Assembly (NCBI GenBank): GCA_016125475.1
Contig: WGLR01000010.1
Location: 186,001-250,000 of the forward strand
Direction of reading: 5' to 3'
Length of the DNA: 64,000 nt
DNA from: Betaproteobacteria bacterium
GTDB taxonomy: Bacteria > Pseudomonadota > Gammaproteobacteria > Burkholderiales > Ga0077523
The notes under the pieces are model-generated. The model ran no database searches and had not been told where the DNA came from. It worked only from the letters and a program-made list of their open reading frames with translations. The position numbers and the translations under genes are program-made. Positions 1-64,000 of the stretch are shown one piece after another; within the stretch, counting starts at the first letter, position 1, and each line of letters opens with the position of its first letter.

Positions 1-524
1 CCGCTGCCACGCCGCGTCGCGGCAGTTTCTCCGGGTACCTGGACGACGACGAAGCCACGGAAACGGCGTGGCGGGGCGGGTGGTTCCATACCGGTGACAC
101 GGTCTGGCGGGGGGCGGACGGCGTGTTGCACTTCGTCGACAGGAAGAAGAACATCATCCGGCGCTCGGGCGAGAACATCGCTGCAGCGGAGATCGAGGCG
201 CTGCTCCTGAGTCATCCGGACGTCCTGCAGGCGGCAGTACTCGCCGTCAGGGACGAGACGCGCGAGGAGGAGGTGCTCGCCTGCGTGGTCCTCAAGAGCG
301 GCACCACCGACGAACGCAGCGCCCGGGACCTCTTCGCGTACTGCAACGAGCGCGTGGCCTACTACAAGGCACCGGGGTGGATTCACATCCTCCCGGCGCT
401 GCCGACCACCGGAACACAGAAGATCCAGAAGCACACGATCTACCCGAACGGGACGGATCCCCGCGAGGCACCGGGGATCTTCGACCTGCGGGCGCTGAAG
501 CGGCGAGGGCGCGGAAATGGCTGA
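1..524 (+). CDS. AMP-forming acyl-CoA ligase, C-terminal part (gene enters from the left edge)
   Basis: Reading frame 3 is open from the window edge to the TGA at 522-524, so only the last ~174 codons are present. The fragment has the hinge region of ANL-family adenylating enzymes (GWFHTGD), then VDRKKNIIRRSGENI and the C-terminal cap ending in TTGTQKIQK, whose lysine is the usual adenylation lysine. Such enzymes activate a carboxylic acid with ATP and load it on CoA. The substrate-binding half lies outside the window, so the substrate cannot be judged. The stop overlaps the start of the crotonase gene, suggesting one transcription unit for activation and beta-oxidation of an acid. Confidence 0.9.
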   Translation, partial: AATPRRGSFSGYLDDDEATETAWRGGWFHTGDTVWRGADGVLHFVDRKKNIIRRSGENIAAAEIEALLLSHPDVLQAAVLAVRDETREEEVLACVVLKSGTTDERSARDLFAYCNERVAYYKAPGWIHILPALPTTGTQKIQKHTIYPNGTDPREAPGIFDLRALKRRGRGNG

Positions 525-1335
525 ACGAATCCTGATGAGCGTGGACGACGCGGGGGTCGCCGAGGTTCGTCTCAACCGGCCGGAGAAGCGCAACGCGCTC
601 GATGCCGCGATGATCGACGGCCTCGTGGCGGCGGGTGAGCGGCTGTGCGGCATGTCGAACGTGCGGGCAGTCGTTCTCAGCGGCGCGGGTGAGGCTTTCT
701 GTGCGGGTCTCGATCTGTCCTTGTTCTCCGCGATGGCGGACGGGCGTGGGGCCGGCGTCGGGCAGGATGGCGCCCGGCTCGCCACCCGAACGCACGGCGT
801 CGCCAATGCGCCGCAGCGGGCGGTGCTCGTCTGGCGCGACGTGCCCGTTCCGGTGATCGCCGCGATTCACGGCGCCGCGCTCGGCGGCGGGCTGCAGGTC
901 GCCCTCGGTGCCGACGTGCGTTACGTCTCCCCTGACGCGCGGCTGGCAGTGATGGAGATCAAGTGGGGACTGGTGCCGGACATGGCGGGCACCGTGCTCA
1001 TGCGCGAACTGGCACGTGCGGACGTGGCACGCGAACTCGCGTTTTCCGGACGCGTGTTTTCGGGTGAGGAGGCCGTCGGATTCGGCCTGGCGACACACGT
1101 CTGCGCGACACCCCTGGACGCCGCCCGCCGGTGCGCATCCGAGATCGCGGCGCTGAGTCCGGACGCGGTTCGAGCGGCCAAGCGTCTCCTGAACCAGGCC
1201 ACACAGGCCACGCTCCGGGAACAGCTGCTCGCGGAATCCGTCGAGCAGGACCGTCTCGTCGGTTCGCCGAACCAGACCGAGGCCGTGGCGGCGAATCTCG
1301 CCAGACGCCCGCCCCGCTTCACGGATCCCGCCTGA
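517..1335 (+). CDS. Enoyl-CoA hydratase/isomerase (crotonase) family protein
   Basis: A 272-residue crotonase-fold protein, normal length for the family. The oxyanion-hole segments are AFCAGLDLS and HGAALGGGLQ. The second catalytic region reads KWGLVPDMAGT, with Asp at the position usually held by one of the two hydratase glutamates. That pattern occurs in isomerase-like and non-classical members, so hydration of enoyl-CoA is not certain. The ATG at 517 overlaps the end of the upstream acyl-CoA ligase by 8 bases, so the pair is probably translationally coupled and acts in one acyl-CoA degradation route. Confidence 0.88.
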   Translation: MAERILMSVDDAGVAEVRLNRPEKRNALDAAMIDGLVAAGERLCGMSNVRAVVLSGAGEAFCAGLDLSLFSAMADGRGAGVGQDGARLATRTHGVANAPQRAVLVWRDVPVPVIAAIHGAALGGGLQVALGADVRYVSPDARLAVMEIKWGLVPDMAGTVLMRELARADVARELAFSGRVFSGEEAVGFGLATHVCATPLDAARRCASEIAALSPDAVRAAKRLLNQATQATLREQLLAESVEQDRLVGSPNQTEAVAANLARRPPRFTDPA

Positions 1336-1361
1336 ACGACCTGCGATTCCGGCCCCGTGTC

Positions 1362-1375
1362 TTGATCTGGCGCAA
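1362..1375. promoter_or_regulatory. Weak FNR/CRP-type box upstream of the CheR-kinase gene
   Basis: TTGAT-CTGG-CGCAA matches the FNR box TTGAT-N4-ATCAA at 8 of 10 defined positions, with one perfect half-site. It lies in the 260-bp gap before the kinase gene. An AT-rich TATATATA stretch follows at 1398-1405, but no good -35 box lies at the right distance. Matches this weak can occur by chance in 64 kb, so this is only a candidate. Confidence 0.25.
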
Positions 1376-1595
1376 ATGCGAATCGCCGATGTCCGCCTAT
1401 ATATAGAAAAATGAAGGCGGGGTGCGCGCCACGGCTGATCGCGGACTGGCCGGAAGCGCGTCTCGTCCCCTGCCGGCCGTGGCGTGCGGTCGCGTGACCC
1501 TTTCCCGAGCGGCGGCGCCTGCGCGGCGTGAAGCAGCCCCGAGGGTGAGGGGGCGTCGACCGCAGGGACGACCTCGACACCGTTGTGAGGGGGGC

Positions 1596-4500
1596 ATGAC
1601 CACGCACGATGCGAATATGCGCCGAACGCAGGCCATTCCGGCGGAAGATCCCGACCACGACGACGCAGACGCTGCGGGTCCCTGCATCGTCGCGGTGAGT
1701 GCCGCCCCCACGCAGACCGGCGAGCTGAATGCGCTGTTCCGGGAGATTCCCGCCGACAGCGGTCTCGCGTTCGTGATCGTCCCGGGACCCGACGAGTCGC
1801 CGCGCGCCTACGACTCGCTCGCCGGCCCGGGCCTCACGCCGCCAGTACCGGCGCGCAGTGGTACCCGGATCGAGGCAGGGCAGACCTATCTGCTCCCTCC
1901 GGGCGGGTCCTTTACCTTGCGGGGAGGACTGGTCAGGCCGGCCCGACGGGCTCGGCCGTCCGGTCCCGACGCTTCCTTCTCCGAGTTCTGCGCGGCACTC
2001 GCGGCGGATCAGGGTGAGCGCGCGGTCTGCGTGACGCTGAGACCCGATCACGAGCTGACGCAGGGCGCGCGTGCCGCGATCGCCGCGGGTGGCATCGTGC
2101 TCGTCCCCAGGCCTTCTCCCGGTCGAGGCCGCGATCGCGGCTGGTCGATCGGGGAAGTGGCGGTCCCTCTCGCCGAAATTCCCCGCGTGCTCGTACGGTA
2201 CGCACGCCATCCGTACGTCCTGCGGGCGAGGGCGCAGGCCGAGGAGACGCCGCGCGAACGCGACGATCTCGACCGGGTGCTGGTACTGATCCGGGACCGG
2301 GTGGGCCTCGGGCTGGAGGGGTATCGCCGTGCACTGCTCGGCCGGCGCATCGCACGGCGCATGAGTCTGCTCGGTCTCGCAGGCGCGAGCGCCTACCGTG
2401 AGAGACTCGAACGCGATGCGGCGGAAGTCGACGCACTCGTGCGGGACATGCTGATCGGCGTGACGGGGTTCTTCCGGGATCCGGAGGCCTGGCGGAAGCT
2501 GGGCGCGGACGTCATCGAACCGCTGGTCGCGAGGCGGGGTGACGGGGATCCGATCCGCATCTGGGTGGCGGCGTGCGCGACCGGGGAGGAGGTCTACACC
2601 GTCGTGATGCTGCTGCTCGACGCGCTCGACCGGGCAGGGAAGTCCTGTCCACTCCGCGTGTTCGCGACGGATTACGACGCCGATGCGCTCGAGGTCGCGC
2701 GCGCGGGCGAATACCCCGCGGAATCGGTCGCGAGGATCGATCCGGGGCTCCGGCAGCGATACCTCCACGCGCTTCCGGACGGGGCGTGGTTCCGTGTGGA
2801 CCCCCGGCTGCGCGAGGCCGTGACGTTCGGGACACACCTCGTCGGACGCGACTTTCCCTATGCGCGCATGGATCTCGTGACCTGCCGGAACGTGCTCATC
2901 TACTACGGGGCCGATGCCCAGCGTTCGATGGTGTCCGACCTGCGCTACGCGCTGCGGCCGGGGGGCACGCTGATGCTGGGTGCGTCGGAGAGCCTGCCGC
3001 GGGATGACCGGTCGTTTCGAGCGCTCTCGCGGAAGTGGCGCCTGTACCGGCTCGACGGCGATCCCGACGGTATCCGCGGCGAGCGGGCCCTCGGAGCCGG
3101 CCGCGAGCGCCTGCGGAATCGGCGACCGGTGTGGACGCCTTCCCCGGGTGCGGTCGGCGACGTGGTGCGACGCGTACTCTCCGAACGGTTCGCGCCGGCC
3201 GCCGTGCTCGTGAACGCGCAGAACGAAGTGCTCTACTACTCCGGTGCGACCGAACCGTTCTTCGTTCAGCCCCAGGGAACGCCCACGCGCAACCTGTTCC
3301 GGATGCTGGTCGACGCGCTGCACGCACCGGTCGCCGAAGGCCTGAGACGGGCTCGCGACGAAGGGGACGCGGTGAGGATCGCCACCCAGCCGGACGACAC
3401 GGCAGACGCGGAGGTGGGCATTTCCGTGCAGCCCGTGGCTGTTCCGGGCGAAGTCGGTCCGGCGTTCCTCGTCGTCTTCGAGTCCCGGCCGCAGGAGCCC
3501 GGTGCTGCCGGCGACGCACGCACGACGGTCGTGCCCGGGCGCGGGTCCGCGGGGCCGGGGGACATGCTGTCGACCATCGAACGACTCAGGACGGCGAACG
3601 CGGAAATCGTCGCGTCGCACGACGAGATCGATGCGGTGAACCAGGAGCTCCAGTCGCTCAACGAGGAACTCGAGAGCGTCCGCGAGGAACTCGTGTCGGT
3701 GAACGGCGAGCTCGTTCGCGCGAATGGCCGCCTGCGCGAGGAGCTCGCGCGGAGCGGCGCACGAAATGACGTGCTGCAGCGCGTGATCGAGACTGCCGGC
3801 GTCGCCGCCGTCGAACTGGACGCGGATCTGAACATCCGGTCGTGGTCGTGCAAGGCCGGCGCCTCCGCCGTGCTTCCGGTCCGCGATGCGGACATCGGAC
3901 GACCCGTTCAGGATCTGCTCGGCGGACCGGGTGCAGCGGGGCTCGTCGAGGGCGCCCGCGCCGTCCTGGCCGACCACGTCGCGAGGCACCGCGACGTGGT
4001 GTCCGACGACGGTCGATGCTTTCTCAGGCGCATCGCACCCTGCGACGGCGAATCGGGGACGGGGGTCATGGTGACCTTCGCGGACATCACCCCGAGTCGC
4101 CGTGCGGCGGACGCGGCCCTCGAGGCCAAGCAGTCGCAGGCCGACCTGCTGGAGGCGCGCGTCATGGACAGGACGCGGCAGCTGCGCGTCCTCGCGGCGG
4201 CGCTTGCGCAGACCGAGGAACGGGAACGTCGGGAACTCGCGCTGAACCTTCACGACGACCTCGTCCAGCTGCTCTCGCTCGCCGCGATACGCCTCTCCGG
4301 CTTGCGCGACGACGCGACCGGCACGTTGCGCGAGGGCATCGAGCAGGTGGCCGAAGTGATCGGTCAGGCCAATCGCAGCGCACGCTCGCTCGCCTCGCAA
4401 CTCAGCCCGACGGTCCTGTACGAGGTCGGCCTGACCGCCGCGGTTCACTGGCTCGCGGACGAGATGCGGCGGCAGTACGGGCTGCACGTCGAGGTCCACG

Positions 4501-4835
4501 ACGACGGTGCCGAACCGTTGCTGTCCCACGTCGCCGCGGCGACCGTGTTCCGTGCCGTGCGCGAACTGCTCATCAACGTCTCGAAACATGCGGGGGTGCA
4601 GGGCGCGGACGTGGACGTGACGACGCGGGACGGTCTGCTCTCGATCTCCGTACGCGATGGCGGCCGCGGTTTCGATCCCGACGGCGCCCGTGGCGAACAC
4701 AGCCTCGGGCTCGCGAGCGTGCGCGAGCGCATCGCGCTCGTTGACGGTACCTTCCGGGTCGAGAGCAGCAACGGCAACGGTACGCACGCACGGATCGTCG
4801 TGCCGGCCCGCGCGAGACAGGAGGCAAGCCGATGA
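1596..4835 (+). CDS. Hybrid CheB-like/CheR methyltransferase/PAS/histidine kinase
   Basis: A 1079-residue protein from the ATG at 1596, preceded by a purine-rich GAGGGGGG; the frame stays open back to a GTG at 1422, but that start has no ribosome site. Residues ~30-205 resemble a CheB methylesterase, but the catalytic Ser, His and Asp motifs (GxSxGG, QHL, GxGxDG) are not recognisable. Residues ~223-490 are a CheR SAM-dependent methyltransferase (LIGVTGFFRDPEAW, ACATGEE, CRNVLIYY). A PAS-like stretch (~527-640), a long coiled coil (~656-722) and a second PAS (~725-836) follow. The C-terminus is a HisKA_3 kinase with LNLHDDL (phospho-acceptor His886) and a HATPase domain (N box ELLINVSKHA, G box DGGRGFD). 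It should be a cytoplasmic sensor kinase for the response regulator whose start overlaps its stop. Confidence 0.9.
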   Translation: MTTHDANMRRTQAIPAEDPDHDDADAAGPCIVAVSAAPTQTGELNALFREIPADSGLAFVIVPGPDESPRAYDSLAGPGLTPPVPARSGTRIEAGQTYLLPPGGSFTLRGGLVRPARRARPSGPDASFSEFCAALAADQGERAVCVTLRPDHELTQGARAAIAAGGIVLVPRPSPGRGRDRGWSIGEVAVPLAEIPRVLVRYARHPYVLRARAQAEETPRERDDLDRVLVLIRDRVGLGLEGYRRALLGRRIARRMSLLGLAGASAYRERLERDAAEVDALVRDMLIGVTGFFRDPEAWRKLGADVIEPLVARRGDGDPIRIWVAACATGEEVYTVVMLLLDALDRAGKSCPLRVFATDYDADALEVARAGEYPAESVARIDPGLRQRYLHALPDGAWFRVDPRLREAVTFGTHLVGRDFPYARMDLVTCRNVLIYYGADAQRSMVSDLRYALRPGGTLMLGASESLPRDDRSFRALSRKWRLYRLDGDPDGIRGERALGAGRERLRNRRPVWTPSPGAVGDVVRRVLSERFAPAAVLVNAQNEVLYYSGATEPFFVQPQGTPTRNLFRMLVDALHAPVAEGLRRARDEGDAVRIATQPDDTADAEVGISVQPVAVPGEVGPAFLVVFESRPQEPGAAGDARTTVVPGRGSAGPGDMLSTIERLRTANAEIVASHDEIDAVNQELQSLNEELESVREELVSVNGELVRANGRLREELARSGARNDVLQRVIETAGVAAVELDADLNIRSWSCKAGASAVLPVRDADIGRPVQDLLGGPGAAGLVEGARAVLADHVARHRDVVSDDGRCFLRRIAPCDGESGTGVMVTFADITPSRRAADAALEAKQSQADLLEARVMDRTRQLRVLAAALAQTEERERRELALNLHDDLVQLLSLAAIRLSGLRDDATGTLREGIEQVAEVIGQANRSARSLASQLSPTVLYEVGLTAAVHWLADEMRRQYGLHVEVHDDGAEPLLSHVAAATVFRAVRELLINVSKHAGVQGADVDVTTRDGLLSISVRDGGRGFDPDGARGEHSLGLASVRERIALVDGTFRVESSNGNGTHARIVVPARARQEASR

Positions 4836-5473
4836 AGATCCGCGTGATCCTTGCCGACGATCACCGGATCATCCTCGCGGCACTGTCTTCCCTGCTCGCG
4901 CGCACCGCGGACATCGAGGTGATCGGGGAGGCCACGAGCGGCGCCGAACTGCTCGAGATGCTGACACGCATGCAGCCCGACATCGTCGTGACGGACATCG
5001 CCATGCCCGGCATGACCGGTCTCGAGGCCGCCCGCAGGATTGCCGAAATCGATCCCGATCTTCCCGTGCTGGCGCTGTCCGGCCACACCGACAAGCACTT
5101 CGTGCTCGGCATGTTCAACGCAGGGGTCCGGGGCTATCTCGTGAAGAGTGCCGCCGGCGACGAGCTCCCGCGCGCGATCCGTGCCGTGGCAGCGGGCGAC
5201 ACCTATCTGTCCGGCGAGGTGGCCGGCGCGCTCGCGGAAGGGGTGCGGGCGGGCCACACGGCGGAGCGTGCCGGCCCGAGGCTCGGTCCGCGGGAACTCC
5301 AGGTCCTCACGCTGCTCGCCGCGGGCAAGAGCTCGAAGCTCATTGCGATGGAACTGCAGATCTCGCCTGCGACCGTCGAGGTCCACCGGCGAAACATCAT
5401 GCGGAAGCTCGATCTCCACAGCGTTGCCGAGCTCACCAAGTACGCCGTGCGCGAGGGCCTCACGGACCCGTGA
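4832..5473 (+). CDS. NarL/LuxR-type response regulator
   Basis: A 213-residue two-domain regulator. The receiver domain (1-~120) has the acidic pair Asp9-Asp10, phospho-acceptor Asp55 (VVTDIAMP) and the conserved Lys in YLVKS. The C-terminus (~150-205) is a LuxR-type helix-turn-helix (GPRELQVLTLLAAGKSSK, ATVEVHRRNIMRKL). Its ATG overlaps the stop of the hybrid kinase (ATGA) and follows a good AGGAGG, so kinase and regulator are made together and are almost certainly cognate, since HisKA_3 kinases pair with NarL-type regulators. Its target genes cannot be read from the window. Confidence 0.95.
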   Translation: MKIRVILADDHRIILAALSSLLARTADIEVIGEATSGAELLEMLTRMQPDIVVTDIAMPGMTGLEAARRIAEIDPDLPVLALSGHTDKHFVLGMFNAGVRGYLVKSAAGDELPRAIRAVAAGDTYLSGEVAGALAEGVRAGHTAERAGPRLGPRELQVLTLLAAGKSSKLIAMELQISPATVEVHRRNIMRKLDLHSVAELTKYAVREGLTDP

Positions 5474-5487
5474 TCCCGGGCCCCGTC

Positions 5488-5513
5488 GGCGGGCCGCGCC
5501 GCGGTGGCCCGCC
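5488..5513 (+). terminator. GC-rich hairpin after the response regulator
   Basis: GGCGGGCC (5488-5495) pairs perfectly with GGCCCGCC (5506-5513) across a 10-base loop, 15 bases after the stop codon. No T-run follows, so it may act as a weak or Rho-assisted terminator, or only protect the 3' end. Confidence 0.4.
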
Positions 5514-5590
5514 TACCGCGCAATGCGCCACGACACCCGGTCGACCGTTCCCCGCCCGCCACACTGCGGCGACACCCCTGGCCCGCGCCG

Positions 5591-5610
5591 ACTACCGGTA
5601 AACCGGTAGT
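5591..5610. promoter_or_regulatory. Perfect 9+2+9 inverted repeat upstream of the FNR-like gene
   Basis: ACTACCGGT-AA-ACCGGTAGT is a perfect 20-bp inverted repeat in the 283-bp gap between the response regulator and the FNR-like gene. It is about 150 bp before that gene's start, not followed by T residues and well separated from the preceding stop, so it looks more like a dimeric repressor or activator site than a terminator. The rest of the gap has a small CCCCG/CGGGG hairpin near 5660 and no clear promoter. Confidence 0.35.
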
Positions 5611-5756
5611 CCCGTTACCTGAATCCGAGAATTGTCCCGTCCGTCGCCCGGCCGCAAATTCCCCGACGGGGAGGTGTCGTTGCGTATCCGGCGTGATGGT
5701 GACTCCTGCGACCGATACAGAGGGCTTCCAGGCCCCGCATTGCCAGGAGATGCGCG

Positions 5757-6527
5757 ATGGAACGACAGCTTCATTGTGATACGTGCGTGGAACGGGCGGA
5801 CGAAGGGATCCGCCATTCGGGGCTCGTGGACGGCCTCACCGATCAGGAGGCCGCCGGGGTGATGCACACGGTGATCCGGCGCCGCTTCGACAAGGGGCAC
5901 GCCCTCTTCCGGGCGGGTGATCGGCTCCGGTACCTCTACGTACTGTCGTCGGGACGCGTGAAGACCAGCACGCGGACACTCGACGGCCGCGAGCGCGTCA
6001 TGGGGCTGTGCGCGACCGGCGCGGTGATCGGCCTCGAAGCACTCGGAGGCGAGGTGACGACCGTCGAGGCGAGCATGCTCGTGGACGGGGAAGTCCTGCT
6101 GCTGCCGCTCGCCGCCCTCGAGACACTGGCGGGACAGAATGCGCGGCTGCAGCGGAACCTGCACCGTCTTGTGAGCCGCACGATCGTGCACGATTACGAG
6201 GTGATGCGCCTGCTCGCGCGGTCCGATGTGGGAGAGCGGGTCGCCGCATTCCTGCTGTCTCTGGCGGACCATCGCGTGCACGATGGCTCCGGAGGCGGTT
6301 CCGTGGTCGTCCGCCTTCCTGCCACGCGCGGCGACATCGCGAGCCTGCTGGGCATGCGTTCGGAGACCTTCAGCCGGGTGCTGTCCGACCTGCGCGACAG
6401 TGGGGTCGTCCGTGCGAGAAGGGGGGACGAGGGCATCGAACTCGTCAGTTGCGCGAGTCTCGCGAGACTCTGCGGCACGCGGGTCCCGCGCGGCGCCATC
6501 GTCCGCGAGGGCATGCATTCCGGCTGA
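5757..6527 (+). CDS. CRP/FNR-family transcription regulator with an incomplete Fe-S motif
   Basis: A 256-residue protein with a cyclic-nucleotide-type sensor domain (~20-140), dimer helix and winged helix-turn-helix. Along its length it aligns best with FNR (e.g. KGHALFRAGDRLRYLYVLSSG). The recognition helix SETFSR keeps Glu203, Ser206 and Arg207, which in FNR read TTGAT half-sites. Of the four FNR cluster ligands only an N-terminal Cys7-x2-Cys10 pair remains; the third N-terminal Cys and the central Cys (Cys122 in E. coli FNR) are replaced. It probably does not hold a normal 4Fe-4S cluster and may sense redox, heme-bound gas or another signal. AGGAG lies 7-8 bases before the ATG. Confidence 0.88.
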   Translation: MERQLHCDTCVERADEGIRHSGLVDGLTDQEAAGVMHTVIRRRFDKGHALFRAGDRLRYLYVLSSGRVKTSTRTLDGRERVMGLCATGAVIGLEALGGEVTTVEASMLVDGEVLLLPLAALETLAGQNARLQRNLHRLVSRTIVHDYEVMRLLARSDVGERVAAFLLSLADHRVHDGSGGGSVVVRLPATRGDIASLLGMRSETFSRVLSDLRDSGVVRARRGDEGIELVSCASLARLCGTRVPRGAIVREGMHSG

Positions 6528-6717
6528 GCACGAGCCGTTCGTACCCGCATGCGGACCGGACCGGCGCTGCGCGCGCGAATGTGAGACCATCGCGGCGTTG
6601 GTGGTTGGCCGCGCGCAGGTCGATGCAGTCGCTGCGAGCCGGCCGCCCCGGGGCGGCGTCGGTCTGTGGTTCACCCGCGACCGCGTGCCGGGCCACCATC
6701 CGATCGGATGCAAGCCA

Positions 6718-8205
6718 ATGACTTCCTGCATTCAAGCTCGCGGCCGGGTCGTCCGGCGGCGGGAGACGGTGTCGGACGTCGCTCCGCGCAGGTGGACGGA
6801 TGGTCCGGCGCGCCGTTTCCTGCGCCAACTGCTGGGCGCACTCCTCGTGCTGCCTGCCCTTCTGGCGGGCGGGCAGGTGGCCGCGGCGGACGTGCCGGTC
6901 ATGATCCTGCGTCTCGACGGGGCGATCGGGCCGGCCACGGCGGACTACGTGGTGCGCGGCATCGCGCGGGCGAACGCCCGGGGAGCCCCGCTCGTCGTGC
7001 TCGAAATGGACACGCCGGGCGGGCTGGACCGATCCATGCGCCAGATCGTGAAGGCGATACTCGGTTCGGACGTGCCCGTCGCGACGTACGTTTCGCCATC
7101 CGGCGCGCGAGCGGCCAGTGCTGGCACCTACATTCTCTACGCAAGCCACGTGGCGGCGATGGCGCCGGGCACCAATCTCGGTGCCGCGACGCCGGTACCT
7201 GTTTTCGGCGGCGGCGACGGGCCCGACGATGGCCCGGCCGATCGCGGTGACACGAAGGACGGACGCCCGGACGGGCAGGCGGGCAGGGAGTCCCGCAGGA
7301 GCACGATGACGGCCAAGGCGGTCAGCGACGCGACCGCCTACATCCGCAGCCTCGCGGCGCTGCGGCACCGCAACGCGGACTGGGCCGAAAAGGCGGTGCG
7401 CGAGGCCGCCAGCCTCCCGGCAGAGGACGCACTCAGGCTCGACGTCGTCGACGTGATCGCGGTGGACGTCGGCGACCTGCTCGAGCGGATCGACGGCCGC
7501 ACGGTGGACGTGCACGGGCGTGAGGTCGTTCTCCGGACTAAGGGGCTGACCACGCGCTTCCACGAAGCGGACTGGCGCACGCGCGTCCTCGCGACGATCA
7601 CCGATCCGAGCTTCGCGCTCGTGCTGCTCCTGCTCGGCGCTTACGGCCTGTTCTTCGAGTTCTCCGCACCGGGCTTCGGCATACCCGGTGTCGTGGGCAC
7701 CATCGCGCTGCTGCTGGGCCTCTACAGCCTGCACATGCTGCCCGTGAACTACGCGGGTCTCGCGCTCGTGATCGTGGGGATACTGCTCATGATCGGCGAG
7801 GTGCTGGTGGCCGGCTTCGGCGTGCTCGGGATCGGCGGCGCGATCGCCCTGGGCTTCGGCGCGCTGTTCCTGTTCGACACGGACGTGCCGGGCATGACGA
7901 TTTCGCCGGTGCTCATCGTCTCGCTCGTGCTCGCGAGCGGGCTGCTGTTCTCGGTGGTCGGGGGAATGATCTTCAAGGCCCGACGGCGACCCGTCGTGAC
8001 AGGGCGGGAGGTTCTCGTCGGCAGCCACGGGACGGTGCTGGACGCAAGTGGCAGGAGGGGGTCGGCGCGCGTGCGTGGGGAAATCTGGGGCATCGAGAGC
8101 ACGACGCCGCTGGCTGCCGGTGACGAGGTCCGGGTCGAGGCCGTGGAAGGCCTGCGCCTGCACGTCACGCCGACGCACGCATCCAAGGAGGATGAATCGC
8201 AATGA
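6718..8205 (+). CDS. NfeD-family membrane serine protease (long form)
   Basis: About 495 residues from the ATG at 6718; a GTG at 6769 would give a more typical signal peptide, and the start is uncertain between them. After the hydrophobic leader comes a ClpP-like protease domain with catalytic Ser134 (AASAGTYI) and Lys200 (TAKAVSD), the Ser-Lys dyad of NfeD proteases. Several membrane helices follow (~295-420), then a C-terminal OB-fold (~429-495). In this family the protease faces the periplasm and cleaves hydrophobic segments, including of stomatin partners. The next gene is exactly such a partner, with its start overlapping this stop (ATGA). Confidence 0.9.
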
Positions 8206-8954
8206 CGTTCGATTTCTGGTATCTCGTCTGGCCCGTGCTGATCATCGGCTTCCTCGTCGTCTCGCTGCGCGTGCTGCGGGAGTACGAGCGGGGCGTCGTC
8301 TTCACGCTCGGCCGTTTCTGGAAGGTGAAGGGGCCGGGTCTCCTGATCATCGTTCCGGGCATCCAGCAGATGGTGACGGTGGATCTGCGCACGGTGGTGC
8401 TCGATGTACCCACGCAGGACGTGATCTCGCGCGACAACGTGTCGGTGAAGGTGAATGCGGTCGTGTATTTCCGGGTGATCGACCCGCAGCGCGCGATCAT
8501 CGACGTGCAGGAGTATCTCGCGGCGACGAGCCAGCTCGCGCAGACGACGCTGCGTGCGGTGCTCGGCAAGCACGAGCTCGACGAGATGCTCGCCGAAAGG
8601 GAGAAGCTCAACGCGGACATCCAGCAGGTCCTCGACGTGCAGACGGACGCGTGGGGGATCAAGGTCTCGAACGTCGAGATCAAGCACGTGGACCTCGACG
8701 AGTCGATGGTGCGCGCGATCGCCCGTCAGGCCGAGGCGGAGCGCGAACGGCGGGCCAAAGTCATCAATGCCGAGGGCGAGCTCCAGGCGTCGGAGAAGCT
8801 CGTACTGGCCGCGCAGACACTCGCGCGCGACCCTGGTGCGATGCAGCTGCGCTATCTCGAGGCGCTCGCCACGATCGCCTCCGACAAGTCCTCCACCATC
8901 GTGTTCCCGCTGCCGATCGACCTGATCCGCGAGTGGTCGAAGCCGCGCGGCTGA
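8202..8954 (+). CDS. Slipin/stomatin-like SPFH protein
   Basis: A 250-residue SPFH-domain protein with one N-terminal membrane segment (~6-25), the stomatin core ([35 protein letters not shown]) and a C-terminal oligomerisation helix rich in [17 protein letters not shown]-type sequence. Length and order are typical of prokaryotic slipins. A strong AAGGAGG lies 9 bases upstream, and the ATG overlaps the stop of the NfeD protease. NfeD-slipin pairs are a conserved two-gene unit thought to form membrane microdomains and handle membrane protein quality; that role is inferred from the family. Confidence 0.93.
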
Positions 8955-8964
8955 GCGGCGCGCG

Positions 8965-10281
8965 GTGCAACACGACACGCAGGTTCCCGCACCGGACGCC
9001 GCACCGGCACGACCGGATCGCCCGCCGCACGCCGCCCCGTCACGGGCCGCTGATGCCCCGGGGACGCCCCGGCTGAAGCGGGCGCTGTCCCTGCCCGTGA
9101 TCGCGTTCTACGGCATGGGCACGATCGTCGGCGCGGGCATCTACGTGCTGATCGGCGAGGTGGTCGGAGCCGCCGGCATGCTCGCCCCGGTCGCCTTCCT
9201 CGTGGCCGCCACGGTCGCGATGCTGAGCGCGTTCTCCTACGCGGAGCTCTCGTCGCGATTCCCGTTCAGCGCGGGCGAAGCCGTCTACGTCGATCGCGGC
9301 CTCGGGTGGCGACCTCTGTCGGTCCTCGTGGGCCTGCTCATCGTATCGAGCGGCATCGTCTCCTCGGCGGCGATCGCGCGCGGATTCGTGGGCTACCTGC
9401 ACGTCTTCGTGCCCGTCCCGTCCTGGGCCGCGATCTGCGTGCTCGTCGTCGGACTCGGGGTGCTGGCCGCCTGGGGCATCGCCGAGTCGGCGGCGATCGC
9501 GGTCGTCTCGACGATCGTCGAGGTAGGCGGTCTTCTCCTGGTCATCTGGGTGTCGCGCAACAGTCTCGGCACGTTGCCCGCGCGGATCGGCGAACTCGTT
9601 CCGACGCTCGACGCGGGCGCGTGGAGCGGCATCTTCCTCGGGGCGTTTCTCGCGTTCTACGCATTCATCGGCTTCGAGGACATGGTGAACGTCGCGGAGG
9701 AAGTGCAGTCGCCCGAGCGGAACATGCCGCGCGCGATACTGGTCGCGACAGGCGCCACGGTGGCGCTCTACCTGATCCTGTCGCTGGTCGCCGTGCTCGC
9801 GCTGCCCGCGCGCGAACTCGCGGGACACGAGGCGCCGCTCGCGCTGCTCTACACGCACGCGACCGGGCGCGCACCGACGGCCATCAGCGTCGTCGGGCTC
9901 TTCGCGGTCGTGAACGGGGCGCTGATCCAGATGATCATGGGGGCGCGCACGCTGTACGGGATGAGCCGGCAGGGATGGCTGCCCGGCTTCCTGGGCGTCG
10001 TGAACGCGCGCACGCGAACACCGCTTCGGACCACCGCGCTGGTGTCGGTGGCCGTTCTCTGCTTCGCGCTCGCGATTCCGCTCGTGTCGCTCGCGCGACT
10101 CACGAGCCTCGTGGTGCTCGTGGTGTTCACGCTCATCAATCTCTCGCTGATCCGCGTGAAGCAGCGTGGGCCGGCCCCGCCCGAGGGCGTCTGGCAGTGC
10201 CCCGTATGGGTCCCCGTGATCGCGCTCCTGAGTTCGGTGGCGCTGATCGTGGCGCAGGTCGTCGGGCTCGCCGTACGGTAG
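8965..10281 (+). CDS. APC-family amino acid permease
   Basis: A 438-residue membrane protein starting at a GTG ten bases after the slipin gene, with no clear ribosome site. After a soluble ~35-residue Ala/Pro-rich N-terminus, the first helix carries the APC signature TIVGAGIYVLIGEVVG; about twelve hydrophobic segments follow, with the FIGFEDMVNVAEE motif typical of cationic or broad-range amino acid transporters in this superfamily. It probably takes up an amino acid or amine in symport with protons; the substrate cannot be assigned. It may be read through from the NfeD-slipin pair. The 90 bp to the convergent egtD hold no convincing terminator. Confidence 0.88.
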   Translation: MQHDTQVPAPDAAPARPDRPPHAAPSRAADAPGTPRLKRALSLPVIAFYGMGTIVGAGIYVLIGEVVGAAGMLAPVAFLVAATVAMLSAFSYAELSSRFPFSAGEAVYVDRGLGWRPLSVLVGLLIVSSGIVSSAAIARGFVGYLHVFVPVPSWAAICVLVVGLGVLAAWGIAESAAIAVVSTIVEVGGLLLVIWVSRNSLGTLPARIGELVPTLDAGAWSGIFLGAFLAFYAFIGFEDMVNVAEEVQSPERNMPRAILVATGATVALYLILSLVAVLALPARELAGHEAPLALLYTHATGRAPTAISVVGLFAVVNGALIQMIMGARTLYGMSRQGWLPGFLGVVNARTRTPLRTTALVSVAVLCFALAIPLVSLARLTSLVVLVVFTLINLSLIRVKQRGPAPPEGVWQCPVWVPVIALLSSVALIVAQVVGLAVR

Positions 10282-10371
10282 ACGCACACGCGCGGACGGG
10301 TGCCACTCGCCGTGACCCGGCTTGCGGCGAAGCCCCGTCCCGTCGAGGCGGGCGCCGACGTCCCCGTACGA

Positions 10372-11346
10372 TCAGTCGCCCTGATGCAGCAGGAACAGGC
10401 CGAATCCGTCGTCGCTTCCGGCGAAGCGTGTTTCGCTTCGCCAGCCGCCTGCGTATGCCATTTGCGCGAACTCCTGAACGGAGTACTTGTACGAGTTTTC
10501 CGTGTGGATGGACTCGCCCGAAGCGAACCGGAACGAGCGGCCCAGCACGCGCGGGTGCTGCTCGGCCCGGCTCACGAGGTGCATCTCCATGCGTCCGCGT
10601 TCCGCGTTGAAGCGGGCCTCGTGGTGGAAGGCCTCCACGTCGAACGTGCCTTCCAGCTCCCGGTTGATGCGCCGGAGCAGGTTCAGGTTGAACTCTGCCG
10701 TCACACCGCGTGCGTCGTCGTAGGCCGGCACCAGGACCTTCTCGTCGCGTGTCGAGTCGACGCCGACGATGAGCCAGCTGTGCGGGCCGAGCATGTCCGC
10801 GAACTGTCGCAGCAGACGCGTCGCGACCTCCGGCGTGAAATTGCCGATCGTGGAGCCGGGGAAGAATCCCACGCACGGGCCTTCGGACGGGAGGACCTCC
10901 GTGACGGCGCGGAGCTGCCGTGGCTGCGTGAAGTCCGCGGCGACCGGGTGACACGGGAGATCCGGAAGATGCTTCCGCAGCTGCTCGATGGATTCGTGCA
11001 GGAACTCGTCCGAGATGTCGATCGGAACGTACGCCCGCAGCTGCTGCATCCGGGACAGCAGGAGCGGCGTCTTCCGGCTGGATCCGCTGCCGATCTCGAC
11101 GACCGTCGCGCCCGGACCGATGCGTGTCGCGATGTCGGCGGCGTGGTTCTCGAGGAGACCGATCTCGGTGCGGGTCGGGTAGTACTCCTCGAGATGGGTG
11201 ATCTCCTCGAAGAGTTCCGAGCCGCGGAAGTCGTAGAGCCAGAGGCTCGGTACGGACTTGAAAGGGCGCGCGAGCCCGTCGAGGACGTCGGTCACGAACC
11301 GGGGGTCGGGCACCACGGGCTGTTCTTTCATGGCGAGTGAAGGCAT
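10372..11346 (-). CDS. egtD: L-histidine N-alpha-methyltransferase (ergothioneine biosynthesis)
   Basis: A 324-residue protein from the ATG at 11346; a longer in-frame start would lie inside egtB, and GGAGG sits 7 bases before the chosen one. It makes hercynine by adding three methyl groups from SAM to histidine. The SAM site VVEIGSGSSRKT, the substrate-loop motif EEYYPTRTE, the STIGNF asparagine and SGESIHTENSYKY match EgtD. The ATG shares its A with the stop of egtB (TGATG), so the two enzymes are translationally coupled. Length is normal for the family. Confidence 0.96.
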   Translation of the reverse strand: MPSLAMKEQPVVPDPRFVTDVLDGLARPFKSVPSLWLYDFRGSELFEEITHLEEYYPTRTEIGLLENHAADIATRIGPGATVVEIGSGSSRKTPLLLSRMQQLRAYVPIDISDEFLHESIEQLRKHLPDLPCHPVAADFTQPRQLRAVTEVLPSEGPCVGFFPGSTIGNFTPEVATRLLRQFADMLGPHSWLIVGVDSTRDEKVLVPAYDDARGVTAEFNLNLLRRINRELEGTFDVEAFHHEARFNAERGRMEMHLVSRAEQHPRVLGRSFRFASGESIHTENSYKYSVQEFAQMAYAGGWRSETRFAGSDDGFGLFLLHQGD

Positions 11347-12623
11347 CAGCGGTCCTCCGCGAGTCGCAGTCCCGTGAACTGCCAGCGTTGATGGGGATAG
11401 AAGAAGTTGCGGTAGGTGCCGCGAACGTGACCCTCCGGCGTCGCGCACGATCCGCCACGGAGCACGTACTGGCCATTCATGAACTTGCCGTTGTACTCGC
11501 CCACGGCGCCCGGTGCGGGCCGGAATCCCGGATACGCCACGTACGGGCTCGCGGTCCACTCCCACACGTCACCGAAGAGCTGCTGCAGCGGAGACTGGGC
11601 GTCTTCGTGACACGCGCGGGGCCGGTAGTGGCCGGAGTCCGCGAAGTTTCCCGTCACCGGCTGGCCGCCGGCAGCGTGCTCCCATTCGAACTCGGTCGGG
11701 AGCCGCTTGCCCGCCCAGCGCGCGTAAGCGTCGGCCTCGAAGAAGGAGACATGAGACACGGGCGCGTCCTGCTCGAGGGGGATCTCGCCCGCGAGCGTCA
11801 TCTGCCACCACATGCCGTCCCGGAAGTTCCAGTACAGGGGGGACTCCCACTGCATTTCCTGAACGGCGGCCCATCCGTCCGACAGCCACCACTGTGGCGA
11901 CCGGTATCCGTCCGCCTCCATGAACCGGAGCCACTCGCCCTGCGTGACCGGGCGCGACGCGAGAGCGAACGGCCGCAGGAGAATCTCGTGTCGCGGGGTC
12001 TCGCAGTCGAAATGAAAGGAAGTCCCGTCGTGGCCGACACGTACCCGTCCGCCGTCGAATTCGACCCAGTTCCAGGGACGCTCTTCGTGACTGCGCGCAC
12101 TGCGGAGCGTGGCGGCACGGTACGCGGGCTTCAGCGGGTTCTGCGCGAACAGGTGGAGGATGTCCGTGAGGAACAGTTCCTGGTGCTGCTGTTCGTGCTG
12201 GACACCGAGTTCGATGAGCGCGGCGACGTCCGCCGGAAGCTCTCGGGGCAGGTCCTCGTAGAGCGCGCGCTCGACGTGCCGGCGATACGCGCGAATCTCC
12301 TCGAGCGTCGGCCGCGTGAGCATGCCGCGACGTGGCCGCGGCTGGCGCGGACCCACGGCCTCGTAGTACGAATTGAACAGGTACTGGAATCTCGGATGGA
12401 ACACGGAGTAGCCGGGTACGTTCGGTCCGAGCACGAACTGCTCGAAGAACCAGGTGGTGTGGGCGAGATGCCACTTGGCCGGGCTTGCGTCCTCCATCGA
12501 CTGCACGGTGGCATCGGCGTCGCTGAGTCCTTCGACGAGGTGGGCGGTACGCTCACGGCAGTCCGCGAGACCAGCGGCCCAGAGGGGCAGGTCGGGGTGT
12601 GCATTTGAGCAAATGGAATTCAT
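11346..12623 (-). CDS. egtB: Ergothioneine biosynthesis sulfoxide synthase EgtB
   Basis: A 425-residue cytoplasmic non-heme iron enzyme joining a cysteine-type thiol to hercynine with oxygen. The N-terminal DinB-like domain has the iron ligands His55 (HLAHTTWFFE) and the pair His143/His147 (QHEQQHQE); the C-terminal half is an FGE/sulfatase-modifying fold (KRLPTEFEWEHAA, LRGGSCATPEGH, RWQFTGLRLA). No egtA (gamma-glutamylcysteine ligase), egtC (amidohydrolase) or egtE lyase is next to it, so this is the minimal egtB-egtD arrangement common in Proteobacteria. Whether it uses cysteine or gamma-glutamylcysteine is not decided here. AAAGG lies ~7 bases before the ATG. Confidence 0.95.
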   Translation of the reverse strand: MNSICSNAHPDLPLWAAGLADCRERTAHLVEGLSDADATVQSMEDASPAKWHLAHTTWFFEQFVLGPNVPGYSVFHPRFQYLFNSYYEAVGPRQPRPRRGMLTRPTLEEIRAYRRHVERALYEDLPRELPADVAALIELGVQHEQQHQELFLTDILHLFAQNPLKPAYRAATLRSARSHEERPWNWVEFDGGRVRVGHDGTSFHFDCETPRHEILLRPFALASRPVTQGEWLRFMEADGYRSPQWWLSDGWAAVQEMQWESPLYWNFRDGMWWQMTLAGEIPLEQDAPVSHVSFFEADAYARWAGKRLPTEFEWEHAAGGQPVTGNFADSGHYRPRACHEDAQSPLQQLFGDVWEWTASPYVAYPGFRPAPGAVGEYNGKFMNGQYVLRGGSCATPEGHVRGTYRNFFYPHQRWQFTGLRLAEDR

Positions 12624-12730
12624 GTCACGCCTTTGTCCTTGTTTGAGGTTCGTTCAGCGGATCTCGCGCCCGGGCGGCGTGGGCCGTGTGCGCCGGCCGG
12701 CGCGGCGGATCCGGTCCTCCGGGGCCTAGT

Positions 12731-12739
12731 TTTATCACA
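12731..12739 (-). promoter_or_regulatory. Possible extended -10 element of the egtBD operon
   Basis: On the minus strand the only AT-rich stretch before egtB reads TG-T-GATAAA, an extended -10-like element about 110 bases before the start codon. No good -35 box is visible. The surrounding 246-bp gap is otherwise GC-rich with short palindromes and no gene. Confidence 0.3.
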
Positions 12740-12869
12740 GGTGGATGAAGGGTGTCCCGCAGCGGGCCGGCCGCCGCACCCGGCCGGGCGGCCGATCGCC
12801 CTCCGGCCAGAGGGATTTCCGGACTGACGAGGGTTCGTGTCGTACGTCACGGAACGGGTCGAAGCCGCA

Positions 12870-13913
12870 TCACGTCGCGCCGACGCGTGCCGCGATCGCG
12901 CTCGCGAGCTCGGTGGTCGACGCGGACCCGCCGAGGTCGCCCGTACGCACACGGTCGACGTTCAGCGTGGCGTCGATCGCCTCGCGCAGACGCCTGCCGA
13001 GATCTTCGCGTCCGACGTGGTCGAGCATGAGACCGGCCGCGAGCATCAGGGCGACCGGATTGGCGATCCCCTTGCCCGCGATGTCCGGTGCCGATCCGTG
13101 GACGGCTTCGAATATCGCGGCCTGGGTGCCGATGTTCGCGCCCGGGGCCATGCCGAGCCCGCCGACGAGGCCTGCGATCTCGTCGGACAGGATGTCGCCG
13201 AACAGGTTCGTCGTCACGATCACGTCGAACTGCCAGGGGTTCATCACGAGTTTCATCGCGCACGCGTCCACGATGATCTCCTCCATCGCGATGCGGTCCC
13301 GGTAGGTGGTGGCGTGGAGCTCTCGCGCGGTCTCGAGAAAGATTCCGGTGAGGGCCTTCATGATGTTGGCCTTGTGCACGACGGTGACCTTGCGACGTCC
13401 GGTGCGCAGCGCGTATTCGAACGCGAATTCGAGGATCCGTCGCGAGCCCTGCCGCGTGTTGACACCCGTCGCGATCGCGACCGCGTGCGGGTCGTCGTCG
13501 ATCGCGATGTAGTGCTCGTAGCCGGTGTAGAGGCCCTCGTTGTTCTCGCGGATGAGCACGAGGTCGATGTCCTCGAAGCGCCCGCCCGGCACCAGCGTTC
13601 GCGCGGGCCTCACGTTCGCATAGAGCTTGAACGCCTCGCGCAGCCTGACGTTAGACGACCGGTAACCGCCTCCGCTGGGCGTTTCGAGCGGACCCTTGAG
13701 TGCGAGACGCGTCTGGCGGATGCTGTCCAGCGTGGCGGCGGGAAGCGGGTCTCCGGTCGCCTTGACTCCGGCGAGGCCGGCGACGGCCGGGTGCCACGCG
13801 AACGGCGCCCCCAGGGCATCCAGGACGGCGATCGTCGCGTCCATGATCTCGGGGCCGATGCCGTCGCCGGGGATCAGCGTGGCCGGAATGCGCGAAGGGG
13901 CGGCGGTCGTCAT
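12870..13913 (-). CDS. NAD-type isocitrate/isopropylmalate dehydrogenase family protein
   Basis: A 347-residue beta-decarboxylating dehydrogenase. Family motifs are present: LIPGDGIGPEI, LKGPLETPSGGGYRSSNV, RENNEGLYTG, the catalytic Lys in HKANIMK and the metal-binding NLFGDILSD. The coenzyme loop HGSAPDIAGKGIANP has Asp where NADP enzymes have Lys-Tyr, pointing to NAD. The LKGPLETP loop and the HAVAIATGVNTRQGS segment resemble small NAD-isocitrate dehydrogenases more than leuB products, and no leucine genes are near. Homoisocitrate or tartrate-type substrates remain possible. AGGAG lies 8 bases upstream. It is divergent from the enolase-superfamily gene, which also acts on hydroxyacids. Confidence 0.88.
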   Translation of the reverse strand: MTTAAPSRIPATLIPGDGIGPEIMDATIAVLDALGAPFAWHPAVAGLAGVKATGDPLPAATLDSIRQTRLALKGPLETPSGGGYRSSNVRLREAFKLYANVRPARTLVPGGRFEDIDLVLIRENNEGLYTGYEHYIAIDDDPHAVAIATGVNTRQGSRRILEFAFEYALRTGRRKVTVVHKANIMKALTGIFLETARELHATTYRDRIAMEEIIVDACAMKLVMNPWQFDVIVTTNLFGDILSDEIAGLVGGLGMAPGANIGTQAAIFEAVHGSAPDIAGKGIANPVALMLAAGLMLDHVGREDLGRRLREAIDATLNVDRVRTGDLGGSASTTELASAIAARVGAT

Positions 13914-14038
13914 GAGTCGGGCTCCTGCAGTAAGGGGACGGGTCTCACCCGTCGTGTTCGTCGTGCACGGGAGGAAAGCGGTCCTCCGGGATGCACGACT
14001 CGCGCCAACACGGCGGTTCGGGGCGCGCGGGATGCCCT

Positions 14039-14044
14039 TATCAT
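14039..14044 (+). promoter_or_regulatory. Possible -10 box of the enolase-superfamily gene
   Basis: TATCAT matches the sigma-70 -10 consensus at 5 of 6 positions, 36 bases before the ATG, with only a poor TTCGGG 16 bases upstream. It lies in the 167-bp gap between two divergent genes. Confidence 0.25.
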
Positions 14045-14080
14045 CCTGGCTTCCGCACCACCCGTCGCTGCCCCACGAAA

Positions 14081-15187
14081 ATGAAGATAGACCGGATCGA
14101 GACGAGCCTCCACAGAATTCCTCTGCCCGTACCGGTCGAGGCCGCGAGCCACGGCGTGATGCGGGCCTTCGACATGGTCGCCGTGCAGCTCACGGACAGC
14201 GACAGTGGAACCGGCTGCGGCTACACGGTTCTCAATGCCGGGCACGGCGCCGGCGCTGCCGCCGTGATAGACAACGCCTTCGCCGCCGGGGTTCTCGGCG
14301 AGGATCCCCGCAGGATCGAGTGGCTCTGGAACCGGCTCTGGCGTTCGCACCACTATTCGGGACGCGGTGGTCTCGTGAGCTTCGCGATCGCGGCGGTGGA
14401 CACGGCGCTCTGGGACTTGCGGGGGAGGCGGCTCGGAGAACCCCTCTGGCGACTCCTCGGGGGATACCGGCCCGAAGTGCGTGCCTACGCAGGCAACATC
14501 GACCTCAACTTCCCGATGGCGAAACTCCTCGACGGGGTGCGGGCGAGCCTCGCGGCCGGATACCGGTCGATCAAGATGCGTCTCGGCCGGCCCGGCCTGC
14601 ACGAGGACGTCGAGCGGGTCCGGGCCGTGCGGGAACTCGTCGGCCGGGACATCGAACTGATGGCCGACGCGAACGAGGCCTGGCGCGTCGATCAGGCGAT
14701 GCGTGCGTTCCGGGCGCTGGGCGAATTCGGGCTCGTCTGGATCGAGGAACCGATCCGCCCCGACGACTTCGCCGGGTATGCCCACCTGCGTGCGCACGGC
14801 GGGGTTCCGATTGCAGCGGGCGAGAATCTCCACACGGTGGCGGAGTTCACGGCGCTCATCGCGGCCGGCGGCGTGGACTTTCCGGAGCCCGATCTCACGA
14901 CCTGCGGCGGGATCACGCCGTGGATGAAGATCGCGCGCCTCGCCGAAGCGCACGGTCTGCCCGTGACCTCGCACGGCGCACACGACCTTCACGTGCACCT
15001 TCTTGCAGCGTGCCCGAATGCTGCCTATCTCGAGGTGCACGGTTTCGGGCTGGGCGACTACATGGCCAGCCCGCTCGTGATCCGCGACGGCATGGCGGTC
15101 GCGCCGGACCGGCCAGGTCACGGCATCGAGTTCGACTGGGAACGGCTCGCCGCGCACCGCGTGGCCGGTTCGGTGACGACGGGCTGA
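14081..15187 (+). CDS. Mandelate racemase/muconate lactonizing enzyme family protein
   Basis: A 368-residue enolase-superfamily enzyme; the ATG at 14081 gives the usual N-terminus (MKIDRIETSLHRIPL). The barrel has KMR at 165-167 (base lysine in a K-x-R form), metal ligands Asp196, Glu222 and Glu248 at the normal 26-residue spacings, Asp271 and catalytic His298 (SHGAHDLH). This Asp-His dyad places it in the mandelate racemase group, most of whose members dehydrate or epimerise sugar acids. The exact substrate is unknown. It is divergent from an NAD-dependent hydroxyacid dehydrogenase, which may act in the same route, and is followed by the 107-bp repeat array. Confidence 0.9.
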   Translation: MKIDRIETSLHRIPLPVPVEAASHGVMRAFDMVAVQLTDSDSGTGCGYTVLNAGHGAGAAAVIDNAFAAGVLGEDPRRIEWLWNRLWRSHHYSGRGGLVSFAIAAVDTALWDLRGRRLGEPLWRLLGGYRPEVRAYAGNIDLNFPMAKLLDGVRASLAAGYRSIKMRLGRPGLHEDVERVRAVRELVGRDIELMADANEAWRVDQAMRAFRALGEFGLVWIEEPIRPDDFAGYAHLRAHGGVPIAAGENLHTVAEFTALIAAGGVDFPEPDLTTCGGITPWMKIARLAEAHGLPVTSHGAHDLHVHLLAACPNAAYLEVHGFGLGDYMASPLVIRDGMAVAPDRPGHGIEFDWERLAAHRVAGSVTTG

Positions 15188-15218
15188 CCGTGGGGGGCCG
15201 GGTGCGGAGGACGGCGCC

Positions 15219-15660
15219 GGTGCGCGGTGCGCACCCTACCGGGGGCGCCGATCGGACCGCGTGGTCAAAGGAACGCGGCCTGCGAGCGACGTAAGGCGGG
15301 CACGGCCCACGCGGGCGAGGCCACCGGTGCGCGGTGCGCACCCTACCGGAGGCACCGATCGGACCGCGTGGCCCAAGGGACGCGGCCTGCGAGCGACGTA
15401 GGGCGGGCACGACCCACGCGGGCAAGGCCACCGGTGCGCGGTGCGCACCCTACCGGGGGCACCGATCGGACCGCGTGGTCAAAGGAACGCGGCCTGCGAG
15501 CGACGTAGGGCGGGCACGGCCCGCGCGGGCGGGGCCAAACGGTGCCCGGTGCGCACCGGGGAAACGGTGCGCGTGGTCAAACGAACGAGGCCCGCGGGCG
15601 ACGCAGGGCGGGCACGGCCCACGCGGGCGGGGCCGAATGGTGCGCGGTGCGCAGCCTGCG
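15219..15660. repeat. Tandem array of ~107-bp GC-rich palindromic units
   Basis: Units start at 15219, 15326 and 15433 (exact 107-bp period, near-identical), then a diverged unit at 15541 of about 98 bp and a partial unit at 15639. Each begins with the hairpin GGTGCGC-GGT-GCGCACC, followed by CCTAC; near its end it carries GTAGGG, which can pair with the next CCCTAC to give a larger stem. There are no unique spacers, so it is not a CRISPR array, and 107 is not a multiple of three, so the ORFs across it are not real. It fills nearly all of the 519-bp gap between two convergent genes and may act as a two-way terminator. It resembles REP-like GTAGGGTG..GCACCCTAC elements dispersed in many beta- and gammaproteobacterial genomes. 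Confidence 0.9.
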
Positions 15661-15706
15661 GGTGGTGTGGCGAGCTCGATCGCGACGGGGGCGACGTGGC
15701 GGTACC

Positions 15707-16621
15707 TTACAACGGATCCCAGCTGAAGACGTCCTGCGACCGGTCGAGCGGATAGAAATGCGCCCGCAGCGACGGGATCGCGTGTTCCGCGATGGCCTCC
15801 GCCGTCCAGCCGTCGGAACGGTGCACGGACCGCACCGGGCGGTTCTGGCTGAACAGGAAGATCTCGTTCGCGCGCACGCCGAAGATCTGGCCGCTCACGC
15901 CGTCGGCTGCGTCGGACGCGAGATAGACCGCAAGCGGCGCGATCTTCGCCGTCTCCATCCGCTTGAGGCGTTCGACGCGCGCCTTCTGCTCGTCGGTGTC
16001 GGTCGGGATCGAGCCGATCATGCGGCTCCACGCGAACGGGGCGATGCAGTTGGACCGCACACCGTACCGCGACATGTCGAGCGCGATCGACTTGGACAGG
16101 CCGACGATGCCCAGCTTCGCGGCGGCATAGTTGGCCTGCCCGAAGTTGCCCACGAGGCCGGACGTGGACGTCATGTGGACGTAGCTGCCGCGGTTCGCGC
16201 TCCGGAAATGCGGCGCGGCGGCCCGCGCGACGTAGAACGACCCGTTCAGGTGCACGTCGATCACGGCCCGCCACTCTTCCACGCTCATGTTGAAGAAGAA
16301 CCGGTCGCGCAGGATGCCTGCGTTGTTCACGACGCAGTCGATGCGGCCGAACGCATCCATCGCTGTCTCCACGATCCGGTTCGCGGCGCTCCAGTCGGCC
16401 ACCGAATCGGTGCTGGCGACGGCGGTTCCCCCGGCGGCTCGAATCTCCGACACCACCCGCTCGGCCGGGCCGGGGTCGTGTCCGTCTCCCGAGACGGACG
16501 CCCCCACGTCGTTCACAACCACCCGCGCGCCGTGCGAGGCCATCGCGAGCGCGAAGTCCCGGCCGATGCCGCCGCCGGCACCGGTCACGATCACAACCCT
16601 GTCCTCGAGCATCGCATTCAT
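15707..16621 (-). CDS. SDR-family 3-hydroxyacyl-CoA dehydrogenase-like protein
   Basis: A 304-residue short-chain dehydrogenase. The Rossmann motif TGAGGGIG, the NNAG strand and the catalytic Ser152, Tyr165 and Lys169 are all present. VVVNDVGASVSG and the ~50-residue C-terminal extension beyond the usual 250 residues are typical of the 17-beta-HSD type 4/multifunctional-enzyme branch, which oxidises 3-hydroxyacyl-CoA or steroid substrates. AGGAGG lies 9 bases before the ATG. It is divergent from the thiolase-like/DUF35 pair, so a role in side-chain degradation of a bulky acyl-CoA is plausible. Confidence 0.88.
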   Translation of the reverse strand: MNAMLEDRVVIVTGAGGGIGRDFALAMASHGARVVVNDVGASVSGDGHDPGPAERVVSEIRAAGGTAVASTDSVADWSAANRIVETAMDAFGRIDCVVNNAGILRDRFFFNMSVEEWRAVIDVHLNGSFYVARAAAPHFRSANRGSYVHMTSTSGLVGNFGQANYAAAKLGIVGLSKSIALDMSRYGVRSNCIAPFAWSRMIGSIPTDTDEQKARVERLKRMETAKIAPLAVYLASDAADGVSGQIFGVRANEIFLFSQNRPVRSVHRSDGWTAEAIAEHAIPSLRAHFYPLDRSQDVFSWDPL

Positions 16622-16671
16622 CGCATCGTTCCTCCTGCATTCCCGGGCCAGTCTGACACATCCGGGCAGCG

Positions 16672-16699
16672 TTGCGGGCCGGTTGCATTGCTATATAGT
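16672..16699 (+). promoter_or_regulatory. Candidate sigma-70 promoter for the thiolase-like gene
   Basis: TTGCGG and TATAGT are separated by 16 bases and lie 33 bases before the ATG at 16732, in otherwise GC-rich DNA. The leader then contains GTGAC-ATCG-ATCAA (16706-16719), an 8/10 match to an FNR-type box with one perfect half-site. Function is inferred from sequence only. Confidence 0.35.
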
Positions 16700-16731
16700 C
16701 GGGATGTGACATCGATCAATCACGAGGCGTC

Positions 16732-17898
16732 ATGAGCATCAGGGGCAGGGCATACATCGTCGGTGCTTTCGAGCATCCGACCCGCAAGGCACCGGAGCAC
16801 TCGGTCGCACAGCTGCACGCGGAGTGCGCGCGCGGCGCACTGCTCGACGCGGGCCTCGATCGCCGGGACGTCGACGGCTACTTCTGCGCGGGGGATGCCC
16901 CCGGCCTCGGGCCGCTGTCGATGGTGGACTATCTCGGTCTCAGGGTGCGCCATGTCGATTCGACGGACACGGGCGGATCGTCGTATCTCGTGCACGTTGC
17001 GCACGCGGCACAGGCGATCGCGGCGGGGCACTGCAACGTCGCGCTCGTCACGCTCGCGGGGCGTCCCCGTTCCGAAGGCTCTGCGGGCACGCAGCCGCGC
17101 AACTACGGCGCCGGTGCGCCCGATGCCGCGTTCGAACTGCCCTACGGCATCGCGACGGTGAACGGCTACGGCATGGTCGCGATGCGCCACATGCACGAGT
17201 TCGGCACGACGAGCGAGCAGCTCGCGTGGATCAAGGTGGCCGCGTCGCACCACGCGCAGCACAATCCGCACGCGATGCTGCGGGATGTCGTGACCGTCGA
17301 GGACGTGGTGGCCTCGCCGCTCATCGCGGATCCGCTGCACCGCCTCGACTGCTGCGTGGTGAGTGACGGCGGCGGGGCGGTCATCGTCGCGCGGCCGGAA
17401 ATCGCGCGGTCCCTCGGGCGTCCGCGTGTGCGCATACTGGGCTCGGGGGAAGCTCCCAAGGGGCAGGACGGCGGGCGCGTCGACCTCACCGTGAGCGGCG
17501 CAGCCTGGTCCGGGCCGGCCGCATTCGAGGAGGCGGGCGTGAAGCCCGCGGACATCCAGTACGCGTCGATCTACGACAGCTTCACGATCACCGTGCTCAT
17601 GCAGATCGAGGATCTCGGTTTCTGCGCGAAGGGCGAGGGCGGCCGCTTCGTCGCGGACGGCAACCTGATCTCGGGCGTCGGGCGGCTACCGTTCAACACC
17701 GACGGCGGGGGGCTCTGCAACAACCATCCCGCGAATCGTGGCGGCATGACCAAGATCATCGAGGCCGTCCGCCAGCTGCGCGGCGAGGCGCACCCCGCGG
17801 TCCAGGTTCCGGGGTGCACGCTTGCGCTCGCACAGGGTACCGGCGGGCAGCTCGGCTCGCGGCACGGGAGTGCCACGCTGATTCTCGAACGCGAATAG
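16732..17898 (+). CDS. Thiolase-like (SCP-x/lipid-transfer type) protein without the nucleophilic cysteine
   Basis: A 388-residue thiolase-superfamily protein. Where classical thiolases have the acyl-accepting Cys it has DTGGSSYL (Ser83-Ser84). The C-terminal half keeps YDSFTITVLMQIEDLGF and CNNHPANRGG, as in sterol-carrier-type thiolases. Members of this branch that lack the Cys and sit next to a DUF35 protein, such as actinobacterial Ltp2, are retro-aldolases that cleave steroid side-chain CoA esters rather than thiolases. The next gene encodes such a DUF35 protein 11 bases downstream, so a two-subunit acyl-CoA aldolase is the best hypothesis. Confidence 0.85.
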   Translation: MSIRGRAYIVGAFEHPTRKAPEHSVAQLHAECARGALLDAGLDRRDVDGYFCAGDAPGLGPLSMVDYLGLRVRHVDSTDTGGSSYLVHVAHAAQAIAAGHCNVALVTLAGRPRSEGSAGTQPRNYGAGAPDAAFELPYGIATVNGYGMVAMRHMHEFGTTSEQLAWIKVAASHHAQHNPHAMLRDVVTVEDVVASPLIADPLHRLDCCVVSDGGGAVIVARPEIARSLGRPRVRILGSGEAPKGQDGGRVDLTVSGAAWSGPAAFEEAGVKPADIQYASIYDSFTITVLMQIEDLGFCAKGEGGRFVADGNLISGVGRLPFNTDGGGLCNNHPANRGGMTKIIEAVRQLRGEAHPAVQVPGCTLALAQGTGGQLGSRHGSATLILERE

Positions 17899-17909
17899 GA
17901 ATCCGAACG

Positions 17910-18311
17910 ATGACCGAACAACCCGCCGTGCGCGAGATTCCCGAGCCGCCGGTCAATCCGGAGAACCGCCCCTATTTCGAGGCCTGCGCACAGGGGCGGC
18001 TCCTGATCGGCCGGTGCAACGACTGCGGGCAGCACCACTTCTATCCGAGAGTGATCTGCCCGTCCTGTTTCTCGAACCGTACGGAATGGATCCCCTCGGA
18101 AGGCACGGGGACGATCTACACCTACAGCACGATGCACCGCGGCACGCCGGTGCCGTACACGGTCGCGTACGTCACGCTCGACGAGGGCGTCACGATGCTC
18201 ACGAATCTCGTCGACTGCGATCCGGCGCGTCTCGCGATCGGTCAGCGTGTGCGGGTCGTGTTCGCGAAGACCGTCGCGGGCACTTCGGTGCCGATGTTCA
18301 CGCCTGCCTGA
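17910..18311 (+). CDS. DUF35 zinc-ribbon/OB-fold protein
   Basis: A 133-residue protein from the ATG at 17910. The N-terminal rubredoxin-like zinc ribbon has Cys36-x2-Cys39 and Cys50-x2-Cys53; the rest is an OB-fold (GTIYTYSTMHRGTPVPYTVAYV) as in DUF35 proteins. Such proteins are obligate partners of thiolase-like enzymes, where the OB domain binds acyl-CoA. It follows the Cys-less thiolase-like gene by 11 bases with an AGGA site inside the gap. The longer upstream ORF in this frame overlaps that gene and is not needed. Confidence 0.9.
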   Translation: MTEQPAVREIPEPPVNPENRPYFEACAQGRLLIGRCNDCGQHHFYPRVICPSCFSNRTEWIPSEGTGTIYTYSTMHRGTPVPYTVAYVTLDEGVTMLTNLVDCDPARLAIGQRVRVVFAKTVAGTSVPMFTPA

Positions 18312-18324
18312 CGCGCTGCGCGTC
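18310..18324. terminator. Short hairpin between convergent genes
   Basis: GACGCG-CTG-CGCGTC forms a six-base-pair stem exactly in the 15-bp gap between the DUF35 stop and the SDR stop. There is no T-run, so it may be a weak bidirectional terminator. Confidence 0.35.
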
Positions 18325-18326
18325 GG

Positions 18327-19076
18327 TCACGCGGCGGTGAATCCGCCGTCGACGACGATCTCCGCGCCGGTCACGTAGGACGCCTCGTCGGACGCCAGGA
18401 ACAGGGCGGCGTAGGCGGCCTCGTCCGCGCGACCGGCGCGTCCGAGCGGTATCGCGGCGATCGTCTGTTCGCGCACGGCCGGATCGGCAGACGTGACGGA
18501 CGAGCGCATCGGGGGCATGAGGCCCGGATGCACCGAGTTCACCCGGATGCCGTCCCGGCCGTACTGCACCGCGGCCGATTTCGAGAGAATGTGGATGCCG
18601 GCCTTCGCGGCGTTGTAGCCCATGTGCACGAAGGGCTGACCGATGAGGCCCGAGATCGACGAGAAGTTCACGATCGATCCGCCGCCCGTGCGCTGCATCT
18701 CGGTGACTGCATACTTCACGCCCAGGAACGTGCCGCGCGCGTTGACGGCCATCATCCTGTCGAAATGCGCCACGTCGAGACGATCCGGCACCGCGCCGCT
18801 TATGCCCGCGTTGTTCACGAGCACGTCGAGGCGTCCGTGGCGCCCCACGACAATGCCGATCGCGGATGCCCAGTCGTCCTCGCGCGAGACGTCGAGGTGG
18901 AGGTATTCGGCGTGACCGCCGTCCGCGCGGATGGCGGCTGCCACGGCCTCGCCCTCTTCGTCCAGCACGTCCGCGACGAACACGTGCGCGCCCTCGCGCG
19001 CGAAGAGGCGTGCCATCGCTTCGCCCATGCCGTGCGCAGCACCCGTGATGATCGTGACCTTGTCCGCAAGTCGCAT
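18327..19076 (-). CDS. SDR-family oxidoreductase
   Basis: A 249-residue classical short-chain dehydrogenase: TGAAHGMG cofactor loop, Asp36 after the second strand (VADV, favouring NAD), NNAG, and catalytic Ser140, Tyr154 (GYNAAKAG) and Lys158. The C-terminal DGGFTAA is typical. Substrate unknown. AAGGGAG precedes the ATG. It is the second gene of a minus-strand unit behind acetoacetyl-CoA synthetase, so oxidation of a hydroxy- to a ketoacid or ketone (for example 3-hydroxybutyrate to acetoacetate) would fit the context, but that is inference. Confidence 0.88.
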   Translation of the reverse strand: MRLADKVTIITGAAHGMGEAMARLFAREGAHVFVADVLDEEGEAVAAAIRADGGHAEYLHLDVSREDDWASAIGIVVGRHGRLDVLVNNAGISGAVPDRLDVAHFDRMMAVNARGTFLGVKYAVTEMQRTGGGSIVNFSSISGLIGQPFVHMGYNAAKAGIHILSKSAAVQYGRDGIRVNSVHPGLMPPMRSSVTSADPAVREQTIAAIPLGRAGRADEAAYAALFLASDEASYVTGAEIVVDGGFTAA

Positions 19077-19163
19077 GTCTCCCTTCCTCCGTCTGTACGT
19101 CTTCGTGTGTGTACCCCGGCGCGCCCGTGCGCGCGTGGCGCAGGGAGAATAGCGCAGCCCCGG

Positions 19164-21176
19164 TCAGGCGTCGCGCGCGCGGCGCCGCGCGAAATCGACG
19201 AACCAGTCGAGCGCGCCGGGATTGGCCATGGAATCCCGATTGACGGCCCGGTCGACCGGCTGCCCGAGCAGGATCTTCTTGATCGGGACTTCCAGCTTCT
19301 TGCCGGAGATCGTGCGCGGTACATCCGGAATCGCGATCACCTCGTTGGGGACATGTCGCGCGGAGAGCCGCGTCCGGATCGCCGCGAGCAGTGCGTCGCG
19401 GAGTTCCGACGACACGCCGGCGGCCGGATCGCGGAGCACGACGAACAGGGCCATGAAGGACTCCCGTCCGAGGTACTCGAGGTCGATCACGAGTGAATCC
19501 GTGACCTCGGAAAACTCCTCCACGACCCGGTACAGTTCCGCCGTGCCCATGCGGATCCCGTGACGGTTGATCGTCGAGTCGGACCGGCCGTAGATGACCG
19601 CGGTAACGGACTCCGGGCGCCGGATCAGCCTGAGCCAGTCGCCGTGGCGCCACACGCCCGGGTACACGTCGAAATAGCTCTCGTGGTAGCGGCGCCCGTC
19701 GGTGTCGCCCCAGAAGTACAGCGGCATGGATGGCAGCGGCAGCGTGCAGACGAGTTCTCCGACCTGGTCGTAGACCGGTCGGCCTTCGTCGTCGAATGCA
19801 TAGGTGGCCGTGCCGAGCGGGCGGCACTGCATCTCGCCGGCACGTACGGGGAGGACCGGGCACGCGCCCACGAACGCCGCGGCCGGGTCGGTTCCGCCGG
19901 AGATGGACGCGAGCAGCAGGTCCGGGCCGACGTGCTCGTACACCCACCGGTATCCCTCCTCGGTGAGCGGCGAGCCGGTGTTCCCGAGCGCGCGCAGCGC
20001 CGAGAGATCGAACAGTCCGCGCGGGCTGAGCCCTGCCTTCATGCACAGGCCCAGGAACGCGGGGCTCGTGCCGAAGAACGTGGCGCCGTGGCGTTCCGCG
20101 AAGCGCCAGAGCGTCGACAGGTCCGGATGGCCGGGATTGCCGTCGAACTGCAGGATCGTGCACCCCGTCGCGAGCGTCGAGACGAGAAGGTTCCACATGA
20201 TCCAGCTCGTCGAGGAGAACCAGAAGAAGCGGTCGTCCCGGCCGACGTCGAGGTGCAGCGCGATGCCCTTGAAGTTCTCGAGCACGATTCCGCCGTGACC
20301 GTGCACGATCGGCTTCGGCATGCCCGTGGTGCCGGACGAGTAGACGATCCAGAGCGGGTGGTCGAACGGCACGGGCGTGAACTGCGGCGCGGCGGGTCGC
20401 GCGAGCACCTCGTCGATGCGGACGACGCTGACGCCGGGCCGGGCTGCGGTCGCGTCGAAGGTCGCCTCCGGATCCAGGTACGGGACGAACACGACGGCCT
20501 CGAGCGACGGCAGTCCCGCGACGAGTTCGGCGACGATCTCCCGCCGGTCGATACGCTTGCCGCCGTATCGGTAACCGTCCACCGCGAAGAGCATGCGTGG
20601 CGAGATCTGGCGGAAGCGGTCGAGGACGCTGACGACCCCCATGTCCGGCGAGCAGCTGGACCAGACACCCCCGACGCTCGCGGTCGCGAGCAGTGCGACG
20701 ACACTCTCGGGAATGTTCGGCATGTAGGATGCGACGCGGTCGCCGGGCTGGATGCCGAACGCGGCGAGGCAGTGCGTGACGGCACCCACCTGCCGGGCGA
20801 GGCCCGCCCACGTGACGGTGACGGGTGCGCGCGTTTCGGACTCGCAGACGATCGCGAGGCGGCGCTCGGCGTCCGGTTCGAACGCGGCGGCGAGCGAGTG
20901 CTCGGCGTAGTTGAGCGTCGCACCCGCGAACCACTTCGCACCGGGCATCGTGCGCCGGTCGAGCACGCAGTCGTACGGGGTGTGCGCGCGGATCGGGAAA
21001 TACTCCCACAGCGTCGACCAGAACGACTCGAGTTCGTCGACCGACCACTGCCACATGGACTCGTAGTCCGTGAAGCGGAGTCCGTACCGCCGCTCGAGCC
21101 ACGATCGGTAATGGGTGAACCGGGAGCGTGCGATGCGGTCTGCCGACGGGCACCAGATGGGGGTCGGATCGGTCAT
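19164..21176 (-). CDS. aacS: Acetoacetate-CoA ligase
   Basis: A 670-residue ANL-family ligase of the length typical for acetoacetyl-CoA synthetases. The N-terminal cap has MWQWSVDELESFW and MPGAKWFAGATLNYAEH, and the ATP site YSSGTTGMPKPIVHGHGG is complete; the C-terminus has the RTISGKKLEVPIKKIL lysine region. It activates acetoacetate with ATP and CoA, feeding ketone-body or 3-hydroxybutyrate carbon into acetyl-CoA or polyhydroxybutyrate. It lies upstream of an SDR gene on the same strand with an 87-bp gap. No clear ribosome site is visible before the ATG. Confidence 0.93.
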   Translation of the reverse strand: MTDPTPIWCPSADRIARSRFTHYRSWLERRYGLRFTDYESMWQWSVDELESFWSTLWEYFPIRAHTPYDCVLDRRTMPGAKWFAGATLNYAEHSLAAAFEPDAERRLAIVCESETRAPVTVTWAGLARQVGAVTHCLAAFGIQPGDRVASYMPNIPESVVALLATASVGGVWSSCSPDMGVVSVLDRFRQISPRMLFAVDGYRYGGKRIDRREIVAELVAGLPSLEAVVFVPYLDPEATFDATAARPGVSVVRIDEVLARPAAPQFTPVPFDHPLWIVYSSGTTGMPKPIVHGHGGIVLENFKGIALHLDVGRDDRFFWFSSTSWIMWNLLVSTLATGCTILQFDGNPGHPDLSTLWRFAERHGATFFGTSPAFLGLCMKAGLSPRGLFDLSALRALGNTGSPLTEEGYRWVYEHVGPDLLLASISGGTDPAAAFVGACPVLPVRAGEMQCRPLGTATYAFDDEGRPVYDQVGELVCTLPLPSMPLYFWGDTDGRRYHESYFDVYPGVWRHGDWLRLIRRPESVTAVIYGRSDSTINRHGIRMGTAELYRVVEEFSEVTDSLVIDLEYLGRESFMALFVVLRDPAAGVSSELRDALLAAIRTRLSARHVPNEVIAIPDVPRTISGKKLEVPIKKILLGQPVDRAVNRDSMANPGALDWFVDFARRRARDA

Positions 21177-21345
21177 TGGGGGATCGTGTGGTGTGCGCAG
21201 GGCGTTTCGGAACAGGGCGAATGGTAAGGAAGAACCGGCCGGTTCGCACGGCTGCGAGGGCCGTCGTGCGCCGGCACGAGCACGGAAGCGCCGAACGGTG
21301 CCAGAATCGCCCCTTCACGACCTACGTTTCAGGGAACCGACTGCA

Positions 21346-21708
21346 TTGAACAGACCGGCAGCCAGATCGGGCGGGCTCGTCTACTCGACGGAGCACGGCA
21401 GGACCTGTCCGCAGTGCCGACGACCCGTCGCCCAGTGCGTGTGCACGAAGCGGAGCGCGCCGGCCGGTGACGGCAACGTGCGCGTATCGCGCCAGTCGAA
21501 GGGGCGCGGGGGCAAGACGGTCTCGCTCGTGAGCGGTGTGCCGCTCGCGGGGGAGGCGCTTGCGACGCTCGGCGCGGACCTGCGGCGCGCGTGCGGGTCC
21601 GGGGGCACGGTGAAGGACGGGGTGATCGAGATACAGGGGGACCACTGCGAGCGGCTCCTCCAGGAACTGGAGAAGCGAGGGTGGAAGGCAAGGCGCGCGG
21701 GCGGATGA
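21346..21708 (+). CDS. yciH: SUI1/YciH translation initiation factor homologue
   Basis: A 120-residue protein. The likely start is the TTG at 21346, behind AGGGA, giving the usual N-terminus close to [20 protein letters not shown]; the longer frame upstream has no family match. Features are the CPQC/CVC N-terminal cysteine region and the eIF1-like core ([28 protein letters not shown]). The bacterial homologue affects start-codon fidelity. Its stop overlaps the ATG of the pseudouridine synthase gene, so two translation-related genes are coupled. Confidence 0.93.
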
Positions 21709-22505
21709 AGCCCGGCAAGGCACCGGAGACGCGCGGGCGCGAGCCCGCGGCCTCGGCAGGAACTTCCGACAACGACGGCCGCGTGCGGGTGTCGAAGCTC
21801 CTGTCCGAGCGGGGGCTCTGTTCGCGGCGGGAGGCGGATACCTTCATCGAGCGTGGCTGGGTCTTCGTCGACGGTCAGCCTGTCACCGAACTCGGGACGC
21901 GCGCCCGGCCGGATCAGGAGATCACGCTCAGCCGGGCCGCGCGCGAGCAGCAGGGCACGCAGGTGACGATCCTGCTGCACAAGCCCGTCGGCTTCGTCTC
22001 CGGGCAGGCGGAAGGCGGGTACCGGCCAGCAGTAGCCCTCGTCGAGTCCCGCTCTCGTTTCGAGGGTGACCGCACGCCGATCCGCTTCAGTCCCGCTCAC
22101 CTGCGGGGGCTAGCGCCGGCAGGGCGCCTCGACATCGACTCGACGGGACTGCTCGTGCTCACGCAGGACGGACGCGTCGCGCGTCGCCTGATCGGCGAGG
22201 ACTCCACGATCGAGAAGGAATATCTCGTGCGCGTGGAGGGCTCGCTCACGCCGGACGCGCTCGCACGGCTGAACCACGGGCTGAGTCTGGACGGGCAGCC
22301 GCTCAAGCCCGCGCAGGTCCGGTGGCAGAATGCGGAACAGCTCAATTTCGTGCTGCAGGAAGGCAGGAAGCGCCAGATCCGCAGGATGTGCGAGCTCGTC
22401 GGGCTGAAGGTGCTCGGGCTCAAGCGTGTGCGCATCGGCGGCGTCCGGCTCGGGAACCTGCCGCCCGGACGCTGGCGCTATCTCGCGCCCGGGGAGCGCT
22501 TCTGA
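21705..22505 (+). CDS. RsuA/RluB/E/F-family 23S rRNA pseudouridine synthase
   Basis: A 266-residue protein from the ATG at 21705 (ATGA overlap with yciH). It has an N-terminal S4 RNA-binding domain (~28-75: [17 protein letters not shown]) and the catalytic domain with Asp143 in [11 protein letters not shown], the nucleophile that isomerises uridine. The [12 protein letters not shown] motif is typical of this family. An insert at ~112-137 before the catalytic motif, with an [10 protein letters not shown] stretch, looks closest to RluF-type enzymes, but the target uridine cannot be read from sequence. Confidence 0.92.
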
Positions 22506-22573
22506 GGCTCCCGGGGGGAACGGTGCCGCACCCGTTGCGCAACAGAATCAGAATCGACGAGGGAGACACAGCC

Positions 22574-23032
22574 ATGCAGAGCAGGAGACTGGACACCGGG
22601 AAGCGGGCATTTCTGGCCGGGGCGACGATGGCCTTTCTGGGGGTCGTGGCGCCGGTCACCGCGGCGGAAGAACCGCAGAAGGCCGTCGAGGGGCAGTATT
22701 GCGAGACCTGGGCGCGCAACGGCGCGATGGGCGCGAAGGTGCAGCGTCAGGGCGCGGGACGCGAGATCGAGTACATCACCGAGAACCAGCTCCGCTACCT
22801 GCTCAAGCACAAGGCGGAGAGCGAGAAGCTCTACCTGCTGAAGCGGGAGTACACGCCGGAGGAACGCCGCTTCCTGGAGGAGTCGATGCTCCATGGCTAC
22901 GATCGCATGGACAAGTGGTCGGCTGCGCATCCGGGCACGGAGCCCGACTACGAGACCTGGGTGGCGGAGGACGTCGCGGATTGCCTGAAGAACCTGCCGC
23001 CTTCCGTGCGGGATCTCATGCGCGAGAAGTGA
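22574..23032 (+). CDS. Small exported protein of unknown function
   Basis: A 152-residue protein from the ATG at 22574, with GAGGGAG upstream. Residues 1-~31 form a signal peptide (RRLDTGKRAF, then a hydrophobic run ending VTAAEEP). The mature part is mainly helical and charged, has two cysteines (QYCETW and VADCLKN) that could form a disulfide in the periplasm, and no membrane segment. I do not recognise a family. It sits between the pseudouridine synthase and the photolyase-like gene. Confidence 0.8.
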   Translation: MQSRRLDTGKRAFLAGATMAFLGVVAPVTAAEEPQKAVEGQYCETWARNGAMGAKVQRQGAGREIEYITENQLRYLLKHKAESEKLYLLKREYTPEERRFLEESMLHGYDRMDKWSAAHPGTEPDYETWVAEDVADCLKNLPPSVRDLMREK

Positions 23033-23066
23033 CCGCACCCGACCCTCGCGGGTACGGACGGCGTCC

Positions 23067-24200
23067 GTGAACACCGGATTCCCTCCCACCCGCGACGAGG
23101 CGCTCGCGCGGCTCGCCGCGATCGATCCTGCCCGCTATGCACGCACGCGGAACGCCCTCGACGGTGCGGTGACACGTCTCTCGCCGTATCTCACGCACGG
23201 GATTCTCACGGTTCCGGAGGTGGCGAGGGCCCTTCTCGCGCGCGGCGTCCCGCCCGGGCACAGGCTCCTGTTCGAGCTTGCCTGGCGCGAGTACTGGCAC
23301 CACGTCTGGAGAGAGTGCGGCGACGGGATCTTTCACGCGGTGCGGCCGGAAAACGAGCCCCCCTGTGTGCATCGCGAAGTTCCGCCCGACGTCCGCGAGG
23401 CCCGCACGGGTGTGCCCGTGATCGACGCCGCAGTGCGTGCGCTGTACGAGGACGGCTACGTGCACAACCACGCACGCATGTGGCTCGCGTCGTACCTCGT
23501 CCATCTCAGGAAGGTCGACTGGCGCGCCGGCGCGCGCTGGTTCCAGGCGCATCTGCTCGACGGCGACCTCGCCTCGAACACCCTTTCCTGGCAGTGGGTG
23601 GCCGGCACCTTCACGGGCCGGCGCTACCTGTTCAACGACGAGAACGTCCGGCGTTACGCACCGGACCTGTCGCGGGCCGGCACGGCGATCGATCGCTCCT
23701 ACGAGGAACTGGACCGGATCGCCGACGGAGCGGTGCCGGTCGGTCCGGAGCCGGGGGCACCGGCGGCGGGCGTCGAGGAACCCGGGACATGCCCCACGAT
23801 TCCCGTCGTGTCCACGCCCGTGCCTCCGGTGCGGGAGCTTCGGGTCGCCCTCATACACCCGTGGATGCTCGGCGACCGTCCGGACTGTGACGTCGCCGTC
23901 GGCGTGATCCACGTTCCCCACCACGCCGCACATCCCTGGTCCCGCAGACGATGGTCGTTCGTGCTCGAGCGGATGCGGGCCGTGACCGACGCGATCCACG
24001 CGGGCGATCTCCGGGACCTGGCCGGAATCCTCGCGTCCGCCCGGTCGCGAGAGTCGATCGGGACGCAGTGTCCCGGCTACGCCGAGGCGCTCGGGAGCGT
24101 GTGCGATGTGGTCGTGCCGGCACCGCGGGCATTCACCGAACCGGCGCGCCCGTGCCGTTCATTCAGCCGGTACTGGCAGCAGGTGTCACTGGCGCCGTGA
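23067..24200 (+). CDS. Photolyase/cryptochrome-like protein with the FAD domain at the N-terminus
   Basis: A 377-residue protein starting at a GTG with no strong ribosome site. Residues 1-~215 are the FAD-binding domain of photolyases: TRLSPYLTHGILT, ELAWREYWHHVW, a GVPVIDAAVRALYEDGYVHN segment, NHARMWLASYLV and GDLASNTLSWQWVAGTF. The usual N-terminal antenna domain is missing. After a Pro/Gly-rich linker (~220-253), residues ~255-377 look like a reduced alpha/beta domain (RVALIHPWML, AVGVIHVPHHAAHPW, RRWSFVLERMRAV) reminiscent of the antenna domain, as if the domain order were swapped. DNA repair, or light or redox sensing, are possible. Confidence 0.85.
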   Translation: MNTGFPPTRDEALARLAAIDPARYARTRNALDGAVTRLSPYLTHGILTVPEVARALLARGVPPGHRLLFELAWREYWHHVWRECGDGIFHAVRPENEPPCVHREVPPDVREARTGVPVIDAAVRALYEDGYVHNHARMWLASYLVHLRKVDWRAGARWFQAHLLDGDLASNTLSWQWVAGTFTGRRYLFNDENVRRYAPDLSRAGTAIDRSYEELDRIADGAVPVGPEPGAPAAGVEEPGTCPTIPVVSTPVPPVRELRVALIHPWMLGDRPDCDVAVGVIHVPHHAAHPWSRRRWSFVLERMRAVTDAIHAGDLRDLAGILASARSRESIGTQCPGYAEALGSVCDVVVPAPRAFTEPARPCRSFSRYWQQVSLAP

Positions 24201-24229
24201 TGCCGCGTTCGGTGTCCGGGACGGGAAGA

Positions 24230-25123
24230 TCAGGCGTCGCAGACCGGGCCGAGCTGGGCGCGCAGGATCGCGACGTTCGTGACGAGTCCGGGCAGCAGCC
24301 ACTGGAACAGCCGGGCCACCGATGTCACGTCTCCCCGGTCTGCATCGGCGGCGGCAGCTTCACGAAGCACCGCGGCATCGAGTGAAGAAGGGTCAGGGAG
24401 CTCGCGCGTGACGATGATCGTGGCCCTGTCGTGCACGGACCTGCAGACGGGTTCATAGCGTTCCGAGGCCACACAGGGCTTCAGCCCTGCCCATGCCTGC
24501 GCGAAATAGGACGGCCAGCGCGCGAACGCGCGATAGTCCGTGTTGACGAAAGGCAGGCCCAGCGTGGCCTTGATGTCCGCAAAGACTGCACGCGTCGGCG
24601 CGTCGGCATGGTGTGCCTCCATGAGCACGAGCGGTGCAGGCGAGGGTGTCGCGTCGCGGTGCCGCGATGCCGCGGGTCCGGGCGGATGACCGGACAACCG
24701 GCCGCCCTCCAGCAGCACCCTCACGAGTGTCGCGATCAGCAGGTACGGAAAGTTGCCGCGCGAGAAGATCTCGACGACGTTCCGGATCGCGTCGATCTCC
24801 CGCCCGGCGTATCCCGTGCGCGCCAGTGCAGGCAGCAGCGAAGGCACCTGGAAGGCGTCCACCTGCTGCTCGGTGAAGATGCGCAGGCTGCCGCACGCCG
24901 CCACGAAGGACTCGCTCTCGACGATCGGGCGCAGGCCGCGCCAGAGTTCCCGGAAGAAGTTCGGGTAGTGCGCGAGCGCCATGGTCACCACGCCCATCCA
25001 GGGAACATCCAGCGCGTGCTTCATTTCCTCGTACCAGGTGTGCAGCTGACCGCTCGCGAGGTATTCGGGCACGGGGTGAATCGCCGGGAGACGATCGGGG
25101 CGCAGACGGACGAGGTCACTCAT
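24230..25123 (-). CDS. DehI-type 2-haloacid dehalogenase family protein
   Basis: A 297-residue helical protein with an internal duplication: residues ~30-90 (WYEEMKHALDVPWMG, HYPNFFRELWRGLRP) repeat as ~180-240 (VFADIKATLGLPFVN, RWPSYFAQAWAGLKP). This pseudo-dimer is typical of group I dehalogenases (DehI). Asp196 in NTDYRAF and Asn124 in RGNFPY match by position the water-activating Asp189 and Asn114 of Pseudomonas DehI. Such enzymes hydrolyse 2-haloalkanoic acids of either chirality. A HAD-type dehalogenase lies 1.2 kb away. Family members without proven dehalogenase activity exist. Confidence 0.85.
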   Translation of the reverse strand: MSDLVRLRPDRLPAIHPVPEYLASGQLHTWYEEMKHALDVPWMGVVTMALAHYPNFFRELWRGLRPIVESESFVAACGSLRIFTEQQVDAFQVPSLLPALARTGYAGREIDAIRNVVEIFSRGNFPYLLIATLVRVLLEGGRLSGHPPGPAASRHRDATPSPAPLVLMEAHHADAPTRAVFADIKATLGLPFVNTDYRAFARWPSYFAQAWAGLKPCVASERYEPVCRSVHDRATIIVTRELPDPSSLDAAVLREAAAADADRGDVTSVARLFQWLLPGLVTNVAILRAQLGPVCDA

Positions 25124-25340
25124 CGGATAGCGGTTCCCGTGCGGAAGGTGGAGAAGGCGGCCGCCGTGACGGTATCGCTGCGGACCACGGCATCCGTTCC
25201 GAATCCGTAACGCATCGGTTATGTCCCCTCCAATAGCATTTTCGGCGGGTCGGAACGGCCGGCGAATGCCCGGGCCCTGCGACCTGTCGATCGAACGGCC
25301 CTGTCAGGGATCGGTTGACGGTCCCGGCGAGCCCGGTGCC

Positions 25341-25369
25341 GCGACAGAGCGGGTCGACTGCCCTTATAC
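25341..25369 (+). promoter_or_regulatory. Candidate promoter of the PEP-CTERM gene
   Basis: GCGACA and TTATAC are separated by 17 bases and lie 28 bases before the ATG, a plausible sigma-70 promoter. A TTGACG at 25315-25320 has no partner -10. Apart from this the 273-bp gap is featureless. Confidence 0.35.
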
Positions 25370-25396
25370 GAACGAACTTCAACCGGAGACACGAAC

Positions 25397-26221
25397 ATGC
25401 GTTTTCAGATGGAAAAGGTAGTCGTCACCGCGCTGGGTGCCGCAGCGGCATCGCTCGCGCTGGCCGGATCCGCCCAGGCGGCGGCCCCGGTGCAGAGCAC
25501 GGACATCGGCCTGGACACGGCCGTCGAAGGTTCCGCACCGTCGGGTGCGTCCCAGCCGTGGGTGAACGTCCGGCTCATCGATCTGGGCTTCACGGCCGGT
25601 TCCGCCTTCGACGGTGTCAGGAACACCGTCGAGCTTCAGATCACGACGACGCAGAACCTCGAACCGCCGCCCTTCACGGCGGACCAGCTGGCCGGCTTCG
25701 GTCTTTCGGACTATCCCACGGTCGGTCAGGTTCAGGGACTCGGCAACCTGTCGAGCGGCGAGTTCGTGCGGTCGGTGTACCTGAACGTGAACGAGGCGGC
25801 CGTGCCCGGGTTCGACTATTCGAAACTCTCGCTCGTATGGTCCGATCCGCTCGGCTTTCCCTATCCGGGCGTCGAACCGGCCAGCGTCGGCATCGGCAAG
25901 GACGCCTTCAGTGCGGGCAGCGCAGGGACGTTCGACATCAGGATCAGCTTCGCGGATGGTGCGCTCGGGCCCGACGGCACGATTTCGTCGAAGCTGGTGT
26001 TCATCTATGGTGGTCCGCTCGGTTCCGACAGCAACATCGACCTTGACCTGTTCCAGGCCGGTTCGATCGGCGGTGCGGTGAGCTATCTTTCGGCCGCGTA
26101 CGTCGGAGGCACTCCGCTCTCCGGGAGCGCGGTGATCGCTGCCGTCCCCGAGCCGGGCACCTACGCGCTGTTCGGACTCGGCTTGTTCGGACTCGGCTTC
26201 GCCGCACGCCGGCGCCGGTAG
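25397..26221 (+). CDS. PEP-CTERM sorting-signal exported protein
   Basis: A 274-residue protein with a signal peptide (to ~residue 29, LALAGSAQAA) and a C-terminal PEP-CTERM tail from residue 250: VPEPGTYALFGLGLFGLG, a short hydrophobic helix, then a run of arginines. The PEP motif is cut by the EpsH-type exosortase, so the protein should be exported and released or anchored at the surface, often with extracellular polysaccharide. The central part is Gly/Ser/Asp-rich, beta-type and unrecognised. No exosortase is in this window. GGAGA lies 7 bases upstream, and a strong terminator follows. Confidence 0.93.
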   Translation: MRFQMEKVVVTALGAAAASLALAGSAQAAAPVQSTDIGLDTAVEGSAPSGASQPWVNVRLIDLGFTAGSAFDGVRNTVELQITTTQNLEPPPFTADQLAGFGLSDYPTVGQVQGLGNLSSGEFVRSVYLNVNEAAVPGFDYSKLSLVWSDPLGFPYPGVEPASVGIGKDAFSAGSAGTFDIRISFADGALGPDGTISSKLVFIYGGPLGSDSNIDLDLFQAGSIGGAVSYLSAAYVGGTPLSGSAVIAAVPEPGTYALFGLGLFGLGFAARRRR

Positions 26222-26237
26222 GCACCGAAACACGCGG

Positions 26238-26265
26238 ACGGTCCGGGACCTGGCCCCCGGACCGT
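26238..26265. terminator. Rho-independent-type terminator between convergent genes
   Basis: ACGGTCCGGG (26238-26247) and CCCGGACCGT (26256-26265) form a perfect ten-base-pair stem with an eight-base loop, followed by TTGCCT. It lies 16 bases after the PEP-CTERM stop and 5 bases from the stop of the opposing HAD gene, and could serve both directions. Confidence 0.7.
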
Positions 26266-26270
26266 TTGCC

Positions 26271-26942
26271 TCATCCACCGCAGGCGATGATGCGGTCGGC
26301 CACTTCGGAGATGTCGGCACCCACGATGTCGGGCGCTTCCCAGAGCGGATCGAGCACCATGCCGGGTCGGGTCACGAAAGCGGCGCGGGCACCGGCACGC
26401 ATCGCGCCCGCGACGTCCCACGAGTGCGCCGCGACGAGGCGCATGTCACCGATCGGCACGCCGAGCGTGCGCGCGCCGTATTCGTAGACCTTCGAGGCGG
26501 GTTTCAGGCTTTCCACGGCGTCCACGGACATGATCCGCTCGAAGTACTCCGAAAGCCCGGCGTTCGCGATCTGGGCTTCGGCGACCTGCGGCGGGGAATT
26601 CGTGAGCGTCGCGAGGCGGAATCCCGCGTCGCGCAGTTTCGCGAGGCCCGGTGCGACATCCGGGTGGGCGGGGAGCGTCCGCATGCCGCCGACGATGGCC
26701 TCGCGGTCGCTGTCGGCGAGCGTCACCCCGTGCCGGGCCGCCACCATCGCGAGCGCGCTGCGGCCGACCTTTCCGAAGTCCGAGTAGGGACCGATCACGA
26801 CGCCGAGCAGCGCGGACTGGAGAACCTGGCCGAACCACTCCCTGAGCACGGCGGGGTTGCCGAACAGTCGTTCGAAATGAGGTTCCAGGGCACGCAGGTC
26901 GAGAAGCGTCTCGTTCACGTCGAACACGATCACGCGGGGCAT
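26271..26942 (-). CDS. HAD-superfamily 2-haloacid dehalogenase (type II)
   Basis: A 223-residue HAD hydrolase. Nucleophile Asp8 in VFDVNETLLD, Asn115-Ser116 (TLTNS), Lys147 (SLKPASKVYEYG) and Asp176 (AHSWDVAGAMRAG) match the L-2-haloacid dehalogenase subgroup, including the NETLLD and HSWDV signatures. These enzymes hydrolyse (S)-2-haloacids with inversion through an aspartyl ester. AGGAGGT lies 8 bases before the ATG. With the DehI-type gene nearby it suggests handling of haloacetates or halopropionates, though HAD proteins of this subgroup can also act on other substrates. Confidence 0.9.
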   Translation of the reverse strand: MPRVIVFDVNETLLDLRALEPHFERLFGNPAVLREWFGQVLQSALLGVVIGPYSDFGKVGRSALAMVAARHGVTLADSDREAIVGGMRTLPAHPDVAPGLAKLRDAGFRLATLTNSPPQVAEAQIANAGLSEYFERIMSVDAVESLKPASKVYEYGARTLGVPIGDMRLVAAHSWDVAGAMRAGARAAFVTRPGMVLDPLWEAPDIVGADISEVADRIIACGG

Positions 26943-26990
26943 GGGGATGTACCTCCTGTCATTTTTCGTGGTGGTGGTGAGGGGTGGCAG

Positions 26991-27638
26991 TCACGCGCGG
27001 AGTCCGTCCAGCGCCGCGATCGCCGCTGCAGGTTCGAGGCGCGTGCGGTAGTCGAGTTCCGCGTGGGCGAGGGCGATCCTGCCGTCGCGTGCGATCACGA
27101 ACGTCGCCGCGACCGGCAGGATCCAGTCGTCAGTCCCGTTGTAGTCGGGCAGGGCGAGGTTGCGCGCCCGATACACGTCGCGCAGATAGTCGGGCAGGGT
27201 GAACGCGAGCCCGTAGCGCATCGCGACCCCGGAGCCGACGTCGCTCAGGACATCGAACCCGAGCTCGTTGTTCGTGGACGTGTCGAGGGACGAATCCGGC
27301 GTCTGGGGCGAAACGGCGAGCAGGGATGCCCCGCGCGCCGAGATCGCCCCGAGTTCGCGCTGGTAGGCACGGAGTTCGAGGTTGCAGTAGGGACACCAGC
27401 CTCCCCGATAGAAGACGAGGATCACGGGCCCGGAGGCGAGCCTCGTCGAGAGCTGCACGTCGTTGCCGTGTGCGTCGGGCAGCACGAAGTCCGGTGCCGG
27501 ATCGCCTGCGCGCGGCACATCGTCGCCGGTGCCGTGCCTGCGGAGATCGGCGATCAGGCGGTCGATGAGCGGTGCGAGCGCGGGGGCATTCCTGAGCGAC
27601 GCGGCCCTCTGGGCTTCCAGTTCTTCGGCGAGTGTCAT
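26991..27638 (-). CDS. Peroxiredoxin-like AhpC/TSA-family protein
   Basis: A 215-residue thioredoxin-fold protein. After a ~45-residue helical N-terminus comes GDPAPDFVLPD and the active site FYRGGWCPYCNLEL, with Cys82 and Cys85 in a CxxC arrangement, as in the two-cysteine redoxin branch near AhpC/TSA and PrxQ. It should reduce peroxides or disulfides in the cytoplasm. It is transcribed divergently from the LysR gene and follows the same strand as the HAD dehalogenase (48-bp gap), so both minus-strand genes may share a transcript under LysR control. Confidence 0.88.
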   Translation of the reverse strand: MTLAEELEAQRAASLRNAPALAPLIDRLIADLRRHGTGDDVPRAGDPAPDFVLPDAHGNDVQLSTRLASGPVILVFYRGGWCPYCNLELRAYQRELGAISARGASLLAVSPQTPDSSLDTSTNNELGFDVLSDVGSGVAMRYGLAFTLPDYLRDVYRARNLALPDYNGTDDWILPVAATFVIARDGRIALAHAELDYRTRLEPAAAIAALDGLRA

Positions 27639-27690
27639 GAGGATGGGTTCCTGCAGTCGGGGGAGAGACCCGCGCCTGCGGGGCGCGGAC

Positions 27691-27718
27691 GTGCCACAAG
27701 ATTAGGGCACAGTATGAT
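27691..27718. promoter_or_regulatory. LysR-type operator and promoter between peroxiredoxin and lysR
   Basis: GTGCC-N10-GGCAC (27691-27710) is an inverted repeat containing the T-N11-A pattern typical of LysR-type binding sites. For the lysR direction, GTGCCA (27691-27696) and TATGAT (27713-27718, 5/6 to the -10 consensus) are 16 bases apart. The site lies centrally in the divergent gap, fitting autoregulation and control of the peroxiredoxin gene. Confidence 0.4.
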
Positions 27719-27774
27719 CCGGGGGAACGGGCCGTTCGGGCATGACGGTCATTCGCGGGGAGAATGGACGCAGG

Positions 27775-28722
27775 ATGGATCTGATCGAGACCATGCACCT
27801 CTTCGTTCGCGTGGTCGACACGGGCAGTTTTACGGCCGTGGCACGCGAGCGCGGGGTCACGCAGCCCACGGTGAGCAAGGCGATCGCGGAGCTCGAACGG
27901 CGTGCGGGTGTGGCGCTGATCCAGCGAAGTTCGCGCGGTGCTCGCGTGACGGAGGCCGGCCGGCGCTACCTCGAGCGCGTTCGCGGCGCGCTCGGCGACA
28001 TCGACGACGCGTTCGCTGCCGCACGCGCGTCCCGCACGACGCTCACGGGCACGCTGCGGGTCAGCGCACCGATGACGTTCGGGCAGAAGTTCCTCGTGGC
28101 GCACGCCGTGGCCTTTCTGGCGCAACATCCGGCGGTGGGCCTCGATCTCACGCTCGACGACCGGTACGTCGACCTCGTCACGGAGGGCATGGACGTCGCC
28201 GTTCGCATCGGCCGGGTGAACGACCCGCGCTGGGTCGCGCGCGTGGTGGGCGGCAGTCCCCGTGTCGTCGTGGGAGCCCCGGGATACCTCGCGGTCCGCG
28301 GACGGCCGCGCGTACCCGAAGACCTGGGCCTCCACAACTGCGGGGTCTACACCTATCTCGCGACGGGAGACCTCTGGGAATTCGCCGGACCGGAGGGCGA
28401 GCGCAGCGTGCGCGTTTGCGGGTCCTTCCGTGCGAACAACTCCGAGGCACTGCGGCAGTTCGTGCTCGCGGGTGCGGGCCTGGCCCTGCTTCCGTCGTGG
28501 CTCGTCGCGCAGGACGTGGCGGCGGGCCGGCTCGGGACCGTGCTCGACGACGCCATGCCGGCCCCGGCCGAAATCAGCGTGATCTACCCCGCGAGCCAGC
28601 GCACGACCATGCGCGTGCGTGCGTACGTCGACGATCTCGCGACCCACATCGGGCGGGTCGCGGCGACGGACGTCGGCGTCACGGCCGTTGCACCCGATCG
28701 AGCAGGTCATGCTTCGTCATGA
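27775..28722 (+). CDS. LysR-family transcription regulator
   Basis: About 315 residues from the ATG at 27775, with GGGGAGAA at proper spacing; an ATG 33 bases upstream (27742) would add 11 residues not typical of the family. N-terminal winged helix-turn-helix (DTGSFTAVARERGVTQPTVS), then the effector-binding domain (~90-300: LRVSAPMTFGQKFL, DVAVRIGRV). It resembles regulators of small oxidoreductase genes. Being divergent from the peroxiredoxin gene, it most likely controls that gene. Its last 44 bases overlap the 3' end of the convergent GTPase gene. Confidence 0.92.
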   Translation: MDLIETMHLFVRVVDTGSFTAVARERGVTQPTVSKAIAELERRAGVALIQRSSRGARVTEAGRRYLERVRGALGDIDDAFAAARASRTTLTGTLRVSAPMTFGQKFLVAHAVAFLAQHPAVGLDLTLDDRYVDLVTEGMDVAVRIGRVNDPRWVARVVGGSPRVVVGAPGYLAVRGRPRVPEDLGLHNCGVYTYLATGDLWEFAGPEGERSVRVCGSFRANNSEALRQFVLAGAGLALLPSWLVAQDVAAGRLGTVLDDAMPAPAEISVIYPASQRTTMRVRAYVDDLATHIGRVAATDVGVTAVAPDRAGHASS

Positions 28723-30025
28723 ACGATTCGAGAAGGGCGTCCAGCGCGGGTCGCTCGACCGGGTCGAAGTCGTAGCGCACGCGCACGACGGGCAGGGACA
28801 GGTCGAGCGCAGCCGCCAGGTCGATCGGGGTTCCCGCCACCACGATCTCCGCACGCGAGCGTTCGATCGTCGCGCGCAATGCAGTGCGCTGCGCCTCCCC
28901 GTAGCCGACCGCGGGCAGCACCGGCCCGATGTGGGGGTACGCGCGGTAGACGGCCAGGATCTCCTCGGGTGCACTCTCGCGCGGATCGACTATCTCCGCG
29001 GCGTGGCCCGTTGTCGCTGCCGCGAATCCGGCGCCCGTGGGCAATCCGCCGTGCGTGAGCGTGGGCCCGTCCTCGACCACGAGCACGCGGCGGCCCGCCA
29101 GCGACGCGCCGTCCGGGAGCCGCACGATCGACCGCCCCTGCAGGATCGTGAGATCGGGGCGGATCGCCCGCACGCGCGCACGCACCTCCACCAGTGCTTC
29201 GGGGCCCGCCGCATCCACCTTGTTCACGACCATCACGTCGGCGAGGCGGACGTTCGTCTCGCCCGGATGATGCGTGTCGATCTGGGCGGGACGCAGTGCG
29301 TCGGCCAGCACGATGTGGAGATCGGGCCGCAGGAACGGGAAGTCGTTGTTGCCACCGTCCCAGAGCAGCACGTCCGCTTCCTGCCCGGCGCGCTGCACGA
29401 TCGCCGCGTAGTCGACTCCGGCGTACACGACGTGACCCAGCGCCAGGTGGGGCTCGTATTCCTCCCGTTCCTCGACGGTGCAGGCGGCTGCGGCGAGGTC
29501 GGCGACGTCGGCGAACCGCTGGACGCGCTGACGTGCGAGATCCCCGTACGGCATCGGATGGCGGAGCACGGCGACACGCACACCCTTCTCGCGGAAGCGC
29601 TCCGACAGCCACCGGGCCACCTGCGACTTGCCGCACCCCGTGCGCACCGCCGAGACGGCCACTACCGGCCGCGTGCAGTCGAGCGCGGTGCGGTCGGGGC
29701 CGAGCAGCGTGAAATCCGCGCCGGTCGCGAGTGCGCGGGACGCCCGGTGCATCACGTGTTCGTGGGTGACGTCGCTGTACGCGAACACGACCTCGTCGAC
29801 GGAGCGCGCGTGACAGAGGGCTTCGAGTTCCGCCTCGGGCAGGATCGGGATGCCGTCCGGATAACGGGGGCCGGCGAGTTCGGGCGGGTACCGCCGGGCG
29901 TCGATGCCCGGGATCTGGGTGGCGGTGAACGCGACGACTTCCACTTCCGGGTCATCGCGATACACGACGTTGAAATTGTGGAAATCCCGCCCTGCGGCTC
30001 CGAGTATCACGACGCGTCTGGACAT
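28679..30025 (-). CDS. Cyclic 2,3-diphosphoglycerate synthetase-like GTPase
   Basis: A 448-residue protein from the ATG at 30025. The N-terminus is a Rossmann-like domain (RRVVILGAAGRDFHNFNVVY), followed by a P-loop (SAVRTGCGKS, residues ~125-134) and a guanine-specificity motif NKVD. It matches the family named after the archaeal cyclic 2,3-diphosphoglycerate synthetase. Bacterial members are widespread, but their reaction is unproven and this bacterium is not expected to make the archaeal thermoprotectant, so a GTP- or ATP-dependent ligase-type role is only inferred. Its 3' end overlaps the lysR gene by 44 bases. Confidence 0.82.
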   Translation of the reverse strand: MSRRVVILGAAGRDFHNFNVVYRDDPEVEVVAFTATQIPGIDARRYPPELAGPRYPDGIPILPEAELEALCHARSVDEVVFAYSDVTHEHVMHRASRALATGADFTLLGPDRTALDCTRPVVAVSAVRTGCGKSQVARWLSERFREKGVRVAVLRHPMPYGDLARQRVQRFADVADLAAAACTVEEREEYEPHLALGHVVYAGVDYAAIVQRAGQEADVLLWDGGNNDFPFLRPDLHIVLADALRPAQIDTHHPGETNVRLADVMVVNKVDAAGPEALVEVRARVRAIRPDLTILQGRSIVRLPDGASLAGRRVLVVEDGPTLTHGGLPTGAGFAAATTGHAAEIVDPRESAPEEILAVYRAYPHIGPVLPAVGYGEAQRTALRATIERSRAEIVVAGTPIDLAAALDLSLPVVRVRYDFDPVERPALDALLESFMTKHDLLDRVQRP

Positions 30026-30161
30026 GCCGCCACCGTGGAAGTGTGTGCACGGTGCGAGCATACTTCACAGCATGGATGCCGGGCAGGTACAGTCCGGAAG
30101 CGCGACTCGCGCGGGGTGCGGCCCCGTGAACCGCGGTCGGGCCATTCGATGGAGAGTCGAC

Positions 30162-31784
30162 ATGCCGGACAGCGGCCAGGTCGTCACCGTGCGGCCGGAG
30201 GGGGACGCGCTCAGTCCCTTCGAACTCAAGGATCGCCTCATGGACCTCGCGACGCACGCCGCGAGGGAGCGCGGGCGGCCGCTGCTCGACGCCGGGCGGG
30301 GCAACCCCGACTGGCTGGAGCTTTCCGGCCGGGAGGCGTTCTTCGCACTCGGACGCGTCGGGTGCGAGATCGTCGCGGAGCACTCACGCCGGCACGGCGG
30401 ACTGTCGGCGCTGCGTGCGCTGGCCGACGACGACGCGATCCTCGCGGCGTTCCTCGCTCCTCGGGCGCGCGATGCACGATGCGAGTCGCACCTGCTCCCG
30501 GACGCGCTCGACTGGCTCGAGGCCGCGCACGGACTGTCGCGTGCCACGGTCATCGGCGAACTCGTCCGCGCGGCGCTCGGGGGGCAATACCCCGAGCCGG
30601 TCGGCGTGCTCCCCTGCGTCGAGGCCATCTGCCGGCTGCATCTCGCCTGTGTCTATGGCTGGAGCGATGCCATCGCGCCGACGATGTCGCTGTTCGCGAC
30701 AGAGGGTGCGAGTGCCGCGATCTGCTACGTGATGGACGCGCTCGTCGCGAACGGCCTGCTACGCGCACGTGACCGCGTCGCCGTCGCGATCCCGATCTTC
30801 AGTCCGTATCTCGACATCCTGGGTCGCACGGACCCCGGCCTGGAGATCGTGCCGCTCGTCATGCATCCGGAGGACGCGTGGCGTCCGCGCCCCGCCGAAC
30901 TGGCGCGGCTTCGCGACCCGGCCGTGCGGCTGCTCGTGGTCGTGAACCCGGGCAATCCGACCTCGGCCGCGTGGCCCGACGACGCGGTGGAGGAGGTCGC
31001 GCGAATCGTGCGCACGGAGCGCAGCGATCTCCTGGTGCTGAGCGACGACGTGTACGGTCCGCTCGTGCCGGGCTATGCCGCGTTCGCGGCCCGGTTGCCG
31101 CAGAACACGATCGGCGTGTACTCCTTCTCGAAGTTCTTCGGGGCGACGGGCTGGCGACTGGGGCTCGTGAGCCTCGCGTCCGACCACGTGGCCGATCGCC
31201 TGCTGCGCGAGCAGCCTGCCGGCGCGCGCGCGCAGGCAGCCGGCCGATACCGGGGGCTGTCCGGGGAGCCCGAGGCCCTGTCCTTCATGGAACGCCTCGT
31301 CGCCGAGAGCCGACGCACCGCGTTCCATCACACGGCAGGCCTGTCGACACCCCAGCAGGCGCAGATGGCAGCGTTCGCGCTCGCCGCACTGCTCGACGAG
31401 AAGCACGGGACCTACCGCACCCGCGTGCGGTCCACCCGCGCGTCGCGTCGCCGCGCGCTGTGGGCCGGGCTGGAGCTGGACGCGCCCGTGAACGCGGGCG
31501 GCACCGACTACTACGAGACGCTCGATCTCGCCGCACTCGTCGCGCAGTGGCACGGCATCGCGACTGCCGAGCGGTTCGCGCACACGTGCCCGACGCTGGA
31601 CATCGTCCTCTCGCTCGCACGCGAACAGGCGGTCGTGGTGCTGCCCGCGGCGGGGTTCGGGGCGTCCCGCACCAGCGTGCGCGTCTCGCTCGCGAACCTG
31701 CCCGAGGCGGAGCTCGCGGCGCTCGGGCGGGCCGTCCGGGCGGTCTGCGCCCGGGCCGTCGCGCTGTCGGAGCTGTCCGCGTGA
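30162..31784 (+). CDS. aspD: Aspartate 4-decarboxylase (bifunctional aspartate aminotransferase type)
   Basis: A 540-residue fold-type I PLP enzyme; the ATG at 30162 follows GGAGAG by 5 bases. The length, the ~120-residue N-terminal extension (FELKDRLMDLATHAA, AGRGNPDW) and the core (SFSKFFGATGWRLG with PLP lysine Lys324; VNPGNPTSAAWPDD) match L-aspartate beta-decarboxylases, dodecamers that convert aspartate to alanine plus CO2 with minor transaminase activity. No aspartate:alanine antiporter gene, the usual partner in a decarboxylative proton-motive cycle, is adjacent. Its stop overlaps the next gene (GTGA). Confidence 0.92.
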   Translation: MPDSGQVVTVRPEGDALSPFELKDRLMDLATHAARERGRPLLDAGRGNPDWLELSGREAFFALGRVGCEIVAEHSRRHGGLSALRALADDDAILAAFLAPRARDARCESHLLPDALDWLEAAHGLSRATVIGELVRAALGGQYPEPVGVLPCVEAICRLHLACVYGWSDAIAPTMSLFATEGASAAICYVMDALVANGLLRARDRVAVAIPIFSPYLDILGRTDPGLEIVPLVMHPEDAWRPRPAELARLRDPAVRLLVVVNPGNPTSAAWPDDAVEEVARIVRTERSDLLVLSDDVYGPLVPGYAAFAARLPQNTIGVYSFSKFFGATGWRLGLVSLASDHVADRLLREQPAGARAQAAGRYRGLSGEPEALSFMERLVAESRRTAFHHTAGLSTPQQAQMAAFALAALLDEKHGTYRTRVRSTRASRRRALWAGLELDAPVNAGGTDYYETLDLAALVAQWHGIATAERFAHTCPTLDIVLSLAREQAVVVLPAAGFGASRTSVRVSLANLPEAELAALGRAVRAVCARAVALSELSA

Positions 31785-33337
31785 CACGGTCGATCTATCC
31801 GCCACTCGTCGAGGCGCTGCGCGAGCCCACGCGCTATCCCCATGCCGTGGACCGCGTGAAGGTGATGGAGACCCACATCTCGTACGTCCTGCTCGCGGGG
31901 GACTTTGCGTACAAGATCAAGAAGCCCGTGAACCTCGGCTTCCTCGACTTCCGGAGCCTCGATCGCCGGCGCCACTACTGCGACGAGGAACTGCGGATCA
32001 ACCGGCGCACGGCCCCCGACCTCTACCTGGACGTGATCCCCATCACCGGCACCCCCGGCGCGCCTCACCTCGGAGGCACGGGCGAGCCGATCGAGTTCGC
32101 GGTGAAGATGCGCCGCTTCTCGCAGTCCTGCCTGCTCGACGTCGTGACGCGCCACGGCGGGCTGGACCGCGAGATGGTCACGAGCCTCGCACGGCGCGTC
32201 GCGGGCCTCCACGCGTCCGTGGCAGTCGCGCCGGCCGACAGTGCCTGGGCGCGTCCGGAGACCGTGAAGGCACAGGCGGAGGCCAATCTCACGGAAATCG
32301 TCCGGCGCGTCGTGGACGACCAGCTCTCCGCGCGCGTGGCATTCCTCCAGGCGTGGACGTCCCGGGAGTTCGCGCGGGTGTCGCGGCACATGGAGGAACG
32401 ACGGCGCGGCGGCTTCGTGCGCGAGTGCCACGGTGATCTGCATCTCGGCAACGTCGCGTGGCTGGACGACCAGCCCGTACCGTTCGACGGCATCGAGTTC
32501 AACGACGAGCTTCGCTGGATCGACGTCATGAGCGAGATCGCATTCCTCGTCATGGATCTGCTGGACCACGACGTGCCGGCACTCGCGTGGGACTGCCTGA
32601 ACGCGTACCTCGAGGCTACCGGTGACTACGGGGGCGTGGACGTGCTCCGCTTCTATCTCGTCTACCGCGCGCTGGTCCGGGCGAAGGTCGCGGCGATACG
32701 CGCGGGGCAGATCGGCAATCCGCGGCAGGACGGAGACCCCGTCGCGCATCACGTGCGGCTCGCGGACAGGATCGCGCGCAGCACCGCCTGCGGCGTGATG
32801 ATCATGCACGGCGTGTCCGGCTCCGGCAAGACGACCATCGCGGGTACCCTCGTCGAGACGCTGGGAGCCGTGCGCGTGCGCTCCGATGTCGAGCGCAAGC
32901 GCATGCACGGACTCGATGCGAACGTGGGCAGCGGGTCCGCAATCGCGGGCGGGATCTACGATCCGGAGCAGACTGTCCGCGTCTACGAACGGCTGGCCAC
33001 GCTGGCCCGGTCGGTCGTCGCGGCGCGCTGGCCCGTGATCGTCGACGCGACTTTCCTGCGGAGGGACGAGCGGACGCTGCTTCGCGAGGTCGCGCGCAAG
33101 GCGGCGGTGCCGTTCAGGATAGTTGCGTGCAAGGCGCCGGTGGAAGTCCTGGAAGACCGCGTGCGGTCGCGGGCCAACGACGCGTCGGAAGCCACGGTGG
33201 AGGTCCTGCACCGTCAGATGGCGCAGCGGGAGCCGCTGGAGCCCGGAGAGCGCGCGCTCGTCGTGCCGGTCGACTCGGCCGACCTCGGGGCAGCCATCGC
33301 CGCGCTGCAGGCGGCGCTCTCGCCGGGCAAGGTGTGA
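31781..33337 (+). CDS. Fusion of an aminoglycoside-phosphotransferase-like domain and a P-loop kinase
   Basis: A 518-residue protein starting at a GTG inside the end of aspD (GTGA). Residues ~1-335 are an APH/choline-kinase-like domain with the catalytic loop HGDLHLGNV and a downstream IEFND metal motif. Residues ~335-518 are an AAA_33/gluconate-kinase-like P-loop domain (GVSGSGKTT, Lys350; RSDVERKR). Such two-kinase fusions are widespread in Proteobacteria and uncharacterised. Phosphorylation of a small molecule or tRNA-like substrate is possible, and resistance to aminoglycosides is not implied. Coupling to aspD hints at a role near aspartate or alanine metabolism. Confidence 0.88.
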   Translation: MTRSIYPPLVEALREPTRYPHAVDRVKVMETHISYVLLAGDFAYKIKKPVNLGFLDFRSLDRRRHYCDEELRINRRTAPDLYLDVIPITGTPGAPHLGGTGEPIEFAVKMRRFSQSCLLDVVTRHGGLDREMVTSLARRVAGLHASVAVAPADSAWARPETVKAQAEANLTEIVRRVVDDQLSARVAFLQAWTSREFARVSRHMEERRRGGFVRECHGDLHLGNVAWLDDQPVPFDGIEFNDELRWIDVMSEIAFLVMDLLDHDVPALAWDCLNAYLEATGDYGGVDVLRFYLVYRALVRAKVAAIRAGQIGNPRQDGDPVAHHVRLADRIARSTACGVMIMHGVSGSGKTTIAGTLVETLGAVRVRSDVERKRMHGLDANVGSGSAIAGGIYDPEQTVRVYERLATLARSVVAARWPVIVDATFLRRDERTLLREVARKAAVPFRIVACKAPVEVLEDRVRSRANDASEATVEVLHRQMAQREPLEPGERALVVPVDSADLGAAIAALQAALSPGKV

Positions 33338-33344
33338 CCGTGCC

Positions 33345-33401
33345 GGCCGTCGACCATGAACCGTGCCCCGCTGCCGGGCGGGACGGAGACGTTCGACGGC
33401 C
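33345..33401. terminator. Long inverted repeat between convergent genes
   Basis: GGCCGTCGA (33345-33353) pairs with TCGACGGCC (33393-33401) around a GC-rich 39-base loop. It occupies most of the 76-bp gap between the kinase stop and the L,D-transpeptidase stop and may stop transcription in both directions; there is no clear T-run. Confidence 0.35.
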
Positions 33402-33413
33402 CGCACCGGGTGC

Positions 33414-34280
33414 TCAGGGACGCCGGGCGGGCCTCGTCCAGACGGGCCGTGTCGTTCGTCCGGAGTCCACGACCACGAGGTAGCGTCCGGGCCAGGGCGT
33501 GCGGATGCGGTCCGCGCGAAGCACGGGGAGCCGGGCACCGGCGTCGGCCGCCCGGTCGTACTCGGCGTCGAGAATGCCGTAGCGGTCGATGAAGACGTCG
33601 AGACTGGCGGGAATGCGGATGCAGCCCTTCGAGCACGCGCTGCCGAGTCGCTGCTCGAGATGTTCCGGGTCGGTCGCGTGCATCTGGAGCCGCATCTCGC
33701 CGAGGTGGTGGTCGCCCCAGCCCCGGACCGCCTTCACCCAGCCGAAGTCGAAGACGCGCATGCCCTTTTCGCCGTACCCCCGTATGCCCTGTTCGTTGTA
33801 GGTGCCCTCGGCCCGGAAGTCCGGATTGGCTGGGATGTGGTCGTACACGCCGACCGGGGTCTCGAAATATTCGAAGCGGCCGGGGAGTCCCGTGGAACAC
33901 GGCGTCGCCCCCACGAGTGCGAGCCGGCCGTCTCCGGACTGCCAGAAGATCATCACGACCTGCACCTGCCGGGAGCGATCGACGAGCACGAAGAACTGGG
34001 ACGGGAGCGGCCAGAGTCCGTTCGCACGCAGTGCCTCGAAGAGCGCCGCCCCGTAGGCCTCCTGAACGTCACGCGGAATCGCGAGCCGGCGGTCCACCTG
34101 GCTCACGAATACCTCCGAGAGGGGGGCCGTCAAGGCGTCTTCCGCACGCGGGGCACCGACGCGACCGGCGAGCACACCGACGCAACACGCGGCACCGATC
34201 AGGCGCAGCCAGCGCGAACGCCGGAGTGACGAACGGCGTGGCGCGGCGATGCGGATCAGCGCACGAGCACGAGTGTGCAT
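33414..34280 (-). CDS. L,D-transpeptidase (YkuD) family protein with a variant active site
   Basis: A 288-residue exported protein from the ATG at 34280, with an Arg-rich start and a hydrophobic segment (~25-40) as signal or anchor. The YkuD domain has His201 (MHATDPEH) and catalytic Cys220, but the usual SHGC motif reads ACSKGCIRIP, with Lys218 in place of the second His. Family enzymes make L,D cross-links in peptidoglycan or attach lipoproteins; the lysine may alter activity. The start lies 25 bases inside the UspA-like gene, so it is the third gene of the Lon-usp-ldt operon. Confidence 0.85.
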   Translation of the reverse strand: MHTRARALIRIAAPRRSSLRRSRWLRLIGAACCVGVLAGRVGAPRAEDALTAPLSEVFVSQVDRRLAIPRDVQEAYGAALFEALRANGLWPLPSQFFVLVDRSRQVQVVMIFWQSGDGRLALVGATPCSTGLPGRFEYFETPVGVYDHIPANPDFRAEGTYNEQGIRGYGEKGMRVFDFGWVKAVRGWGDHHLGEMRLQMHATDPEHLEQRLGSACSKGCIRIPASLDVFIDRYGILDAEYDRAADAGARLPVLRADRIRTPWPGRYLVVVDSGRTTRPVWTRPARRP

Positions 34281-35038
34281 CTCGGCATCGTCAGCGGTGG
34301 TCTGTGGGGCGGACCCGACAGCGTTTCCACCGGTGCGACGAGGACGTCCTGTCCGTGAAGCGGTATGGCCGTGCCGGGCTGCGACCAGTCGGGGCCTGCC
34401 ACGGGCAGGACGCGCAGGGGGGCTGCGAGCCCCGCAACGTGGTTGCGCACCCATGCGTCGAAAGCACCGGACGGTGGCGTCAGCCCCGCCGGATGCAGGA
34501 CCGTCATCCGGCAGGCGCGGGCCCTCGCGATCGCAAGCGCGGTGTCCAGTGTTCGCAGCGCCGATGCGCCGGCTGCGTCCAGCCAGACCGCGAGTTCGAG
34601 AGGCCGGCGCGATGCCGGGGGCCGCACGGTCGCGGGAGGCCTCTGCGCGGCCACGAGGACGAGATCCGCCGCGGGGGCACGTCGCGCGACTTCCTCGCCG
34701 AGCCGCCCCCGGGAAACCTCGAAGGACCACCGGACACGCAATTCGGTCGCGAGTCGGCGCGCGTGTTCCTCGGCACGGGAAGCCTGCACGCGCATCGTGC
34801 GTTCGACGCTGGCCGTACCGATGTCCCGCGCAATGCCGGTGACCAGTCCGACCTCGCGCGTGAACGGGAGCGCCGCGACGCCCAGGAGATCGGCGTCCTC
34901 CACGTACAGCACCGACATCTCGAGCGCGGACGCGTGCATGAGTGCGTCGAGGATCGCGCGCAGCCCGCCGTCCGTTCCCGCGGACGCGAGCGCGAGCAGC
35001 AGGCGGCGGGCGTGCGACGGAGGCGGGAGGGCTTGCAT
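34256..35038 (-). CDS. Universal stress protein (UspA)-like protein
   Basis: A 260-residue protein from the ATG at 35038, five bases after the Lon gene's stop. The first half fits a Usp fold (RRLLLALASAGTDGGLRAIL, SVLYVEDADLLG, EEHARRLATELRVRWSFEVSRG); the second half (~150-260) looks like a diverged second Usp module (ALRTLDTALAIARARACRMTVLH). The usual ATP-binding G-x2-G-x9-G(S/T) motif is not evident, so nucleotide binding is doubtful. Placement between a Lon protease and a cell-wall enzyme suggests a stress-response operon. Confidence 0.75.
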   Translation of the reverse strand: MQALPPPSHARRLLLALASAGTDGGLRAILDALMHASALEMSVLYVEDADLLGVAALPFTREVGLVTGIARDIGTASVERTMRVQASRAEEHARRLATELRVRWSFEVSRGRLGEEVARRAPAADLVLVAAQRPPATVRPPASRRPLELAVWLDAAGASALRTLDTALAIARARACRMTVLHPAGLTPPSGAFDAWVRNHVAGLAAPLRVLPVAGPDWSQPGTAIPLHGQDVLVAPVETLSGPPHRPPLTMPRCTLVLVR

Positions 35039-35043
35039 GGGCG

Positions 35044-37578
35044 TCAGTCTCCGGGCTTCGGGGGTTTCGGCGGCTTCGGCTTCGGAGGTTTCGGCGGCTT
35101 CGGTGCCTCCGGCGATGCCGGCGCAGCGTCGCGTACCCGTCTCACCTTGACCTGCATGTTCGCGAAGGCCTGGCGCATCACCGAAAGCTCGACGAGACGT
35201 GCTCCAACCGCGAAATTGACCGACCCCTCGGGGAAGTTCCCGGCATCGTCGGCTCGGCCCGCGACCATGCCGGTGAAGATCTCGAGCGCCTCGTCGACGT
35301 GGGTGACCGCGTGGAGGCGGAACCGTCCGTCCCGCACGGCGTCGACGACGTCGGCCCGGAGCATGAGGTGCGCCACGTTCGTGGCCGGAATCACGACGCC
35401 GTGGCTGCCGTCGAGGCCCCGCGCGGCGCACACGTCGAAGAAGCCCTCGATCTTCTCGTTCACGCCGCCGATCGGCTGCACGATGCCGTGCTGGTTCACG
35501 GAGCCCGTCACCGCGAGGGACTGTGCGAGCGGGGCGCCCGCGAGGGACGAGATCAGCACGAGCAGTTCGGCGAGCGAGGCGCTGTCGCCCTCGACCTCGC
35601 CGTAGGTCTGCTCGAACGCGAGCGTCGCTGCGAGCGACTGCGGCCGGTCCGACGAGTAGCGCGACGCAAGGAAGGCCGCGAGCGTGATGACGCCCTTCGA
35701 ATGAATGGGTCCGCCGAGCTGCACCTCGCGGTGGATGTCCACCACCTCGCCGTCACCGAGGCGCGTGGTGGCCGTGATGCGCGTCGGGTGCCCGAAGCTC
35801 GAGCGTCCGACCATGCTCACCGACAGGCCGTTGATCTGACCGATGACCGCGCCACTCGTGTCGATGAGGATCTCGCCGCGCACGATCGCTTCGAGGACCC
35901 GGCGTCGCACCCGGTCGCTCCGGCGGTCGCGGGCGTCGAGCGCCCCCTGCACGTGCGTCGCCGTCACGCGCCCGCCGTGCTCGCGTCGCGCGAGCAGTTC
36001 CGCCTCGCGGAGCAGGTCGCTCAGCTCCTCGAGCTGTGTCGACAGTCGCTCGCTGTCGTCCGCGCTGCGGGCTGCCTGCTCGATCACGCGGGCGACCGCG
36101 CCACGGTCGAACGGGCACAGGCCCGCCTGCCGCACGAGTGTCGCGACGAGGCGGGCGTAGAGCGCCTCGTGCTCCGGCGACCGCTCCACGCGGTCCTCGA
36201 AGTCCGCGGAAACCTTGAACAGCTCCTCGAACTCGGGATCGTACGCGAGCAGCAGGTGGTAGATGAGACGTTCACCCACGAGCACGACCTTCACGTCGAG
36301 CGGGATCGGCTCCGGGTCGAGGGCGACGGTGGTCACGAGGCCGATGCTCTGTCCCATGGTCTCGGGCCGGAGCTGGCCGGACGAGAGTGCGCGCTTGAGT
36401 GCGTCCCACGCGAACGGCTGGCCGAGCAGCTTGTACGCGTCGATCACGAGGTAGCCGCCGTTCGCGCGGTGGAGGCTGCCTGCCTGGATCAGCGCGAAAT
36501 CCGTCACGAGCGTGCCGAGGCGGGCCATGTTCTCGATGCGCCCGATGAGGTTCGGGAACGTGGGGTAGTCTTCCGTGACCACGGGGGCGCCGGTGGCACC
36601 GGGTTCTCCCCCCACGAGCACGTTCACCTCGTAGCGACGGAACGCGGTCGTCTCGTCGAAGGCGACCATGAGCGGGTTGCCGTCCGCGTCGGGCGTACGG
36701 CGGAACTGCTCGCTGTTCCCGAGCACGTCCGCCTGGACTGCGTCCAGATAGCGCAGCACTTCCGGCGCACCCGCGAACTTCGCCTTGAGCTCCTCGGTGA
36801 GCGCGCCGACGACGCTCAGCGTCATCTCGCGCGTGAGGTCCTTGATCGCGTTGCGCTTCTGCTTCTGGATCTGCTGGGCCTGGCGCACGGTCTTCTGCAG
36901 CTTGTCCTGCAGCTCCCCGAGATGGCCCTGGATCTTCTCGCGCTCGGCCTCGGGGAGGGCCTCGTACTGCTCGGGAGAGATGACCTGCTCGTCGCGCATC
37001 GGCGCGAACGAGAATCCGGCCGGCGTGTGGATCAGTGCGATGTTTTCCCGCGAAGCTTCCGCACCGAGCGCGACGAACAGCTGCTCCTGCTGGTTCGTGA
37101 AATCCGCGTCGATCTGCTCGGCGCGCGAGCGGAATTCCTCGCTCTCGAGCAGCGCCGGGATCGACGCGCGCAGCTCGTCCACGAACTGGCGCATGCCGTC
37201 GCGCAGCCGCGTGCCCTCGCCGGGAGCGAGACGCAGCGCGCGCGGCCGGTTCGGTGCGTCGAAATTGTTCACGTAGCACCAGTCGTCCGGAGGGCGGTCG
37301 TTGCGCGCACGCTCCCGCAGGAACTCCTCGACGAGGCTGCGCTTGCCGACACCCGCGGGGCCGAGCATGAACACGTTGTAGCCGCGTGCGCGTATCTCGA
37401 CCGCGAGCGAGAGTGCATCCCGCGCGCGGGCCTGGCCGATCAGGGAGGGGAGGTCCGGCAGGTCGTCGGTGGTCTCGAAGTCCAGACCCGCGAGCGTCGC
37501 CGCCCGGTAGAGCGATTCGGCCGGCAGGGCGGGCGGGCCCGGCGGGGCGGAGGAAGGGGGTTCGTCGGTCCTGGTCAT
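35044..37578 (-). CDS. Lon-family ATP-dependent protease (LonB/Lon-related type)
   Basis: An 844-residue Lon-like protease. The N-terminal AAA part has Walker A GPAGVGKRSLVEEFL and a long helical insert (~150-300) typical of the proteobacterial Lon-related family; the C-terminal proteolytic domain has the dyad Ser666 (EVEGDSASLAELL) and Lys709 (GGVNEKIEGFF) at the canonical 43-residue spacing. No membrane segment is seen, so it should be cytoplasmic and degrade damaged or regulatory proteins. The last ~20 residues are a Pro-Lys repeat (PKPPKPPKPK). It leads the minus-strand operon with the Usp and L,D-transpeptidase genes. Confidence 0.93.
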   Translation of the reverse strand: MTRTDEPPSSAPPGPPALPAESLYRAATLAGLDFETTDDLPDLPSLIGQARARDALSLAVEIRARGYNVFMLGPAGVGKRSLVEEFLRERARNDRPPDDWCYVNNFDAPNRPRALRLAPGEGTRLRDGMRQFVDELRASIPALLESEEFRSRAEQIDADFTNQQEQLFVALGAEASRENIALIHTPAGFSFAPMRDEQVISPEQYEALPEAEREKIQGHLGELQDKLQKTVRQAQQIQKQKRNAIKDLTREMTLSVVGALTEELKAKFAGAPEVLRYLDAVQADVLGNSEQFRRTPDADGNPLMVAFDETTAFRRYEVNVLVGGEPGATGAPVVTEDYPTFPNLIGRIENMARLGTLVTDFALIQAGSLHRANGGYLVIDAYKLLGQPFAWDALKRALSSGQLRPETMGQSIGLVTTVALDPEPIPLDVKVVLVGERLIYHLLLAYDPEFEELFKVSADFEDRVERSPEHEALYARLVATLVRQAGLCPFDRGAVARVIEQAARSADDSERLSTQLEELSDLLREAELLARREHGGRVTATHVQGALDARDRRSDRVRRRVLEAIVRGEILIDTSGAVIGQINGLSVSMVGRSSFGHPTRITATTRLGDGEVVDIHREVQLGGPIHSKGVITLAAFLASRYSSDRPQSLAATLAFEQTYGEVEGDSASLAELLVLISSLAGAPLAQSLAVTGSVNQHGIVQPIGGVNEKIEGFFDVCAARGLDGSHGVVIPATNVAHLMLRADVVDAVRDGRFRLHAVTHVDEALEIFTGMVAGRADDAGNFPEGSVNFAVGARLVELSVMRQAFANMQVKVRRVRDAAPASPEAPKPPKPPKPKPPKPPKPGD

Positions 37579-37611
37579 CGTCCTACTCTAGCGGTGCCCG
37601 ATGGAACGTGG

Positions 37612-37625
37612 TTGTGCCAGATCAA
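37612..37625. promoter_or_regulatory. FNR-type box near the Lon operon start
   Basis: TTGTG-CCAG-ATCAA matches TTGAT-N4-ATCAA at 8 of 10 positions with one perfect half-site, 34 bases upstream of the Lon start codon on the opposite strand. It is one of two such sites in this 211-bp divergent gap. Confidence 0.35.
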
Positions 37626-37696
37626 ATGCCGGCCGGCTCTGGCGCCGTGCACGCGTGGTCCGGCCCGCCGGTTCTGCGGCGAGTGGATCGCGTTCG

Positions 37697-37710
37697 TTGA
37701 TCACGGTCAA
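37697..37710. promoter_or_regulatory. FNR-type box upstream of the acyl-CoA synthetase/dehydrogenase operon
   Basis: TTGAT-CACG-GTCAA matches the FNR consensus at 9 of 10 positions, the best FNR-type match I found in the window. It lies 80 bases before the GTG start and 85 bases from the weaker site on the Lon side, which suits control of both divergent operons by the FNR-like regulator at 5757. No clear -10 is visible. Confidence 0.45.
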
Positions 37711-37789
37711 GTCCCGGAAGCACGCACGGGGGCATCCTGCTTCATGCATCACCGTGGACTGTGAACACGGACGGCAGGAGGAGAAGCCT

Positions 37790-39550
37790 GTGGCGGCATG
37801 GATCCGCAAGCCCGACGAATTCGAGGTGGCGCCCAACCTTCGCGATTACGCGTCGGCCCGCGCGGCGTTCTCGTGGGAGCGCGCGCGTGCATCGCTGTCG
37901 GGGCTGCCCGAGGGGCGTGGTCTGAACATCGCCCACGAGGCGGTGGACCGGCATCTCGGCGGCCCACGCGCGGATCACTGCGCGATCCGCTGGCTGGGGC
38001 GCGAGGGGGAAGTCAGGGCCTTCACGTACCGCGAACTCGCCGCGGCGACGAACCGGTTCGCGAACGTGCTCGCCGCGCTCGGCGTGGCGGCGGGCGAGCG
38101 CATGTTCGTGCTGTCGGGCCGCATCCCGGAACTCTACGTCGGCGTGATCGGTGCGCTGAAGCACCGCTGCGTCGTGTCGCCGCTCTTTTCCGCGTTCGGC
38201 CCCGAGCCGATCGCCACGCGCATGGAGATCGGGGAAGGCAGCGTCCTGCTCACGACCACGACGCTGTACGCGCGGAAGATCGCCGCGCTGCGGCCGCGCC
38301 TGCCGACGCTGCGTCACGTCCTGGTCGTGCGCGACGACCCCGCGGACACGATTCCGGACGGTGCCCTCGATCTCGTCGCGCTGCTCGCGGAGGCCGCGCC
38401 GGCGTACGAGATCGCGCCGACCTCGCCGGAGGAACTCGCGCTGCTGCACTTCACGAGCGGCACGACGGGCAGGCCGAAGGGTGCGATGCACGTGCACGAG
38501 GCCGTGGTCGCGCATCACGCGACGGCCGGCAGCGCACTCGACCTGCACACCGACGACGTCTTCTGGTGCACGGCGGATCCCGGGTGGGTGACGGGGATGT
38601 CCTACGGGATCATCGCTCCGCTCACCCACGGCATCACGCTGATCGTGGACGAGGCGGATTTCGACGCGGAGCGCTGGTACGGGATTCTCGAGCGCGAGCG
38701 CGTGAGCGTCTGGTACACCGCGCCCACCGCGGTGCGCATGATGATGAAGGGCGGGTCCGGTGCCGCGAAGGCGCGCAGGTTTTCCGCGCTGCGCTTCATC
38801 GCGAGCGTGGGCGAACCGCTCAATCCGCAGGCGGTGTGGTGGGGCATGGAAGCCTTCGGCCTGCCGATCCACGACAACTGGTGGCAGTCGGAGACGGGCG
38901 GGATCATGGTCGCGAACTTCGCCGCGATGGACATCCGGCCCGGATCGATGGGGCGTCCGCTGCCCGGCATCGACGCCGCGGTCGTGGCGCGACGGGAGGA
39001 CGGCGGCGTCACGGAGATCACGGAGCCGGACCGGGAAGGCGAACTCGCGCTGAGACGCGGCTGGCCGTCGATGTTCCGCGGCTATCTCCACGAGGACGAA
39101 CGCTACCGGAAGTGCTTCGTGGGCGACTGGTACCTGACGGGCGATCTCGTGCGGTGCGACGCGGACGGCTATTTCTGGTTCGTCGGACGTGCCGACGACG
39201 TGATCAAGTCTTCCGGGCACCTGATCGGCCCGTTCGAGGTCGAGTCCGCCTTTCTGGGTCATCCGGCGGTCGCGGAAGCCGGCGTGATCGGCAAGCCGGA
39301 TCCCGTGGCCGGCGAGCTCGTGAAGGCGTTCGTTGCCCTCAAGCCCGGATTCGAGGGCACGGACGCGTTGCGCCGCGAACTGCTCGCGTTCGTGCGAAGG
39401 CAGCTCGGCACGGCCGTCTCGCCGAAGGAGATCGCGTTCGTGGCGCACCTTCCGAAGACACGCAGCGGCAAGATCATGCGGCGCCTGCTCAAGGCCCGCG
39501 AGCTGGGTCTGCCGGAAGGGGACACGTCGACGCTGGAGACGCCATCGTGA
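37790..39550 (+). CDS. Acetyl-CoA synthetase-like AMP-forming acyl-CoA ligase
   Basis: A 586-residue ANL enzyme starting at the GTG at 37790, with AGGAGGAG 6 bases upstream; the longer frame lacks this. Motifs are [16 protein letters not shown], the acetate-pocket region [12 protein letters not shown], the hinge [11 protein letters not shown] and the acetylatable Lys561 in [10 protein letters not shown]. It resembles Bacillus AcsA-type acetate-CoA ligases more than the 650-residue Acs. It likely loads acetate or a short acid on CoA. It is the first gene of a five-gene unit with 2-oxoacid dehydrogenase subunits and an ACP; its stop overlaps the next start (GTGA). Confidence 0.9.
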
Positions 39551-40527
39551 AGCCGGACCGCGAAACGGTGCGCGGTCACCTGCACGCGATGCTGCGCATT
39601 CGCCGCTTCGAGGAGAAGTGCGCGGAACTCTACGGTGCGGGCCTGATCCGCGGGTTCCTGCACCTGTACATCGGGGAAGAGGCCGTGGCCGCCGGCGTCG
39701 TCCCGCGGATCGCTCCCGGGGACGCGATCCTCGCGACGTACCGCGAGCACGGCCACGCGCTGCTGCGTGGAATCCCCGCGCGCCAGATCATGGCGGAGAT
39801 GTACGGCAAGCAGGAAGGGTGCAGTCACGGACGGGGCGGATCGATGCACCTGTTCGACGTGTCGCGGCGCTTCTACGGCGGCAACGCGATCGTTGCGGGG
39901 GCGCTGCCGATGGCCGTGGGCTTCGGCCTCGGCGACCGGATGCGCGGCACGGGTGCGGTCACGGCCTGCTTCTTCGGCGAGGGCGCGGTCGCGGAGGGAG
40001 AGTTCCACGAGGCGGCCAATCTTGCGTCGCTCTGGAAACTGCCCGTGCTTTTCTGCTGCGAGAACAACCTGTACGCGATGGGCACCGCACTCGACCGTTC
40101 CGAGGCGGACACGGACCTCTGCGAGAAGGCGCGTTCCTACCGCATGGAGGCCCGCAGCGTGGACGGGATGGACGTGTTCGCGGTGGCGGAAGCGGCCCGG
40201 GCCGCCCTGGAATACGTGCGCTCCGGGGCCGGGCCCCTGTTCCTCGAGCTGAAGACCTACCGGTTCCGCGCGCACTCCATGTTCGATCCGGAACTGTACC
40301 GGTCGCGCGAGGAAGTCGAGGCCTGGCGCGAGCGCTGTCCGATCGAGAGCCTGAAGCGGACCGCCTCCGCGGCGGGCCTCCTCACGGACGAGGACGTCGC
40401 GTCGATCGAACGGGCGATCGCGACGGAGATCGACGATGCGGTCGCGTTCGCCGAGGCCGGGACCTGGGAACCCGTGGACACGCTCGCCCGCGACGTCTAC
40501 GCGCGTGCATCGGGAGGTTCGTCGTGA
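39547..40527 (+). CDS. 2-oxoacid (pyruvate/acetoin-type) dehydrogenase E1 component, alpha subunit
   Basis: A 326-residue thiamine-diphosphate enzyme subunit starting at a GTG within the ligase stop. The ThDP motif is [16 protein letters not shown]...CENN (Gly144-Glu145-Gly146 to Asn173-Asn174); the usual GDG Asp is Glu, a known variant of this E1-alpha subfamily. RGGSMHLFD and [11 protein letters not shown] match PdhA/AcoA. With the beta subunit it decarboxylates a 2-oxoacid or cleaves acetoin and transfers the acyl group to the E2 lipoyl arm. Its stop overlaps the beta-subunit start. Confidence 0.93.
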
Positions 40528-41507
40528 CGGACACGGTGAGGATGACCTACCGCGAAGCCCTGCGACAGGGCCTGCTGGCCGCGCTGCGACGCGACCCGAC
40601 TGTTTTTCTGATGGGCGAGGACGTGGGGCGTTACGGCGGGACCTACGCCGTGAGCAAGGGGTTTCTCGAGGAATTCGGCGAGGACCGGATCCGCGACGCG
40701 CCGCTCTCGGAATCCGGGTTCGTGGGGGCCGGCATCGGGGCCGCCCTGAACGGGCTCAAACCCGTGGTCGAGGTCATGACGGTCAACTTCAGCCTGCTCG
40801 CGCTCGACCAGATCGTGAACAACGCGGCGACCCTGCGGCACATGTCCGGCGGGCAGATCAACGTCCCGGTCGTGATCCGCATGACCACGGGCGGCGGACG
40901 CCAGCTCGCCGCGCAGCACTCGCACAGCCTGGAGGGGTGGTACGCGCACGTGCCGGGGCTGCGCATCGTCGCGCCGGCGACCCACGCCGACGCCTACGGA
41001 ATGATCCTCGCGGCCCTCGACGACCCCGATCCCGTGATCATCTTCGAGCACGCGATGCTGCTCAACGTGGAGGGCGAACTTGCCGCCGAGCCGGGACCCG
41101 TCGATCTCGACCGCGCGGCCGTGCGGCGCGGTGGCAGCCACGCGACGGTCGTCACGTACGGCGGTTCCGTCCCGAAGGCACTGGAGGCAGCGGGGGAACT
41201 CGCGAAGGAAGGCATCGAGGCCGAGGTCGTCGACCTGCGGTCGCTGCGGCCGCTCGACGACGCGACCGTCATGGCGTCGGTGCGAAAGACACACCGGGTC
41301 GTGATCGTGGACGAAGGCTGGAAGAGCGGCAGCCTGTCGGCCGAGATCATGGCGCGCATCGTGGAACAGGCGTTTTTCGATCTCGACGCGCCGATGATCC
41401 GCGTATGCAGCGAGGAAGTCCCGGTGCCGTATGCGCGGCACCTGGAGGAGGCCGCGCTGCCGCAGGTGGCGGATGTCGTGGCCGCGGTCCGGCAGGTGGT
41501 GGCCTGA
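40524..41507 (+). CDS. 2-oxoacid dehydrogenase E1 component, beta subunit
   Basis: A 327-residue subunit from the GTG at 40524, with GGGAGG about 7 bases upstream and a GTGA overlap with the alpha gene. Typical features are [30 protein letters not shown], the PAxHADAYGM segment and the C-terminal transketolase domain ([23 protein letters not shown]). It forms the alpha2-beta2 E1 heterotetramer. Length is normal. The long upstream ORF in the same frame lies inside the previous gene and is not real. Confidence 0.95.
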
Positions 41508-41508
41508 G

Positions 41509-42708
41509 ATGATCGAATTCACGATGCCGTCCCTCGGTGCGGACATGGAGGAAGGCACGTTCGTGGAATGGCACGTCAAGCCCGGTGACACGGTCGCGCG
41601 CGGCGACGTCGTCTGCGTGGTCGAGACCCAGAAGGGGGCCGTGGACGTCGAGATCTGGGAGGCGGGGACCGTCGTCGAACTCGTCGCGCAGCCGGGTCAG
41701 AAGATTCCCGTCGGGGGTGTGATGGCCTACCTTTCGGCGCCAGGTGAGAAAGTCCAGGCGCCACCCGTGGGCGTTCACGTGCGCGAGGAATCGGGCGGAA
41801 GAGAACCGGCGCCTCGGCCCCCGAGCGATGCCGGGGCCTCGGCGGTGGCGATTTCGGCGGGAGCGGCACAGCGAACCACGCGGGCCCGCGTGTCGCCGGC
41901 CGCGCGCAAGCGCGCGAGCGAACTAAGTGTCGACCTGGCGGGACTGACCGGCACGGGTCCGCAGGGCGCCGTCACACTCGCGGACGTCGAGAACGCCACA
42001 GCGCGACAGGCATCGCGTGCACCGGAGAAGAAAGCGTCGTCCGCCGACGCGATGCGCGCGGCAATTGCGGCGGCGATGGCGAAGTCCAAGCGCGAGATCC
42101 CCCACTACTACCTCGGGGCCGAGATCCGCGTGGACCGTGCGATGGAATGGCTGACGAAACGGAACGAACCCCGGCCGGTCACCGAACGCGTCCTCTTCGC
42201 CGCGCTGCAGTTGAAGGCCGTCGCGGCCGCACTGTGCGAGTCCCCCAGGCTGAACGGCCACTTCGTCGACGGAACGTTCCGGCCATCGGGTGCGATCCAT
42301 CTCGGCGTGGCCATCTCGATGCGCGGCGGCGGCCTCGTCGCGCCGGCGATTCACGACACCGGTACGCTTCCGCTCGACGACCTCATGCGACACCTGCGCG
42401 ATCTCGTGCAGCGCGCACGGCAGGGTCAGCTGCGGAGCTCCGAGCTCACCGATGCCACGATCACCGTGACGAGTCTCGGTGATCTCGGCGTGTCGACGGT
42501 GTACGGGGTGATCTACCCGCCGCAGGTGGCGCTCGTCGGTTTCGGACGCCCGCTGGAGCGCCCGTGGGTCGAGGACGGTCGTGTCGTCGTCGCGCGCACG
42601 ATCCAGGCAACCCTCTCGGCCGACCATCGCGTGACCGACGGCATGACCGGCGCGGGGTTCCTCGCCGCACTCGACCGTCAGTTCCAGGAACCGGAGTCCC
42701 TCGCATGA
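41509..42708 (+). CDS. 2-oxoacid dehydrogenase E2 component (dihydrolipoyl acyltransferase)
   Basis: A 399-residue E2 starting one base after the beta-subunit stop. It has one lipoyl domain with the lipoylated Lys42 (ETQKGAVDV), an Ala/Pro-rich linker, the E1/E3-binding domain (~120-160: VSPAARKRASEL, GTGPQGAVTLADV) and a catalytic domain with His373 and Asp377 (SADHRVTDG). It moves the acyl group to CoA and forms the complex core. No E3 (lipoamide dehydrogenase) gene follows, so E3 must come from elsewhere. Its stop overlaps the ACP start (ATGA). Confidence 0.94.
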   Translation: MIEFTMPSLGADMEEGTFVEWHVKPGDTVARGDVVCVVETQKGAVDVEIWEAGTVVELVAQPGQKIPVGGVMAYLSAPGEKVQAPPVGVHVREESGGREPAPRPPSDAGASAVAISAGAAQRTTRARVSPAARKRASELSVDLAGLTGTGPQGAVTLADVENATARQASRAPEKKASSADAMRAAIAAAMAKSKREIPHYYLGAEIRVDRAMEWLTKRNEPRPVTERVLFAALQLKAVAAALCESPRLNGHFVDGTFRPSGAIHLGVAISMRGGGLVAPAIHDTGTLPLDDLMRHLRDLVQRARQGQLRSSELTDATITVTSLGDLGVSTVYGVIYPPQVALVGFGRPLERPWVEDGRVVVARTIQATLSADHRVTDGMTGAGFLAALDRQFQEPESLA

Positions 42709-42962
42709 CGCTCACCCCCGATCAGTTACGTCAGGCACTCGTCGAGAGCATTCTCGACGTCGCTCCCGAAGCCGACATGGGAACCGTCCGTCCGGACCGT
42801 CCGCTCCGCGCCCAGCTCGACATCGACTCGTTCGACTTCCTCCGCGTACTGGAGGGTCTTCATGCGCGCACCGGCATCGACGTGCCGGAGGCGGATTACG
42901 GGAAGATGGAGACGCTGGAGTCCTCACTGGCCTATCTGGCCACCAGACTCGCAGGCAGCTGA
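42705..42962 (+). CDS. Acyl carrier protein in the dehydrogenase operon
   Basis: An 85-residue ACP from the ATG at 42705, overlapping the E2 stop (ATGA). The 4'-phosphopantetheine site is Ser42 in QLDIDSFDFL; the rest (LRVLEGLHARTGIDVPEADYGKMETL) is a four-helix ACP. It is not next to fatty-acid synthesis genes. A specialised ACP translated with E2 could receive an acyl group from this complex or carry octanoyl for lipoylation of E2; both are inference. It ends 22 bases from the convergent LuxR gene. Confidence 0.92.
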   Translation: MTLTPDQLRQALVESILDVAPEADMGTVRPDRPLRAQLDIDSFDFLRVLEGLHARTGIDVPEADYGKMETLESSLAYLATRLAGS

Positions 42963-42984
42963 GGGATCCGCAGACGCGCCGTGT

Positions 42985-44163
42985 TCAGTCGGCGACGTCG
43001 GAGCCCGCGAGCGCCCCGACGAGCTGAAGCAGTTCCGCCTGGCGGTGCGTGTCGGTCTTCTGGAACACCGCCGAGAGCTGGGCATGGGCCGTGTTGACGC
43101 TGATCCCGAGTTCGCTCGCGGCAGTCTTCAGCGGACGACCCGAAGCCAGTTCCTCGACGAGACGTGCCTCGGCGCGTGTGAGCCCGAAGACCATGGTCAG
43201 GGTGGACACGCCGGTCGCGAACGACGCCGGTGCATCCGCGATGAAGACGATCGCTGCAGCGCGACCGTGCCCGGTCCGGAAGGATCGATCGCCCCGGAGC
43301 GGGATCGCCGTGACGCGATAGGGCAGGCGGCTGTCGCGCCTCGTGACGACCGCCGTGCAGGCGTGCGCGCGGTTGCCGGCAATGAGCGGGTGGATGGCTT
43401 CGTCCACAATGCGCGACAGGGTCGCGGTCTCGCCGGGGCGCATCGCGACGAGCGTGCCGGCGGCCACGGCGATTCCGTCCGAGCGTTGCACGATGTGCTC
43501 GGCGGCACGATTCAGGAAGAGGGGGTGTGCGTCTTCGTCGACGAGGACGACTCCCGTGCTCAGGTGATCGAGGACTTCCACCGCCGTATCGGCGCGCTGA
43601 CGCAGGTCCGCGATGTGCCAGTGCAGCTGGACCGCGCGCCGCACGTGCGGGACCACGGCACTCAGAAAGTCGACGGACGCCTGATCGAACGGCTCCGCGC
43701 CGGGCGGGCGGTAGACCGAGAGACTCGTCCGCGGAAGGTCGCCCTGCTCGCCGGTCGCGACGAAACAGGCGACGAGACGCTCGAAGCCGTTCTGCTTCAG
43801 GAAGTCGTTGTAATACTCGGAGTCGAAAAAGGTCCGGTCGTCCACCATCTGCTCACCCGTGAGAACGGTGCACGGCGGAAGCTTCTGGGCTGCGATTCCC
43901 TGCGTCCAGACATCCACCTCGTGGTAGTAGGCCGCATAGGGCGCCATCTCCTGGTGGCCGAATCCGTGGGGGACCCAGAGGTTCGTGAGCGCACGTTCGC
44001 TGGGTGACACGAGTTGCCCGCTGGCGCCGCGCGCGCCATCGACGATGCGCCTGATGACGCCAGGCCAGAGTTCCGGGTCCAGTGGCGCGGCATAGATGTC
44101 GTTCACGAGACCGAGGAGGGCAGTCTCCGACGTGGGTGTCGTCGCTGCAGCACGTTTCGCCAT
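42985..44163 (-). CDS. LuxR-type transcription regulator with PAS-like sensor region
   Basis: A 392-residue regulator from the ATG at 44163, with GGAGGGAGGG just upstream; the longer frame is spurious. The N-terminal ~180 residues are unrecognised, a PAS-like segment (~205-300: VEVLDHLSTGVVLVDEDAHPLFLN) follows, and the C-terminus is a LuxR helix-turn-helix (LTRAEARLVEELASGRPL, GISVNTAHAQLSAVFQK). No receiver domain is present. It sits tail-to-tail with the ligase/E1/E2/ACP operon and downstream of the ATP synthase operon on the same strand (197-bp gap). Its ligand and targets are unknown. Confidence 0.88.
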   Translation of the reverse strand: MAKRAAATTPTSETALLGLVNDIYAAPLDPELWPGVIRRIVDGARGASGQLVSPSERALTNLWVPHGFGHQEMAPYAAYYHEVDVWTQGIAAQKLPPCTVLTGEQMVDDRTFFDSEYYNDFLKQNGFERLVACFVATGEQGDLPRTSLSVYRPPGAEPFDQASVDFLSAVVPHVRRAVQLHWHIADLRQRADTAVEVLDHLSTGVVLVDEDAHPLFLNRAAEHIVQRSDGIAVAAGTLVAMRPGETATLSRIVDEAIHPLIAGNRAHACTAVVTRRDSRLPYRVTAIPLRGDRSFRTGHGRAAAIVFIADAPASFATGVSTLTMVFGLTRAEARLVEELASGRPLKTAASELGISVNTAHAQLSAVFQKTDTHRQAELLQLVGALAGSDVAD

Positions 44164-44360
44164 GGATGTCCCTCCCTCCGAGCGATGGCCGGACGGTCCC
44201 CGCAGCGAGGCGCACGCGGGGAGCGCCGCGAGGCCGGACCGCCGCAGCGGCGCCCGGCTCGTGACGGTGGCAAAGCGTAGCGCCGCCCGCCGTTCCCGAC
44301 ATCGTCCACATGGATGAGTCCGTGCGTCCGGAGGGAAGGTGCGCGACGGTGCCGCGCGGG

Positions 44361-45209
44361 TCAGGTGCGCACGTTCGACGCGTCGTCCAGGAGCCTCGAC
44401 GACAGCAGGATGATCTCGATCTCCTGGGTGATTTCCTCCTGGCGCAGCCGCTTCTGGCGGCGGTCGAGTTCGTCCAGCTTCTCGTCCAGCTTCCGTATCG
44501 CGCTGTCCATGTGATCGAGGCGCTGGTGATTCTCGGCGAGCAGCGAGTCGAGGAGGGCCGTCTGGAGCAGCGCTTCGAGGAGCTGGCGCGTGACGGCCGT
44601 GACGAGCACGTCGCACGGCAGCAGCGTGTCGACCGCGCGTCGCGCGGAGGAAGACGGGGTGTCCGGCTCGAAGGGCAGCAGCCTGTGGATGCGCGGACCC
44701 TCGCCGTCGAGGTACACGAGACGCAACCCGGCAGGGGGCGCGTGGAGCGCGCCGGCGAAGAGGTGCGCGAGCGTGTCGACCAGCTCGTCGAGGACCGTGG
44801 CCACGTCCTCCGCGACACTCGCCCCGCCGATCACGCGTGTCTCGACGCCCGCCAGGGGTGGCTCGGGCCAGGATCCCACGAGCACGAGGGAGGGCGGTAC
44901 CGCGCTCGCGGCGGCCAGCGTGCGCACGGACTCCGCCACACGTGCCTGGAAGTCGCCGCAGAATCCGCGCTCCGCGCCGATCGCGATCAGTACCTCGGTC
45001 TCGGGCGTACGCAGGGCCGGCCGGCCTGGACGCGATGCGAGCAGATCCTGCAGACTCGCGCGCATCACCGACGACGCCGCGCGCTGCGCCGCGATGTAGC
45101 CTTCGATCCGGCGCACCTCCACGAGCGCGAGGTTCTTCATCGCGTCGAGAATCCCGCTGATGTCGCGCAGCGAGGACATCCTGTTCACGAGCGCGCGGCG
45201 GTGGCCCAA
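44361..45209 (-). CDS. atpG: N-type F1Fo-ATP synthase gamma subunit
   Basis: A 282-residue subunit, last gene of the operon. The start is TTG at 45209, supported by GGAGGG eight bases upstream; GTG at 45188 or ATG at 45179 are weaker choices. The N-terminal helix (MSSLRDISGILDAMKNLALVEV) and the C-terminal coiled coil (QKRLRQEEITQEIEIILLSSRL) match the rotor shaft. Sequence is divergent from classical AtpG, as in other N-ATPases. The helix pair couples rotation in Fo to catalysis in the alpha-beta ring. Confidence 0.88.
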   Translation of the reverse strand: MGHRRALVNRMSSLRDISGILDAMKNLALVEVRRIEGYIAAQRAASSVMRASLQDLLASRPGRPALRTPETEVLIAIGAERGFCGDFQARVAESVRTLAAASAVPPSLVLVGSWPEPPLAGVETRVIGGASVAEDVATVLDELVDTLAHLFAGALHAPPAGLRLVYLDGEGPRIHRLLPFEPDTPSSSARRAVDTLLPCDVLVTAVTRQLLEALLQTALLDSLLAENHQRLDHMDSAIRKLDEKLDELDRRQKRLRQEEITQEIEIILLSSRLLDDASNVRT

Positions 45210-45213
45210 GGGC

Positions 45214-46692
45214 TCAGCCCTCCAGCCAGTTCCGCACGCTGCGGGCCCAGCGCTCGCGGCCGGAGGTCACCGTGAGCGACGAACTCTCGGCGCCCTGGCG
45301 CAGCCGCGCGAGCGCGTCGCGCAGGGCGTCGCCTTCCATGCCGTTCAGGAGCCCGTCGTTGAAGGCCACGAGCCAGGCCATGTGCGCAGCGGGGCGCTGC
45401 GGGTCGAGCTGCTCCTGTTTCAGGACCTCGCGCAGGAGACGCCCGCGGCGGATGCGTTCCTCGACCGACGCCTCCAGCTTCGCGCCGAAACGCGTGAAGA
45501 CCTCGAGTTCGAGGAACTGGAGGTAGTCGAGCTTGAGGCGTCCCGCCTCCTTCTTGATGGCTTCTTCCTGTGCCTTGCCGCCGATCCGGGACACGGAGCG
45601 GGAGATGTCGATGGCGGGCAGGACGCCGCGCGCGAACAGACGCGTGTCCAGGTAGATCTGGCCATCCGTGATCGAGATGAGGTTGGTCGGGATGTAGGCG
45701 GCGATCTCCCCCTGCTCGGTCTCGACGATCGGCAGCGCCGTCATGCTGCCGCCACCGGCGGCCGCGTTGAGTCTCGTGGAGCGTTCGAGCAGCCTGGCGT
45801 GCAGGTAGAAGATGTCTCCCGGGTAGGCTTCCCGCCCGGGCGGGCGCTGCAGCAGGAGCGAGAGTTCACGATATGCGCGGGCGTGGGTCGTGAGGTCGTC
45901 GTAGACGACGAGCGTGTCGCCGCCTGCCTGCATCCACTGTTCCGCCACCGCGCAGCCGGCGAACGGCGCGAGATACTTCATGCCCGGTGGCGCCGTGGCC
46001 TCGGCCACGACCACGCACGTGTAGGCGAGGGCGCCGCGGTCGCGGAGCGTCGCGATCGTGCGCGCCACGGACGAGCGCTTCTGACCGATCATCACGTACA
46101 CGCAGCGCACGTTGCGCCCAGCCTGGTTCAGCACCGCGTCGAGCGCGAGCGCGCTCTTGCCGGTGCCGTTGTCCCCGATCAGGAGCTGGCGCTGACCCTT
46201 GCCGATCGGCACCATCGTGTCGATCACCTTGTTGCCGGTGTAGAGCGGTTCGTCGACGAAGTCGCGCCGCGTGATCGGCGGCGAGAGGGCGTCGAGAGGA
46301 TGCCGGCCCGGGATCTCGGGCGCGGCGCGACCGTCGAGGGCCGCGCCCAGGGGGTCGATCACGCGCCCGATGAGATCGTCGCTCACGCCGATGCCCAGCC
46401 CGTGCCCGGGCAGCGTGGCCTCGACGCCTGCCATGAGCCCGGGTGCGTCACGGAGGATGATCGCACCCAGGCGGTCGCGCGCGAGGTGGAACACGACGGC
46501 CTCCGATCCGTTCGCGAACGCCACGACCTCGTCCATCTGCGCGGACGGCAGGCCGTCGATCCAGACCACGCCGTCACCGATCGAGGAGACGACGCCGCGT
46601 TCACTCACACGCAGACCGAAGCGGTAGGACGCGAGGCGCTCGCGTTCGCGCGCGAGCAGCGACTGGGGGGGCCGTGCGCCGTCAGCCGGCAC
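45214..46692 (-). CDS. atpA: N-type F1Fo-ATP synthase alpha subunit
   Basis: A 492-residue alpha subunit. The likely start is the GTG at 46692, 11 bases inside the end of the b/delta gene; no better in-frame start is near. Walker A reads [13 protein letters not shown], and the nucleotide-fold segments [24 protein letters not shown] and [14 protein letters not shown] are conserved. It is shorter than housekeeping AtpA (~510 residues) because of a reduced N-terminus, as in N-ATPases. It forms the non-catalytic sites of the F1 ring. Confidence 0.95.
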
Positions 46693-47431
46693 GGGTGAGT
46701 CCGAGGCGGAAGTACGCGAGCTCGTCCTGGAGACTCGCGGCGAGCAGCCAGGGGCCGATCGCGATGCGGACGCCGCCGAGGAGGCGGGGCTGGACCTGCT
46801 CGTCACAGGGCAGATCCCGCCCCAGCGCCGAACGCAGGCCCGCGACGAGACGGTCGCGCTGTTCGCCGGTGAGCGGTCGCGGGGTGGTGAGCACGATGCG
46901 GGCGTCGGTGTGCGTGGCGGCCTCGCGCAGCTTCCCGGATTCCTCCGCCGACAGCGTCGCGAGATCCTCCAGCGCGACGGTGACCAGACGCTCGTCGAGC
47001 TCCGGACCGGACAGACGTTCCAGCAGCCGCGCCGCGAATCCGGCAGCCGCCTCGAGGGCGTCGCGCTCCGCGGCGTGGCACATCTCGGCCTCCCGGCGAC
47101 TATGCAGCGACGCGTTCCTTTCCTGTTCCGCCGCGGCCGCCGCGTCGATCTGGGCGATGCGGCGTTCCCGTTCGGCGGCGAGTTCCTCCGCGAGGTGCGC
47201 GTGCGCGTCGGCACTCTCCGTGGCCCAGTTCGCGAGCTTCGTCTCGTACTCCGCGCGCAGATCGCGGGCGCGTGCCTCGGCGTCCCGGGCTTCACCGAGC
47301 GCGGCATCGATCGCTGCACGCCGGCGCGCGATGACGGCGAGCACGGGTCGGTAGAGAAAGCGTTTCAGCAGCCAGACCAGGACCAGGAAGTTCACGATCT
47401 GGAGCACGAACGTGGTCATGTCGACCTGCAT
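46682..47431 (-). CDS. atpF: N-type ATP synthase b subunit with delta-like C-terminal region
   Basis: A 249-residue protein with one N-terminal membrane helix ([20 protein letters not shown]), a long Ala/Glu/Arg coiled coil (~30-130) and a C-terminal part (~150-249: [25 protein letters not shown]) resembling the delta subunit C-terminus. There is no separate delta gene in the operon, so this fused b/delta stalk probably replaces it. Such long b subunits are described for N-ATPases. It connects the a/c motor to the F1 head as the stator. Confidence 0.88.
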
Positions 47432-47444
47432 GGCGCGCGCGCTC

Positions 47445-47711
47445 CTACTTGACGAGATACTCGAGCAGCGGATTCCGGAACAGCACGATCAGCACGACGA
47501 CGAGCACGTAGATCGCGAGGGATTCGATCATCGCGAGACCGATGAAGAGCAGGCGGGAGATGGATTTCTCCGCCTCGGGCTGCCTTGCGAGTGCGTCGAG
47601 GGCCTGGCTGATGGCCTGGCCCATCGCCCGGGCCGGAAAGAACACCCCGAGGGCCATCGCGATGAGCGCGGCGACCGTCGACGCGATAACGACCCAGGTC
47701 ATGTCTGTCAT
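47445..47711 (-). CDS. atpE: N-type ATP synthase c subunit
   Basis: An 88-residue two-helix hairpin protein. The polar loop is ARQPEAEKS, and the ion-carrying Glu63 lies in MIESLAIYVL. Compared with the Na+-binding Ilyobacter c subunit, Glu65, Ser66 and Tyr70 are matched (Glu63, Ser64, Tyr68), but its Gln32 falls on Met30 in an ungapped alignment, with a Gln two residues away. Na+ or H+ specificity is therefore open. The ATG overlaps the stop of the a-subunit gene (ATGA). Confidence 0.93.
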   Translation of the reverse strand: MTDMTWVVIASTVAALIAMALGVFFPARAMGQAISQALDALARQPEAEKSISRLLFIGLAMIESLAIYVLVVVLIVLFRNPLLEYLVK

Positions 47712-48391
47712 GCATTTTCTCCTTCAGGATTGCGACGTGCGGCACGCGAGTGGATGCCGCCTGCGATGTAGACCAGCGTGAGCATGCCGAAGATGTAGGC
47801 CTGCACCAGACCCTCCACGATGTGCAGCATGAGGATCGGGACGGGAACGAGGAAGCCGGCGACCAGGAGGATCAGCATGGCGGCCATCTCGAGGCTCATC
47901 ACGTTGCCGAACAGGCGCACGGCGAGCGCAACGGTGCGGGAGATCTCGCTCACGATGTGGAACGGCAGCATGATCGGGTTCGGCGCGAGATAGTGGGCGA
48001 GGTACGCGCGCAGCCCGTCGGAACGGATGCCGTACCAGTGCACGGACAGGAACACGATGATCGCGAGCGCGACCGTCGTGGCGAGGTCGGCGGTCGGCGA
48101 GGACAGGGTCGGCAGGATGCCGAGAAGGTTCGCGATGGCGATGAAGATCCAGAGCGTTCCGACGAACGGCAGCAGCAGGCGCGCGTGGTCCGGCAGGAAC
48201 TGTGCGATCGCGTCCTCGATCGCACCGACCACGCCCTCGAGAACGGTCTGCACCGCGCCGGGTTCGAGGACGAGCCTGCGCGTGGCGAGCCACGACGTCG
48301 CCGTGAGGACGGCCATCAGTGCCCAGGTGACGATGACGGTGCGGGTGATCCCGAATCCCGCGATCGAGAAGACGGCGTGGAGCGTTTCCAT
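47708..48391 (-). CDS. atpB: N-type ATP synthase a subunit
   Basis: A 227-residue membrane protein with five or six helices. The essential stator arginine is Arg159 in ALAVRLFGNVMSLEM, in the helix facing the c ring. Length is typical. It forms the two half-channels for the ion. Its ATG overlaps the stop of the AtpQ-like gene and its stop overlaps atpE, so Fo subunits are translated in a chain. Confidence 0.95.
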   Translation of the reverse strand: METLHAVFSIAGFGITRTVIVTWALMAVLTATSWLATRRLVLEPGAVQTVLEGVVGAIEDAIAQFLPDHARLLLPFVGTLWIFIAIANLLGILPTLSSPTADLATTVALAIIVFLSVHWYGIRSDGLRAYLAHYLAPNPIMLPFHIVSEISRTVALAVRLFGNVMSLEMAAMLILLVAGFLVPVPILMLHIVEGLVQAYIFGMLTLVYIAGGIHSRAARRNPEGENA

Positions 48392-48668
48392 CAGTCGTGA
48401 TCCTGGAGGAAGCGGTAGACGTTGACCGCACCCACGACGACGCCCAGCACGATGAGGCTCACGGTCCAGCGCACGGAATACCCCGCGTGCATGCCGTCGA
48501 GCCAGCGGCCGATGTACGCACCCGCCACGACGGGCAGCACGAGCAGCCCTGCCAGCGTGCCGATGTAGATCGTCTGCGCGAGCATGCCGCCGCGGTCCCG
48601 CTCGTGGCGGTCCAGGCGGTCCGCGCGTCGTTCCACCTCGTCGCGCAGTTCGTCGTCGGGCTGCGGCG

Positions 48669-48672
<4 letters not shown>
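48391..48672 (-). CDS. atpQ: AtpI/AtpQ-like ATP synthase assembly protein
   Basis: A 93-residue protein with a charged N-terminus (DELRDEVERRADRLDRHERDR) and two membrane helices (YIGTLAGLLVLPVVAGAYIG; LIVLGVVVGAVNVYRFL), as in AtpI/AtpZ-type proteins, the AtpQ position of N-ATPase operons. It likely helps assemble the c ring or carry Mg2+. In the described atpDCQRBEFAG order an AtpR gene should follow, but here the a-subunit gene begins exactly at this stop, so no atpR is present. Confidence 0.85.
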
Positions 48673-51438
<2,766 letters not shown>

Positions 51439-51526
51439 AGCCGCGCGACGCGAGCGGACACGCCGGACCGCGCGACGATTCCCGCGGCACCGGCCCGGCC
51501 TCGCGACACCCCGGAGAACCACAGGA

Positions 51527-52312
51527 ATGCCAGACACCATGGAACCGCTCCTCACCAGTCGGGAAGGCCCGATCGTCCGTCTCACCTTCAACCGCCCGGA
51601 TTCGCTGAACGCGCTCGACGTGCCGCTCGCGAACGCGTTCGCCGAAACCTGCCTGAACCTCTCGCGTGATCCGGAGGTCCGGGTGGTGGTGCTGAACGGG
51701 GCCGGCAGGGCGTTCGTGGCGGGCGGTGACATCGCGGTGATGCGCGAGGCGCCGGTCGACAACGCACGGGCGCTGATCGACCTCATGCACCAGGGGCTTT
51801 CGCTGCTTGCCAGGATGCACGCATCCGTGATCGCGTCCGTGCACGGCGTCGTCGCCGGGGGCGGGCTCGGGGTGGCGCTGGCGGCGGATCTCGCGATCGC
51901 GGCGGAGGGCACCCGGTTCAACATGGCCTACGCGAACATCGGCACGAGCTGCGACTGTTCGAACTCATGGGCCCTGCCGCGCATCGTGGGCGTGCGCAAG
52001 GCGCTCGAGATCGCGTTGCTGAGCGAAACTTTCGACGCCGCCGAGGCGCTGCGTCTCGGGCTGGTCAACCGCGTCGTGCCGGCCGACCGGCTCGAGCGGG
52101 AGACGGACGCGCTCGCGCGCAGGCTTGCCGCCGGTCCCCCGCTCGCGCTCGGCAACCTCAAACGCCTGATGCGGGAGTCGTTCGACGCGACGCTCGAGGC
52201 GCAGCTGCAGAGCGAACGCGATGCGTTCCTGCAGTGTGCGGCCTCGAGCGACTTCCGCGAGGGCGTGTCGGCGTTCGTCGAGAAACGGCGTCCGGTCTTC
52301 CGGGGCGAGTGA
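51527..52312 (+). CDS. Enoyl-CoA hydratase/isomerase family protein
   Basis: A 261-residue crotonase. The ATG at 51527 is used here; the ATG 12 bases downstream is equally possible. Oxyanion-hole segments are GRAFVAGGDIAVM and HGVVAGGGLGVAL. The second active-site loop, normally GLVPDGGSSWLLPR, reads GTSCDCSNSWALPR with two cysteines, an unusual variant. It resembles PaaG/isomerase-type members more than classical EchA. Substrate unknown. It runs tail-to-tail with the RraA-family gene (6-bp gap). Confidence 0.88.
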   Translation: MPDTMEPLLTSREGPIVRLTFNRPDSLNALDVPLANAFAETCLNLSRDPEVRVVVLNGAGRAFVAGGDIAVMREAPVDNARALIDLMHQGLSLLARMHASVIASVHGVVAGGGLGVALAADLAIAAEGTRFNMAYANIGTSCDCSNSWALPRIVGVRKALEIALLSETFDAAEALRLGLVNRVVPADRLERETDALARRLAAGPPLALGNLKRLMRESFDATLEAQLQSERDAFLQCAASSDFREGVSAFVEKRRPVFRGE

Positions 52313-52318
52313 ACCCGC

Positions 52319-52990
52319 TCAGGCGCGCCCGTAGCGGCCGAGCACGACATCCAGGGACGCGCCGTCGTCGATCTCCCCGCGGATCCGCGATTCCCGTTCG
52401 GTGATGCGCTCGGCTTCGGCCAGCACGAACTCGAGGTGCTGCGCAGGCACGACGACGACGCCGTCGAGGTCGCCGAGGAGAAAGTCGCCGGGATTCACGG
52501 GGACGGTCCTTGCCGTCGCGCCCGGCATGACGACCGGCACCTGGGCACCCGTGACCTTCCAGCGCGTGATCGACTGGACCGGGGAGCGGTAGCGCGTGTA
52601 CACGGGTATCCCGTGCTTCACGATCCACGCGGCGTCGCGGACGCCCCCGCTCACGACGATGCCCGTGCAGCCGCGCACCTTCATCCCGAGCGCGAGGAGT
52701 TCTCCGAAACACGCCATGCCCTCGGCGTCGCCGGCCCAGACCGAGACGACACCCGGGCTCATTCCCTCGATCGCCTGCATCTTGTCGGGATCGCCGGGGC
52801 CGTCGTACGGCATGCGCTGTCCGCGCACCGTGTACGCGAAACCCGCGAGTTTCGGCTGGCCCGGCGAGAGCGGGACGAGGTCCGTGGCAAGGGCCTGGTC
52901 GCGACAGCCGACCTGCTCGAGCACGTCCGACACCGTTGTCGTGTCCACGGCGAGGAAGCGCTGCCGCAGGGCGTCGAGTTCGTGAGTCAT
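52319..52990 (-). CDS. RraA-family aldolase-like protein
   Basis: A 223-residue RraA/HMG-aldolase fold protein. The signature SGGVRDAAWI contains Arg118 and Asp119, the pyruvate and metal site of 4-hydroxy-4-methyl-2-oxoglutarate/oxaloacetate-type enzymes, and GDLDGVVVVP is also conserved. In the true regulator RraA the same fold binds RNase E, but retention of the metal-site residues and the neighbouring SMP-30-like hydrolase favour an aldolase or decarboxylase in acid degradation. It lies downstream of the SMP-30 gene on the same strand (46 bp). Confidence 0.85.
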   Translation of the reverse strand: MTHELDALRQRFLAVDTTTVSDVLEQVGCRDQALATDLVPLSPGQPKLAGFAYTVRGQRMPYDGPGDPDKMQAIEGMSPGVVSVWAGDAEGMACFGELLALGMKVRGCTGIVVSGGVRDAAWIVKHGIPVYTRYRSPVQSITRWKVTGAQVPVVMPGATARTVPVNPGDFLLGDLDGVVVVPAQHLEFVLAEAERITERESRIRGEIDDGASLDVVLGRYGRA

Positions 52991-53036
52991 GTATGTCCTT
53001 TTCCCGAGGGCCTCGTCGCGGGCGGGTCGCCGCGGA

Positions 53037-53987
53037 TCACGCGGCCGGAAGCGCCTGTCCGGGCAACCGCAGACCCGGGCGCGCCCAGTCCACCTCGATG
53101 AGGCGTCCGAAGCCCGAGAGCGTCACGTACATGCGACGCAGATCGCTGCCGCCGAACGCGACGTTCGTGCAGTAGGGCTCGGAGGTCCTGTGGAACTCCA
53201 GCCACTCGCCGTCCGGGCTCACGACACTCACGCCGCCGCTGATCAGCGTGGCGACACAGACGTTGCCACCGGCCTCCACCTTGAGGGAATCGAACCGCTG
53301 GTAGCCGGGAAGTCCGACGAGGCAGCGACCGCCGTTCGGAGACGGAAACGGATCCTTCTGCACGGTTCCTTCGCCCGTGATGCGGAACGCCCACAGACGT
53401 GCCGACTCGGTCTCCGCGACGTAGAGCGTGCTGCCGTCGGGGGAGAGGCCGATTCCATTCGGGGTGATCATCGGGAAGACGGCCTCGCGGATGAGGCTGC
53501 CGTCCGTGCGCGCGTAGTAGACGGCTCCGCGGTCCATGAGCCGGTCGTAGACCTTGCCGAGATCCGTGAACCAGAATCCGCCGTGCCCGTCGAGCACGAT
53601 GTCGTTGGGCCCCTTCAGCGGAACGCCGTCGCACTCGGTGTAGAGGTCCTCCACGCGGCCGGATTCGGGGTCGACACGCTGGATGCGCCCGCCGATGTAT
53701 CTTTCCGCACGACGGTGGGGGCGCAGGAGTCCGTCGGTTTCACGCGTGAAGTCGAAGCCCCCGTTGTTGCAGACGTAGAACTTGCCGTCGGGACCGATCG
53801 CGGCGCCGTTCGGTCCGCCGCCGAGGTCTGCCACGACGGAGACGCGACCGTCGGGGTGTACCCGGGACAGAGTGCCGCGGGCAATCTCCACGAGCACCAC
53901 GGATCCGTCCGCCATGGCCACGGGACCTTCGGGAAACAGCAGGCCGCTCGCGATCTCGCGTCCGCTCAGTTCCAGCATCTTCGTCAC
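53037..53987 (-). CDS. SMP-30/gluconolactonase family lactone hydrolase
   Basis: A 316-residue six-bladed beta-propeller, starting at the GTG at 53987 with AAGGAG eight bases upstream (ATG three codons later possible). Metal-site residues are Glu20 (LLFPEGPV), the Asn in LKGPNDIVLD and the Asp in RFDSLKVEAGG. Family enzymes open sugar or other lactones with a divalent metal. With the RraA-family aldolase downstream it forms a likely two-step hydroxyacid degradation unit: lactone opening, then aldol cleavage. Confidence 0.87.
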   Translation of the reverse strand: MTKMLELSGREIASGLLFPEGPVAMADGSVVLVEIARGTLSRVHPDGRVSVVADLGGGPNGAAIGPDGKFYVCNNGGFDFTRETDGLLRPHRRAERYIGGRIQRVDPESGRVEDLYTECDGVPLKGPNDIVLDGHGGFWFTDLGKVYDRLMDRGAVYYARTDGSLIREAVFPMITPNGIGLSPDGSTLYVAETESARLWAFRITGEGTVQKDPFPSPNGGRCLVGLPGYQRFDSLKVEAGGNVCVATLISGGVSVVSPDGEWLEFHRTSEPYCTNVAFGGSDLRRMYVTLSGFGRLIEVDWARPGLRLPGQALPAA

Positions 53988-54179
53988 GTCCGACTCTCCT
54001 TTCGTTCTGTCTGGGACATCTCCCGAATGCGTGAGCGGTCGCGCGGCGCGGCGGCGATCCGGTGCAGGACGACCCGGGCGCCCGAATATCGCGCAATTCC
54101 CGGGTGACCGCCATCCCCGGTTTCACGACGCACGCTATGCTTGCGGCGTGATCAACGTCCCATCCTGACCAGAGGATCC

Positions 54180-55817
54180 ATGGCCCGCATCCTTCCGCAC
54201 GGCTGGCGGGAAGTCCCGGCGACGGGCGCCGCCCGGCGCGTGATCGAGACGCTGGCACGACTGGAGGCTGCACTGCCGGACGACTGCACCGTCTACCACG
54301 GCGTGCACTGGACGCGCCTCGACGGCGAGCGCTCCGTGGCCGGCGAGATCGATTTCGTCGTGGTGTCCCCCGAGGGGGCCGTCGTGCTCATCGAACAGAA
54401 GACAGGCTTCCTGCGCGAAACCCCCGAGGGGCTCGTGAAGGCGCACGGGACCCGTCAGGAGCGTGTCGCGCTCGGGCTCTCGCGAAGCGCGCGTGCCCTG
54501 ACCGAGCGCTTCACGACGAGCTCGGGCGAGGCTGCCTTCGCGCCCGAATGGCTGCTGTACTGCCCCGACTTCACGGTGCGCGAGCCAGCGATCGCCGGCC
54601 TCGACCCGCGGCGCATCGTGGACGCGACGCGACGCGAGGACCTTCCGGGGGTGGTGCTCGGCGCGCTGTCCGCGGCCGGGCCGTCGCGCGCGCCCGTCGC
54701 GAGAATCCACCGGTTCTTTCGCGACGTGCTCGAACTCGCACCGGAAATCGGTGTCATGGCGGACAACGTGGCGGACCTGTACACGCGACTGTCGGGCGGA
54801 CTCGCGACCTGGGGCCGCAGACTCGCCTTCGATCCGTTCCGGCTCCACGTGATCGGGACGGCCGGCTCGGGCAAGACGCAGCTCGCGCTCGCGGTCTGCC
54901 GCGACGCGGTCGACGCCGGCCGCCAGCCGCTCTACGTCTGTTACAACAGACCGCTTGCCGACCACATGGCGAGGGTCGTTCCCGGGGGAACGGAAGTCGC
55001 GACCTATCATCAGCTGTGCGAGCGCGCCATGCGGGCGGCGGGGGAGGCACCGGATTTCACTTCGCCCGACGTGTTCCGGATCCTGGAACGCCGGCTGTCC
55101 GAGGCAACGCCCGGTCTCCTGCCGGGCTTCGACGATCTCATCGTGGACGAGGGGCAGGATTTCCGTCCCGAGTGGCGTGACGCCCTCATGAGGCTGCTTC
55201 CGGCGCATGCGCGGATCTGGTGGCTCGAGGACCCGCTGCAGAATCTCTACGAACGTCCGCCCGCCGATCTGGTCGGATGGGTGGTGCTCAGGGCAGAAAC
55301 CAACTATCGCAGCCCCCGGGACGTGACCGATTTCCTGTCGGCGAGTCTGGGCGGGCAGGCGGTGGCACCGGCCGGCAGCCCGGTGGACGGCGGAGGGGTC
55401 GAAACCATTACCTACGAGACGGAAGCGGAACTCGAGGACGCGACCAAGCGCGCGATCACGATGGCGATCGGGCTCGGGTTCCGGCGCTCGATGATCGGGG
55501 TCGTGACCTTTCGCGGGCGGGAGGGGTCCGTGCTCGCCTCGCGCAGCCACCTCGGTCCGCACGCGATGCGTGCCTTCACGGGTCGCTACGACCTTCTCGG
55601 AATGCCCGAATACACGACGGGAGAGATCCTTCTCGACTCCGTGTACCGCTTCAAGGGCCGCTCCGCGCCGTGCATCGTCTTCACCGAAATCGACTTCGAG
55701 ACGCTCGACGAGCGGACGCGGCGGAAACTCTTCGTGGGCGCGACGCGCGCGACGATGAAGCTCCTGCTCGTGACCTCCCGGCGCTCGGCGCGGCAACTCG
55801 GGATCGCCGACGGCTGA
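54180..55817 (+). CDS. NERD nuclease-domain/SF1 helicase-like protein
   Basis: About 545 residues from the ATG at 54180 behind AGAGGA; a TTG at 54141 would add 13 residues. The N-terminal NERD domain has the nuclease residues Asp58 (GEIDFVVV), Glu72 and Lys74 (IEQKTG). Then come helicase motifs: Walker A GTAGSGKT (226-233), Ia (VCYNRPLADHM), DEGQD (323-327), NYRSPRDV, and YRFKGRSAPCIVFTE with VGATRA near the end. All appear intact, so it may be an active nuclease-helicase in repair or defence. It stands alone between unrelated genes. Confidence 0.85.
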   Translation: MARILPHGWREVPATGAARRVIETLARLEAALPDDCTVYHGVHWTRLDGERSVAGEIDFVVVSPEGAVVLIEQKTGFLRETPEGLVKAHGTRQERVALGLSRSARALTERFTTSSGEAAFAPEWLLYCPDFTVREPAIAGLDPRRIVDATRREDLPGVVLGALSAAGPSRAPVARIHRFFRDVLELAPEIGVMADNVADLYTRLSGGLATWGRRLAFDPFRLHVIGTAGSGKTQLALAVCRDAVDAGRQPLYVCYNRPLADHMARVVPGGTEVATYHQLCERAMRAAGEAPDFTSPDVFRILERRLSEATPGLLPGFDDLIVDEGQDFRPEWRDALMRLLPAHARIWWLEDPLQNLYERPPADLVGWVVLRAETNYRSPRDVTDFLSASLGGQAVAPAGSPVDGGGVETITYETEAELEDATKRAITMAIGLGFRRSMIGVVTFRGREGSVLASRSHLGPHAMRAFTGRYDLLGMPEYTTGEILLDSVYRFKGRSAPCIVFTEIDFETLDERTRRKLFVGATRATMKLLLVTSRRSARQLGIADG

Positions 55818-55846
55818 TGGCAAGTCGTACCGATTCCGCCGCGAGC

Positions 55847-55873
55847 CGGAGTAAACTCCGTTTACTTTATAAA
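55847..55873. promoter_or_regulatory. Nested palindromes and -10 element before the RND efflux operon
   Basis: Two overlapping perfect inverted repeats occur: CGGAGT-AA-ACTCCG (55847-55860) and GTAAAC-TCC-GTTTAC (55851-55865), followed at once by TATAAA (55868-55873) as a likely -10. This is the usual architecture of a TetR/AcrR-type operator over an efflux promoter. The start codon of the adaptor is 42 bases downstream. No regulator gene is adjacent. Confidence 0.55.
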
Positions 55874-55914
55874 CCGACGCAACCTGACGTGGAAACTCCC
55901 GAGGGGACAAGAAC

Positions 55915-57144
55915 ATGAACGTGACCTCCTTCCCGTGCCCCGGTCTCGGCCGGGTGACTGCCGGATCCGTGCTCGTCGTCGCTGCCCTGCTCGGCGGGTG
56001 CAAGCAGAAGGACGAGGGACAGGCGGCGGCGCACCAGGGCCCGCCCCCGCAGGTGAACGTCGTGACGGTCACGCCGAAGGATCTGCCCCTCACGTTCGAG
56101 TACGTCGGACAGACGGCAGGCGTGCGCGAGGTGGAGGTCCGGCCACGCGTCGGCGGGATACTGCTGCACTGGAACTACACGGAAGGCACGCGCGTGAAGG
56201 CCGGTCAGAGCCTGTTCACGATCGACCCCGCACCGTTCCGCGCGAACGTGGCGCGTCTGGAGGCGTCACTCGCCGGTGCCCGAGCGCGGCACGACCAGAC
56301 GACACGCGAAGCCGCGCGGATCAAGCCGCTCCTCGAACAGGGGATGGTGACGCGCAAGTCCTACGACGACGCTACCGCGGCCGACGAGATCGCCGCCGCC
56401 GACGAGCAGGCCGCGCGTGCCGCGCTCGACGAAGCCCGCCTCGAACTCGGCTACACGAACGTGGCGGCGCCGATCGCCGGCGTCACGGGTCTCGCGGCCA
56501 AGTCCGAGGGCAGTCTCGTCGAGGCACAGCAGACGCTGCTCACCACGATCACGCAGATCGATCCGATCCACGTGATCTTCAACATTCCCGAGCCCGAACA
56601 CATGCGCATCAAGCGCGAGGCGGCGCAGGGGATCATCCGGCTGCCCCCCGACGGGCGCTTCGACGCGGAGGTCACGCTGGCCGATGGCAGCGTCTATCCG
56701 CGCACGGGCAAGGTGGACTTCACGAACGTGCGCGTGGACCCGTCGACGAGCAGCATCGAGGCGCGCGCGGTGATGCCCAATCCGGACCTCGTCCTGCGGC
56801 CCGGGCAGTTCGCGCGCGTGAAACTTTCGGGGGCCGTCCGGCCCGACACGATCACCGTGCCGCAGCGTGCCGTGCTGGAGGGGCCCGGAAGCAAGATCGT
56901 GCTCACCGTGAACGCGAAGGGGGTGGTGGAACCGCGTCCGGTGGAGGTCGGCGAATGGGGCCCCGGAGACGAGTGGATCATCACGAAGGGCCTGCACGCG
57001 GGTGACCGCGTGATCACGGACGGCATGATCAAGGCCCGGCCCGGATCGCCGGTGACGATCACGCAGACGCCGGCGGTGGGCGGGGCCCCGAAAGGGGACG
57101 GCCCGGCCGGCGGGGATTCCCAAGCGCCCTCCGGCCAGCACTGA
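55915..57144 (+). CDS. RND efflux periplasmic adaptor (AcrA/MexA-type lipoprotein)
   Basis: A 409-residue membrane fusion protein. The lipobox ALLGGC with Cys29 indicates a lipoprotein anchored in the inner membrane. The barrel-sandwich and hairpin segments (VRPRVGGILLHWNYTEGTRVKAGQSLF, a coiled coil ~95-165 with QGMVTRKSYDDA, then LGYTNVAAPIAG) match AcrA. The C-terminal tail is Gly/Pro-rich. GAGGGGA precedes the ATG. It links the pump to an outer-membrane channel, which is not encoded nearby. Confidence 0.93.
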   Translation: MNVTSFPCPGLGRVTAGSVLVVAALLGGCKQKDEGQAAAHQGPPPQVNVVTVTPKDLPLTFEYVGQTAGVREVEVRPRVGGILLHWNYTEGTRVKAGQSLFTIDPAPFRANVARLEASLAGARARHDQTTREAARIKPLLEQGMVTRKSYDDATAADEIAAADEQAARAALDEARLELGYTNVAAPIAGVTGLAAKSEGSLVEAQQTLLTTITQIDPIHVIFNIPEPEHMRIKREAAQGIIRLPPDGRFDAEVTLADGSVYPRTGKVDFTNVRVDPSTSSIEARAVMPNPDLVLRPGQFARVKLSGAVRPDTITVPQRAVLEGPGSKIVLTVNAKGVVEPRPVEVGEWGPGDEWIITKGLHAGDRVITDGMIKARPGSPVTITQTPAVGGAPKGDGPAGGDSQAPSGQH

Positions 57145-57156
57145 GCGGGGGGAATC

Positions 57157-60100
57157 GTGAATCTCTCGCGCTTCTTCATTGACCGCCCGATCTTCGCCGT
57201 CGTCCTGTCCTCGTTTCTCGTCCTCGCGGGTCTCGCCGCGATGCGAACGCTGCCGATCGCGCAGTATCCGGAGATCGCCCCACCGGTCGTGACCGTCCGC
57301 GCGTACTACCCCGGCGCGTCCGCCAAGACGGTCGAGCAGACGGTTGCCGCACCGCTCGAGAACCAGCTCACCGGCGTCGAGGACATGATCTACATGTCCT
57401 CGATCTCGGGCTCGAACGGCCAGCTCGAGATCCAGGTGACCTTCGACATCGGTTCGGACGCCGACCGCGCGGCCCTCAACGTGAACAACCGCGGCAAGGA
57501 GGCCGAGGCGAGGCTGCCCGAGGAAGTGCGCCGTCAGGGCGTCACGGTCGAGAAGGGGTCGTCGTCGTTCCTGTTCGTGTACGCGCTCTATTCACCCGAC
57601 AACCGCTACGACGATCTCTACACGAGCAACTACGCGACGCTGAACATCCTCGACAACCTCAAGCGCGTGCCGGGCACGACCAACGTGCAGATATTCGGCG
57701 CGAAGGACTATGCGATGCGGGTCTGGCTGCGGCCGGACCGGCTCACGCAGCTCAAGCTCACGCCGGGTGACGTGGCGCGGGCGCTCGCGGAGCAGAACGC
57801 GCAGTTCGCGGCGGGCAAGATCGGACAGAACCCCACCGGGGGCCCGCAGGAAATGGTCTACACGATCACGACCCAGGGCCGCTTCTCCGACGTGAAGCAG
57901 TTCGAGAACATCCTCGTTCGCTCGACGCCGGGTGGCGCCGCCATCCGCCTCAAGGATGTCGCGCGCGTCGAACTCGGGTCCAAGGACTACGACTTCATAG
58001 GCCGCGTGAACGGGAAGCCCGCGACGCTGATCGGGGTCTTCCTCCAGCCGGGCGCGAACGCGCTGGATGTCGCGGACCAGTGCAATGCCGTGATGCAGCG
58101 GCTCGCCAAGCGTTTTCCGGAAGGACTCAAGTACTCGACCGTGTACGACACGACGCGCTTCGTGAAGGTGTCGATCCGCGAGGTCGTGAAGACGCTCGGC
58201 GAGGCGATGCTCCTCGTGTTCCTCGTCGTGTTCCTGTTCCTTCAGAACTGGCGGGCGACGCTCATACCGTTCGCCGCGGTGCCGGTCTCGCTCATCGGGA
58301 CCTTCGGGGGGCTGTTCCTGCTCGGGTACTCCATCAACACGCTCACGCTGTTCGGGATGGTGCTGTCCATCGGCATCGTCGTGGACGACGCGATCGTCGT
58401 GCTCGAGAACGTCGAGCGGATCATGCGCGAGGACCGCCTGAGCGCCCGCGAGGCCGCGATACGGGCCATGTCCGAGGTGACGGGGCCGATCGTCGCCATC
58501 GTGCTCGTGCTCTGTGCCGTATTCGTGCCGGTGGCCTTCCTGGGGGGGCTGGCCGGCGAGCTCTACCGTCAGTTCGCGGTCACGATCGCGATCGCGGTCG
58601 TGATATCGGGCTTCGTCGCGCTCACGCTCACGCCCTCGCTCTGCGTGTTCCTGCTCAAGCAGCACCACCGGGAGCCCGGCGGATTCTTCCGGCTGTTCAA
58701 CCGGTGGTTCGGACGCGTGACCCTGCACTACACCCACGGTGTCGGCTGGATCATCCGGCGTAGCGCGATCGGGTTGCTGCTGTTCGCGGGAATGGTCGCG
58801 GTCGCGCTGAGTCTCTGGCGCATCACGCCGACCAGCCTCGTGCCGAGCGAGGACACCGGTTACTACATCGGGGCCGTGTTCCTGCCGGACGGAGCGACCC
58901 TCCAGCGCACGGATGCTGTCGTGCAGGAGGTCACCAAGGCCATGCTCTCGAACCCCGCGAACGAGTGGGCTGTCGCCTTCACCGGAATGGACTTCCTGGG
59001 TGGCGGCTTCCGCAACAGCGCGGCGACCATCTTCGCGTCACAGAAGCACTGGGACGAGCGTCCGGGCGTCTACACGGACCAGCTCGTCGGCGAGCTCTAT
59101 GCGAAGACGGCGCACATCAACGAGGGACTCGTGCTCGCGTTCCCGCCGCCGCCGATTCTCGGGCTCGGCAATTCGGACAGCTTCGAGTTCTACATCCAGA
59201 ACCGCGGCGACGGCGGGTCCGATCGGCTGAACGAGGTCCTGCAGAAGTTCCTCGCGCGTGCGAACAAGGATCCCATGCTCGGCCGCGTGCAGACCCTCTG
59301 GCGGCCGAACGTCCCGCAGCTCTACGTGGACGTGGACCGTGACAAGGCGAAGTCGCTCGGCGTGTCGCTCGATTCGCTCTACACGTCGCTCGCGGCCACG
59401 CTGGGCACGTACTACGTGAACGACTTCAACAAGTTCGGTCGCACGTGGCAGGTTCTGGTCTCGGCCGAGCCCAGGTTCCGCAAGCGGCCCGACGACATCG
59501 GGGACATGTACGTTCGCTCCGACGCCGGTGCGATGGTGCCGCTGCGTTCGCTCGCAACGGTCAGGTTCTCCTCCGGGCCGGACTCGCTCACGCGCTTCAA
59601 CAATCTGCCGGCCGTGAAGATTCTGGGGCAGGCAGCCCCGGGCGTGTCTTCGGGACAGGCCATCCAGGTCGTGGAGCGGATCGCGAAAGAGGTGCTGCCG
59701 CCCGACTTCACCTACGACTGGGGCGGGGCGTCGTACCAGGAAAAGCGCTCGACGGGGACGTCCGCGATCGCGCTCGGCATGGCCGTGATCATGGTGTTCC
59801 TGATCCTCGCGGCGCAGTACGAACGCTGGTCGCTGCCGCTCTCGGTCCTGCTGGCGCTTCCGTTCGGAACGTTCGGTGCGCTCGCAGCGGTGTACCTGCG
59901 CGGACTCACGAACGACGTGTACTTCCAGATCGGCCTCGTCACGCTGCTCGGGCTGGCGGCCAAGAACGCGATCCTGATCGTCGAATACGCGCTGCTGAAG
60001 CACCAGGAAGGGCTTTCGGCGTCGGCAGCGGCGCTCGAGGCCGCGCGGCTCAGGTTCCGTCCGATCCTCATGACGTCGATGGCGTTCATTCTCGGTGTGC

Positions 60101-60384
60101 TGCCGCTCGCACTTTCCGTGGGAGCGGGTGCCGGTGCGCGCCGTTCGGTCGGGACCGGCGTGATGGGCGGCATGCTCGCCGCGACGTTCCTCGCAATCTT
60201 CTTCATCCCGATGTTCTTCCGGCTCATGACCGACCGGAAGCTTCGCGAGAAGCGCTCGACCGACGAACTGCGCAAGGAGATAGACCACCACCACCAGCTG
60301 ATCGCGGAGGGCGGGCACCTGCCGCGTCACGGCGGAACGGCCCCGCACGAGGGCGAGGCCGGTCAGGGTGACCGTCAGTCGTAG
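57157..60384 (+). CDS. RND multidrug efflux permease (AcrB/MexB, HAE1 type)
   Basis: A 1075-residue inner-membrane pump from the GTG at 57157 (GGGGGGA upstream). It begins with SRFFIDRPIFAVVLS, has two ~300-residue periplasmic loops, the proton-relay Asp410-Asp411 (GIVVDDAIVVLENV) and Lys936 (LLGLAAKNAIL). It should export drugs, dyes or detergents in antiport with protons as a trimer with the adaptor gene 12 bases upstream. The C-terminal ~40 residues are charged and variable. Its 3' end overlaps the MFS gene by 10 bases. Confidence 0.95.
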   Translation: MNLSRFFIDRPIFAVVLSSFLVLAGLAAMRTLPIAQYPEIAPPVVTVRAYYPGASAKTVEQTVAAPLENQLTGVEDMIYMSSISGSNGQLEIQVTFDIGSDADRAALNVNNRGKEAEARLPEEVRRQGVTVEKGSSSFLFVYALYSPDNRYDDLYTSNYATLNILDNLKRVPGTTNVQIFGAKDYAMRVWLRPDRLTQLKLTPGDVARALAEQNAQFAAGKIGQNPTGGPQEMVYTITTQGRFSDVKQFENILVRSTPGGAAIRLKDVARVELGSKDYDFIGRVNGKPATLIGVFLQPGANALDVADQCNAVMQRLAKRFPEGLKYSTVYDTTRFVKVSIREVVKTLGEAMLLVFLVVFLFLQNWRATLIPFAAVPVSLIGTFGGLFLLGYSINTLTLFGMVLSIGIVVDDAIVVLENVERIMREDRLSAREAAIRAMSEVTGPIVAIVLVLCAVFVPVAFLGGLAGELYRQFAVTIAIAVVISGFVALTLTPSLCVFLLKQHHREPGGFFRLFNRWFGRVTLHYTHGVGWIIRRSAIGLLLFAGMVAVALSLWRITPTSLVPSEDTGYYIGAVFLPDGATLQRTDAVVQEVTKAMLSNPANEWAVAFTGMDFLGGGFRNSAATIFASQKHWDERPGVYTDQLVGELYAKTAHINEGLVLAFPPPPILGLGNSDSFEFYIQNRGDGGSDRLNEVLQKFLARANKDPMLGRVQTLWRPNVPQLYVDVDRDKAKSLGVSLDSLYTSLAATLGTYYVNDFNKFGRTWQVLVSAEPRFRKRPDDIGDMYVRSDAGAMVPLRSLATVRFSSGPDSLTRFNNLPAVKILGQAAPGVSSGQAIQVVERIAKEVLPPDFTYDWGGASYQEKRSTGTSAIALGMAVIMVFLILAAQYERWSLPLSVLLALPFGTFGALAAVYLRGLTNDVYFQIGLVTLLGLAAKNAILIVEYALLKHQEGLSASAAALEAARLRFRPILMTSMAFILGVLPLALSVGAGAGARRSVGTGVMGGMLAATFLAIFFIPMFFRLMTDRKLREKRSTDELRKEIDHHHQLIAEGGHLPRHGGTAPHEGEAGQGDRQS

Positions 60385-61610
60385 GCGGCCAGTTCCTTGC
60401 CGCGGGTCTCGGGCAGCAGTGCGACCATGAGGATGACGGTACCGAATGCGGTGCCGGCGACGACGGCGATCGCCTGGCCGAGGCCGATCGTCTCGCTGAG
60501 GCGTCCGACCAGGAACGGCGTGAAGGCGGAAAGGCCGCGTCCCACGTTGTAGATGAATCCCTGGCCCGAGCCGCGCACGCGGCTCGGGAGCAGTTCGGTC
60601 AGGTAGGCGCCGACGCCGCTGAAGTTGCCCGATATGAAGAAGCCGAGCGGAAACCCGAGCACGAGCATCATCGCGTCGTCGAGCGGGAGCTGCGTGTACG
60701 CGACGGCGATCACGGAGGAGCACACCGCGAACAGGAAGAACGTGTTGCGGCGTCCGATGCGGTCGGCGAGATAGGCGGCGGTCACGAAGCCCACGAACGA
60801 TCCGACGATGATCACCGTCGTGTAGACACCGGTATTCAGCACGGAGAGGTGGCGCACCGTCTTGAGATACGTGGGCAGCCAGAACGTGACGGCGTAGTAG
60901 CCGATCATCATGCCCAGCGTCATGAGGCTCGACAGAACCGTGGTGCGCAGCAGTTGCGGCCCGAAGATCTCGAGGAAGTGTCCGCCGCGTTCCTGCACGT
61001 GCGAGCGCGTCTTCAGGAACACTTCCGGCTCCTTTACGTTGCGCCGCACATAGAAGATGAGCAGGGCGGGCAGCAGCCCCATCCAGAACAGCGCACGCCA
61101 GGCCCAGTCCTCGGGCAGGATCATGAACAGCACGGTGAACGCGAGGGCCGCGACACCCCAGCCGATCGCCCATCCGCTCTGCACGGTGCCGACGGCCTTG
61201 CCACGATGCTGCGCGCGGACCATCTCGCCGACGAGCACGGACCCCACCGCCCACTCGCCGCCGAAGCCCAGTCCCTGCAGCGCACGCGTGACGAGGAGCT
61301 GGTCGGGGGACGTCGTGAATCCGCACAGGAACGTGAAGAGCGCGAACCATCCGATCGAGACCTGGAGCATGCGGACACGGCCATACCGGTCGGACAGGAT
61401 GCCGGCGAGCCAGCCACCGACGGCGGACAGTATGAGCGTCACGGTGCCGATGAACCCGGCCTCGCCCCGGGACATTCCCCACGCGACGATCAGCGTGGGG
61501 ATGACGAAGGTGTAGACCATGAAGTCGAACGCGTCGACGGCCCAGCCGCCGAACGCGGCCAGGATCGTGTGGCGTTCCTCGCTGCGCAGTTCCGTGAACC
61601 AGTCGAACAT
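60375..61610 (-). CDS. MFS transporter, metabolite:H+ symporter type
   Basis: A 411-residue twelve-helix transporter. GGWAVDAFDFMVYTF in helix 1, SDRYGRVRML between helices 2 and 3 and VTRALQGLGFGGEWAVGSVLVGE match the aromatic acid/sialate/short-acid symporter branch of the major facilitator superfamily. It likely imports an organic acid with protons; the substrate is not decided. A good GGGGGAGG site precedes the ATG. It is convergent with the RND operon (10-base 3' overlap) and divergent from the PQQ-dehydrogenase gene. Confidence 0.9.
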   Translation of the reverse strand: MFDWFTELRSEERHTILAAFGGWAVDAFDFMVYTFVIPTLIVAWGMSRGEAGFIGTVTLILSAVGGWLAGILSDRYGRVRMLQVSIGWFALFTFLCGFTTSPDQLLVTRALQGLGFGGEWAVGSVLVGEMVRAQHRGKAVGTVQSGWAIGWGVAALAFTVLFMILPEDWAWRALFWMGLLPALLIFYVRRNVKEPEVFLKTRSHVQERGGHFLEIFGPQLLRTTVLSSLMTLGMMIGYYAVTFWLPTYLKTVRHLSVLNTGVYTTVIIVGSFVGFVTAAYLADRIGRRNTFFLFAVCSSVIAVAYTQLPLDDAMMLVLGFPLGFFISGNFSGVGAYLTELLPSRVRGSGQGFIYNVGRGLSAFTPFLVGRLSETIGLGQAIAVVAGTAFGTVILMVALLPETRGKELAAYD

Positions 61611-61954
61611 TTTTCCTCCCCCTCGTTCGCGTGAAGTCCGTGGTGATGTTGCTGCGTTGCAATAGGACTCTTCCGGTCCTCTGACGCAGTCACGGCCGCC
61701 CCGTTTCCGACTGCGCGCCGAAGGCTAACACGAACCTTCCGGGCAACGTGCCGCCCGTCTCTCCCGACGGTGGCTGGTCCGGGCGGTGGCGCGCATGCCA
61801 CGTGGTTGCAGGCACCTTCTCCCCCGCAGTGCAGCGTTGACACGATTTTTCGATTCTGCAATCGTGACTCGCGCCATCGCTGCATCACGTCGTGCGTCGT
61901 GCCGGAGATGGCGGGAGTTGTTCGCGAAAACAACCGATCAATGGGAGGTGTGTC
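61611..61954. promoter_or_regulatory. 344-bp divergent intergenic region before the PQQ-dehydrogenase gene
   Basis: No gene is evident. A perfect -35 box TTGACA lies at 61837-61842, but only weak -10 candidates (near 61857-61865) follow it. GTTGTT-CGCGAA-AACAAC (61917-61934) is a hairpin in the likely leader, ending 8 bases before the GGGAGG ribosome site at 61943-61948, so it could influence translation or bind a regulator. On the other side a purine-rich site serves the MFS gene. Confidence 0.4.
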
Positions 61955-63652
61955 ATGGCTTCAGTCCGGCGCAGTCTGCTGGGTGGAGTCGCGGTCGTCG
62001 CGCTCGCGACGGTGGCGTCTTCGGCAATGGCCCAGGCAGGCAACGAGTGGCCGACGTACGGTGGTGACAAGTCCAACACGCGGTTCAGCACGCTCGATCA
62101 GATCAACACGGGCAACGTGAAGGATCTGAAGGTGGTGTGGATGCATTCGCTGGGATCGAACGACAGTCAGGAGTCGACGCCGATCATCGTCGGCGACACG
62201 ATGTACGTGACGAGTTCGACGGGGCCGAAGTACGTGTTCGCGCTCAACGCGCGCACGGGCGAGAAGATCTGGACCTACCAGCCGGAGCTGCCCGGCGACT
62301 ACATGTCGACGGTGTGCTGCGGTCTCGACAACCGCGGCGTGGCGGTCGCGAACGGGATGGTGTTCTTCGGGCGCCTGGACGCGAAACTCGAGGCACTCGA
62401 CGCGAAGACGGGCAAGCACCTGTGGACGAAGACGGTGGCCGATTACCGCAAGGGCTATGCGATCACCTCGGCCCCGCTGATCGTGAAGGACATGGTCATC
62501 ACGGGCATGGCCGGCGGCGAATACGGCGTCCGGGGTTTCGTGTCCGCCTACAAGCAGTCGACGGGCGAACTCGTCTGGAAGACGTACACGATCCCGGGAG
62601 AAGGGGAGCCCGAGAACGACACGTGGAAAGGCGATTCGTGGAAGACCGGCGGGGGATCGACGTGGGGCGTCGGAGCCTATGACGCGGGACGGAACCTGGT
62701 CTACTGGTCGACGAGCAACGCAGGGCCGTGGGGTGCGAGCACGCGCGGGAACGACTCGAGCGACATAGGCCCCTATTCCAACAAGTGGACGTCCTCGCAG
62801 CTCGCGTTCGATGCCGACACGGGCAAGATCGTGTGGGGCTACCAGTACACGCCGCACGACACCTGGGACTACGACGGCATCAACGAGGCAGTCCTGACCG
62901 AGCTCTCGCTGGGCGGGCAGAAGGTCCCGGTCATGATGCACGCCGACCGCAACGGGTTCTTCTACGTGCTCAATCGCGAGACGGGCAAGCTGCTGGCGGC
63001 CGACCCGTTCGTGACCGTCAACTGGGCGTCGCACGTCGATCTGCAGACGGGGCGGCCGGTCGAGGCACCGAACAACGAGAAGCGTCCGCAGCTGGGCAAG
63101 TGGGCGCGCAACGTGTGTCCGAACCTCATCGGCGGCAAGAACTGGTCGCCGATGTCGTACAGCCCGCAGACGGGACTCGTGTATCTGCCCGCCTTCAACA
63201 TGTGCATGGACATCAAGAACCGCGAGGAAGAATACTCGCCCGGCAAGTTCTATCTGGCTTCCGAGTTCGACCTGGGCATGGCGGGTGCGAGCGGCTCGAA
63301 TCTGGCCGAGTTCATCGCCTGGGACCCGGTTGCGATGAAGAAGGCGTGGAGCATTCCCGAGGACTACATGTGGGCGAGCGGCGCGATGACCACGGCCGGC
63401 GGTCTCGTGTTCTACGGGAACCTCGAAGGCAAGTTCAAGGCCGTCAACGCGAAGACGGGTGAGGTGCTCTGGCAGTTCAACGTGGGCACGGGCATCACCC
63501 AGAGCGCCGTGAGCTACTCGATCGACGGGAAGCAGTACATCGCGGTCACCGCCGGCCGTCTGAAGGGACCGCCGTCGTTCTTCGGGAAACTCGGGCAGAA
63601 GATGATGGCAGTGAGCCCGGAAGGGGGCGTTCTCGTGGTGTTCGCGCTGTAG
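61955..63652 (+). CDS. PQQ-dependent alcohol dehydrogenase with lanthanide-type active site
   Basis: A 565-residue protein from the ATG at 61955, with GGGAGG six bases upstream. A signal peptide (to ~residue 28, ASSAMAQA) sends it to the periplasm. It is an eight-bladed quinoprotein with the vicinal disulfide pair Cys121-Cys122, metal ligands Glu189 and Asn255 and catalytic Asp305. Asp307, two residues on (TWDYDG), is the extra Asp that marks lanthanide-dependent XoxF/ExaF/PedH types; calcium enzymes such as MxaF have Ala there. Methanol versus ethanol or larger alcohols cannot be decided. A cytochrome c gene follows. Confidence 0.93.
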   Translation: MASVRRSLLGGVAVVALATVASSAMAQAGNEWPTYGGDKSNTRFSTLDQINTGNVKDLKVVWMHSLGSNDSQESTPIIVGDTMYVTSSTGPKYVFALNARTGEKIWTYQPELPGDYMSTVCCGLDNRGVAVANGMVFFGRLDAKLEALDAKTGKHLWTKTVADYRKGYAITSAPLIVKDMVITGMAGGEYGVRGFVSAYKQSTGELVWKTYTIPGEGEPENDTWKGDSWKTGGGSTWGVGAYDAGRNLVYWSTSNAGPWGASTRGNDSSDIGPYSNKWTSSQLAFDADTGKIVWGYQYTPHDTWDYDGINEAVLTELSLGGQKVPVMMHADRNGFFYVLNRETGKLLAADPFVTVNWASHVDLQTGRPVEAPNNEKRPQLGKWARNVCPNLIGGKNWSPMSYSPQTGLVYLPAFNMCMDIKNREEEYSPGKFYLASEFDLGMAGASGSNLAEFIAWDPVAMKKAWSIPEDYMWASGAMTTAGGLVFYGNLEGKFKAVNAKTGEVLWQFNVGTGITQSAVSYSIDGKQYIAVTAGRLKGPPSFFGKLGQKMMAVSPEGGVLVVFAL

Positions 63653-63684
63653 CGGACGGAGAAACGCCAGGCAGTCTGGTGGAG

Positions 63685-63717
63685 ACGGGCGGCGGGATCT
63701 CGGATCCCGTCGCCCGT
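63685..63717 (+). terminator. Strong hairpin terminator after the PQQ-dehydrogenase gene
   Basis: ACGGGCGGCGGGATC (63685-63699) pairs with GATCCCGTCGCCCGT (63703-63717) over a three-base TCG loop, with a single G-T pair, followed by TTTCGTG. It lies 33 bases after the stop and probably attenuates read-through to the cytochrome gene. Confidence 0.65.
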
Positions 63718-63803
63718 TTCGTGCAACGGGTCGGTGTCGGGGACGGGAGAACTGCGCGCCGGGCGTGCAACCGTGAAGACGGCCGCGACGAGGAGTGGAT
63801 TGC

Positions 63804-64000
63804 GTGAAGCCGAACAACAAGGTGTGGAAGCAGATGGGCGTGCTGGTGCTGGCGTTCGCGACGCTGGCACCCGCGTGGGGTGGCGAGGACGAGAGCGGGC
63901 CGGTCAACCCGTATTCCGGTGACAAGGCGGTGGCGAAGGAAGGTGCGGAACTGTTCAACCAGTACTGTTCGCACTGTCACGGGCCGTGGGCGGAGCAGGG
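63804..64000 (+). CDS. c-type cytochrome, N-terminal part (continues past the window)
   Basis: An open frame from the GTG at 63804, with AGGAG about 9 bases upstream, runs to the window end (65 complete codons). It has a signal peptide (VLVLAFATLAPAWG), then EGAELFNQYCSHCHGPWAEQ with the heme-binding CSHCH. It is probably the small periplasmic cytochrome that takes electrons from the PQQ alcohol dehydrogenase 151 bases upstream. The second half, with the axial methionine, lies outside the window. Confidence 0.88.
   Translation, partial: MKPNNKVWKQMGVLVLAFATLAPAWGGEDESGPVNPYSGDKAVAKEGAELFNQYCSHCHGPWAEQ

Follow-up and report, generated by a model that had tools for sequence, protein, structure and literature searches.

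A tandem array of REPIN-type units and local flanking DNA between convergent genes of a betaproteobacterium

Tandem arrays of REPINs or BIMEs together with their flanks are already well published. In P. fluorescens SBW25 most REPINs are described as singlets (Bertels and Rainey 2011, PMC3116915), and the BIMEs of Stenotrophomonas are described as basic modules joined head to tail (Nunvar 2010, PMC2817692), the latter source also giving a model in which rolling-circle copying is driven by the RAYT. REPs of the GTAG super-family are reported to favour convergent and unidirectional gaps between genes (PMC3733652), and the REPs of E. coli are reported to contain a mismatch bulge that is required for activity (PMC8266576). 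The array investigated here is found in a window of 64,000 nucleotides (the whole stretch of DNA that was analysed) from a betaproteobacterial draft genome of 4.88 Mb in 48 contigs, and it is an ordinary case of REPs and REPINs. As tandem arrays are well documented and others were found in the same genome, it does not constitute an exception to the REP class.

When compared to the SBW25 clusters as described in PMC3116915, the array has the same kind of unit, two inverted REPs, and is likewise found in a genome encoding RAYTs, but the REP sequence is a different one, the two arms (here named A and B) differ from each other in sequence, and the period is 107 bp. The modular BIMEs of Stenotrophomonas and E. 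coli, in the account of PMC2817692, also comprise two inverted REPs and two intervening segments in head-to-tail order, and their RAYTs are flanked by REPs, as is the case here. Furthermore, two kinds of REP occur in one BIME, as with Y and Z2 in E. coli, and the host is the point in which the array differs from the BIMEs of that account. With the GTAG super-family as presented in PMC3733652, the array shares a GTAG beside a palindrome, inverted dimers, and clusters repeated in tandem along with DNA from their flanks, but it has its own particular stem sequence, and here only convergent gaps are found in excess. Unlike the bulged REPs of E. coli, arm A has a fully paired stem and a loop of 3 nt, which is how group 3 REPs have been described. 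A limited text search of the literature gave no match to the first 11 bases of arm A. The array leaves the picture of REPs unchanged; its contribution is a REP/RAYT pair that is clearly biased towards convergent gaps and has its copies crowded on a few contigs, that of the RAYT among them, as well as a warning that REP arrays are found at the breaks of draft assemblies.

The existence of the array is confirmed. Tandem Repeats Finder reported 4.2 copies of a 107-bp period (score 623), and an analysis of repeat families gave ungapped copies at successive steps of 107, 107 and 98 (Table 1). The array takes up most of a 519-bp intergenic gap, towards which the genes on both sides are read; the start of the left gene is uncertain, as the codon-usage caller chose 14081. 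The original prediction of three near-identical units at constant 107-bp spacing, followed by a step of about 98 bp and a partial unit, agrees with these results, and the GGTGCGC/GCGCACC hairpin, the GTAGGG/CCCTAC ends and the placement between convergent genes were all recovered. The array had also been called exact, which holds for its spacing and not for its sequence: units 1 (15217-15323) and 2 (15324-15430) differ at 8 of 107 positions (92.5% identity), as do units 2 and 3 (15431-15537), and units 1 and 3 differ at 4 of 107 (96.3% identity). Each unit contains two GTAG-type palindromes that are inverted and face one another, and its 107 bp consist of a REPIN of 56–57 bp (arm B, 9–10 bp, arm A) and a flank of 51 bp. 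The array opens with an arm A lacking a recognised partner and closes with a degraded pair. A degenerate REP pattern gave nine matches in the window, eight of them inside the array, whereas 100 shuffles averaged 0.51 matches and never gave more than 3.

Table 1 Features of the array and its flanking genes, in window positions.
Feature	Position	Strand	Details
Left flanking gene, enolase superfamily (MR_MLE)	13991..15187	+	ORF list; Pfam PF13378 (E 1.3e-67), PF02746
Whole tandem array	15217..15657	.	period 107, then 98; Tandem Repeats Finder and repeat families
REP arm A, unit 1	15219..15239	-	exact pattern match; no plus-strand partner recognised to the left
Inter-REPIN flank, 51 bp	15240..15290	.	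repeats at 15347-15397 and 15454-15504; diverged 41-bp form at 15562-15602
REPIN 1	15291..15346	.	arm B 15291-15316 (+, GTAA variant, 5/6 stem pairs); arm A 15326-15346 (-)
REPIN 2	15398..15453	.	arm B 15398-15423 (4/6 stem pairs); arm A 15433-15453
REPIN 3	15505..15561	.	arm B 15505-15530 (6/6 stem pairs); decayed arm A 15541-15561
REPIN 4	15603..15659	.	arm B 15603-15628 (GCAG, 5/6 stem pairs); arm A 15639-15659 (GCAG, 2 mismatches)
Right flanking gene, short-chain dehydrogenase (SDR)	15707..16621	-	ORF list; Pfam PF00106 (E 7.3e-43)

The two arms were searched for in the whole genome. At up to three mismatches, arm A was found at 129 sites, four in the array and 125 outside it (reversed control pattern: one site), and arm B was found at 17 sites, four in the array and 13 outside it (control: none). 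The further copies expected of a REP-type element are thus present, and with 129 sites against one in the control the element is both dispersed and of high copy number, as is characteristic of GTAG-type REPs. The detailed counts given below rest on 125 of the 129 arm-A sites, which were fetched together with their surrounding regions. These group into 50 places, separated from each other by more than 1 kb and spread over 26 of the 48 contigs, with one site at 16 places, two at another 16, and three to eight at the remaining 18. That REPs normally occur singly or in pairs, as the original prediction had assumed, therefore holds for the majority of places (32 of 50) and not as a rule, since tandem arrays are known from the literature and this genome has further ones, on contigs C5 (period 139–140) and C27 (period 81–82). 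Of the 71 pairs of neighbouring arm-A sites that lie within 200 bp of each other, 51 are inverted, 14 of these being 79 bp apart from start to start, and within the array the two arms, B and A, face each other; inverted pairs at a set distance, the hallmark of REPINs and BIMEs, are thus found in both settings.

The minus-strand arm A is made up of GTAG and a perfect stem of 7 bp closed by a loop of 3 nt, which is the combination of GTAG and a short palindrome (20–40 bp) that identifies a GTAG-type REP, and it is letter-identical across the first three units. The fourth minus-strand arm has lost the GTAG and part of the stem, and the last one carries two mismatches. The palindrome of the plus-strand arm B is related to that of arm A, and its four array copies differ in their number of stem pairs (Table 1). 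At the 125 fetched sites the tag of arm A is GTAG in 96 cases, GCAG in 21 and another sequence in eight. The innermost of the seven stem pairs shows a compensated change on both sides at 19 of these sites and is broken at one, and the outermost pair is broken at 35. Folded as single-stranded DNA, arm A was more stable than most shuffled sequences (z -3.41; 3 of 200 shuffles equally good); for arm B of unit 2 and for REPIN 2 in full, z was 0.41 and 0.06, respectively, no better than shuffles. As RNA folds of one 107-bp unit and of the whole array were likewise no better than shuffles, we do not claim a conserved RNA structure for the unit.

A gene encoding a REP-associated tyrosine transposase, the type of enzyme for which a search had originally been proposed, was found on a contig other than that of the array (C2:38486-39028), with REPs on both sides. 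The matched domain was NCBIfam NF047646 (146.7 bits, cut-off 80), and the sole PDB sequence at E <= 0.001 was TnpArep from E. coli (4er8, E 1.1e-43). Residues 1-86 and 111-171 can be aligned to the latter, and the aligned parts contain an H-x-H and the Y of YIHANPVKHG, which we take to be the catalytic residues. Pfam Y1_Tnp scored 25.1 bits in the genome search (cut-off 23) and was not reported when the protein was searched against Pfam at 1e-5. Within the RAYT locus (L037, numbered internally), two inverted pairs of the A/B type (1668-1752 and 1765-1849) and one REP at 1857 are found upstream of the gene, and REPs at 2686 (+) and 2802 (-, GCAG) downstream. The upstream A arms have one extra stem base, and two of the five upstream tags are GTCG. 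The nearest REPs on either side, 1857+ (GTCG) and 2686+, have the same orientation, the inverted partner being located further out at 2802; the RAYT is thereby flanked by inverted cognate REPs (e.g. 1765+ and 2802-), as in a REPtron, where cognate refers to likeness in sequence. Two other proteins with a Y1_Tnp domain are encoded at C18:64744-65070 and C8:189090-189413. Judged by matched domain only, neither is a clear RAYT, the former scoring 36.2 bits against the cut-off of 80 and the latter having no NCBIfam match.

The REP sites were unevenly distributed, with 62 of the 125 fetched sites on the RAYT contig C2 and on C5, C16, C21 and C27, which were chosen after their densities had been seen and together make up 4.1% of the assembly. 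This resembles the accumulation of REPs near a RAYT gene described in PMC2817692, and gives the impression that the REPs spread in the neighbourhood of a recently acquired RAYT, though the dense contigs may also reflect REPs splitting the assembly into small contigs.

The reading of the array as a locally amplified REP-type element is supported. We consider it very probable that the array is a REPIN cluster, or modular BIME, in which a founder was placed by a RAYT in a convergent gap and then grew in place together with its flank. The ancestral REPIN would presumably have been placed by a RAYT/TnpAREP acting on single-stranded DNA, landing between the two convergent genes, and the RAYT of this genome may have made that first insertion. 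The REPIN and its 51-bp flank would then have multiplied in place, head to tail, either by RAYT-driven copying or by replication slippage or unequal recombination. Given the decay of arm B in the array, the REPINs there may have ceased to serve as substrates. Effects on the host, if any, would probably be modest and confined to the 3′ ends of genes, where hairpins in both converging transcripts could hinder exonucleases or read-through.

The placement of REPs relative to genes was assessed using gene calls from a simple codon-usage caller trained on the window. Assigned by midpoint, 93 of the 94 classifiable sites are located outside called genes, in line with the extragenic nature of GTAG-type REPs (31 of the 125 sites are at edges and unclassified). 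The 39 gaps bearing REPs comprise 21 convergent, 13 unidirectional and 5 divergent ones, compared to 7, 58 and 19 among the 84 REP-free gaps of the fetched regions (21/39 vs 7/84 convergent, p 7.9e-8), and to 4, 44 and 17 when the REP-free gaps are restricted to the 65 that measure 50 bp or more (p 6.0e-8). This preference is in agreement with the one reported for other GTAG REPs (PMC3733652). In the whole window, 8 of 41 gaps are convergent, including that of the array.

Both this strong convergent bias and the location of the array between convergent genes would also be expected of a cluster of bidirectional terminators or mRNA-stabilising hairpins that has been selected at two converging 3′ ends, with mobility being incidental, and a decaying arm B beside an arm A that is identical in three units would fit such a role. 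This explanation is compatible with a REPIN cluster, but we regard it as rather unlikely: U-tract terminators were not found (0 found, 0.4 expected), RNA folding was no better than shuffles, and mobility is needed in any case to account for the dispersed family and the RAYT. The same placement bias would furthermore follow from an avoidance of promoters, and the convergent preference of the REPs may stem from such avoidance and not from function. The search for intrinsic terminators and promoters covered 15100-15800 and detected neither. It is more doubtful still that REP or REPIN arrays have been recruited in this lineage as two-way 3′-end insulators of convergent pairs, with the copy number of the array under selection, a proposal based on arm A being held identical while arm B drifts and on REP gaps being far more often convergent.

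A wrong copy number produced by the draft assembly seems highly improbable for the array itself. Arm-A sites are found within 500 bp of 12 of the 96 contig ends, which hold 33 of the 125 fetched sites, with about one expected by chance, so REP clusters do occur at the breaks of this assembly. The array units, however, differ at 4–8 positions, and the contig continues across the array into open genes on either side. Usual short reads exceed 107 bp in length, and given the differences between units, neighbouring ones can thus be distinguished. REP-bearing ends were seen on contigs C5, C13, C14, C16, C21, C23, C26, C43, C46 and C47; there, REP clusters probably broke the assembly, and the true sizes of arrays elsewhere may be larger than assembled.

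The preferred reading, a REPIN cluster grown in place, is supported by searches for its flank. A query of the flank plus 9 bases matched the three array units, and its best match elsewhere had an E-value of 0.136 (all 9 candidates in the genome scored); a near-full-length 107-bp unit was not found elsewhere among the 40 of 77 first-look candidates that were scored. As the flank is without a significant match outside the array, multiplication was local. The dispersed unit is a REP arm or the 56–57-bp inverted pair (REPIN/BIME), and the 107-bp unit is the REPIN plus local flank. The amplification of a REP-like element originally proposed thus stands, and recent applies only in a relative sense, the units differing at 4–8 of 107 positions. 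Plain tandem duplication of the satellite or VNTR type, with incidental palindromes, would agree with the constant spacing and with the restriction of the 107-bp unit and flank to the array, but it accounts for the amplification step and not for the nature of the unit, both REP arms of which have further sites in the genome (125 for A and 13 for B), and it is the least probable of the alternatives, a pure satellite being ruled out by the dispersed arms. The array is not a CRISPR array, its spacers being themselves repeated, nor an intrinsic terminator (stem and U-tract), of which none were found, and searches of the window against Rfam at gathering thresholds and for tRNAs returned nothing.

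In the order, the REP was found at up to two mismatches in 21 of 399 genomes, with 109 sites in the genome of the array, 68 and 58 in G140 and G176, which belong to other families, and at most 12 in any other. None of the 11 genomes of the same genus contained it at this threshold, giving the REP type a patchy distribution, abundant in two genomes of other families and absent from congeners. At up to three mismatches, three of the 11 congeners had one site each, a level that the reversed control also reaches in some genomes. RAYT homologues at E <= 1e-20 are encoded by 80 of the 399 genomes, 13 of the 21 with the REP compared to 67 of the 378 others (p 1.8e-5, with the array's own genome included and kinship not corrected for). 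The eight REP-bearing genomes without such a homologue contain 12, 4, 3, 2, 2, 1, 1 and 1 sites. Of the best 20 RAYT loci in the order, which include that of the present genome, 18 have GTAG hairpins (71 in total, compared to a mean of 2.65 in single-base shuffles) and two gave none in the scan; the string GTAGGGTG occurs at least once in 17 of the 20.

The product of the SDR gene to the right of the array is 82% identical to a protein from another family of the order, whereas the best matches in the 11 congeners reach 40–44%, a hint that the gene was transferred horizontally or was lost in the genus. In the 1.5 kb on the array side of the locus with the 82% match (L056), no enolase-like ORF was seen by eye. 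The best matches to the SDR protein in other families show identities of 82, 72, 70 and 65%.

Follow-up and report, generated by a model that had tools for sequence, protein, structure and literature searches.

The open reading frame at 23067-24200 of the window (the whole 64,000-nucleotide stretch of betaproteobacterial DNA that was analyzed) encodes a further example of the FAD-first photolyases already published for other bacteria between 2020 and 2022. Its C-terminal domain, as modeled, is a reduced photolyase antenna (α/β) domain, and the domain order is inverted. The best explanation overall, and one that we consider probable, is a light-driven DNA photolyase of the NewPHL/SPL/Phr6-7 kind that would act on cyclobutane pyrimidine dimers (CPDs) and whose C-terminal domain would not serve as a light antenna.

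Inverted FAD-first photolyases were published as NewPHL in 2020 (Emmerich et al. 2020, doi 10.1093/nar/gkaa1147) and as SPL in 2021 (Xu et al. 2021, doi 10.1093/molbev/msab191). Phr7 has been described as an N-terminal FAD domain followed by an atypical short photolyase domain (Z-domain), and Phr6 as a fused inverted form (mBio 2022, PMC9426592). The inverted order is reported for cyanobacterial Phr4/5, Phr6, and Phr7, as well as for NewPHL/SPL. The first-pass annotation held that all characterized photolyases carry the antenna first, which these proteins contradict. Its proposal of a permuted C-terminal antenna domain holds for the reduced antenna fold and the inverted order but not for novelty, since NewPHL/SPL, Phr7, and Phr4/5-Phr6 had been described. 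The existence of inverted photolyases was already known, and the window family leaves that picture unchanged. A large fused FAD-first family, mainly from Burkholderiales, is now placed beside the split and FeS-bearing forms, and together these form a useful series on how the antenna domain moved and shrank.

Gene and domain organization

The gene has a GTG start, 377 codons, and a stop at 24198-24200. Homologues that match it in length and domain order (43 to 59% identity) lack internal stops, which indicates a genuine gene. AlphaFold2 modeled the whole protein with a mean pLDDT of 95.1 and a pTM of 0.92. As the first reading of the DNA had proposed, a Pro/Gly linker (approximately residues 224 to 253) leads into an antenna-like β-α domain of ~120 residues (Table 1).

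Table 1. Features of the FAD-first photolyase gene in the window
Feature	Coordinates	Strand	Basis
Whole photolyase gene, 377 aa	23067..24200	+	ORF coordinates; homologues of same length
N-terminal photolyase FAD-binding domain, residues 1-223	23067..23735	+	PF03441; model alignment; active-site mapping to E. coli photolyase
Pro/Gly-rich linker, residues 224-253	23736..23825	+	Variable length and poor conservation in alignment; few secondary-structure elements in model
Putative C-terminal reduced antenna-like α/β domain, residues 254-377	23826..24197	+	Model; VIA; hhalign via Phr5-type domain
W175-Q176-W177 codons	23589..23597	+	Equivalents of E. coli W382 and W384 (flavin photoreduction, CPD contact); invariant in 55 homologues

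FAD-binding domain and active-site residues

The FAD domain begins at approximately residue 5 with no domain before it; the first-pass annotation had placed its start at residue 1, likewise with no antenna domain ahead of it. PF03441 matches residues 69-218 (Pfam; E = 1.1e-29), and residues 1-223 of the whole model align to photolyase FAD domains with Foldseek and VIA (Z up to 17.6). Sequence searches against solved structures retrieved classical photolyases and DASH proteins, nearly always across the FAD domain, and no chain named NewPHL. An antenna domain (PF00875) ahead of the FAD domain was found neither by Pfam nor in the model, a layout that differs from that of class I and DASH proteins, and the NCBIfam DASH and class I models score far under their cutoffs on the window protein.

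Residue equivalences were taken from the alignment to E. coli photolyase (1dnp). The E. coli residues E274, W277, N341, R342, W359, and Y365 correspond to E70, W73, N134, H135, W152, and W158, respectively, and D372, D374, N378, W382, and W384 correspond to D165, D167, N171, W175, and W177, respectively. All of these positions are invariant in a 55-row alignment of homologues, save E70 (53/55), N134 (54/55), and H135 (54/55). Judged from this alignment, the window protein retains most class I repair residues. The invariant W175 and W152 form a Trp pair where class I enzymes have a triad, and no conserved Trp occurs in the W306 region of the alignment. W158 is also invariant among the 55 homologues and could extend the Trp chain. 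No conserved Cys column that would correspond to FeS cysteines was found in the FAD domain of the 55 homologues.

The FAD fold and most active-site residues are common to the window protein and class I CPD photolyases (E. coli and Anacystis), and the N-terminal domain of the latter is the match of the window C-terminal domain. Unlike class I enzymes, the window protein has an inverted domain order, an antenna domain of ~120 rather than ~160 residues, no RDLR motif, no W306 equivalent, and His in place of E. coli R342. NewPHL/SPL and Prochlorococcus Phr7 resemble it in having the FAD domain first, no N-terminal α/β domain, and a short C-terminal photolyase-like domain. Prochlorococcus Phr7 likewise lacks FeS cysteines, and the Trp pair replacing the triad is shared with Dinoroseobacter NewPHL, for which it has been reported.

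Fold and kinship of the C-terminal domain

Modeled alone, residues 254-377 form a domain of ~120 residues with five strands and alternating helices (pLDDT of 94.6). Foldseek returned no match at an E value of ≤0.001 for this domain, and the best rows were weak, mixed Rossmann proteins. After VIA re-alignment, the best 19 matches were all N-terminal α/β domains of photolyases and cryptochromes (Z of 6.3 to 8.3), many of them spanning the whole C-terminal domain, and the next rows were universal stress proteins and dehydrogenases (Z of 5.5 to 6.2). Best Z values of 7 to 8 are common even without kinship, so more weight is given to the profile comparison and to the recurrence of one family's domain in each of the 19 top rows.

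In hhalign, the window C-terminal domain matched a Phr5-type domain from Deinococcus and from genome G075 (P of 93, E = 3e-7, 118 columns), and the Phr5-type domain matched classical antennas (P of 97, E = 9e-12, 134 columns); the links from window domain to Phr5-type domain to classical antennas are collinear. Compared directly, the window domain and classical antennas gave no match (P of 0.7), and a merged profile matched classical antennas with a P of 81 (E = 1e-5). Among the controls, SDR, DCC/COQ7, amine-oxidase, and MerR profiles reached ≤0.5%, 30 column-shuffled profiles reached at most 19.5%, and the reversed profile reached 0.5%. PF00875, sought directly in the C-terminal domain, was detected in 0 of 55 members, and a sequence search of the C-terminal profile against the PDB returned nothing.

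The 19 VIA matches and the profile chain through an intermediate Deinococcus/alphaproteobacterial domain bear out the idea of a domain swap, and the Rossmann-like antenna fold expected for residues 255-377 in the first-pass annotation is present in the model. Recruitment of an unrelated Rossmann-like domain to the FAD domain would agree with the missing direct match to PF00875 or classical antenna profiles, with the weak, mixed Foldseek matches, and with the Z values of the universal stress proteins and dehydrogenases. Nevertheless, such an origin is extremely improbable given the photolyase/cryptochrome identity of the best 19 VIA matches and the collinear alignments via the Phr5-type domain (itself a PF00875 match; E = 2e-4), with controls near zero.

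Strands 1 and 2 of the window domain are separated by ~12 residues, and neither the RDLR motif nor the first helix of class I antennas is seen in the alignments. This suggests that the domain carries no antenna pigment, or none of the class I type. Five residues of the domain are invariant (W266, H286, W291, R295, and S365). These residues and the retained antenna fold would suit a FAD-first photolyase whose C-terminal domain has kept a second chromophore (flavin, folate, or other) as an antenna, but the missing motif and helix and the short strand 1-2 region make that rather unlikely.

Relatives and phylogeny

A scan of species genomes yielded at least 575 candidate stretches encoding relatives of the window protein, although the scan was pattern based and some candidates may be ordinary photolyases. 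The best 80 of these align over nearly the full length of the window protein, and most belong to Burkholderiales or to other lineages of Betaproteobacteria. Ten homologues picked for alignment were 29 to 59% identical. Within the genus, 6 of 12 genomes carry a near full-length copy, and no relative was found in viral contigs.

The FAD-first arrangement occurs in several other forms: as two neighboring genes in Deinococcus QL22 and in genome G075, as fused Deinococcus proteins of 456 to 472 amino acids with FeS-type cysteines, as a plasmid-borne Persicobacter protein, and as proteins of 388 to 420 amino acids in a mainly alphaproteobacterial clade, presumed to be NewPHL. In Deinococcus QL22, the gene that follows the FAD gene is separate from it and scores against PF00875 with an E value of 2.3e-4, below the curated cutoff. 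That mini antenna gene is annotated as “hypothetical protein.” Split FAD-first photolyases lie at L021 (2390-3681) and L029 (minus strand), where a FAD gene with FeS-type cysteines is directly followed by a separate mini antenna gene.

FAD-domain trees group the window family with FeS-type FAD-first proteins (support of 98/92 and 97/91) and set the presumed NewPHL apart as a clade of their own (100/99 and 99/100). A single clade of all FAD-first proteins appears, weakly supported (74/29), when the tree is rooted on (6-4) photolyases. In these trees, the window family is placed as sister to the FeS-type FAD-first proteins and outside the presumed alphaproteobacterial NewPHL clade, in a comparison built on presumed NewPHL sequences. 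The C-terminal domain of the presumed NewPHL showed no direct profile similarity to that of the window protein in hhalign. The split Phr4/Phr5 and fused Phr6 of Synechococcus/Cyanobium and their Deinococcus counterparts share with the window family the FAD-first order, a C-terminal domain homologous by profile, and FAD domains in one clade, but they keep FeS cysteines, whereas the window family has none and a shorter C-terminal domain.

Proposed function

The window protein is most likely a single-chromophore CPD photolyase. The N-terminal helical domain would bind FAD, and photo-excited FADH- would donate an electron to a flipped-out CPD held in a pocket of W73, W177, and E70, with N171 predicted to lie near flavin N5. 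Photoreduction of the FAD would run via W152 and W175; no counterpart of the distal class I Trp is present. The C-terminal domain, presumably the antenna domain moved behind the FAD domain and shrunk, probably covers the FAD domain as a structural lid or contacts DNA rather than serving as a light antenna, since it has neither the class I RDLR motif nor the first helix. CPD repair in single-stranded DNA is cited for Dinoroseobacter and Methylobacterium proteins in PMC9426592. Single-stranded DNA is perhaps the preferred substrate context, and CPDs in such DNA would be the likely substrate, a role of NewPHL and DASH-type enzymes elsewhere.

Repair by a photolyase is favored by the conservation of class I repair and electron-transfer residues in the 55 homologues and by photolyase neighbors in 36 of 90 loci. 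Against this explanation stand the placement outside the presumed NewPHL clade and the clustering with FeS-type proteins, some of them predicted to act on (6-4) lesions, the replacement of R342 by His, and the results for Synechococcus phr4/phr5, which shielded E. coli against UV-C to an extent that did not differ significantly between light and dark.

Gene neighborhood

A second photolyase lies within ~3 kb of the gene in 36 of the 90 window-family loci; by a rough estimate, <1% would be expected for a 7-kb stretch of a genome carrying two or three photolyases. The neighbor is of the PF04244 (6-4) type in 22 loci and a PF00875+PF03441 protein in 21, with both in some. Other recurrent neighbors in the 90 loci were DUF3429 (19), SDR (10), MerR (9), and DCC/COQ7 (8) genes. 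None of these recurrent neighbors, photolyases included, occurs beside the window copy. The window genome encodes one further PF03441 protein (a 506-amino-acid frame) and one PF04244 photolyase, ~10 kb apart on contig C38, and no second FAD-first protein.

A (6-4) photolyase, as the literature predicts for the FeS-bearing Phr4/5 and Phr6, would fit the clustering of the FAD domain with FeS-type FAD-first proteins and the prediction for Phr4/5. This substrate seems distinctly unlikely given the absence of conserved FeS cysteines, the retention of the E. coli CPD-contact residues W277, W384, and E274, and the presence of a PF04244 (6-4)-type photolyase elsewhere in the window genome and adjacently in 22 of 90 loci. 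A cryptochrome-like blue-light photoreceptor, with a C-terminal domain that signals to a partner instead of a repair function, is very improbable: although the FAD domain and Trp pair would permit photoreduction and 9 of 90 loci have a MerR regulator nearby, the residues of the CPD pocket (W73, W177, and E70) are invariant or almost so across the 55 homologues, and the common neighbors are repair photolyases. Finally, the Burkholderiales family might be a separate FAD-first line in which the C-terminal domain, with its invariant Trp, His, and Arg, binds a novel chromophore or docks on the photolyase of the adjacent gene, an arrangement that we regard as unlikely.

The antenna-first photolyase (PF00875+PF03441) that adjoins the FAD-first gene at L022 (3576-5057) and 21 of 90 loci is divergent (branch of 2.26 in the tree), and the Persicobacter FAD-first gene adjoins one of similar appearance. 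The DUF3429 membrane protein adjoins FAD-first photolyases of both types (L003, L007, L058, L101, and 15 more loci; L026, 1933-2382).

In the window, a small frame of 152 amino acids with a signal-peptide-like start (22574-23032, plus strand) ends 35 bases upstream of the photolyase gene. It has no Pfam match, neither plasmids nor 11 further genomes of the genus contain a counterpart, and in those genomes its pairing with the photolyase gene is not conserved. Just downstream, on the opposite strand, 24230-25123 encodes a DehI-type halocarboxylic acid dehalogenase (PF10778).
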